Origin: Eleginops maclovinus
Taxonomy: Eukaryota; Chordata; Actinopteri; Perciformes; Eleginopidae
Length of the DNA: 64,000 nt
Direction of reading: 5' to 3'
Assembly (NCBI RefSeq): GCF_036324505.1
Contig: NC_086352.1
Location: 35,416,344 to 35,480,343, forward strand
Shown here: positions 1 to 64,000 of the stretch, in pieces
Position numbering within the stretch: the stretch's first letter is position 1
Layout: each line of letters starts with the position of its first letter
Notes under the pieces: model-generated
Database searches by the model: none
Told to the model about the DNA's origin: nothing
What the model saw: only the letters and a program-made list of their open reading frames with translations
Made by a program: the position numbers and the translations under genes

Positions 1-1085
1 TGTTTCAGACGGATTAGACTGTTTTCTGCTTTTGTTATAGACATTTTTTCATACTGGGCTTTAAGAGACATCAATTCTTGTTTTATCTTTATGGAGTCAT
101 CCAAGAAAGCCTCTCCTTCCAACTGTCTGATTCTACGGTCAAGTTCATTCATTTCCAGTTTAAGTTTGTTTGTTTTTGAGCTGGTATAGGATATGATCAT
201 ACCTCTGATGTACGCTTTAAAGGCCTCCCATCTGACAATAGCAGAGGTCTCATTTGTATTTGTGTTAAAATAAATCTCAATTTGAGCTTTTAAAAAAAGC
301 AGGAAGTTTGAATCAGAAAGCCATCTTGGATGAAATCTCCATCTAGAAGTGGACTTAACCAACCTCGGGACGTTGTATATAAGTGAAGTAGGAGAGTGGT
401 CTGACAGCAGTATACTATTATAATTACAATCTACCACAGAGAAGAGCATAGAGCTTGATACTAAAAAATAATCTATGCGGGAGTAAGATTTAATAGAGGT
501 AGAAAAACAGGAACATTCTAATTTATCAGGGTTTAAACTTCTCCAAGGATCACACAGGTTTAGATCATTTACATATTGCAACAGCTTCTTCCTACTCTGT
601 GTGTGAGAGGAGTCTACTCCAGAAGAGCGGTCCAATTTGGGATCTAAAGTGCAGTTAAAGTCACCTGCCATGAGAACCCTCCCTGGGAGTGAGGCAATTA
701 TCAAAAATAAATTTTCAAAGAATTTGGGGTTATCGTTTGGTGCGTATACGTTAATCATATGTATCTTTTCGTCTAGCAATGTACCCTGAACAATCAAATA
801 TCTACCCCCTATATCACGAATTATATTGTCTACCTTGAAGGGGACAGATCTGTGAATAAGGATCATCACCCCACGGCTACGTAAGAAGCTGAAATTACTT
901 GCCCTGGCCATCTCCTTTTTATCTTTATGACTTCATCTGACAGCAAGTGGGTTTCCTGAATATACACTACTGATGATTTTAGTTGCTTAAGCCTACTTAT
1001 TACTTGCTTCGCTTTAACCAGTCTAACCAAGCCTCTAACATTCCAGGACGTAAACTTTAAATTTAAATTAGAAGTCATATTTAAC
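1..1085 (-). pseudogene. L1-like (Tx1-type) LINE ORF2, endonuclease end, broken and cut by the window edge
   Basis: Read on the minus strand, this is the apurinic-type endonuclease domain of an L1-like non-LTR retrotransposon. It begins near 1078 with the motif FTSWNVRGL and continues with VYIQETHLL. Further down it has the catalytic-core motifs VYAPND, GDFNCTLDP, SRIDYFLVS and LLSDHSP. After the endonuclease the reading frame runs on into the linker ahead of the reverse transcriptase, which lies outside the window. A frameshift at about 870-900 separates the first 70 codons from the rest, so this copy is dead. No ORF1 is visible to the right. Classification as L1/Tx1 rests on motif order and is not certain at clade level. 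Confidence 0.85.
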
Positions 1086-1552
1086 GTAATCCAGTATGAG
1101 TGGTACAAGCCCCGTCATAGATGGGATGGAAATAAACACTGATGTGCCTGTTTTTAATAGAACGCATGTGGTTATCTGATGTCTTGGAAAATAATGTAAC
1201 GTTACATTTATAACCCTTAAATTAATCCCCGAGTCGTCTCGTTTCCCTTGCAACATTGGGAGCGAACTAGGAGCTCACTGATCCACTAGAGGAGCAGACA
1301 AGAACCGGCGTGTCACAAAATAAACCAGCCCTCCGGATACAATCGGTATAAGGCGATAAACGAACAATAAAGTGTGCATGTGCATCTGGCTGTTGTGTGG
1401 GTATAAGACCACGTTAGTTTACAGTGACTCAGCAGAGGGTGATACAGTTAAGGCTGCGACCCGGTGATCACCGGCACCGCTTTTTGCACGGAGCCAGGTG
1501 TAAAATGATTTAAATTATTGTAAATATATGTACAAGTCTCAATAATTGCATC
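1086..1552. other. Unclassified stretch to the right of the LINE
   Basis: No convincing coding region was seen. The sequence could be the 5' untranslated part of the minus-strand LINE next to it, because it lies directly upstream of that ORF. No terminal repeats or poly-A track mark a boundary. Confidence 0.3.
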
Positions 1553-1779
1553 AAAAATTTTATTTTTCGCCGTTCAGAAGCAGATCTCTCCCTTCCCTGT
1601 CACATCGCGAGTGCAGTAGAACCCGCCTCCTGTACTGCAGGATCTGCATTCTGATTGGCTAAAGCACTTCTGTGTCGAAAACTCTGTGTAACGATTGGCC
1701 TTGAACTTGTGTGTCGTTAACCCTATTTGAACATGGATACATATGCGCAAAAAAACCCACACATTTAAAATTCCATATG
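1553..1779. mobile_element. Left piece of a non-autonomous hAT element split by the IS3EU-like transposon
   Basis: The stretch from 1570 to 1779 matches 43217-43451 over most of its length, apart from a gap of about 29 bases, including the phrase GCCGTTCAGAAGCAGATC and a shared A-rich run near the end. The match continues beyond the big insertion at 12696-12771, which ends in the hAT-type terminus GGTTGGCCACCCCTG. The two pieces were therefore one element before the 10.9 kb insertion. The other hAT end is not visible upstream of 1553. Confidence 0.75.
1774..1779. repeat. Target-site duplication CATATG, left copy
   Basis: CATATG directly precedes the terminal TACGGAGC of the large transposon and is repeated at 12696-12701 directly after its other end. 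A 6-bp duplication fits IS3EU elements as remembered from the literature. Confidence 0.85.
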
Positions 1780-1835
1780 TACGGAGCCCGCGAAGGGTCA
1801 TGTTGGTAAATATTTTTATTGCGTTCCCTCGCAAT
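1780..1835 (+). repeat. Left terminal inverted repeat of the IS3EU-like element
   Basis: The first roughly 55 bases match 12640-12695 in inverse orientation with only a few mismatches. They run from TACGGAGC into the first palindromic array unit. Confidence 0.85.
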
Positions 1836-2012
1836 AGTTTTGCGTTCCCTCGCAATAGTTTTCCGTTCCCTCGCAATGGTATTGCGTTCCCTCGCAATAG
1901 TTTTGCGTTCCCTCGCAATAGTTTTTGCGTTCCCTCGCAATACTTTTTGCGTTCCCTCGCAATACTTTTTGCGTTCCCTCGCAAAACTTTTTGCGTTCCC
2001 TCGCAATACCTT
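1819..2012 (+). repeat. Left subterminal array: nine copies of a 21-23 bp palindromic unit
   Basis: Nine units with core TTGCGTTCCCTCGCAA are spaced 20-23 bp apart by short T-rich spacers. Each core is a small hairpin with stem TTGCG/CGCAA and a six-base loop. The same unit forms an inverted array at the other end of the transposon. Repeated subterminal motifs are often transposase binding sites in DNA transposons; that role is an inference here. Open reading frames across the array are artefacts of the repeat. Confidence 0.9.
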
Positions 2013-2099
2013 TTTGTGATCATTTTTTCCCCGTTGCTTTGCCTTTTCAAATTGGGCGGTACATTTCAGTTCCCATTGATGCAGCGCTGTCAGCGTCTA

Positions 2100-2144
2100 G
2101 GCTACCTGGATTCATGCTGGTGTAGGCTGGCCGGACACAAACAG
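2100..2144 (+). other. Possible 5' non-coding exon of the HECT-type gene
   Basis: A strong donor (ACAG followed by GTAAGT) ends at 2144, just inside the left array, upstream of and on the same strand as the HECT-type gene. Its start is not defined, and no coding frame crosses it. Confidence 0.3.
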
Positions 2145-2330
2145 GTAAGTTTGTTCCTATGTTTAATTTAAATTGTTACAGTGGTGTTTTGACCTCGTTT
2201 TGTGTGTGTTGCAGATAGACATTTGCTTAAGTTAAGCGTAAGTCAAAAGTTGCAAGTTCCGCATGTTTCCCCATGAGCAGTGTTTGACGTTAGAGTGAGC
2301 AGTGATTAGCCATTAACAGGGTAATGTTAA

Positions 2331-2475
2331 GTAAGGGATAACGGCTGCCGAGGTGTCCTGTTATACTGAATTAATGGACGAGGGCGAGGGGCAAATAACT
2401 CCCCGACGCGAAGCCTCCGACCGAGTCCATTAATTCCGTATAACTGTACACCTCGAAGGCTGTTATCCCGCTTAT
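2331..2475. repeat. Foldback (hairpin) repeat
   Basis: Two arms of about 50 bases, near 2334-2391 and 2422-2474, are inverted copies of each other. They run from GGGATAAC...GAGGTGT... to the reverse of GAATTAATGGAC. The arms enclose a GC-rich loop. It looks like a palindromic MITE inside the 5' region of the larger transposon. Confidence 0.6.
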
Positions 2476-2919
2476 CACCAGGTTGCCACTGTAGGCAACA
2501 GTCATTATAGCACGCAAAGGAAACAAGCGGTTCCGTTTGAAAAGAAGCCGACTTGTTCAGTTTGTTGTACGACTTTCGTTGGCCCTATAACAGCGATAGC
2601 ATGGACAGCTTGTTTACAGTTGATTCCATTGTTGAGAAGCCTGCCTCCAGGCTCAACCAGAGCCAGATAGCCTATGCCTACCAACTACATGAAACAATGT
2701 GTAACTTGCGATGCAAGGGAAGTTTTATTTCTAACATTAGGAATGCAGAGACCAAATGTCCCTCACGGGATCAAACGAGTAGGCCTATATAGGCTACTTA
2801 CTTAAACATGCATAGGCTAATTGTTGAGCCTGTGTAACTTTTGAAGTTCTCGTCAACCTTTTTTTTTAAACCAGCCATGCATGTACAGTACTTCATTCTG
2901 TGTTTCATCTTGTCTAGAC
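2476..2919 (+). other. 5' region of the HECT-type gene, possible untranslated exon
   Basis: An open frame at 2600-2789 begins with ATG but has no clear splice link to the main gene. It may be 5' untranslated sequence or an alternative first exon. The conserved start chosen for the protein is at 2920. Confidence 0.3.
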
Positions 2920-5900
2920 ATGGACCAGGAGCTGGAGGCTTTTCTAATGTCAAGGAATGTCTGTGAGGACAACCTGCAGAGAATGAAAATGGATGAGGTT
3001 GGCATGTTGATAATTTCACAGATCTCAACATTCTGGACATTGCTGATGATGTAGTTTTAAAACTATTTTGCTTAGTAGGGGCTTTTGTTAATCATGTTAA
3101 ATCATATTACTGTAGGCCTATCTTCATTACAACTGCACAGGTTAAACTAGACCATGCACCTACATCTTCTTGGGGGTGGGGGGTAATGGTTGTTAACTTT
3201 TTGTTTGTCATTGCAGATTGACAGAGCTGTCTTAAATGTTATGACAGACGCAGAGATGGCCAAATATATCCCTTCTTATGGCAGCCGCTTGGCAGTCCGG
3301 TCATTTTGTCACATAAAGGAAACGGATAGGCGGACAACCCAAGTTATACACAGGCTCCGCCAAAATATTGCAGAGGGAAAGAGAAAAAGATCTTTTGCTG
3401 AATCTTCCTCAGAGCGAAATTATGACCTGATGGCAAGACACAGGAACACAAATGCCTCAAGAAGCAAACGGAGAATTGAATTAGGTTGGCAACATTATCA
3501 TAATCATGACATTCATCAGGTTAGGTCTAAGAATGGTGGAGGTACAAGGCATCTGGCAGTGGAGAAAAGTACCATGGTGAAACAGATCATGGAGACTGCA
3601 AAGAATCTGTTCTTCCCAGAAGGCAAGTCACCTAAAGGATCGGTCGAGGACTTTACATATGAGATATGTGATTTCAAGAAACAGTCTGTGGACATGACTA
3701 CTACTATCGCTGACCTTTATGAGCAGTCAAAACTGAAAATGCTTAGACTTTACCTGTGTACAAAACCAACTGTACATTCGGTTCCAGACTCTGACGTTTC
3801 AGACACTGAGATCCATGAACAGGTATGAAACACCTAGTTTAATGATTGATGTTAATCAGCTTGTCTGACAACATGTCTGACAAGTAGATGAGGTTATGTG
3901 AATTGTGATATACTTTGTTAGATTTGTTGGCAATGGAAAATGTGTTTGCAGTCTTTGTGTGTTAGAATATTTTACCACATTGTTGATGGAATATGGGTTG
4001 ATTGGGATGGGTGTCTGGTCAAATGAAACTGAACTAAAGTAGTGTGTTATTTTAGGTCAAAGGTCCAAGTCCTGTGCATAAACCTGAGGCAGACAATGAG
4101 GATGAAGCTGAAAGCCCTCCACAGTCCTCCACACCAGATGTAGGCATATGTTGCTCAAGCCCAGGGCAATTGCATTATGATCTAAGTCCAGTTAGGCATT
4201 CCATTGGAGACACAGAAGGATTACCAGCCATATCTTTCCAGGCCCCAGCCATGCCCTCCTACCAGGTCGCTACCATTCCTTACCATCTTGAAGTCCCTGC
4301 AATCTTACTGGACCCCTATGAAAATGAAGTTTTCATCTTGCAAGATGATTTGAGTGGACAAGATATTTCCTATGAAAATGATACAACACTTCCAATCATG
4401 GGGGTAAGTTCTGAGGTGTTTTGGTTAGTAAATGAACAACATGTTTGGTTCTCAATGTTGCGTAGCACAGCACATCAGGCTTTTGAGGTAGTTATCTCTC
4501 TTATTGTGGGTGTTTCAGGTGCTATCAGAGGTACTACCCTATCAGCACACAATTGTTCTGTTGAACTATTTGTAGCTCAGTGGTGTAATTCTGACTTTGA
4601 TGCATACAAATAGAAGAGTAAGCTATTTAGGTATGTGGTTCAGTAATTAACCTTTCCAAGCTATGAAAATGTTCCTCTTGCAGGAGAGTGCGGTGATATC
4701 AAATACCCCCCCAGATCAAGGAAACCAGGTGTCTCATGGATTCGGTAACGCTCAACTCATTCCAGAGCTTGTTTATCCACCATCGATACCAGGTTAACAA
4801 CAGCTTGACCCTCTTGTATGTGGTTATACTGTATGTGTATGTACAGTGCCCCGCCCCCCCACAATTATTGGCACCTCTGGTAAAGTTTACTAAACACACA
4901 TGCAACAGACGTTTTCATCACATTCATTTACTAGTAATTAACCTTAATCATATCGCCTAAAGAAAAATTATACCTTGAAGAGAACCAAATGCATTTTGAT
5001 AAAGGACAGTTAAAGAAATAAATATCTTTGTACCCAAAACACATGTGCCACAGTTATTGGCACCTCTGCATTTTCTTCATTGCCAACCTCACTTTGCTGA
5101 TGTAAGTATTAGCCTTCTGATTTGGCATGCCATCAAGTTAGAGAACACATGATGTTTTTTAAAATAGCCAGCCATGCCCTGTCCCTGAAGTGAACACACT
5201 TTCTTGAAGGCATGTAATACATTTAATACACATGCATTTATTGAACATTATTGTCTGGCCAATACATATGGCATATCGAATAATGTGTTTAGCATTGTGT
5301 TTTCTCCAGATTAATTTGAGACTATTCCTTAATGTTTATTTTTTTATTTCCACTTCTTAGTCGTCTTTACCAGGGGTGCCAAAAGCTGTGCGCTAGAGGG
5401 ATTGGTATGTGCATGAGGGTGGGGGGAACTGGTGGAAAGGGGGTGCTGATGTTAAGTCTTGTGTGCGTCTGCTTGTGAGGCGTACTGACTGCAAAAACAA
5501 GTGTAGTATGGACAATAAAGCTATATATCTCTCTCTCCCTCTCCCTCTCTCTGACTATCCATGTCTCTATCTATCTATCCATCTATCTATCTTCCAGATC
5601 ACATGGATGGGGAAACAACAAATGAATCAGTTACATTGACTATTAGGAGGGGGCATTGTCTCATTGATTTAATCCAAGCCTTCAAACACCCAGATATTTT
5701 AAATATGGATGTCTCCATCAAGATGCGCCTTCCAAATGGAGCACTGGAGGAAGGAGAGGGTGGTGGTGTTAGAAGAGATTGCTTGACAGAGTTTTGGTCA
5801 GACTTTTATGAAAGATGCACCTTGGGAGGGGACGTTAAAGTCCCATTTATTAGGCATGATTACCAGCTTGAGGAATGGCAGGTAGTTGCAAGAATTTTAG

Positions 5901-6607
5901 TAGTCGGGTGGAGGTTGGCACGCTACTTTCCAGTTAAACTGGCGACTCCATTTCTTGAAGCCGCTTTGTACGGTAAAACCACCAGCAGCATGAAGGACTC
6001 CTTCATACAGTACGTCTCAGATAGCGAAAGAGAGGTTCTTCTTAAGGCTTTGGAAGACTTTAACTCTGTAGAAACGGATGACCTACTTGATGCCCTTGAG
6101 GCACACGATTGCCTGCAAATGCCAACCGAAGAGAATTTCATACCACTACTGTCACAAATGGGACACAAGGCTCTCCTACAGGCACCATTGTTTATCATTG
6201 AGAGTTGGCGTCCGATTTTGCAACACCTGACAACAGTTATGCCACCAGATGTTCTGCATGGTGTCATACGTCAGAAAACACCTACTGCCAAAGCTGTGAA
6301 GGAGCTTCTGATGTTCCCGCTTAACATGTCTCCTCTACAAACAACAGTTGCCAGATACTTGAAGAGATACCTAGGGGAAGTGGATATGTGCAAACTTCAG
6401 CTTTTCCTCCGCTTTTGCACTGGATCCAATTTGATTGAAGAAATTGAAGTTGAGTTCATTGAGACCTCAGAATTTCAGAGACGACCACAATCCCACACAT
6501 GTAGCAGTATTTTAAAACTACCTCTATGTTACCACAACTATCCAGAGCTGCGCAGTGATTTTAATAGCATACTCATCAGCTCTGTTTGGGTAATGGATAT
6601 TATCTAG
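2920..6607 (+). CDS. Transposon-borne HECT-type protein with SAM-like N terminus (G2E3-like)
   Basis: Five exons can be joined in frame: 2920-2997, 3217-3822, 4056-4403, 4684-4792 and 5598-6607, giving about 716 residues. Introns 2-4 have standard donors and acceptors. The first donor is a weak GTTGGC. Residues 1 to about 60 form a SAM-like unit, with motifs MDQELEAFL and YIPSYGSRLAV. The middle part is polar and low in recognisable motifs. The last 330 residues resemble a HECT domain (GGGVRRDCLTEFW, then RPILQHL). Near the end is SHTCSSILKLP, which matches the HECT catalytic-cysteine signature, with the cysteine at about residue 682. The protein ends in VMDII, as fish G2E3-like predictions do. 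No stop or frameshift was found. HECT proteins pass ubiquitin through this cysteine to substrates. Whether this one does, and how that would serve the transposon, is unknown. Confidence 0.82.
4844..5391. mobile_element. Tc1/mariner-type MITE in the HECT-gene intron
   Basis: The left end (starting CAGTGCCCC after TA) contains TTGGCACCTCTGGTAAAG. Near the right end the inverse reads TTGGCACCCCTGGTAAAG. There is no transposase inside. The element lies wholly within the intron between exons 4 and 5. Confidence 0.6.
5515..5596 (+). repeat. CT/CTAT simple repeat forming the polypyrimidine tract of an acceptor
   Basis: A CT- and CTAT-rich tract runs directly into the TTCCAG acceptor of exon 5 of the HECT-type gene. 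Confidence 0.8.
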
Positions 6608-7062
6608 GTCAGATAACTGAATGTTTGTGCTTTGTTCATAGCTTATGATCTGTATTTTAACATTTACAAGAGACTGATGTAAGCTGAACAAGCAATTTGT
6701 TTACAGTGGGACAGGGACTTGTGTTTTATTTGTTTCTTTTGTCACTAAGCAACCTGTGTCAACCTACTCTTTAGAAAATGTGATTTCCTGTTTTTGCACT
6801 GTCATGTATTTTAATATATTAAGATGTTAATTAGGTCTGTTTAAGACCTTTGTTTAGATTCATACCCTTGTCACTAAAGCAACCCGTGTCAACCTACTCT
6901 TTAGAAAATATTATTTCCTGTTCTGGCATTGTGATATATGTTTATACATTAAGATGTTAATGAGTTACCTCCAAAAGTATTGGTTTTATAAGGCTGTTTG
7001 CACTTTGTTCCATAGATGAGTTCAATAAACTGGAAACATTTTTCACTCTTGCTACAGTGTGA
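6608..7062 (+). other. 3' UTR of the HECT-type gene with an internal tandem duplication
   Basis: A block of about 100 bases at 6740-6840 is repeated at 6869-6972 with some divergence; both contain CAACCTACTCTTTAGAAAAT. A polyadenylation signal follows at 7024-7029. Confidence 0.7.
7024..7029 (+). terminator. Polyadenylation signal AATAAA of the HECT-type gene
   Basis: AATAAA lies about 420 bases after the stop codon, before the convergent transposase gene. Confidence 0.55.
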
Positions 7063-7519
7063 AAATGACTGCTGTGTTACTTCATAGATTAGAGTACTGT
7101 CATACATTTTGTGTAGTAAAACACAAACAGTTTGTTTGAGCTTTGCAGGAGAACAAATTTACTCATTTTATGCCAAGATGTTGTCATGTAAAATTAAGAG
7201 GTCATTCAGATACAATATCTTTAAGATATCTATATAATCTTTCAGTTCAATAGAAATGGGGAACACTGTTTTATCAATTCCCCATTTCAGGCACTACAAT
7301 GTTCCTACTGTTTAAATTATTTGTAATTGGCGTAATAATAAAAGTAAAGATAAAACATTTGATGAAGAAAGAACATACCTTCTTGTTGCATGAAAACATG
7401 CTTGCAGCTCTGCGAAGTTTAACAATAGAGTACACACATTGTATTGTATTTGTACATGTATTTCAATTTGTGCATTGCTTGCACATATGGGACTACATAT
7501 TTTTGTGAGTAACTGCAGT

Positions 7520-10500
7520 CTATGTGTCATGTGCAAAAGGAACTCTGTCAAGATCAAAGACCCTGATCAGCTCTGATCTCAGTGAAAGGTAGAGATCAAT
7601 GGCCATATATGCATCGCCTGGAACCTGGAAGTTTTTTTCTGCCATTATGCTGGTACAGAGGATGAACAGATCATCGTCACATGCAATAACATGGCGATGA
7701 GTGCAGTACTCTTCACATCTGCCTAGATCTTCCTCTGCCACAGGGCACAAATAGTCCTCTGTGCCATATAACTCTGGAATGGTGTACATGGCATCAGGCC
7801 GGCCATGGGGAACGTGCACATTCTTTGAAGGACGAATCAGGTGGTGGTTCCAAGTATTTTTGGTTAAGTCCAGGTCATCCTGCAGAGGTGAAAATGGATA
7901 AACACATTTTAGGCAACTCTGAATGGTTTACAAACTTCTTCAGACCAAGGACCACTGAGAGTGTAGGCCTACTGTAGCCATTACCTTTACAGCAAGGGGA
8001 AAACGTAATGGGTAGCATAATACTTGCCTCCACTATTACATAGAAATGTAAAAAATCCAAGGACAGGGCAGTAACATGAAATCTTACACCGTTTTTCACT
8101 CTACTTCATGATGGTAAAACGTGTGACACAGCTGACTAGCAGCTGAGTGCGGTTCAGTTTATCGTTGCCAGGGCAACGGGTAGCTCATTGGTCGTTTGCA
8201 CATAAATAAAGACCAATCATTTAGAGCAGTGTTTCTCAAACTTTTTCAGACCAAGGACCACTTAACAAATAAAAAAATACTCACGGACCACCTAACTCCC
8301 CCAATATCCCAAAACAAGATTCAAGATTCAAGAAGCTTTATTAATCCCGAGGGAAATTGAGGTGCAACAGTTCAATACAAAGAACGAAGGAGAAATATAC
8401 ACTAAATATAACTAAATATAAACTAGAATAAATACAATAGGCCTGCTTACTACTCCAACAGTATATTACAAATTACAACCTAATAATAACAGCTTTATGT
8501 GACCTTCTCTATATCGCTCGTTCACACATTAAATCAACAATACAAATACAACTACGGATTCTACAAGCATTTTGTTCACATGCAATTTAAACGGTAAATG
8601 CTGATAGATTTTACACATCATATGAAACATAGACTACATTTATTACTGAGTTTATGTCCGAGCGAACAGAGAGATACGCAAAATGCACCGCATTTAGTAC
8701 CACACAAACTTCTGCTGTGTATTTTCAAAAATAAAACACAGTAAAACTATGGTTGCAGGTCCAAATTTAACAAGAATTTAACAATAGACACAAGGTAATT
8801 ATTTACACTGTTACATTTACAAATAGCATTGTTTACTCACTCATACACTGTGTGTCTCTGTTGCTACCTAATGGGAGGAATGGTGCTGCTTTTGCTGAGA
8901 CATCAGTGAAACAATGTCTGGATCCAAACTGGAGAGTTTTAGTCTCATATCACAGTCCACATTGATCCTGTTACGCTGCTTTGTTTTCAGACCAACAAGT
9001 GTAGAAAAACCAACTTCACAGTTGTAGGTGGTTGGAAACGGCATCAACCGTTTCAGAGCAGCGTCAGCCAGCTCTGGGTGCTCAGGCTGGACGTGGACCC
9101 AAAAGTCCGTCAAGCTTTTCTCTCTGAAAGTCGTCCTCAGTGTCCCATCAGATGCGATGTCCACAAGGCTGTCAACCTGTTTTGATGGGAGCTTGGAACT
9201 GACGTGTTCGATGTGCGTTTGGTCCACAAATGGATTCCTGATCCACTCATAGCCTGCATCTAGTTCTGGGAAATATCTTCCCAGCTGAAAGTGAAGGCCT
9301 TGCAGATGTTCCTTGAAGGCTGCAACTGTGCCGCCGTCCAGCTCTTCATCTGCAGCGAGGAGAAAACCCACAAGCGTCGGAAAACAGTCAAACTCCTGGC
9401 GATCCAGACGGACACACCACAATTCCATCTTGAGGCGTGCAGCTTTAATTTTGTCCTGCACATTGAAGGCGGTGACGGCTTTTCCCTGCAGCGCTAAGTT
9501 CAAAGCATTGAGTGCACTTAAGACATCGGCCAGGTATGCCAATTTTGAGAGCCACTGGAAATCATGCAGTCTGTCATACAGTTCAACAGTATGATGCAAT
9601 AATAACATCACCTCATCGCGCAGTTCAAATAGACGGGTGAGAACTTTCCCACGTGACAGCCAGCGAACTTCAGTATGGAAAAGCAGTTTTGTGTGTTCAC
9701 TTCCCATTTCATCACACAGAGCTTTAAAAAGACGTGTGTTCAGTGCTTTGGTTTTTATTGTATTAACAATTTTCACAGACTCGTCCAGTACTGATTTGAG
9801 GCATGGTGGCATTTTTTTCACAGCCAGCTGTTCTCTGTGAATGCAACAGTGTGTTGCTGTGGCGCAAGGTGCAACTGCGCATACGCGCGCTGCCAGTCCC
9901 TTGTGTTTCCCAGTCATTGCAGTTGCACCATCTGTGCAAATACCAACACATCGTGTCCAGTCGATATTATTCTGCAGGATGAAATCGTTGACTGAGTCAA
10001 AAATGGCTTCCCCTGTGGTGTTGGTCGGCAGGGAACGACAAAACAGAAATTCATCCTGCACACCGCCATCATAAATGTACCTTACAAAACACAGCAGATT
10101 TGCCTCATTCACGATATCAGTTGACTCGTCCAGTTGCAGTGTGAAAAACTGGCTTTGGCGTAAACGTGTGATCAGCTGATCTTTCACATTTTCGGCCATG
10201 GCTGTTATTCGCCGCTGGACAGTATCATTGGAGAGGGAGACCCTGCTAATTTCGTCGCTTGCTTTCTCCCCAAACAATACATTAGCCATAACCTTGGCAG
10301 CTGGTTTGACTAAATTCTCACCTATCGAATGAGGTTTCCCTGTTTTTGCGATGAGAAGGGATACCCTGTATGATGCCTCTGTAGCCTTCGCATTTTCCCC
10401 CGTCGCAAAAAAATGTGAGGGCGCCTTCGTCACGTGTTTTTTAAGTTCATCACGTTCTCTCAAACAATGCTAAAGGTTTCCCGATGTAATCCTTGTGTTT

Positions 10501-12324
10501 GATCTCAAAATGACGCTTGAGCTTGGCGGGTTTCATAGCCTCGTTAGCCAACGACTCGTAGCACAAAACACAGTGTGGATTGGGATCCTCTCCATCTCCA
10601 GTCCAGAAAAATCCGAATTTTATGTAGTCGCTGTGATAATTTCTCTTCACTTTAGCGCTGGACTTTCCGCGATCAAGCCGAGTTTCACAGCTTTCAGCCG
10701 GGTGGTGGTTAGACGGCGAACCGCTCTCCTGGGACTCAGTAACGCACACAAAATCACATGTCGCTGCGGCTGAACCACTTGTAGTTGCTGGATCTCCTGC
10801 ATCAGGACGATGCACCTTGACTGTCACGTCAGATTTGTCATTTAATTTTCTTTTAACTGACCCTGTCTTTAGCCATCGATCCATCTTGTCAGTTGACAGC
10901 TCAAATTGACCGCGCAAATCATTTATGACGTAAGATCGTAACATAGGCTACGTAGATACGAACCTACGTAGCTACGCTACATCTATGCTACACTCTATAC
11001 TAGTCATTTTAAGACAGTTTGAGAAACACTTTAAACTTATAATATATTAATTTCAAATGTGACATTTTACCAAAATACTCACGGACCAATAGGGGTCGCT
11101 CACGGACCACCAGTGGTCCACGGACCACTCTTTGAGAAAGACTGATTTAGAGTAGCCTACTATATTACTACATTAGGCGTATATGATCATATTGTTATAA
11201 TTGCACTGTAGCCTAAGTCATAATTTGTTAGCCTATACTTTTAGTCATGTGTATTGTATGGAGTTTAATATCTGGGACTCAAGTTGCCAAAGCATCTGCT
11301 TACCCGCATATGTCTCTCATTCTTTCAGAATAAACCACATAATTTAAATACCCTGTCACCAGTGGAGTAAATAGAACTTCATATGTAGGCCTATGTGTAA
11401 CACCTGCACGGGCCCAAAGGGTATGTCGGTGTATAGCCTATTAGATAGGCCTATCCCCGAAATGAGAGTAAGAAAAACTTTCGGGAAGTCACTTACCTGT
11501 ATTAAGGCCAGAAAGCAAAACAGCATGAGGTTCTTGTCCAAGAAATCGCCAACGAAATCCCCTTCATCCTTTAGACGGTGAAAGTGGCCCAGCCAAAAGT
11601 CAACGCATTCTTTGCGGAGAAAGCCCCACCAGCTCTCGATCCTTTGGTTACTCGTGCTTCTTCCATACATGAAGCTTCGCTCACCTCCATGGGCATCAGT
11701 GTCGTTGCGGCGAAGGTGGCGTTGCATGTCTCGGATAGAGCAGTTTTCTGTCCCCATGTCCGTCCTGACAATACGAGCACACCCTCCAAGTTCCTGCGCT
11801 GTTTCCAGGTAGTAGCCTCCTACCACCTTGGGGTCGCTGCTGGTGCAGTAGGCATTTAACCAGAGCATTCGCCTAGAAAACCCGTCAATGGCCCCGTTGA
11901 TACAAATGCCGAAGGGTTTCAATTTGTCATAAGAATCGACATGCCAAATAAAATTCGGTCCCTTGGCGAAGTATGCCCTTCGAGACAGTCTCCTGCTTCT
12001 CCTACGCTCTGTTCCCTCCGGATCCAATGTGGACAATATGATCCTGACATCCTCCTTCCTGATGGACATGCCCTTCTCTTGACATCTGGCATGCATAACT
12101 CGGTAGCCATGCAGGCCTCCAGAGTCTCGGAGTCCTCTCCGAATAAAGCGCACGGCATCTTCTAGTGTATCATGCCTCCGCCGAAACAGACCGTTTTTCT
12201 TTAAAATGCGCTTCAGAGTCTTCATGCTAATAATCACATTGTGCCTCACTGACAAAGCCTCCAGTATATTATTATATGAGAGCCCAAGGTTAAAGTAAAA
12301 CTTAATAAAGTCCAGGTTATCCAT
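7520..12324 (-). CDS. IS3EU-like DDE transposase (rve/integrase core)
   Basis: Two exons join in phase 0: 12324-11497 (276 codons) and 7879-7520 (119 codons plus stop), about 395 residues. The donor is CAG/GTAAGT and the acceptor is CTCTGCAG. The start MDNLDFIKF was chosen as the last ATG before the conserved region. Residues 1-50 look helix-turn-helix. LHGYRVMHARC at about 71-81 resembles the HTH_21 region of bacterial IS3 OrfB. The catalytic triad is visible as D130 (IWHVDSYDK), D189 (VRTDMGTEN) and E230 (NQRIESWWG). The second exon adds a conserved C-terminal region (HVPHGRPDAMY, RLRPS-type context). The product should cut and join transposon ends in the nucleus. No stop codon interrupts it. 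The 3.6 kb intron contains a complete hAT insertion that leaves both splice sites intact. Confidence 0.85.
8227..11144 (-). mobile_element. hAT transposon, ZBED5-like, copy 1 (nested)
   Basis: The element is 2,918 bp with inverted ends CAGTGTTTCTCAAACTTTTT and CTCTTTGAGAAAGACTG. It is flanked by a perfect 8-bp target duplication, ATTTAGAG, at 8219-8226 and 11145-11152. It sits in the intron of the transposase of the larger element. Near 8325-8350 it carries a LINE-tail-like phrase (AAGCTTTATTAATCCCGAGG) present in both copies. Confidence 0.95.
8868..10944 (-). pseudogene. ZBED5-like hAT transposase, one frameshift
   Basis: Two overlapping frames make up the protein. The N-terminal part (10944-10450) has a BED/C2H2-type finger (CVLCYESLANEAMKPAKLKRHFEI pattern, CxxC then HxxxxH). 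The C-terminal part (10463-8868, 531 codons) has the hAT catalytic region, with LQLDESTDI, CTDGATAMTG, TEVRWLSRGKVL, and the dimerisation end PTTYNCEVGFSTL. The frames meet in a short GA run at about 10455-10470, where two bases appear to be missing. The second copy in this window has the same change. Everything else in this copy is open. Such proteins excise and insert the element in the nucleus. Confidence 0.9.
11145..11496 (-). other. Remainder of the transposase intron
   Basis: This is the intron between the nested hAT and the first transposase exon. Nothing else is recognised here. Confidence 0.5.
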
Positions 12325-12426
12325 GGTGACTGAAATCCAAATCAACCGTGTAGCCTATTGTGAGGTTGGAAATACAGAGCCCTATTCAAGGGAGCACAAA
12401 AGTTATTGTGAGGAAAAAAGTAGCCT

Positions 12427-12656
12427 ATTGCGAGGGAACGCAAAAGTTATTGCGAGGGAACGCAAAAAGTATTGCGAGGGAACGCAAAACTATTGCGTGG
12501 GAACGCAAAACTATTGCGAGGGAACGCAAAAAGCATTGCGAGGGAACGCAAAACTATTGCGAGGGAACGCAAAACTATTGCGAGGGAACGCAAAACTATT
12601 GCGTGGGAACGCAAAACTATTGCGAGGGAACGCAAAACTATTGCGAGGGAACGCAA
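12427..12656 (-). repeat. Right subterminal array: eleven copies of the palindromic unit, inverted
   Basis: Eleven units with core TTGCGAGGGAACGCAA (the reverse of the left-end unit) sit at 21-22 bp spacing, with two units carrying GCGTGGG. Degenerate units continue outward to about 12390. The arrays at the two ends point in opposite directions. Confidence 0.9.
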
Positions 12657-12695
12657 TGAAAATATTTACCAACGTGACCCTTCGCGGGCTCCGTA
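12640..12695 (-). repeat. Right terminal inverted repeat of the IS3EU-like element
   Basis: This is the inverse of 1780-1835 and ends in GGGCTCCGTA directly before CATATG. Confidence 0.85.
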
Positions 12696-12771
12696 CATAT
12701 GTACTGAGGAGCCGCATGAGACTGGGCAAAGAGCCGCATGCGGCTCGAGAGCCGCGGGTTGGCCACCCCTG
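12696..12771. mobile_element. Right piece of the hAT element split by the IS3EU-like transposon
   Basis: It begins with the second CATATG and continues TACTGAGGAGCCGC, as does the uninterrupted relative near 43446-43481. It ends in GGTTGGCCACCCCTG, an hAT-type terminus. Confidence 0.75.
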
Positions 12772-13327
12772 CCTTAGGGGGTTATTTACAACGCTAGTTC
12801 GACAATGTCAATTTATGCCTTGCACAGACTACAGGACTTTCAAAGTCATACGATCGCTTGCCAGTTCACACTACACAACTCGCTCGGGAGTGTTGAAGTC
12901 GTTGTGGTGTGCACACTACGCGATTGAACAGCGACAGGGGGTCACACTACACGATCTGCCACCAGGCGAAATCCCCGAGGAGTCTGTCTGGTCTCCAAAC
13001 TAGGTTTTGTCACGAAAACAAGCGAGAAGTGACACGGGAAATGAGGCGGATTTCGAACGTTACTATGTTTTACCTAGAAACTGTCAATAAGTAACTTTGC
13101 TGAAGCTTGTTAGCACATCAGCTAACGTTAACTTCAGTGAATTGTATAACCTAGCTACAACTTTACAGTTCAAAATCAGGTTTCAAACAGCTGTGTCGAC
13201 TTGTTGTGTAGGACAACGCTTGTTCGTTTTTGAAAGTTGTGCAGCTCCTCCCCTGGGCTTTTCCTCACCCTGTGTCTTGTGCTCTCATTGGCTGTAGTTC
13301 ATCGGCGCACCCATTACCAGGCACAAC
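12772..13327. mobile_element. Left part of an unclassified DNA element (phrases like CACACTACACGA)
   Basis: The sequence contains repeated TTCACACTACACAACTCG-like phrases that recur in inverse form near 18757-18775. It is interrupted at 13328 by a KIAA1586-like hAT. It may be a Harbinger-type or other non-autonomous element; the class is not established. No gene was seen. Confidence 0.4.
13320..13327. repeat. 8-bp target duplication GGCACAAC
   Basis: GGCACAAC precedes the CAGTGGTGTAG terminus at 13328 and is repeated at 18569-18576 after the CTACACCACTG terminus. Confidence 0.9.
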
Positions 13328-13847
13328 CAGTGGTGTAGTTTACTTTTTTGTAGCGGTATACTGTAATAATTGTACTCATCCATCCTAGAGCGACGCATTG
13401 CAGAGCGACACCTGTCTCGAAGCAACACCTCATGAACACCATCACACTCACTAATGCATATAGTATACATCGTGAGACTGGTTATGCGTTACCAACATGT
13501 CAATGTATTATAAGCATTTTTAGGTGACTTAACTGCCAGTGACATTAACAATAAAAAAAAAGAATGAACAATGATGGAAAAAGTCCAATTATCTTCTAGG
13601 GTTGAACAATTAATTGAATTTTTTATCAAAATCTCAATATGGCCTACTGCAATTTTCAAGTAATATACAATAAATATGGTCATGCTACAGATATCCTGAC
13701 CCACACATCATATTCTACACTTAAAACCTCTTTGTTTCACATAGATCTGCACAAATATCACACAATAATCATTTTAAACACATTTTTCAATGCATTAGAT
13801 ATTTATTCAAACAGCCCTATTAAATTCCATAAATCATTGTCAAACTA

Positions 13848-15451
13848 CAGTGGGGCAAAAAAGTATTTAGTCAGCCACCAATTGTGCAAGTTCTCCCATT
13901 TAAAAAGATGAGAGAGGCCTGTAATTTTCATCATAGGTACACTTCAACTATGAGAGACAGAATGGGGGAAACAATCCAGGAAATCACATTGTAGGATTTT
14001 TAATGAATTAATTGGTAAATTCCTCTGTAAAATAAGTATTTGGTCACCTACAAACAAGCAAGATTTCTGGCTCTCACAGACCTGTAACTTCTTCTTTAAG
14101 AGGCTCCTCTGTCCTCCACTCGTTACCTGTATTAATGGCACCTTTTTGAACTCGTTATCAGTATAAAAGACACCTGTCCACAACCTCAAACAGTCATACT
14201 CCAAACTCCACTATGGCCAAGACCAAAGAGCTGTCAAAGGAGACCCGAGACTAAATTGTAGACCTGCACCAGGCTGGGGAAACTGAATCTGCAATAGGTA
14301 AGCAGCTTGGTGTGAAGAAATCAACTGTGGGAGCAATTATTAGAAAATGGAAGACATACAAGACCACTGCTAATCTCCCTCGATCTGGGGCTCCACGCAA
14401 GATCTCACCCCGTCGGGTCAAAATGATCACAAGAACGGTGAGCAAAAATCCCAGAACCACACGGGGGGACCTAGTCAATGACCTGCAGAGAGCTGGGACC
14501 AAAGTAACAGAGGCTACCATCAGTAACACCCTACGCCGCCAGGGACTTAAATCCTGCACTTCCAGACGTGTCCCCCTGCTTAAGCCAGTACATGTCCAGG
14601 CCCGTCTGAAGTTTGCTAGAGGGCATTTGGATGATCCAGAAGAGGATTGGGAGAATGTCATATGGTCAGATGAAACCAAAATAGAACTTTTTGGTAAAAA
14701 CTCAACTCGTCGTGTTTGGAGGAGAAAGAATGCAGAGTTGCATCCAAAGAACACCATACCTACTGTGAAGCATGGGGGTGGAAACATCATGCTTTGGGGC
14801 TGTTTTTCTGCAAAGGGACCAGGACGACTGATCCGTGTAAAGGAAAGAATGAATGGGGCCATGTATCGTGAGATTTTGAGTGAAAACCTCCTTCCATCAG
14901 CAAGGGCACTGAAGATGAAGCATGGCTGGGTCTTTCAGCATGACAATGATCCCAAACACACCGCCAGGGCAACGAAGGAGTGGCTTCGTAAGAAGCATTT
15001 CAAGGTCCTGGAGTGGCCTAGCCAGTCTCCAGATCTCAAACCCATAGAAAATCTTTGGAGGGAGTTGAAAGTCCGTGTTGCCCAGCGACAGCCCCAAAAC
15101 ATCACTGCTTTAGAGGAGATCTGCATGGAGGAATGGGCCAAAATACCAGCAACAGTGTGTGAAAACCTTGTGAAGATTTACAGAAAACGTTTGACCTCTG
15201 TCATTGCCAACAAAGGGTATATTACAAAGTATTGAGATGAACTTTTGTTATTGACCAAATACTTATTTTCCACAATCATTTGAAAATAAATTCATTAAAA
15301 ATCCTACAATGTGATTTCCTGGATTTTTTTTTCTCATTTTGTCTCTCATAGTTGAGGTATACCTATGATAAAAATTACAGGCCTCTCTCATCTTTTTAAA
15401 TGGGAGAACTTGCACAATTGGTGGCTGACTAAATACTTTTTTGCCCCACTG
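13848..15451 (+). mobile_element. Tc1/mariner transposon with long inverted repeats
   Basis: It is flanked by TA (13846-13847 and 15452-15453). The inverted ends start CAGTGGGGCAAAAAAGTATT and extend for about 200 bases each (about 13848-14045 and 15252-15451). Between them is a nearly intact transposase. Confidence 0.95.
14213..15235 (+). pseudogene. Tc1 transposase, open except for one early stop
   Basis: Translation from the usual start MAKTKELSK at 14213 meets a TAA at 14252-14254, codon 14. After that the frame is open for about 326 codons to the stop at 15235, so full family length (about 340) is otherwise kept. The paired-like DNA-binding part has VGAIIRKWK and [10 protein letters not shown]. 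The catalytic triad is seen in [23 protein letters not shown] and [11 protein letters not shown]. It acts by cut-and-paste at TA sites. An internal ATG at 14312 would give a protein lacking part of the first DNA-binding helix set. Confidence 0.93.
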
Positions 15452-15663
15452 TATGTACTGTATCAGCTTAAATGAACAAGCAAACATCCTTGTGCTACAA
15501 GACACATTAGCTTCAAACAAGAAACAAATTAACAAATAAGCTTCACCTCAATAAATGAGGGTTGAAAAAGCACTCAACATGTCCATACTGGGTTCAATGT
15601 GTTAGTCCACAAGTCCACAAGTGTTCCAAAAGGATGGAACACTTCTAGACATAGTCTGGTAGT

Positions 15664-18255
<2,592 letters not shown>

Positions 18256-18568
18256 TTCATTTTTGCTTCCTGTTTAGCGCTCCGCGAACTTGAATGGTGG
18301 ACGGATCAAATTCTGATAATGTTAGAGAAACGTGGGGTTTGTCGGAGCCGAAAAAAGCGTGTTGCTGTTGCTTAGCAACAGGCTACAGGCAACAGAAGCC
18401 CCAGATGTCCAAAAGTATTAACACAGAAGGGGCGAAAGCGTGAAAGCGCAGTCACAAAATGATGTTGTTACGTATCATCGCTCATTTTTAAGAGGGTATA
18501 CGGAAATCACCGTCATTTTCTTGTGGGAATACGGCGTATACCAGCGTATCACGTAGACTACACCACTG

Positions 18569-18800
18569 GGCACAACCCTTTTAACACTACAGGATTTGGA
18601 CTCGCCGACAGGTCCAGATATTTAGCTTGGTAGATATCAGTCGGGCGTCGGGGAGGCGTCGGGGAGTCTCTTGAGCAGTTCAGACATAACAATCCGACGC
18701 CGACTGCCGAGCGGGGATTTAACGCCGATTTAGTGCCGACTCGGCCGATTGGGCTAAAAATCGTGTAGTGTGAACTTGGCATAACGGAGCCAAAGTTCAC
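18569..18800. mobile_element. Right part of the split unclassified DNA element
   Basis: It starts with the second GGCACAAC. It ends near AAATCGTGTAGTGTGAACTT, the inverse of a phrase in the left part. It includes a GC-rich stretch with many CGGCG and CGACG motifs. Confidence 0.4.
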
Positions 18801-18957
18801 ACATAAGCTGGTGCGCAGTGCTCATGGATGAATTAATGTTTTTATGAGCATTGAAAACATTATAATGAGAACCACATCCAAGTATGATAGGGTTCATTTG
18901 AGTAGCACTACCAAACATTTTTACTGTGTAGATAGAGTACTCTACGAGCCTCTAGAT

Positions 18958-21874
18958 CAGTGTTTCTCAAACTTTTTCAGACCAAGGACCACTTAACCAA
19001 TAAAAAAATACTCACGGACCACCTAACTCCCCCAATATCCCAAAACAAGATTCAAGATTCAAGAAGCTTTATTAATCCCGAGGGAAATTGAGGTGCAACA
19101 GTTCAATACAAAGAACGAAGGAGAAATATACACTAAATATAACTAAATATAAACTAGAATAAATACAATAGGCCTGCTTACTACTCCAACAGTATATTAC
19201 AAATTACAACCTAATAATAACAGCTTTATGTGACCTTCTCTATATCGCTCGTTCACACATTAAATCAACAATACAAATACAACTACGGATTCTACAAGCA
19301 TTTCGTTCACATGCGATTTAAACGGTAAATGCTGATAGATTTTACACATCATATGAAACATAGACTACATTTATTACTGAGTTTATGTCCGAGCGAACAG
19401 AGAGATACGCAAAATGCACCGCATTTAGTACCACACAAACTTCTGCTGTGTATTTTCAAAAATAAAACACAGTAAAACTATGGTTGCAGGCCCAAATTTA
19501 ACAAGAATTTAACAATAGACACAAGGTAATTATTTACACTGTTACATTTACAAATAGCATTGTTTACTCACTCATACACTGTGTGTCTCTGTTGCTACCT
19601 AATGGGAGGAATGGTGCTGCTTTTGCTGAGACATCAGTGAAACAATGTCTGGATCCAAACTGGAGAGTTTTAGTCTCATATCACAGTCCACATTGATCCT
19701 GTTACGCTGCTTTGTTTTCAGACCAACAAGTGTAGAAAAACCAACTTCACAGTTGTAGGTGGTTGGAAACGGCATCAACCGTTTCAGAGCAGCGTCAGCC
19801 AGCTCTGGGTGCTCAGGCTGGACGTGGACCCAAAAGTCCGTCAAGCTTTTCTCTCTGAAAGTCGTCCTCAGTGTCCCATCAGATGCGATGTCCACAAGGC
19901 TGTCAACCTGTCTTGATGGGAGCTTGGAACTGACGTGTTCGATGTGCGTTTGGTCCACAAATGGATTCCTGATCCACTCATAGCCTGCATCTAGTTCTGG
20001 GAAATATCTTCCCAGCTGAAAGTGAAGGCCTTGCAGATGTTCCTTGAAGGCTGCAACTGTGCCGCCGTCCAGCTCTTCATCTGCAGCGAGGAGAAAACCC
20101 ACAAGCGTCGGAAAACAGTCAAACTCCTGGCGATCCAGACGGACACACCACAATTCCATCTTGAGGCGTGCAGCTTTAATTTTGTCCTGCACATTGAAGG
20201 CGGTGACGGCTTTTCCCTGCAGCGCTAAGTTCAAAGCATTGAGTGCGCTTAAGACATCGGCCAGGTATGCCAATTTTGAGAGCCACTGGAAATCATGCAG
20301 TCTGTCATACAGTTCAACAGTATGATGCAATAATAACATCACCTCATCGCGCAGTTCAAATAGACGGGTGAGAACTTTCCCACGCGACAGCCAGCGAACT
20401 TCAGTATGGAAAAGCAGTTTTGTGTGTTCACTTCCCATTTCATCACACAGAGCTTTAAAAAGACGTGTGTTCAGTGCTTTGGTTTTTATTGTATTAACAA
20501 TTTTCACAGACTCGTCCAGTACTGATTTGAGGCATGGTGGCATTTTTTTCACAGCCAGCTGTTCTCTGTGAATGCAACAGTGTGTTGCTGTGGCGCAAGG
20601 TGCAACTGCGCATACGCGCGCTGCCAGTCCCTTGTGTTTCCCAGTCATTGCAGTTGCACCATCTGTGCAAATACCAACACATCGTGTCCAGTCGATATTA
20701 TTCTGCAGGATAAATCGTTGACTGAGTCAAAAATGGCTTCCCCTGTGGTGTTGGTCGGCAGGGAACGACAAAACAGAAATTCATCCTGCACACCGCCATC
20801 ATAAATGTACCTTACAAAACACAGCAGATTTGCCTCATTCACGATATCAGTTGACTCGTCCAGTTGCAGTGTGAAAAACTGGCTTTGGCGTAAACGTGTG
20901 ATCAGCTGATCTTTCACATTTTCGGCCATGGCTGTTATTCGCCGCTGGACAGTATCATTGGAGAGGGAGACCCTGCTAATTTCGTCGCTTGCTTTCTCCC
21001 CAAACAATACATTAGCCATAACCTTGGCAGCTGGTTTGACTAAATTCTCACCTATCGAATGAGGTTTCCCTGTTTTTGCGATAAGAAGGGATACCCTGTA
21101 TGATGCCTCTGTAGCCTTCGCATTTTCCCCCGTCGCAAAAAAATGTGAGGGCGCCTTCGTCATGTGTTTTTTAAGTTCATCACGTTCTCTCAAACAATGC
21201 TAAAGGTTTCCCGATGTAATCCTTGTGTTTGATCTCAAAATGACGCTTGAGCTTGGCGGGTTTCATAGCCTCGTTAGCCAACGACTCGTAGCACAAAACA
21301 CAGTGTGGATTGGGATCCTCTTCATCTCCAGTCCAGAAAAATCCGAATTTTATGTAGTCGCTGTGATAATTTCTCTTCACTTTAGCGCTGGACTTTCCGC
21401 GATCAAGCCGAGTTTCACAGCTTTCAGCCGGGTGGTGGTTAGACGGCGAACCGCTCTCCTGGGACTCAGTAACGCACACAAAATCACATGTCGCTGCGGC
21501 TGAACCACTTGTAGTTGCTGGATCTCCTGCATCAGGACGATGCACCTTGACTGTCACGTCAGATTTGTCATTTAATTTTCTTTTAACTAACCCTGTCTTT
21601 AGCCATCGATCCATCTTGTCAGTTGACAGCTCAAATTGACCGCGCAAATCATTTATGACGTAAGATCGTAACATAGGCTACGTAGATACGAACCTACGTA
21701 GCTACGCTACATCTATGCTACACTCTATACTAGTCATTTTAAGACAGTTTGAGAAACACTTTAAACTTATAATATATTAATTTCAAATGTGACATTTTAC
21801 CAAAATACTCACGGACCAATAGGGGTCGCTCACGGACCACCAGTGGTCCACGGACCACTCTTTGAGAAAGACTG
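18958..21874 (-). mobile_element. hAT transposon, ZBED5-like, copy 2
   Basis: The ends are identical to those of copy 1 (8227-11144). It is 2,917 bp, one base shorter. The flanking 8 bp are CTCTAGAT (18950-18957) and CTCTAAAT (21875-21882), a target duplication with one mismatch that differs from that of copy 1, so it is an independent insertion. About a dozen differences from copy 1 were seen by eye. Confidence 0.95.
19599..21674 (-). pseudogene. ZBED5-like hAT transposase, two frameshifts
   Basis: The domain order is the same as in copy 1: finger frame 21674-21180, middle frame 21193-20645, catalytic and dimerisation frame 20648-19599. It shares the GA-run frameshift with copy 1. It has an additional one-base deletion near 20710 (GATGAAATC in copy 1, GATAAATC here), which truncates the frame at codon 182. 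Confidence 0.92.
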
Positions 21875-21882
21875 CTCTAAAT

Positions 21883-22489
21883 AAACATGAAATGCATTGT
21901 TGGACTTAACATTACTTTTTAAAGTAACCACGTTAGCCTTCAAATAAGCTAATCATAACATAGCACTGCAATGAGGTTATTGTAGGGGGGCGCGAGTATT
22001 GTAGGGGGGCATCCCCCCCCGAACATTTTTGAAATTCATAACTCTCTGAAACACTATTTCTTGCATTTTGAGGTGCAAATTTTGTGGAATACAGCCACGT
22101 TTTTGTCTTTGTTACAACATTATTTTTGTGCTTAGACTGGGAGGAGGTATGTGTGTGTGTCGGAGGGTGGGGAAGACCAGATCATTTTTTGGTAATATTA
22201 TATTTACACTGATTGATATACAATATAATATGTTTCATAAGTTAATACAAAGAACAGTGAGTGTAACTGAAACTAAAAGGTACAACTTAATTGTCACATA
22301 CATTTTGCATTTTTTGTATTATTCAATTTTGTTAAACTATATCATATATTTATGCAAGACACTTAGCATACAGCTGTATTAGCTATTTGTTTGGGATGGT
22401 TTTCTGACCTTTCACACCTTTGAACATTCACACAAGAAAACAATTCTTACATGACTACTCTGCTGGAAGAAGCTGGAGATTGTTGTCTG
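21883..22489. other. Unclassified stretch
   Basis: AT-rich sequence with a short GT run and G/C homopolymers near 21985-22020. No gene or terminal repeat was recognised. It may be the body of the hAT-Ac remnant that follows. Confidence 0.3.
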
Positions 22490-23373
22490 TGTTCTTCCTC
22501 TTTTCCTCATCTTTCACAGTAACTTGAAGAAAGAATTTTCATTTAGCCTTCATATCAAATCAAATATTATAAAGGATATTATCAGAGGACGCCCAGAGGC
22601 CCACCTGCCTAAAAGCCTGCTGTCAGGAATGAGGTGCTTGTGTACTTTGGGCAGAAACCCATTCCAAAAAGACAAAAACCCACTCCAATGGTGGAAGGAA
22701 AGTGAAACGAAGTTTCCTGCCCTGGCTGTTGTGGTGAAATCCTATCTGGCTGCCCCTGCAACATCCACACCTTCTGAACGTCTGTTCTCAGCACCAGGGA
22801 CCATTGTGAGCAAAAAAAAGAGCAAGCCTCACCAAAGAGCATGTGGATATGCTCACATTCCTCCACAGTAATTCAGAGTAGGTAGTGTAGTAGAGGAGTA
22901 AAGAGTGGTGATGGATGAGAGGGAGGACAGAAGGAGGAAAATGGACAGTACTATATTGCACCCTCTTCATTACCATGTAAGCTGACAGAATAGCAGTTAA
23001 GATAGTCAGTTTGATTGTGCATCAGGTTTAATGTTAGGACTGTTATATTGTGTTAAAACACTAAGGAATTTCTGTACTGTGCACTGCACAGTGTTTGTTT
23101 TTGCACTGCATTTTTTTTATCTTTTGTAATTGTGTACAGGAGAGATTTTTGTTTGACTGTAAAACAGTAAACAGGCTGGCCTTTTTATTTTGTATAATTT
23201 TATTTATTATATATATATTTTTTTGCTGTGCAAAACAGTGTTGTTTAATAAAGTATATTATTAAGAATTGTTTGGTATTTATTTGAGATACATTATGGTT
23301 TTTATTAATCGAGCAACAGAAAAATAATCGTTAGACTAATCGATAAAATAACCGCCCGACTAATTGTTTAAAA
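22490..23373 (+). pseudogene. hAT-Ac (ZBED1-like) remnant: transposase C terminus and 3' end
   Basis: Around 22665-22850 the plus strand encodes the hAT dimerisation domain, with NPLQWWKESETKFPALAVV, ATSTPSERLFS and then SKKK. A frameshift inside the A-run at about 22812 separates this from DMLTFLHSN in another frame. The downstream part ends in AATCG-rich sequence typical of the 3' end of this family. It is cut at 23373 by another hAT and resumes at 25842-25862. Confidence 0.8.
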
Positions 23374-25833
23374 CAGGAGTGCCCAACCTTTTTTGAACCA
23401 AGATCTACTTTTAAAGTTGATAGTGTGTCGAGATCTACCAAGCCATATCGAAAGCCATAGCGTAGCCACAATTAATTGTGCATTTATATAATAACACAAT
23501 GTTCTGACAAAAAGATCAAGTTTTAACAATAATAATACATTTATTGAAGTAAATGTACGTCGTGCAAAGAATAAGCACAAGTAGGCCTAGGACTGGCCCG
23601 TAACAACACAACAACATACAACCCGATTAATACAATGCCTATTTCAAGTTGGAAAAGTGGTTCTCTACCTTAGTGGGACTTCTGGCACTGAGAGGAGGAA
23701 GCTAGTCTCTCATAGTCCGGAAAGTAGGAGCTGAGTGCCAGCCGTAACCAGGCTACAAGGTGGTCATCAGTCATGGTGGATCTGTATTTTGACTTAATGA
23801 TTTTCATATGTGAAAAGGCAGACTTACACAAATATGTTGATCCAAAAAGTGCAGTCAAATTCTTTACAGTTTGTCTGAGGTTGGGGTACTTCTCTTTCTG
23901 CATTAGATTCCCGAATTGGACATTTGTGTCAGGTGTAGCTCTTGATTTGAGCTCAATGTCATTATTTAGTGTGAGGATCTCATTCTCAATAGCACCGCTA
24001 TGCCGGTTGAAGAGTGATGCCACTTTGGACGTTATACAATCCACATCTATATTTTCCCCAAATGGAAAACTGAGAACAGGCTCAATGGATACAAAGTCAG
24101 TAAAGCGCCTGTCAAATTCTGACAAGATGCTTTGCACTTGATCATCATAACGTGCACTCTCAAGCTCCGCACAGTCTTTGCCCTGACGCTTAAGTTCTGT
24201 GTCCATGTGTGGAAAGTTCCGTAGATCACACTGTTGCAACCTGCTTGATAGCAGCTGTAACTTGCTTTTAAAAAGGTGTTCACGGAGCTGATCATGTTGA
24301 TGATGTGTTGGTTCTTACCCTGCAGCTCTAGATTCAAGTTATTGAGCTTGTCAGTCAGATCAGTAAGAAAGACTAAATCCAAGAGCCACTGACTGTCTTC
24401 TAGCTGTGCATATTCAGCATGGTTTGAACATTTCAGAAATTCTTTAATTTCGGGCAACAATTCAGAAAACCGTTCCAGAAATGTACCTCTGCTGAGCCAC
24501 CTTGCGTCTGTGTGCAGCAGCAGATCTGTGTGTTCTGCACCGGTCTCCTCCAGTTGCGCACGGAATAATCGCCTCTGCAGACTCCTGGCCCCAACAGAAC
24601 AGGCAATCTTGTTAGCCACATCCATCACGTCTTTCATATTTAAAATCTTCCCGCACAACCCCTGCTGGTGAATTATACAATGGTAATTCAAAAAATCCGG
24701 GAAAGATTCAGACTGTTTGCACAATCCAATGAACCCAGCAGTACATCCAATCATTGCTGGAGCCCCATCGGTTGTAATGGAGATGAGTTTGAAGAGGGGC
24801 AACTTGCTCTTGCTAACGAATTCCATAAAATCCTGAAAAATATCTGTGCCTCTTGTGTGCCCTTTCAAAGGCAAAATGGTCATTCTAATTCTAATGAACA
24901 CACATAGCTGAGCCACATCCACAGCATCAGTGGATTTATCGAATTGCAGAGAAAAACACTCACATTTGTCAATATCATTCCTCAATTGCTGTTCAACATC
25001 CTCCGCCATTCCCTTGCATCGCCGTGTAACAGAATTTCTTGATAGCTGCACATCCTGAATAGCAGACACAATCTCCTTTCAATTTTTAAAATCGGCCAAA
25101 AGCGTATCTGCGGCTTCCATGAACACAATGTTCACAATCTCACCATCCTTGAAAGATGTATTTCCTTTTGCAAGAACACGACAGACACGATAAGAAGCTA
25201 TGGTTGCAGCCTTACTCGTGATATTGGGCCTGGTAAAAATGGACTGTTGTGCTGCTAGCTGACTTTTCTAGTCCTTGACTTTTCGGGCGCGCAGTGGTGA
25301 TTTAGCTGGGAAGTTTGTATCGTAGCTCTTGTGGACCGTCTTGAAATGCCCCTCCAAATTCCCTTTCTTTGGTAAAGCCACATTTGCATTGCAGATAAGA
25401 CAGATGGACTTGGCATTCGAATACACGAAAAAATAATCCTCCTCCCACTCTGAATGAAAATGATAAGTTTTAGATGTTTTAGCTTCTGCCGACATGGTAG
25501 TATCCACTCGCTCTAGTCAAGCTTCTCGCACACTTCCGGGTCCTTAGTTAGAACCTAGCAACCATACCATGCGCGCAGATAGAAAGAAGCGCGTGAGATT
25601 TTTTCTGTGATTATGCCTGATCTACCTTACTAAAGCTGTACAAATCTACACACTGCTTCACGCGGTCAGCAGTTCATTGTGCCTATTTAAGATGTTTTAA
25701 GTTGGAAGTTTTACTGTAGGTCTATTTTACACAACAGTAGGAGGATAGTCTACACACAACATTTTCTCGCGATCGACTGGAACTCAGCCCGCGATCGACT
25801 GGTAGACCGCGATCGACTGGTTGGGCACCCCTG
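23374..25833 (-). mobile_element. hAT transposon, GTF2IRD2-like
   Basis: The ends are CAGGAGTGCCCAACCTTTTT and GGTTGGGCACCCCTG. The flanking 8 bp are GTTTAAAA (23366-23373) and GTTTAACA (25834-25841), a duplication with one mismatch. It splits the hAT-Ac remnant. The ends carry repeated GATCTACC/GATCGACTGG phrases. Confidence 0.9.
23670..25507 (-). pseudogene. GTF2IRD2-like hAT transposase, broken
   Basis: The N-terminal frame (25507-25268) has a zinc finger (CLICNANVALPKKGNLEGHF). The main frame (25069 to about 24240) has LQFDKSTDAVDVAQL, TTDGAPAMIG, HCIIHQQGLC and HTDARWLSRGTFLE. The C-terminal frame (24239-23670) has LFGSTYLCKSAFSHMK and RSTMTDDHL. Stops between the finger and main frames, and a frameshift near 24240, show it is inactive. 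Confidence 0.9.
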
Positions 25834-25841
25834 GTTTAACA

Positions 25842-25862
25842 AATAATCATTTGCCCCCAGCC
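25842..25862 (+). mobile_element. Terminal piece of the split hAT-Ac remnant
   Basis: The phrase TTTGCCCCCAGCCCTA, a typical terminus of this hAT group, follows the second half of the target duplication. Confidence 0.6.
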
Positions 25863-25867
25863 CTAAT

Positions 25868-26009
25868 GTACAGAAACTGGTATTGTCGAGTAGCGGCACT
25901 AACTCGTAATAGGCGTCACCATTCAACTTGTCGTCTAGAGCCTTCTGCTCCACGGTCAGGTCTCCAGAGGGTGCTCGTAGGATGGTCTCATCAATGAATG
26001 TATCATATC
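25868..26009 (-). CDS. Orphan exon-like open frame, unrecognised
   Basis: On the minus strand a frame of about 47 codons follows a good acceptor (TTTGTTATTCAG) and reads YDTFIDETILRAPSGDL and then KALDDKLNGDAYYELV. Its composition looks protein-coding. It runs into the hAT-Ac terminus at 25862, so any downstream part is lost or displaced. The family was not recognised. It could be a fossil host exon or part of an unknown element. Confidence 0.3.
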
Positions 26010-26447
26010 TGAATAACAAAGTGGAAAAAAACTGTGTATTCGTTTGTTGGAAACATTGTTCATGATCTCCAATTCATTTTTATTATGAACACAATAAAAT
26101 TAAAATGGAGGGATTGAATATCTGTCCGCAGGAACAGCTTTTATCTTTTATGAAAAATTAGTTATTTCATTAAATGTATTTGGGTCTACAACAAATGGTA
26201 CACATGTGTATTAACAGAGGCGTCAGGTGGGGGGGGTTTGTGTGTGTGAACGAAACGGGGAGAGTCGGCTGCTGTCAGACCATCCAGCTGTACCGCATCT
26301 TCACAAAAATTAGTTTTGCTCTTAAAACTCATTTCCATGCTTCTTCTTTCTTCACATGGTTTCCTGGCGTCTCTCCATGCATTCCTGGTGGGAGCGACGA
26401 ATGCACAAGGAAAAGACGCAAGTGAGGGATGCAGGGATGCAAGTTAA
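26010..26447. other. Unclassified stretch before the piggyBac
   Basis: No gene or repeat boundary was seen. It is AT-rich with a short G run near 26228. Confidence 0.3.
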
Positions 26448-28205
26448 CCCTTAGATGCATAAGTGGTGTCAAAAATGACCCCAGCAGTTGGTTTTTTTGC
26501 AATTTCTTCCTAAGTTTAATGTTTTGTCATTTAATCTTCCATGTAGTCCTCAAATAGGTTGTCTTTGACATGAGGCAATTTGGATTTGTATGTAATTGTT
26601 ATATTTTTTTATTATAATATATAATTGCATTTTTTGTATCAGTACCACACTTTTTAATACGTGGCGTCAAAAATGACCCCAAGCATTTTCTATGGAATTT
26701 CAAAGGTTAACCCGAGGAACCTATGATTTTTATCAACTGTGACTGACATCTCAGATGAAGAGGACCCAATAGAGGACCCAGACTATTCTCCACCTGGACC
26801 CGACTGGAAACAGACCACTAGGCAGCCTTCCACTACGTATGGGACTACGTCCTGGTCAACTGCAGGCAGAGATTCATCCCCAGTGATTGTATCACAGTAG
26901 ACGAACAAGTCGTGCCATTCAGAGAGAGGACCAAGTTTATGCAACACATGAAGAGCAAGCCCGCTAAGTACGGCATAAAGATCTTCTGGGTTTGTGATGC
27001 AAAAACCCCCTATGCAGTTGATGGGATGTGTACACTGGGAGACCACCAGGGGAAGGAGTCAATACAAATCTGGGTTTTAAATTGTCAGTCAGTTGTGCAG
27101 TGGATTCAGACACACAGGTCACAATATCAACACAGACAACTTTTTCATCAGTGTGCCTCTTGTAGAGAATCTCCAGAAGGGTCTGACTATTGTGGGAACA
27201 TTGCGAAAAAACAAGCCATACATCCCTCCTGTGATGAAGGCTTCCAAGACCAGGGAGCTCTTCAGCACTGAATATGGGTTCAATGGCAGCATGACCATGG
27301 TCAGCTATGTTGGAAAAAAGGACTATGCTGTTCTGCTCCTCAGAACAATGCACCACAGCAAAACGGTGGATGAAAACACCCGGAAGAAAAAACCAGAAGT
27401 GATCTACTTCTACAATCAGATGAAAGGAGGTGTAGATATTGGCACCTACTCCTGTAAACGCCAAACGCAGAGGTGGCCCACGCTGCTCTGGTACAACTTG
27501 ATTGATATTGCCACCCTGAATGCCTATTCCTTTTTCAAGGCTCAGCACCCTGAATTCTATGCCTACCAACCTACATCACTGCAGCAATGGAAAGGTGTGG
27601 GATGACAAAAGCTGCATCCAGCCACAGCAAGGAAACAGACAGGGCCAACAGAAGAGGAAGAGGTGTAAGATATGCCCAAGAAACCAAGACCGCAAAGCCA
27701 GCAATAGTTGTTGGAAATGCAGTGACCCTGTGTGAAGTGCTCACAGCCAGAAAAGGGTACTTTGTAACAGCTGCTCATAGTGAGAATAGAGAAGACAGCG
27801 TGTGTTTATATGTGTGTGGATGTGCGACAGAAGGACAGACAAACACTGAAAGTTAAGGTTTTGATGGCTGTATTGATAGCAAGTTTTTGTTCAAATGAAA
27901 GACGATAAGAAATTAACATGTAAATTATGAAATCATTCTCGAGTTGGGATCATTTTTGGATGTTTACCTTTTTTACCTTTCTCAAAGCTGTTTTCTGATA
28001 AAAAATGTTAATAAAAGTGATAAATGAACATGTTAAAAATGAAATCATTATTTTGCTGACCAAAATATAATAAAAATCATCATCTTTAACCAAAATGAAA
28101 GACATTTCTTAAGTTTACAGCATAAAACACATTCATTCTAATTGGGGTCATTTTTGACCCCACTCATGGAAGAGTGTAGGTATTGGTAGGTCATGCATCT
28201 AAGGG
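26448..28205 (+). mobile_element. piggyBac transposon
   Basis: The inverted ends CCCTTAGATGCAT and ATGCATCTAAGGG sit between two TTAA sites (26444-26447 and 28206-28209), the piggyBac target duplication. The phrase GGTGTCAAAAATGACCCC occurs near both ends. Inside is a broken transposase. Confidence 0.95.
26735..27735 (+). pseudogene. piggyBac transposase, broken
   Basis: The acidic N-terminal part reads DEEDPIEDPDYSP. After several stops between 26900 and 27090 the core runs from 27093 to 27603, with TDNFFISVPLVENL, GTLRKNKPYIP, KTRELFSTEYGFN and YNQMKGGVDIGTYS. The last is the end of the DDE_Tnp_1_7 fold. The cysteine-rich C-terminal region follows in another frame. The first half of the catalytic domain appears largely deleted. 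Confidence 0.88.
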
Positions 28206-28470
28206 TTAAGAGAAGTGAGTTCTACCCGAAGTCAGGTGCGATACAGACTCGCTGTTGGCGGGCTTGATAACCCACTCCCCCTCCACAATAATTGGATTGG
28301 AACAGCACTTAATGCGTAAACGCGTAAACAGAGGGGTAGTGTGTAGGGGGTGGTTTGGAATTGAGCCTAAATCAACTTTTACTAGGATTTACTCCGTTCG
28401 TGCTATTCTGCTTCTTGCTCAGTTTTCCTCTCGTCTCTCCTAATATGTGCCCGGTGAGCAGAGCTCCCTT

Positions 28471-28940
28471 TTTTTTTTTTTTTTTTTTTATCTTTTATTT
28501 ATAAAATTTGCATATTTACAATTTATTTACATTTTTACAAGTTTTTTTTTTTTTTTGATTGTTTTTCCTTTTGCCACTGTACACACATTCGCATCATACA
28601 GTCAACATTTCTCCCTCCACCCAAAACCAAAATTGTTTCCAAAATAAAAAAAATAAAACAAAACATAATCATGCACAAAGACCCATCGCACACAGGCATG
28701 TCATTCCCCACAATAGAACATTGTCCTTTCCTTAATTCGTTCAGAGTCCTCTTTCTTTTTTTTTTTTTTTTTTCTTTTTTTCATTTGTTATTTACAAAAT
28801 GTATTCTCATCACATCTTCCTTTATTGTCACAAAGGAGCTTCCCCACACAAAGTCTTCCTCGAAACGCAGTCTTTCAATGCTATTATACAGCATTTTTAT
28901 GTCTCTTTTTGTGGTCCTTTCAAATAGGCTCCAGACATTC
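28471..28940 (-). mobile_element. Retroposed insert with poly-A tail and 14-bp target duplication
   Basis: The plus strand starts with a long T run (a poly-A tail on the minus strand). The insert is bounded by AGCAGAGCTCCCTT at 28457-28470 and 28941-28954. This is the signature of LINE-mediated retroposition. The 5' part on the minus strand (28939-28781) is open for about 52 codons, including ERTTKRDIKMLYNSIERL and then a stop. The source is not recognised: either a 5'-truncated LINE or a processed gene copy. Confidence 0.75.
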
Positions 28941-28954
28941 AGCAGAGCTCCCTT

Positions 28955-29622
28955 AAAGGAACAGTACCTTGTAATTCTTTGTCATACTACTTTTATTATG
29001 TTTTTAAAGTGATGATATCATTGACCAATTTTAAACGTGTTTAATACATATTTATATACATTTATGGATTTATTTACTATGTTTTAATGTGGGTTACAAT
29101 AATAAAACCATTGATTCTTGAAAAATACAACTTGCCAATAATTGAGCACACTGTATTTGTTTTTGTTGGAGCTTTTTCTCATCCTCTGCAAGGGTTTGAG
29201 GACATACGGATTTGTATAATACAGATAGTAAAGCCTCCTAAAGCACACTTGTAATATTTGCCTATATAAATATAATTTCATTAATGGATATTAATGAAAA
29301 CAATCCATTTATTATTTATTTGATTATGTACTGCATGTCATCGACTTGCATCCTCATATTGATTGTTGGGCCACTACTGCTACATAAGTAATTCTCCAGG
29401 AAAACCTTCACAAAGAACTTAAAGCAGTAACAGCTCATTTTTGGCAAAATTATTTTCTCAAAGTCAGCAATCAAAAGCCATATGCTCCTGGTTTGTGTAC
29501 TTAAAACCTCTTGCTAGTCCTAGCATGCACCGGTTGAAACACAAACGGGACCATTTAGATTTATCTAACAAGCCAGTAAAGAAAAACAAAAATCTATATT
29601 GAAATGTCAAAACACAAAATTG
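28955..29622 (-). other. 3' flank and probable 3' UTR of LINS1
   Basis: The sequence directly follows the LINS1 stop on the minus strand. It is AT-rich, with an AATAAA-type signal in the minus sense near 29308-29322. No other feature was seen. Confidence 0.45.
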
Positions 29623-43836
<14,214 letters not shown>

Positions 43837-43940
43837 GGTGCTGCCACTTCCGCGTTCATACTTCCGCGCGTATCACATGACCAACAAACGGTCAAGTCAC
43901 TGAGGGAAATCATACCGGATGTGTGCTATATAAGCCTTCA
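43837..43940 (-). promoter_or_regulatory. Putative LINS1 promoter
   Basis: Directly upstream of the LINS1 ATG are two ETS-type CTTCCG motifs (43847-43852 and 43861-43866). There is also a CACATGA E-box-like motif (43874-43880) and CCGGAT (43915-43920). Such sites are common at TATA-less housekeeping promoters. The start site itself was not determined. Confidence 0.45.
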
Positions 43941-43994
43941 AATTAAAAGTAATTTCACCTCGTTTCATTTTTGTGGACTAGATAGCATTAGTAC

Positions 43995-44470
43995 CAGTGT
44001 TGGGGTATTTACTCAAAAAAAGTAATTAGTTACTTATTACTAGTTACTTCTGTACATTTCAACGCTATTACTTTACTAGTTACTGCATTTGGAAAGTAAC
44101 TTCACTACTTATTACTTTACTTTATCTAGTATTTTTTTAAACCTGGGCGATTCAATAGTCGACAGGGGAAGCATGTCTTCTACAATGAACCCTGCCACCA
44201 GCCTGTTAATGTCTTTCTGTGTTACCTGCTTCTGCGATCCAACACTTGAAAAAAAGCTTTGCCTGTTTAGGCGGGGTCGGCTGCTGATCGACTCCTTCAA
44301 ATGACCGGAGAACAGGATCTTTCGCCACAAGTTTTGTATTGCCGTGCAGGGATGATAAATGCTTGGACAGGTTGCTCATTGAGTTGGTAGCAGTTGAAAG
44401 ACACCTGTCGCCTGGGCATAGAGTGCATTTCACTCGACTATTTTTGTCCTTTCGAGCTATAAATTGAAAG
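43995..44470 (-). pseudogene. hAT-Ac (ZBED-like) remnant, N-terminal finger region
   Basis: The terminus CAGTGTTGGGG at 43995 opens the element. On the minus strand a BED finger (CTLCPGDRCLSTATNSMSNL and then HLSSLH) is followed in another frame by KDINRLVAGFIVEDMLPLST. The remainder of the transposase is absent. Confidence 0.75.
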
Positions 44471-44694
44471 TAATATGTTTATCGTCACCGGCTGAAACCC
44501 CCTATGTCCATCTTATCCACTGAAGCTTCTTGCAAGTCACAACATTTAACATTAGAACTAGTTATTTTAACAATTCTTACAAATTCAAAATTGTAACAAT
44601 ATTCTTTATCAGTGCATAGAGCTAAGTGCAATGAGTTCCAAAATATGCTGCATCACTTTTCACAATGCCATTAAAGGGCCAAACAGTTCTGTTA

Positions 44695-46200
44695 CTAACT
44701 CAGGTCAGCGTGATGACTGCGACTGAACGCTCTGTGAGGGCTCTGCAGTCTGGCTCATAGCTGCTGACAGCCAGTCTAGGGCAGTATGTCAGGGGTCTGT
44801 CAGTAAGGCGGCTCCTGTACTTTGACTTCATTATTTTCATCTGTGAAAACGCCATTTCACAGAGGTCAGTGGTCCCCAAAAGCCACTCAGCCTTGACCTG
44901 CATTTCTATGTCATTTTACAAATCAATTATCTCCATGTCAACCCCACTTGGCACAGCACTTCATGGAATGTATCTGCCACCTGTTCTATGTCAATGGGCT
45001 GGAATGGATTTGAATTGAGAACAGCAATATCTTCCATCATATGTAACTCACCAAAACGCTGGCTGACTTCGTTTGCCACTTTGTCCATGTGAGAACAGTA
45101 CTGCTCAGGGTGAAAAGCATCCTTTTCTTCAAAGGCTTGTGACATTTTCTCAAGTATGCGAAAGTGGTGCAGCTTCCTGTTCCCCAGATGTGAAGTCCAG
45201 ACACCAGGTTTGGCTTTAAACGCATTCACTGCGCTTATCATTTGGTGCCCTGGAGCTCATTGTTGAGTGCGTTCAGTTTCGCCATTAGGTCTGACAGAAA
45301 CCCCAGCTCCAGTAGCCATGCATCATCTGAAAGTTCCTTGTGCTTCTCATTCCTTGTCGACAGAAACGTTTTTTTTTTAAATCTCCGGTAGCAAATAAAC
45401 AAATTACTGCAGGACTTGGCAGCGACTCAACCACTGCACATCAGCATGGAGGAATGGGTCTCAGTAACACGCATCAAGCTCGTCCAATAACGGCTTGAAT
45501 AAGCAATGTTGAAGTGCTTTTGCCCTAATCAAGTTGACCAGTTGGACCATTACATGAGAAAAGTCCACGATCGTTCCAACCAAGGCCTGCTGGTGAATCA
45601 CTGATAATTCACAAAGTCGGGAAAATCAGGGTCAGAGCACAGTGCAATAAAACCCACGCGCACACTGCGCAATGTCGGTGCCCCAGTTGTAGCCCCCAGT
45701 ATATGAATGGGGATGTCATTTTCGAGGATGTATTTTTTTTTAACATATTTGTAAATGTCCTCACCTCTCATCCTCTCCTTTAAGTGCAAAATGGTGAGGA
45801 AGTCCCCCTTTGTTGAAGGATCCCGGAAACCCATTCTGACAAACAGAACAAGCTGAGCTGTGTCTATTACATCCAGGGACGCAAGTGACAGGTCCTTTAA
45901 CACAGTGACTCGACCCTCCTCGTCACTGTTGCGGCAGCAAGCGGTACTCTTTTTAGCGCCATTTTGATTTCTTCTTTGTTTTTAAAGTCATTAAAGACTC
46001 TCTCAGAGGCAATTCACATTGATTCCTTAATTAAATCTCCATCTGTACAAGGCTTCCTGTTTTTTCGCCAAAAGGTGACTTACACAAAATGATGTTTCAG
46101 GGGCAGCCTTTTTCTGAGCAGCAGGCTTCGAGAAAAACGATTACTGGACCTTCAACTTAGATTTCAGCTCTTCTACTTTTCTATCACATTGGTCAGTAGC
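44695..46200 (-). pseudogene. GTF2IRD2-like hAT transposase, heavily degraded
   Basis: Fragments from C to N terminus read LGTTDLCEMAFSQMKIMKSK (44900-44830), FHPEQYCSHMDKVANEV (about 45110), then FIALCSDPDFPDFVNY and AQLVLFVRMGF (45600-45880). Upstream is a phrase like KLKSKVQ near 46150. Stops and frameshifts occur throughout. It is older than the copy at 23374. Confidence 0.78.
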
Positions 46201-48182
46201 CTATTCTTCTCTAATCTGATTGGTCACATTGCTACACTGAAAACATACGGCTGATTCAAGGGAGCTCGTAAAAACAAACCCTAATAATTCATAATGTTTT
46301 TGTGTATCCAGGTTTCAATTATTTTTGGGAATGACAGTGACCAATGCTGTAAACACTGTAAGATAAATGTGAAATATTTGGCTTTATAAAACCAAATATT
46401 CATGTGTGATTGATTGAGCTATTGTAGATATTGTAGTCAGTTATGGTACAAGGAATTAAGCAATTTCGACAGGGTAATTACTTTATCTATCTTTATCTTT
46501 CCGTTCTTCCGTAAATATTAATTTGAGGTAAATATGGAAAGGAAAGGTAGTTGTTTATTTCAGTTCAGGGCTAATGTTTTCAAGAACTTAAGATTTGTAC
46601 ACTGTTTTTTTCATTTCAAATACATATATACATATACATACATATGACATCTAACCCTGCCAAAATGGTACCTGATCATAATTTATTCTGGGAACAAGTG
46701 CCAGTGTGTGACACACATACACACAGAGGGGAGCTGAGCAGAACTTAGACAGACACCCACCATCTCGCTGTTCACACTGCACTCTCCTTTCACGTCATGA
46801 TTTTGAAGTGAATGCAGAACCAGCCACAGGAACTGAAAAGCAAACAAGTTGTCATGACCTTAGTTTTTGAGTTCCAAACATTATGCATCCCTCAACAGCA
46901 TCAGAAGTTTGGGATTCCTGCCCCAAACTCAGGAATTTCCCTGACAATGTCATGTCAAATGCAAAAACTACAAGCAAAGGTAAATGGACAAAAGATAGCA
47001 GATTTGCCCCAAAGACTGCTTTCGGACAAATCACCTTTCAATAGAGGTATCAGCATCATTAGAGGTATGGAGTATTGCTTACATGTTTGATTACCCAAGC
47101 TTCACCGTAATGCAACAGCTTTGCCAACCATTTCTATTCATCTCGTTTGTGTGTTGTGTCTGAACAGTGGGTAAGTGGGTTTATATCTGTCCATATAGTA
47201 AAGTCATGCCCTTTTCACCAGTGACTGAATTTCTCTGAGAAGCTCCCTTTTAAGGCCATGAACTTTAGATGCTAGACAAGACATCTCAGGATATCTTACT
47301 AGCAAACGTCACAACTTGGAATTCTTCTGTCATGGCCTGGTTGCTGTGCGCTCTGAGTTCATGCTGGAAACCAGTCATGCATTTTTGATCCTCTCGTGTT
47401 GTCCATTGCTTGCTGCCCTAGCTGAGCCTGTTTTGTAGGACTGGTTCTGGGCAATATTTAATGAACACCATTGACACTTCAGGTCCTGGATCTTCAACAT
47501 TGCAACCCTGCCAGATTAAGCAATCATTCACTATGGCCATGTTAAGTCTATTGAAGTAATTCATTACTCCTTCACGTTGAGGTGGCTTGGTGTTATTAAA
47601 GTCGGCAATTGCATGGAAGAGTTAGTCAAATGCCTCAAGCGTTGTCTCTGTATGGCATATATCAGTTTTGGTGTCTGGATGTAGACAAATGTGGAGTTTT
47701 GGCGTAATGTTACTTTTAGTACATCCTTTGCTTTTCCCATTAGCCTAGCTCATATCTCTTGTAATGGCTGGTGTATTGGTATCCAATGTTTCACAAGATA
47801 CATCCCAACCCATACACCTTTGAACCATCCTCTACCAAAGCCCATAGCCCCTCTCTCACTGTAAGTAATTTTCCCCTTCAGTACATCTATTATACTCTGA
47901 ATCAGCTTTTGGTTCCATGACAAAAACAACTATAAAAGCAAAAAACACACATATAAACTATGACAAACTTTACAATAACTTAATTATTATCTTTCTCTTA
48001 AACTTAAACTTGTTTGGACTAACCAATGTTAAATCATATTTAGAATGTCCCACAAAGCTGAAAGAAACCAACGTAGCTGGGCATGATTATCTTCCAATGG
48101 CAATCAAGATGACGACGATACCTGACAAATCCATGAGGTCACTGGCCCAATGTAAACCTTGTTATCAAAATGTTGCTTTTCT
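46201..48182. other. Unclassified intergenic stretch between LINS1 and ASB7
   Basis: No exon or complete element was recognised. A degenerate coding-like patch around 47200-47700 (minus sense) could not be assigned. Confidence 0.3.
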
Positions 48183-48190
48183 GTCATGAT

Positions 48191-49062
48191 CAGTGATGGG
48201 CAAGTTACTTCCAAAATCTAATACAGTACATATTACTTATTACTGTCTTTTTAAAGTAATAAGTTACATTACATTATTACTGTCTCTGAAATGTAATGTG
48301 TTATACTACTTTTGCATTACTTTGAGTTACTTTCACCAAAATAACTGCAAAAGTATGACTTTAAATACTAAAATGTAGTTTATTGCAGCTCATTAATTAA
48401 AGCTATCTATGGCAGTATGCTGAAATTAAACATATGCTCCGTTTAAGTGGGCTTAATAATATTTGATACCGGTAACATTACGTCTCTGTGTGTTATTAAT
48501 AACATGTTAGTGGAGCCTCTGCACGGCCCAGTAACCTGCTGTATATGAACAGCAACATTAGCTCACCTTGTCATTGGTGTGTTAACGGGGATTTGGCTGA
48601 CAAGCTTTCTAAAAGCTGGCGATTCCACAGCTGACGGAGGCTGCATATCTTCAACACTCTGCCACGAGTCTCTCAACTTCTCGGGCAGACCCAGAGAAAG
48701 TGACCTTCTGTTGCTTAGGCCTGCGCGCACTCCTGTCGTTCTCTTGTCTTTTCTCAGAGCCTGCAGCTCTTGATCGTGAATCTGTTTCTGCAGCCCTCTT
48801 AACCAATAGTAAACAGGCTTACTGAGTTACTATTCACAATTATTTCTCTGGTGTCGGAATGTCTCGCGATGTTTGTGAATTCTTAGAAACAAAACCCCAC
48901 ATAATTTCGGGTTAAAATGTGTTGTAACTGCGTTACTGAGAATTGTAATGGGTATTATATTACCTACATTTCAGAAGTAATGCGTTATATTACTGTGTTA
49001 CAGCTAAAAGTAATACATTACTTTAACTTTGTTACTTTTGTAACGCGTTACACCCAACTCTG
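48191..49062. mobile_element. Non-autonomous hAT element
   Basis: The ends are CAGTGATGGGCAAGTTACTT and GTAACGCGTTACACCCAACTCTG-like sequence (last bases CAACTCTG). The perfect 8-bp duplication GTCATGAT lies at 48183-48190 and 49063-49070. It holds 872 bp with no intact gene. Confidence 0.9.
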
Positions 49063-49070
49063 GTCATGAT

Positions 49071-49440
49071 CCATGTTTTGTGTCTGTTTGTTCCTGTTTT
49101 ATTTTTAAATGTTTTTTCCCTGTGCATTGTTTAGTTTCACTTCCTATCTGCGTTTCCCTCGTGTGCCTGATTATGTCATTGTGTTCACCTGTTGCCCCTG
49201 TGTGTCTCTTGTTCGGTTGTCGTCGTTTCTCACCTAATCTTGAATGTTACCTGCCTGTTCCTCCCTCTCCATCTGTCTGCTCCTGTTCCTGGTGTCCCTG
49301 TGTCCCCTGGTTAGTGTAGGAGAGGTTTTTCTTTGTTTGAAAGTACAGCTTTGATTTGAATAAAGCTCACCTTTTGTTTTGACCCATACCTGCCTCCCTT
49401 TGTTTTACTGCACTTGGGTCCTATTTCCCCAACCCCTGAC
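49071..49440 (+). mobile_element. Probable LINE/SINE-type 3' region common in fish
   Basis: A T- and C-rich sequence of the type TTTGTTCCTGTTTTATTTTT ... TGCACTTGGGTCCTATTTCC ends near CCTGAC. This style of repeat is frequent in teleosts. The family was not established. Confidence 0.35.
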
Positions 49441-49464
49441 ATGTTCATTTGTGTGTGAAGTATA

Positions 49465-50070
49465 TCTTGTAGCGATGTTTGTGAAGATGATGAAGAAGTT
49501 TCCGGAGACACCAGCTTGTATATGAAAAGGTTTATTACAAACAGCATAGTATCATACACCAACACGGGCAATACGAGGTTCCCAGAGCCAATTGTGGAAG
49601 TCCCCCTGAAATCTCTTTGTGCATGAAATGTATAGGAGTAATCTGTGTGCAAGTCCAATGTGTGTGTGTGACCAAATAAGTTGAACTATATGTTCATCCG
49701 ACATGTCTTTCGTGTACCCAAATAAGGTGAGATATATGTTTGTCCAACATGTCTTTCTCTTATTCATACATGGAGGCCCTGTGATGTATTCCAGAGGTTT
49801 GTTATACAAGACCCTGTTGCACCACATCACTCCCTGCACTCTCTATGACCTCAGAGAGTAACTAACTGTATATATGAACCGATTTAACTCACTGTACATA
49901 TGAACAGATTTAATACACCACATGTGTATTCTGATCTGACGTTAAATAAATAGGATGGGGCAGTACTGGGTCTCTTCTTCTTGATATCTGTGTTTAGATA
50001 AATGAACAGAATCATCGGCTATGTGCTCTGTGTGACAGTCGTCTCTCTATAAGCCATACACAGCTTAGGG
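49465..50070 (-). mobile_element. Possible solo LTR
   Basis: On the minus strand the stretch starts TGTGTATGGC and ends near ATCGCTACA. It has a TAATAAACC polyadenylation-like site about 60 bases before the end, as in an LTR. No clear target duplication or internal retroelement genes were found. Confidence 0.3.
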
Positions 50071-50319
50071 CTGCAGGAGAAAGTACTTATTGACAGGAAA
50101 TAAGATAGATTTTTTTTTCTTCTTATAATTAATATTAACCTTTTACCCAAGTATTTATGGGGAAAGTAATAACTGTGAAACGCAATTGTATTTGACTACT
50201 GTTTGTTTAACAACATAGTATGTACATATAGTACTGTTCTACATTTAATGAACCTTTACTTAACTGGTCTCTTTCTTTTTAATTGCACTATCTTCTTGAT
50301 ATCTACACAATTGTATATG

Positions 50320-50973
50320 GAATTATAAGGTACTTTCTGCAATTCTTTAAAAACTTTAGTTACTAGTCACTTTACAAAGGCTTAATTAAGGTTTGTTATT
50401 AATTAGTACTATTGCGAGTTGTGTAAATCATCCTGAAAACATTTCATGGTTCAAGGTTTGAAAATGTGAAAACTTGAAAGCTCCAATTCAACTAACAGTT
50501 AAATCTTGCTTTTCCATAATTGCATAAGTACAAGTCCTGCATTAAAAATGTCACTCAAGTAAAAGTAAAAAATCAGTGGCATCAGAATACACTTAAAGTA
50601 CCAAAACTCAAAGTACCCATTATCCAGGTTGATTCATTTCAGAACAATTAATTAATTAATAGTTAATTATAATTATTGATCATTAAAGTTTTATCAAAGC
50701 TGGTATATGTGCAGCTAGATTGAAGTACTTTTTATACTGCAGGGTAGCTTGGGAATTTTCTCCGGTGACACTAAAGTGTTGATAATATTTCTGCAAATCA
50801 GCAAAGTAACTTACGGTATTAATTAAATGTAGTGCAGTTAAAGCACACCATTAACATCTGAAATGTAGTGGAGTAGAAGTACAACAAAGACATGAAATAC
50901 TCAAGTAAAGTACAAGCACCTCAAAATTGTCCTTAAGTACGGTACTTGAGTAAATGTATACCTTACACCACTG
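50320..50973. mobile_element. Non-autonomous hAT-type MITE (ACTTGAGTAAATGTA family), right half
   Basis: It ends TACTTGAGTAAATGTATACC then TTACACCACTG. Internal phrases such as CATAAGTACAAGTCCTGCAT are typical of this fish MITE. The left terminus is missing. Confidence 0.55.
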
Positions 50974-51879
50974 GGTGTAGGCCTAACAGATAGGTGGGAT
51001 ATTCTCTCCAGTTTGAGCGAAGTATACGTTTTTTTTTATTGCGTTCATATTTAAGTGATGCTTTTATTGTGAAAAATGTTAGACGGAAATCGTTTTGTTT
51101 TTACTGCCTAAGTCAAAGAGATGTGCTCAAAGCTCTCTGTGAACACGTTAAGGCGTATTGTTGAACAGCGAAATGATGCTCAACATTACTGAAGTTTGAA
51201 CATTACTGAAGTTTGAACAGACAGTTTACTGTTACATGATGGTTTGAGTTAAGGAACAGAAAGATGCAGCTCTGACAACTCCAGCTCTTCCTGAGTGGAA
51301 TCTGATTGGCTAAGTTAGCCGTTGGCTCAGCGTCTGTCCAGTATGTGAAGTCTTTGTTTTATAGTATCACAGCTGTTGTTTTATTCGCAAATGTTAAGAA
51401 TCAACTTTATCATCGATGCACCCCGTGCTTTCTCTGTGTCCTATGCTTCAAGTTTCGTTACAAAAGTAAACACAAGCTAGTGAGCTAGCGTCAGTGAGTT
51501 TGTTAGCTTGCTGGCTAGCCAGCGTTAGCGAACAGCCTACAAATATAATCATATTTTATCAAAGGGTTAATTCTAGACATTTTCTGCCATGTATAAAACG
51601 AAAGGTGTTCATCAGACTGTTTTCCTCCCTCGGCTTTTGTAATGGTGTGCTTCTGCGTGCTTTGTATTGTGGGTTATGTTAGCAAGTAAGAATTCTATTG
51701 TCCGGTCTTCTCATCATCCGGTGAAGATAAAACTCCAAATGTAACGAGCTACATGTTGTGACTGACTGGCAACGCTTTACTAGTTAAAAAGACTAATTTG
51801 AAACTTGATCTCTTTAATTAGCAAGTAGTGTATTCCCCTTTTTCTGACATTCCTGTCATTTTATCAAACTTGTGTATTT

Positions 51880-51880
<1 letters not shown>

Positions 51881-51927
<47 letters not shown>

Positions 51928-51928
51928 G
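51881..51928 (+). repeat. (TTG)n trinucleotide repeat
   Basis: About 16 uninterrupted TTG units, in the region upstream of the probable ASB7 5' exon. Confidence 0.97.
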
Positions 51929-52131
51929 CCATTAGTCGTAGTAGGGATAGTGGTAGTAGAACTTGTAGCACTAGTAGTAACGAATCCAACATTTTCTGTA
52001 ATGGTACATTTTCTCAAAGAAAATTATATTATTTAATTATTTCCTTGTGGTCTTACAAATTCTCACCATTCTTTCTGACTTGCTTAAAATGACTGTGTGT
52101 GTCTGTGTCTTTGTGTGTGTGTGTGTTGCAG

Positions 52132-52239
52132 TAGAGCAGTTGGAGACAGACTGCTGTCCTACCTGACAGGTCAGCTGTATATTTGCAGGTGAAGCTCCGA
52201 CATGACTAAGAGAAGCCCATCTATTCAGCTTGTCAAAAG
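52132..52239 (+). CDS. asb7: Probable ASB7 5' exon with in-frame upstream ATG
   Basis: An acceptor (TGTGTTGCAG) at 52131 and a donor (AAAAG/GTACAA) at 52240 bound a 108-base exon. An ATG at 52202 opens MTKRSPSIQLVK, and its last two bases join in frame with the G at 55405 to give R before the usual ASB7 start. An alternative acceptor (TTTGCAG) sits at 52188. The exon may be purely untranslated in practice. Confidence 0.5.
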
Positions 52240-52439
52240 GTACAACGTTTTTTGTCATATTGGCCGTTTCATTGAGAGTGGTCAAAAATAGAAGTATTTG
52301 AACAGTCAGTCAGTCAGTCAGTCAGTCATTTCTCTCAACAAATCTCCTCAGAGCCTTCGGTCTTAAATGCCTCTATAACGTTGTTAAGAAACTGTTATCA
52401 ATCATAAAAACTGGCACAATTTGCAATCACAATATTTTA

Positions 52440-53230
52440 TTCTCTGTCCTTTAAAGTTAACTTTATCTCCCCATAGTGATCAAATCTGACAGATTCAGCT
52501 CCTTCTGCACATTATTCCAGGCAGAAGGGGCAGCACATTTTAAAGCTTTTTTTTCACTAGTTCTGTTCTAACTTTGGGAACCACCATCTGTATAATACCA
52601 TGGGAGGGTATAGAGATTTTGTGTTTTACACATATGTGCACAGATAAGAGGGAACCAGCCCAAGGAGAGATTTATATATAAAACCCAACCATTGGGATAG
52701 TCTGCAAAGATGGCCACTTAGCAGCAGCATTCAAAGTGCAGTGGTTTACACGATATCTACTTCTAGTAACAAAACATAATGCACATAGTACACAGTATCC
52801 ACATTCTTTAGGCACTGGTCGGAGGCATTCATATAAAGCTAATCACCATACCCCAATACCGGTAAAAACGTAGCAGAGATCAAATGTTTCCTGAAGGATA
52901 AACAGGATTTGTTTCTGTAAAAGAAACATAATTTTATTTTTAACTTGGAAACAAAATGTATAGGGTGTGACTTGAAAAACAAGTTTTGATCAATAATATT
53001 ACCTAGATATTTATGCGTAGTGACCATTTCAATGTCAGTCTCCTGAACAGTAGAGCTCTTGGGGAGAATAGAAGTTAACATTTAGCCATTTGAGAATATC
53101 ATGAATCTGGATTTGTCTGTACTTAATACTAATTTGAGTTGAGTTAAATGGGACTGAACAACATCAAAGGCAGATTGACGGAAGCCAAGAGTTTGAGAGA
53201 AATTTTGGCATGAAACTTGAGAATAATCAT
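52440..53230 (-). pseudogene. L2/CR1/Rex1-like LINE, C-terminal reverse transcriptase fragment
   Basis: On the minus strand it reads HLTQLKLVLSTDKSRFMIF, then THKYLGNIIDQNLFF, CFFYRNKSCLSF and LISATFLPVLGYGD. Downstream in broken frames are SLLGLVPSYLCTYV and FKMCCPFCLE. This is the fingers-to-C-terminus end of such LINEs. It lies in the first ASB7 intron. Confidence 0.82.
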
Positions 53231-53728
53231 AAGAGTCAACATACTAACACTCCTTCATTTTTACTTGGCAAATACATTTAATGCCCTTACACACAGCTTC
53301 GCTGCCATGTGATTGCGTAGTGTAATTTATGTTTAATTCTCAATTCATTTGCTATGTCGTGCACACATTTTCTCAAAGGCAATAGAGATCACTGATTTGG
53401 AAGTCGAACATGCTTTACACCTAATAAACTGAACTTATACATTCATTAATAGAGTTCATTAAGAATACAGTTTTGCAGCATCAGTAAGTGTCAGTCCATT
53501 GTGATTGTACTGTTATTTATTTTATTTTTTTCCTGGGATAGAACAATAAAACTGCATACATTTAATTTGTGACATTCTCACACTCAAATGTTTACAAAAA
53601 CGTATTTTCAGTTAACTTATTAATAACAATATCTGCTAAATAACTGCTGGAATTCATTTTTCAAGCACCTCTCTACTGTGTGTGCTTTAGACAAACTTCA
53701 GTTGAAGTTGTGAAAGCAATGAGATGTA

Positions 53729-55227
53729 CTGTGAAGGAAATAAGTATTTGATCCCCTGCCGATTTTGTTAGTTTGCCCACTTACAAAGATCTGAACAGTC
53801 TATACTTTTAATGGTAGGTTTATTTAACACTGAGACAGAGTATCAAAAAGAAAATCCAGAAATGTACATAAAAAAAGTATATAAATTGATTTGCTTTAAT
53901 TGGGGGAAACAAGTATTTGATCCCCTTGCAAAACATGCCTCAGTTCTTGGTGGAGAAAGCCTTGTTGGACAGCACAGAGGTCAGATGCTCAGGTGGGATT
54001 TTGGTCCTCTCCTGTCTGCAGATTCTCTCAAAATCCTTAAGGTTTGGAGGCTGATGCTTGGCAACTGGAAGCTTCAGCTCCCTTCAAAGATTTTCTATGG
54101 GATGGAGGTCCGGAGACTGGCTAGGCCCCTCCATCATATTAATGGGGTTCTTCTTGGCCTTATGTTTTGGGTCATTGTCGTGCTGGAAGACCTATCCATC
54201 TCCCATTTTCAGTGTCCTGGCTGAGGGAAGGAGGTTATCAGCCAATATTTTACGATACGTGGCCCCCTCCCATCACCCCTTCAATGCGGTGAATCGCCCT
54301 GTCCCCTTAGCAGAGAAACCCCCCAAAGCATCATGTTTCTACCTCTGTGCTTGACGCTGGGGATGCTGTTCTTGGGGTCATAGGCAGCATTTCTCTTCCT
54401 CCAAACACGACATGTCGAGTTGATGCCAAAGATCTTGATGTTGGTCTCATCTGACCACATCACCTTCTCAGAAGCCTCACTGGCAGACTTCAGACAGGGG
54501 ACCTTACGGGCACTGCAGGATTTTAATCCATTACGGCGCAGTGTGTTACCAATAGTTTTCTTGGTGACTGTGGTCCCAGCTGCCTTCAGATCAATAACAA
54601 GTCCCTCATGTGTAGTTATTGACTGACCTTTCACCTTTCTCATGATCATTGATGCCCCATGAGGCAAGATCTTAGATGGTGGAGCCCCAGATTGAGGGAG
54701 ATTGATGGTCATTCTGTGCTTCTTCCATTTTCTAATAATCAAACCAGTTGTCTCTTTCTCACCAAGCTGCTTGCTGGTGGTCTTGTCTTCTATCCCAGCG
54801 TTGTGCTGGTCTACGATCTTGTCCCTGATGTCCTTAGACATTAGTTCCACCATGATCACAAGACCTGTCTATGGTCTTGCCCTCGGTGGAGAGGTTGTAA
54901 TGTGATTTATTGACTGTGGACAGGTGCCTTTTATCCAGGTAAAGAGTTGATATTAAGAGTACTTTGTTAAAGCCAGAGGACTTACTTAACCAGTCCGTGG
55001 GAGTCAGAACTCTTGTTGGTTGCAAGGGGATCAAATACTTATTTCCCACAATTAAACGCAAATCAATTTATATTTTTTTCAAAATTATATTTCTGGATTT
55101 CCTTTATGATATTCTGTCTCTCACTGTTAAAATAAACATACCATTTAAAAGTATGGACTGTTCATTTCTTTGTAAATGGGCAAACTGACAAAATCGGCAG
55201 GGGATCAAATTCTTATTTCCTTTGCTG
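53729..55227 (-). mobile_element. Tc1/mariner transposon, degraded
   Basis: It is flanked by TA (53727-53728 and 55228-55229). The inverted ends carry GAAGGAAATAAGTATTTGAT and the inverse of GGAAATAAGAATTTGATCCC. The long inverted repeats are diverged. It sits in the first ASB7 intron, about 180 bases upstream of the coding exon. Confidence 0.9.
53940..54859 (-). pseudogene. Tc1 transposase, deleted and frameshifted
   Basis: The start reads [20 protein letters not shown], then [14 protein letters not shown] gap of roughly 20 codons lies just before [13 protein letters not shown], and [14 protein letters not shown] follows. From about 54280 the catalytic C-terminal half continues in other frames with the second Asp and Glu region degraded. 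Confidence 0.88.
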
Positions 55228-55405
55228 TATGTCAAACATGTACTATATATGATTTAAGATTGTATAACATTTTCATAACATAACAGTCAGGCCATCAACC
55301 TGTGGAGTCAGAAAGTTAAACTCCCCAACTAGTTCCCCAACACATACAGAGTGTGTTCCTGACAGGTGAAGTGCAAGTTAACAATCCCATGTTAAATGTG
55401 ACAGG

Positions 55406-58400
55406 ATGCTGAACCATCACTGCAGAAGGAGCCCAGAGCTCCATGAGGAGCTGCAGATCCAGGCTGCAGTGGCAGCGGGGGATGTGTGCACTGTCAGGAG
55501 GATGCTTGAGCAAGGATACTCGCCGAAGATCCGCGATGCCAACGGCTGGACACTGCTACACTTCTCTTCTGCCAAAGGAAAAGAGAGATGCGTTCGAGTC
55601 TTTCTTGAGCATGGAGGTTAGAGGCTCTGTCTTTTTCATCTTGTTGTTGGCTGCATTTGGTGATTAGAATTGCCTTGATAGGTCTAAACACTAGAGGTCA
55701 TTACTTTCCTGGAAGAGTCAGCCTTTCAGTACATGTTATAGTCTGACTAATATCCCTTAAAACTCTTACATTTGCCATATAGAGAAAATCAGATCTAGAA
55801 TGATCTGTTTTCTATATATTGTACGTGTACATATGATACTATAAAAGCAATTTAATTACACAAAATAATAAATACAACTATGGTTATTGCCATAGGCCTT
55901 TCCGAAAAGCTTCAAAATATTTTTTCCGTGATCATACCTATATTTTGGATGTTGACGTTAACACAATTTACATGTGAAAAACCTATAATTACTGCATGCA
56001 TGAACATGTTAACAAGGAAATGAAAATAGTTTTTGAGGGCATTTGAGGGACATGGTGCACCAACAACTGTTAGTTTTGAAAGCCTTAATTCAATCAATCA
56101 ATTTGTGCAACCACACACCTTTTTAAGAAAAGTGTGTCAACTCATGTAATCCTGAAATTAAAAGTTTTCACACTCAGGAAATCTATTGTCTAGTCACATG
56201 TCTAACTGTTTCTAAAGCCCACTGTCAGAATCCTGAGGAATACAGGGAACTGTGGGTTAGGGCAATAAGTGAAAAGAGGTTCTTTGCAATCGATTAGAGA
56301 TAAGATGGTCTGTAGAGTCCAGGCTGATTACAGATCACGTCACCAGCCTCAAAGCACAACCCCTGCTATGTTTATTTTCCTTTCATTTCACTCTTTCCAT
56401 GTGCTCTGAACAGCTGACCCCACAGTGAAGGACTTCATCGGGGGCTTCACAGCCCTTCACTATGCTGCTATGCATGGCAGAGCGCGCATCGCCCGACTGA
56501 TGCTTGAGTCTGACTTCCGCAGTGACATTATTAATGCAAAAAGTAACGATGGCTGGACGCCGCTACACGTGGCTGCCCACTATGGTCGGGACTCGTTCGT
56601 ACGCCTCCTCCTCGAGTTCAGGGCCGAGGTGGACCCGCTGAGCGACAAAGGGACAACTCCACTACAGTTAGCCATCATACGTGAGCGCTCTAGCTGTGTA
56701 CGGATCCTTCTGGACCACAGTGCCAACATTGACATTCAAAATGGCTTCCTGTTGCGATATGCTGTCATCAAAGGCAATCACTCATACTGCCGCATGTTCC
56801 TGCAGAGGGGAGCAGACACTAACCTAGGACGTCTTGAGGACGGTCAGACCCCCCTTCACCTGTCTGCTCTCAGGGATGATGTGCTGTGCGCTCAAATGCT
56901 CTACACGTATGGGGCTGACACCAACACTAGGAACTACGAGGGCCAAACTCCGGTTGCTGTCTCTGTTAGCATGTCTGGAATCAGCAGGCCCTGTCTAGAC
57001 TTCCTGCAGGAGGTTACCAGTAAGTCACCAACACACCCATTACATTATATTCCCTTTGGCTGATGCTTTTATCCAAAGCTACTTACAATAAGTGCAAAAA
57101 ACCATAAAGATTAAAACTCAGAACACCCGCCTGTTCCACCAGCATGTTTCCTGTTCTCCCCAAGTTAAATACGAATCAAACAACTAGTTATGTTTATGAA
57201 TAACCCATTGGTTATTTTATTGATGAGCCAAATCATAATAATCATTTATTCCGACCAAAATTCAAAAAAACATGCAATGGATAGAGCCTCAGGAAGGCGA
57301 GGGAGTAGGGAAATGGCAGAAAGTGATTTTGATGGCAATCTGAAGGTCGATGATTCACATGATTCAGTGTTGCTGTAAACGTCTTTGGTATTTATTCACG
57401 TCCTCCCTTGTTGACTAATGCTTTCAATTACTTATATTCTCCTTGTGACAATTACAACATGTTGCCGGTGGTAAGCAACTTCCAAATGTTTGAAATTAAT
57501 AATCCTATGGTGAATATCATAGATACAATTTTGATAGATGTTGAAAAGAAAAGGGAAGGATAATTATATATTGTCACCTTAAATATTGACTGTTTTGCAC
57601 TTATTTTACTTTAATATTGGTCATAATAAGAATTATGAGTATTTCTGCCCAAATTCAAAAATAAAATGGAGACAATGACTTGCAGTATGAGTACAATGGG
57701 TCCACCCATTAGAAGAAATCTGTGAATGTATATGGGGTGCAGAAAAGGGTTCCAGGTTTTGCTCAAAGACTGTTCATTTTGTTTCTATTAACTGAGGAGG
57801 AAAGGTAGTGTAAATGAGGTTCTAATGAATTCTGTTCAGACACTGAACAATCCCAGGTTTGAGGAACAGGGAGCACATTAGCTGAAGCATTATCATTTAG
57901 AGGGAACAATGGCTGCATTCCTTCACTGCCCCCTACTCTTGGATATCTTTGATGTCTGTTGATTTCTTTGATATCGAAGAGCTGTGCTCTGATTCAGACA
58001 AGCCCATTCACAGACTCCAACCCTCAACCAGATCATATATCTGCTGGCTTTTTGATATCATCTCCACCTCCGGGATTAACTCATATGTCATGAAAGACCT
58101 GTCTCACAGTATGACAGGCACCCAGCTCTGTTTGGCTCCTGCACACGTGCTTCTGTAGGCGTGTCCCAGGTCCAATGCTGCAACATGTAACAGAACCACT
58201 TACTCTACTGCATTAATTTATTATTTATAAATGCATGCTTGAAAGCTCTTGACCAAGAGTGAAAACATATAAGTATTTATTTAATAACCACGCAGCATGT
58301 GTGGTAATTACATATGATTACTTGGAGTGATCGAATAGACAAAACGTGGAACAAAGTCCTTGGTATTTTAAGTGCTAATTAAAAACTGAGGCGTCTGTGC

Positions 58401-59496
58401 TCTCTCTGAATTTGTGTGTGATTTCAATGCGGGAAACCATTTTTCACATACATCTACCAGTTCTAGACTATATACAGAAGGGAGGACTAAGTAGAATTTT
58501 GCTTTTAAATAATCTTTCATCAGCATTGTTATTTATCGATATAGAAACACACCGGTTTTATTCGGAAATGACTAATCCTAGCTATTGTCTCAAGTTGTTA
58601 TTGAGTGTTATTGAAATGTCACAGTTCTCTAAAATTTGACTTTTGATGTTAAGGTCCCAATTAAATAAGATGTTTAATTCAATATATAAACCAACAAATT
58701 GCATCAGTGGCAGCCATTGTTCAAGTCTTAAATGGTAAAAATCAACAGATCATTGGTTTTCTGCCCTGACAACCGTTGTTTACATCTACAAATACAGGTG
58801 ACATTGATATAAACATCATATATCCACAGTATGATTTTAGGCCCTATGGTTGAATTTAAATAATTTGTTTAAAATTAAATAACTTATTTAACCAAAGATT
58901 ACATTGTAAAACACAAAATGAAGAGCCACTTGATAACCTTTCGGATCTTAACTATAACAATGTCTAACAAATAACCGATACCACAGTTTTGATAAAGAAC
59001 CAAACTGATTTCATTTGGGAATAAAAATCCAATTGTTTTATTTTTTCCAGGTGTATGTTGAATGTAATATCATATCTTTCATTATGATTTTTGTTGATGA
59101 AGCTAAACTTTCCACAAAATCAATAGCATCAGTAACAATGGTCAGCTCACTGGGAGGCCGGTCTATTAAGATCAGTATTTTGCCGTGCGCAGTGAGAACC
59201 TATTCAAAAGGCACACAGCTAAATAACATTGCTCTTTTTTTACTTTTTGATTGGCCAATTCTCACCTATCTGCTATAAGCCAAAATTGGCTGACATAATT
59301 ATATCTGCCATCCATTGTTATTCACTGCGTAGTAACCGTTTCTGTTCTTCTTTCAGGAACCCCTCGGACTCTTCAAGACTTGTGTCGAATACAAATCCGC
59401 CACTGCATTGGCCTTCAAAGCTTAAAGTTGTTGGAGGATCTTCCAATTGCAAAGGTTATAAAAGACTATTTAAAACATAAGTTTGACAATGTGTGA
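55406..59496 (+). CDS. asb7: ASB7, ankyrin repeat and SOCS box protein 7
   Basis: Exons 55405-55616 (ATG at 55406), 56414-57019 and 59357-59496 join to 318 codons, the same length as human ASB7 as remembered. Ankyrin repeats run from about residue 10 to 270, with DANGWTLLHFSSAKGKERC, GGFTALHYAAMHGRARIA, NDGWTPLHVAAHYGRDSF, DKGTTPLQLAIIRERSS and EDGQTPLHLSALRDDVL. The C-terminal SOCS box has a BC box (LQDLCRIQIRHCIGL) and a Cullin-5 box region (LPIAKVIKDYL), and ends KHKFDNV. ASB proteins are substrate receptors of Cullin-5/Elongin B/C ubiquitin ligases in cytoplasm and nucleus. Splice sites are GTTAGA and GTAAGT donors with CAG acceptors. No lesion was seen. It lies divergent to LINS1. Confidence 0.97.
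57020..59356 (+). other. Last intron of ASB7
   Basis: AT-rich intron sequence. No element or conserved exon was recognised. Confidence 0.6.
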
Positions 59497-61899
59497 AGGG
59501 TATAACAAGGGTAACTAAAACCCCTCTACTGTCATTTATAAAGACTATGCAATCCCTCTGCTCCTTGTCTGGTTAGAAATGTCCACAGTTCTGTCTATTA
59601 CACGCTGACAGTTACTGTAGTTTGGTTGTCCAGCGTTCTGCTCCTGTTTTTTAGTTCAGCCTTTTCACATTTATAACAGTGGCTGAAGGATGGAAACGGA
59701 TGCACCTGTGAGCAAATGTTGTGATATTTTGTTTGAAAAAGAAAACCTCATTTGACAGAAAGGATTGTAGCTACAGTTAACATAATTTCCATTTGTGTTG
59801 TTACTTCGAAAATATGCATGATTCTATCCTAGTGGGATCTGTGAATCGAGTGCAAAATTGCCAATGATTCTTTTATTTTTTTTTACTGAGCTATATGAAC
59901 CTCAACTCGCATTTTGCAGTAAAGATTTCCTTTCTGACTCAAAATCAACAAAGTATTGAGCGACTTGTACAATGATGGCTTTAAAAAAAACACTTTTGGA
60001 CAAGGTACACTCCCTGATTTAGTTGTATCACCCTATAAGTCTAATTCCAAAAATAGTTGTGTTACAAACCCCCCTTTTAAGCAGATAGCACTTGATGTGC
60101 CCGGTACAGCTATTTGACAATTGATGATTCAGAGCGACCTATAATATAAATGTCGCAATTCTCAAAATCCATAATTTGATTGGACTTTGATATTTAGGTC
60201 ACAATTCCATTTACAATTGATTTCATTCAATAAAAAAGCAAAATGCATGCCTGGCAAAAATGTTGACAACTTGTTTACATTTAAAAAGACAGTTTGCATG
60301 ATATCAAAATCACATGCTGCTAAATTAGTGATATAAGTTATTTTAACATTTCAAATGATTATTTTTAGACAAAAAACTAAACACAAAAATAAGAGCCACT
60401 AGTTAACATGAGGGGTCCACCAGACCCCGAACTTTTGTTTTTCTGACACTTTGCCTATGTTGTTTAAATGTTACATAGCTCATGGGTGAGCCACTTCAGG
60501 AAAGCAAGAGAAATGTTGTATTTCTGCTCCCCCTCCTCTCCGAACCTGGCTGGGGCTGTGGTGTCTCTGAAACTGCATGGTAACCTTACTCTGTTGTCTT
60601 TTGAGCATCTGCTGGCACAGATGTTGTTAAGATTAATAAACACGATAAAGGTAGAAAATAGACAATCCGTTTGACAAAAATTATCTTGTGAACACCGACT
60701 CTAGGAACAACAAGGATCAATGCATTGTGGGAGCGCAGTGGGGTAAAGGGGTTCAAATAATCGGTGTGACTTGTAGGTGAAGAGTTGGATTTAAAATTGT
60801 GTATTGTAGCAGGAGCTAGTGAAGAGAATATGGGAGTAATATGACGTTGTTTCCAAGTTGTTGTTAATGTGCTGCTGCTTTAAGAATCAACTGAACAGCC
60901 TTGGGAATGTTTTGGGCGTTGAGGTGATGAGGAATTACAATAATCCAGCCTTGAAGTAAAAAATGCATGGACTGTTTTTTCTGTTTGGTTTGAGACAGGG
61001 TGTGCTGGCTTTTTGCAACCAAAGAGAATGTCTGACCTGCTACAAATCATTATCTCTATAACAAACCGTTCATCATTCCTCAACTTTATTATGCATTTGT
61101 TAAAATCTAAAGTTTGAAGTGGGTGTTACAGTTTGGCTTAATCTGTACAGAGCATCAAAAGATTAATGTATCAGTCTGAATAACTCAAACAACGGATAAC
61201 TAATCAGAATGTCTTCCCAGCTCTTTGCTGATACTCTGAAATGGAATTGATTTTAAAATATCAGCAGCTGAGTGGACATTTCGGGGGCGGCCACTGTAGA
61301 TTGTAATAAATAAAGAGTGTATCTTTAATAAATAAAATCCAATATGCAAGAATCACTAAAACAAATTCATTTTTGTATTTTAAAAAGGCAGCAGCAAGTA
61401 AATACAATGTAGTTAAAATCATTCAAGAACTTCAGTTTGATGGTTTAAAAAAACAATTTGAAAGTTGTTAATGGTTCATTCAATATTGAGTGATTCTGCA
61501 GTTATCTATCGACCAATTTCTACATATGTATTAGATGTGAGTTTAGAGCACTTCATGGTGATACAATTAAAGCACATTTACTCACAGGCATTGATGGAAT
61601 CAATGAGCTCTGTTTTGGATTTCACTCACACAATTGGGATAAGCTACAGTCAATGTAAATACATGTAAAAAATATATTTTTGTAGAATTTATTTAAGAAA
61701 TTATTTCTGGTATTCTTAATGTATTTGAAAAGTGTGGGAAGTATTGTGTTGGTTGGACTCAAGGGTTTTTACTTTTTGGATGTGTTTGAGTACTTGTTGG
61801 AATCCACATTGCTGGGTGCTTTCAGAATTTGTCTTCTCTTGCAGGTAACTGTTGTTGAGATTATACTGTGAAATATTACTTTCGGCAATTCAAAATAAA
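59497..61899 (+). other. asb7: ASB7 3' UTR and flank
   Basis: The sequence follows the ASB7 stop without any recognisable repeat up to about 61.9 kb. AATAAA at 61894-61899 is one candidate end. The real polyadenylation site is unknown. Confidence 0.4.
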
Positions 61900-62462
61900 A
61901 TCTTAAGATTTTCTACTTAAATAATTCTTTGTTGACCAGCAATAACAAGTTATTGTCTTTTTTTGTGTCTGAATAAGCATGTTGGTACACAGCTTTGGTT
62001 TAGGACATTTTTGGAAATGTAGGTAAACTGACATTAAAGGACTTTAAGCTGAATAGGAGTGGGTTTGGCATCAGGAGTAACATTAAATACATTACAATAG
62101 AGGTAGACTTCATATGTCCATATCGGTCCAAATCTGCTTTCAAAACAAATTACAGTCTAACAGATTTTCCGAACTAGTCCTATATCCAATATCTATATTC
62201 TATTTCTATGAAGATTCACACAACCAACCTGAGCTGCCTCTTAATTTATAGTGCAGACATTTAAAAGTTATTAAGATCGTCTCACACTTTGTGACCAACA
62301 ATTCATTTTAAGGTTTCTGTTATCGTTCTTTGATTGCTGCATTAATATTTGTTTAATCTGCAGGGTGGTGGTTGCGAAATCTGTAGCGACTTGTATTGGG
62401 AACTGGTAGGTCACCAGTTCAAGTCCTCGAAAGACCAAGTGCTGCTGTGGTGTTGCTGAGCA

Positions 62463-62530
62463 AGGCATCATAAGATGTACTTTATTGATTCCAAACTGGG
62501 ACATTACTGTGGCAGCAGCATAAAACAAAA
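62463..62530 (-). mobile_element. Antisense LINE tail
   Basis: The phrase GTACTTTATTGATTCC followed by GGGACATTACTG is the inverse of the usual 3' end of fish LINEs. It may belong to the minus-strand LINE upstream at 62879-63665. Confidence 0.5.
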
Positions 62531-62689
62531 CAAGGCATTGCACATAATTTGAAATGAAAAGAGTAGAAATAAACAATTCTAAAATATAAACATATCAAAA
62601 AAGAAATAAATCAGCATTAGAGAGTAAAACAAATATATACAGTTCATAAAAAAATCTATAAACTGTCTGACAAGACACCTCTCCTCTGC

Positions 62690-62800
62690 ATGTGGTTGTG
62701 TGTGCATGTATTTCCTCTGTGTTTAATGTGTGTCAACACAACAGAGTAGAGAAAGCAATTTCCCTGTAAGGGATTAATAAAGTATGTCTTCTTCTTCAAA
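62690..62800 (+). mobile_element. LINE/SINE 3' tail, sense orientation
   Basis: AGAAAGCAATTTCCCTGTAA followed by GGGATTAATAAAGTATGTC is the familiar 3' end of fish retroposons. Confidence 0.55.
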
Positions 62801-62878
62801 TGAAACACTATTGAAGGGCCAATTTTCAGTTAACACGGTATAAAGCATTTTTACATTAAGAGTGCAACAAGTGGAATA

Positions 62879-63665
62879 TTAAATTAAATATAAATGTGAA
62901 AATGTGTGAATGTTATATGTCCAGTTAACCAAAGAGAGGCTAAGGTCAGAGAGGCAGGAATGTTCTCCTGTATATGTCCTTGTGACAGCGGAGTTGGAGC
63001 AGTCTGTTGGAGAAGGAGCTCCTCTGTCTGTCCAACTGCAGGTGGAGAGGGTGGGGGTGGGGGGGTTATCCATGATTGATAACAGTTTGTTCAGAGTCCT
63101 CCTCTCCACCACAGCCACAAAATTGTCCAATTTGATGCCGATGACAGAGCCAGCTTTCTTGATCAGTTTATTGATTCTGCTGGTGTTGCCGGTCCTGATG
63201 CAGCCCCCCAGCAGAGGGCAGCAAAGAAGAGTGCACTAGCAACAACAGACTGGTGATGTCAGCCAGGAAATAGAATCGGCTCATCCCCTTCTTGTAAAAG
63301 TGTCAGTGTTGGCCCTCCAGTTCAGTCCGTTGTCAAGGAGCACTCCCAAGTACTTGTAGTCCTCCACCACAGCCACATCCTCTCCCAGAATTCACAGGGG
63401 CAGTGGAGACGCCGTCTTCCTCCTGAAGTCAATGACCATCTCTCTGGTGTTGGCCACATTCAGAAGCAGGTGGTTTCTTCCAGTCCACTCCACAAAATCC
63501 TCCACCAGCGCTCTGTACTCCTCCTCCTGTCCATCCCTTATACACCCTACCACTGCAGAGTCATCCGAACATTTCTGCAGGTGGCATGACTCTGAGTTGT
63601 ATTGAAAGTCAGTGGTGTATAAGGTGAACAGGAAAGGAGACAGCACAGTCCCTTGTGGACTCCCC
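62879..63665 (-). pseudogene. Non-LTR reverse transcriptase fragment (L2/CR1-group style)
   Basis: On the minus strand it reads MLSPFLFTLYTTDFQYNSES, then KCSDDSAVVGCIRDGQEEEY, which contains the catalytic DD pair. WTGRNHLLLNVANTREMVIDF follows. After frame changes comes FVAVVERRTLNKLLSIMDNP. The 5' side is lost at an AT-rich tract (63666-63730). Confidence 0.85.
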
Positions 63666-63726
63666 CCTAATAATAATGATAATCAAATCAATAATATTCA
63701 TATTATATTAATATTATATTAATAAA

Positions 63727-64000
63727 GTTAATCATAATAATATAAATTAAAGTTGCGAGCAGCGATAAGCGGGTCTTCGACGCTCCGCGCAGGTCATGCA
63801 GATGTGTTTTTCGGACTCGGCCGTAGGAAGTTTCAGGCCGATCGGAGAATGTACATGGGAGTAACAGCTGTAACATAAACATGTGATCTGTTGCCATGGT
63901 AACCAGTGATGTACATGTGAAGTTTGGTGGCGATCGGACCATTTTCCACGGAGTTACGGCGACATCGTGTTTTATTGCGAGGGATGCGCTCCCCTGGAAA
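63727..64000. repeat. Unclassified repeat-like sequence at the window end
   Basis: GC-richer than its surroundings, with phrases such as GTTGCGAGCAGCGATAAGCG and GAAGTTTGGTGGCGATCGG. It has the look of a widespread fish repeat. It is cut by the window edge and not assigned. Confidence 0.3.

What the first reader, a model, noticed from the sequence alone, without database searches (positions are those of the whole stretch)
1780..12695. A 10.9 kb IS3EU-like transposon encoding its own transposase plus an apparently complete HECT-type protein
Seen directly: inverted ends starting TACGGAGC, a perfect 6-bp duplication CATATG, a two-exon rve transposase with its DDE triad (D130, D189, E230), and a five-exon gene ending in a HECT-like catalytic-cysteine motif (SHTC, cysteine at about 682). 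The genes converge, and no stop or frameshift was found in either. A DNA transposon that brings a ubiquitin-ligase-type protein suggests a system in which the element modifies host or transposase proteins. That role is an inference. HECT-like genes near such transposases in fish may already be listed as G2E3-like loci.
Basis: partly seen in the sequence, partly recalled or inferred. Interest (0 to 1): 0.85.

Follow-up and report, generated by a model that had tools for sequence, protein, structure and literature searches.

The report
Fish transposon carrying a ubiquitin-ligase gene
A complete-looking fish DNA transposon of the IS3EU type carries, besides its own transposase, an intact gene whose predicted shape is that of a ubiquitin ligase with its active-site cysteine, a kind of cargo that may help the transposon deal with its host cell.

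The parts
1774..1779 (.). left target-site duplication CATATG
   Evidence: empty-site paralogue
12696..12701 (.). right target-site duplication CATATG
1780..1818 (+). left terminal inverted repeat TACGGAGCCCGCGAAGGGTCA...
   Evidence: 2 mismatches to the right end in the outer 40 nt
12657..12695 (-). right terminal inverted repeat
1819..2016 (+). left subterminal array, 9 units of ~21-22 bp with palindromic core TTGCGttccctCGCAA (putative transposase binding sites, inferred)
12425..12656 (-). right subterminal array, 11 units, inverted relative to the left
2920..2997 (+). HECT-type gene, coding exon 1 (ATG)
3217..3822 (+). HECT-type gene, coding exon 2; aa ~109-212 model as a ubiquitin-like beta-grasp domain
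4056..4403 (+). HECT-type gene, coding exon 3 (poorly conserved linker)
4684..4792 (+). HECT-type gene, coding exon 4
5598..6607 (+). HECT-type gene, coding exon 5: HECT domain, Cys682, stop codon 6605-6607
11497..12324 (-). transposase coding exon 1 (ATG at 12324; D130, D189, E230; rva_4)
7520..7879 (-). transposase coding exon 2, stop TAG at 7520-7522
   Evidence: same splice junction in Eleginops protein P0037
8227..11144 (-). younger hAT element nested in the transposase intron (not part of the IS3EU element)
   Evidence: TSD ATTTAGAG 8219-8226 / 11145-11152; 99.6% identical copy at 18953-21874
43205..43465 (+). paralogous repeat without the insertion (empty-site comparison; not part of the element)

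Best explanation
This is one full-length, potentially autonomous cut-and-paste DNA transposon of the IS3EU (IS3EU/GingerRoot) kind that encodes two proteins: a DDE transposase and a HECT-type ubiquitin ligase with an N-terminal helical segment, a ubiquitin-like domain and a poorly conserved linker. Shown: one insertion with TSD and matching ends, an empty-site paralogue, two open gene models with catalytic residues kept across relatives, and a HECT fold prediction over both lobes. Inferred: the transposase binds the ~21-bp subterminal palindromes, pairs the ends, cuts and inserts with a 6-bp stagger; the E3 takes ubiquitin from an E2 on Cys682 and passes it to a substrate bound through its N-terminal half, most likely a host factor that limits transposition or repair, or the transposase complex itself. 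I put such a helper or counter-host role at about 0.45. The confidence below is for the anatomy and for an E3-type (not merely HECT-derived) protein.
Against: The window's protein scores below Pfam's HECT cut-off (21.3 full length, 23.1 for exon 5; cut-off 23.9), and a profile of the family finds no PDB chain by sequence. 12 of 17 same-species pairs do not share a contig; of the 5 that do, only Boleophthalmus has consecutive tags. Transposases of this kind give 1298 hits but the HECT protein only 45 distinct ones (both searches score capped candidate lists), so many IS3EU elements seem to do without it, or annotation drops it. The transposases linked to HECT genes elsewhere are far from the window's own in the tree. 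No transcript, dN/dS or other genomic copy could be examined.
Confidence: 0.8

Rival explanations
1. The HECT gene is a passenger caught by chance in one or a few elements, with no role in transposition, and will decay.
For: Far fewer HECT relatives than transposase relatives. The N-terminal half diverges fast: exon 2 identity 31-43% over 29 relatives, against 59-84% in 20 and 28-49% in 5 of 25 relatives for exon 5.
Against: Open over 716 codons; catalytic cysteine kept in 34 of 34 covering relatives; a protein family spread over fishes, frogs, a hemichordate and a snail (the last two are partial models); adjacency in Boleophthalmus.
Confidence: 0.3
2. The HECT gene belongs to a separate mobile element or host gene and only lies inside these ends by nesting or composite insertion.
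For: The region is full of nested elements, including a hAT inside the transposase intron; linked transposases elsewhere are from other branches.
Against: No repeat pair flanking the HECT gene appears among the 20 largest direct families (of 43) and 25 longest inverted pairs (of 96) shown; both genes sit between one pair of ends; gene pair in another fish.
Confidence: 0.12
3. The protein keeps a HECT fold but is not an active ligase; it acts as a ubiquitin or E2 binder or as a partner of the transposase.
For: N-lobe sequence is very divergent (Pfam matches only profile positions 214-289). Host G2E3 is recalled as having a HECT domain of disputed activity (from memory, no call).
Against: The cysteine and the TC motif are kept in 34 of 34 covering relatives.
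Confidence: 0.2

Closest known systems
IS3EU / GingerRoot superfamily (PMC10045372, passages seen)
   Same: TA..TA ends, 6-bp TSD, DDE transposase of integrase type
   Different: No HECT gene is mentioned in that paper (0 occurrences of 'hect' and 'ubiquitin' in its main text)
Fungal IS3EU elements with TET/JBP and alpha-kinase genes (PMC12730594, passages seen)
   Same: TAYGG..CCRTA ends, 6-bp TSD, TIRs over 30 bp, transposase plus a gene for a protein-modifying enzyme in opposite orientation
   Different: The partner is an alpha-kinase (with a TET/JBP dioxygenase), not an E3 ligase ('ubiquitin' 0 occurrences); fungi, not fish
Kolobok lineages with accessory proteins (PMC9587614, passages seen)
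   Same: DNA transposons whose lineages each carry a distinct second protein
   Different: Other superfamily with TTAA target; nucleases, helicase or KolX instead of a HECT protein
HECT E3 ligases HUWE1/Tom1, UBR5, NEDD4 family (structures)
   Same: Predicted fold of both lobes and catalytic cysteine
   Different: About 13-18% identity; encoded by a transposon; N-terminal half not matched to theirs by Pfam

Membership tests
IS3EU superfamily | TA..TA termini (TAYGG..CCRTA in fungal members) | tested here: met
   TACGG..CCGTA; rule from PMC10045372 and PMC12730594
IS3EU superfamily | 6-bp target-site duplication | tested here: met
   CATATG both sides; single 6-mer GATATG at the empty-site paralogue
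IS3EU superfamily | rve-type DDE transposase | tested here: met
   rva_4 E 4.7e-26; triad
IS3EU superfamily | no integrase HHCC N-terminal motif | tested here: inconclusive
   no integrase zinc-binding family among the Pfam matches up to E 1; motif not examined by hand
IS3EU superfamily | groups with Repbase IS3EU transposases in a tree | not testable with these tools
   Repbase is not available
HECT E3 ligase | bilobed HECT fold | tested here: met
HECT E3 ligase | catalytic cysteine in TC motif | tested here: met
   C682; 34 of 34 covering relatives of 45 found
HECT E3 ligase | Pfam PF00632 at gathering score | tested here: not met
   window 21.3 / 23.1 bits against 23.9; of 5 relatives scanned alone P0001, P0003, P0030 and P0035 pass, P0031 does not
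HECT E3 ligase | ubiquitin transfer activity | not testable with these tools
   needs a biochemical assay
G2E3 | PHD/RING-like N-terminal domains (recalled) and orthology to G2E3 | not tested
   no PHD or RING family among the Pfam matches of this protein; no G2E3 sequence was compared

The most novel reading that the evidence does not exclude
Animal IS3EU transposons have a lineage with a self-encoded ubiquitin ligase that the element uses against its host or to disassemble or time its own transpososome, the animal counterpart of the kinase-bearing IS3EU elements of fungi: the second gene slot of IS3EU repeatedly holds a protein-modifying enzyme.
Probability: 0.35. Interest if true: 0.82.

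Novelty: new variant of a known kind. Interest (0 to 1): 0.62.

Why it matters
The second proteins of DNA transposons named in the passages I saw are mostly nucleic-acid-acting (nucleases, helicases, TET/JBP), with the fungal alpha-kinase as an exception. A transposon-borne HECT ligase would be a handle on how cut-and-paste elements act on host proteins. It is directly testable by ubiquitin assay and by transposition with and without the cysteine. It would also explain a set of uncharacterized fish and frog HECT proteins as transposon genes rather than host genes.

Tried and rejected
Copies elsewhere in the genome: the genome search on the own genome was asked 17 times and never answered. Viral contigs gave nothing for the HECT alignment, the transposase exon or the array pattern. 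Prokaryotic genome contigs gave two loci (ORFs), probably eukaryotic sequence in MAGs (inference); tblastn of relative P0003 finds no HECT protein in either at E <= 1.

Exact 8-mer ends as evidence: rejected as weak alone; the long arms, the TSD and the empty-site paralogue carry the argument. The paralogue match past the junction is short: 13 of the first 14 nt of the right flank, then a separate piece of 23 of 24 nt.

Shared contig in Xenopus, Astyanax and Paramisgurnus: kept only as weak support, because a chromosome is long; the Xenopus locus tags are far apart. Oryzias melastigma tags are 8 apart on a 2.26-Mb contig, so perhaps two elements.

Horizontal transfer: the HECT domain pairs the window with Alosa pseudoharengus (86%, support 100/100) rather than with Dissostichus, and Coilia falls in a group with Gouania, Oreochromis and Sarotherodon, whose inner forks are partly weak (fish relationships recalled). 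This fits mobility or old paralogy; transfer between species is not claimed.

N-terminal ~60 aa as a SAM domain: my impression from memory, no Pfam support, dropped. Families not listed were not taken as absent.

Literature: 10 searches, seen as listings, some cut (20 of 35, 30 of 143, 8 of 9, 5 of 66). ranks papers with more of the terms first, and its first rows hold two of 'HECT', 'DNA transposon', 'IS3EU'; no listed paper holds both 'IS3EU' and 'HECT'. No listed title or abstract start describes a HECT gene on a DNA transposon. Repbase/Dfam entries and closed journals could not be searched, so a database note is possible. Of papers opened, only passages were seen (PMC10045372, PMC12730594, PMC9587614, PMC12763893).

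Full report
What was checked. The window has one insertion from 1780 to 12695 between two copies of CATATG. The outer 40 nt of the ends differ at 2 places. Behind them lie arrays of a ~21-bp unit whose core TTGCG-TTCCCT-CGCAA is an inverted repeat, 9 copies on the left and 11 in inverted orientation on the right, and none elsewhere in the 64 kb with up to 2 mismatches (arrays also). A repeat at 43205-43465 is 79% identical (206 of 262 columns) to the left flank and goes on for 14 nt of the right flank (13 match) where the two flanks are joined; a second piece of 24 nt (23 match) follows, at 43459-43482. At the junction it has a single 6-mer, GATATG. This fits a clean insertion with a 6-bp duplication.

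Genes. The plus-strand gene has five coding exons and 716 codons with no stop; its four introns have GT..AG ends. The minus-strand gene has two exons and 395 codons, again with a GT..AG intron. An annotated Eleginops maclovinus protein (P0037, PBY51_019572) is 100% identical over 81% of it and spans the same splice junction, which suggests that the host is this species and that another gene prediction found the same intron. That intron holds a nested hAT with 8-bp duplications that has a copy at 18953-21874 of 99.6% identity, so the insertion looks recent; it leaves the coding parts untouched.

Transposase. It matches Pfam rva_4 (E 4.7e-26) and 1298 proteins; the 120 listed include fishes, frogs, echinoderms, molluscs and beetles. 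In an alignment of these 120 and the window the triad is kept in 120, 120 and 121 of 121 rows. Ends and TSD meet the published description of IS3EU (TA..TA, usually 6 bp: PMC10045372, passages; TAYGG..CCRTA in fungal members: PMC12730594, passages).

Distribution and linkage. 45 distinct relatives of the HECT protein were found (36, 9 further): fishes, three frogs, a hemichordate and a snail among the named ones, plus unnamed assemblies. The hemichordate model covers the HECT part only, and the snail model lacks the C-terminal end, so the full architecture is seen in fishes and frogs. Of 17 same-species pairs that could be formed from the listed hits, 5 share a contig length (12 pairs, 5 by hand); 12 do not; 2 more were dropped for want of a contig length. 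The HECT-domain tree is at odds with fish relationships as I recall them, as expected of a mobile gene or of old paralogues.

How it most likely works. The transposase part follows established DDE cut-and-paste chemistry. The HECT part most likely charges ubiquitin on Cys682 and marks a protein chosen by its N-terminal half. Host restriction factor, repair factor or transposase as substrate are all untested. Since far more IS3EU-type transposases than HECT partners were found, the ligase is probably not needed by the superfamily at large; in this lineage it is an added trait.

Against what is known. Fungal IS3EU elements with TET/JBP carry an alpha-kinase gene in opposite orientation to the transposase (PMC12730594). 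Kolobok lineages carry different second proteins (PMC9587614). None of the papers listed by the ten searches describes, as far as titles and abstract starts show, a HECT ligase on such an element. Hence: a new variant of a known kind, with the caveat that Repbase could not be searched.

Noticed in passing
window 8227-11144 and 18953-21874: Two hAT copies 99.6% identical, one nested in the transposase intron; recent hAT activity. ORFs of 533 aa and 165 aa in the first copy; in the second the long frame is split into 184 and 375 aa.
   Followed up: partly
window 43205-43465: Related repeat that gives the empty site of the IS3EU insertion.
   Followed up: yes
window 2335-2469: Palindromic stretch with 52-nt arms (81% complementary) in the 5' part of the element, upstream of HECT coding exon 1; perhaps a small inserted element.
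   Followed up: no
window 4860-5390: MITE-like piece with inverted ends (34 nt, 79% complementary) in HECT intron 4.
   Followed up: no
window 6739-6964: Direct repeat of ~97 bp, 87% identical, in the region between the two convergent genes; AATAAA/ATTAAA-type signals at 7024 (+) and at 6815 and 6730 (-).
   Followed up: no
window 14255-15235: Open 326-aa frame that looks like a Tc1/mariner transposase; a degraded relative at 54281-54868. Naming by eye.
   Followed up: no
L001 1107-3080: 657-aa frame with a DDE integrase related to the IS3EU transposase on a contig filed as a Myxococcales MAG; perhaps eukaryotic sequence.
   Followed up: no
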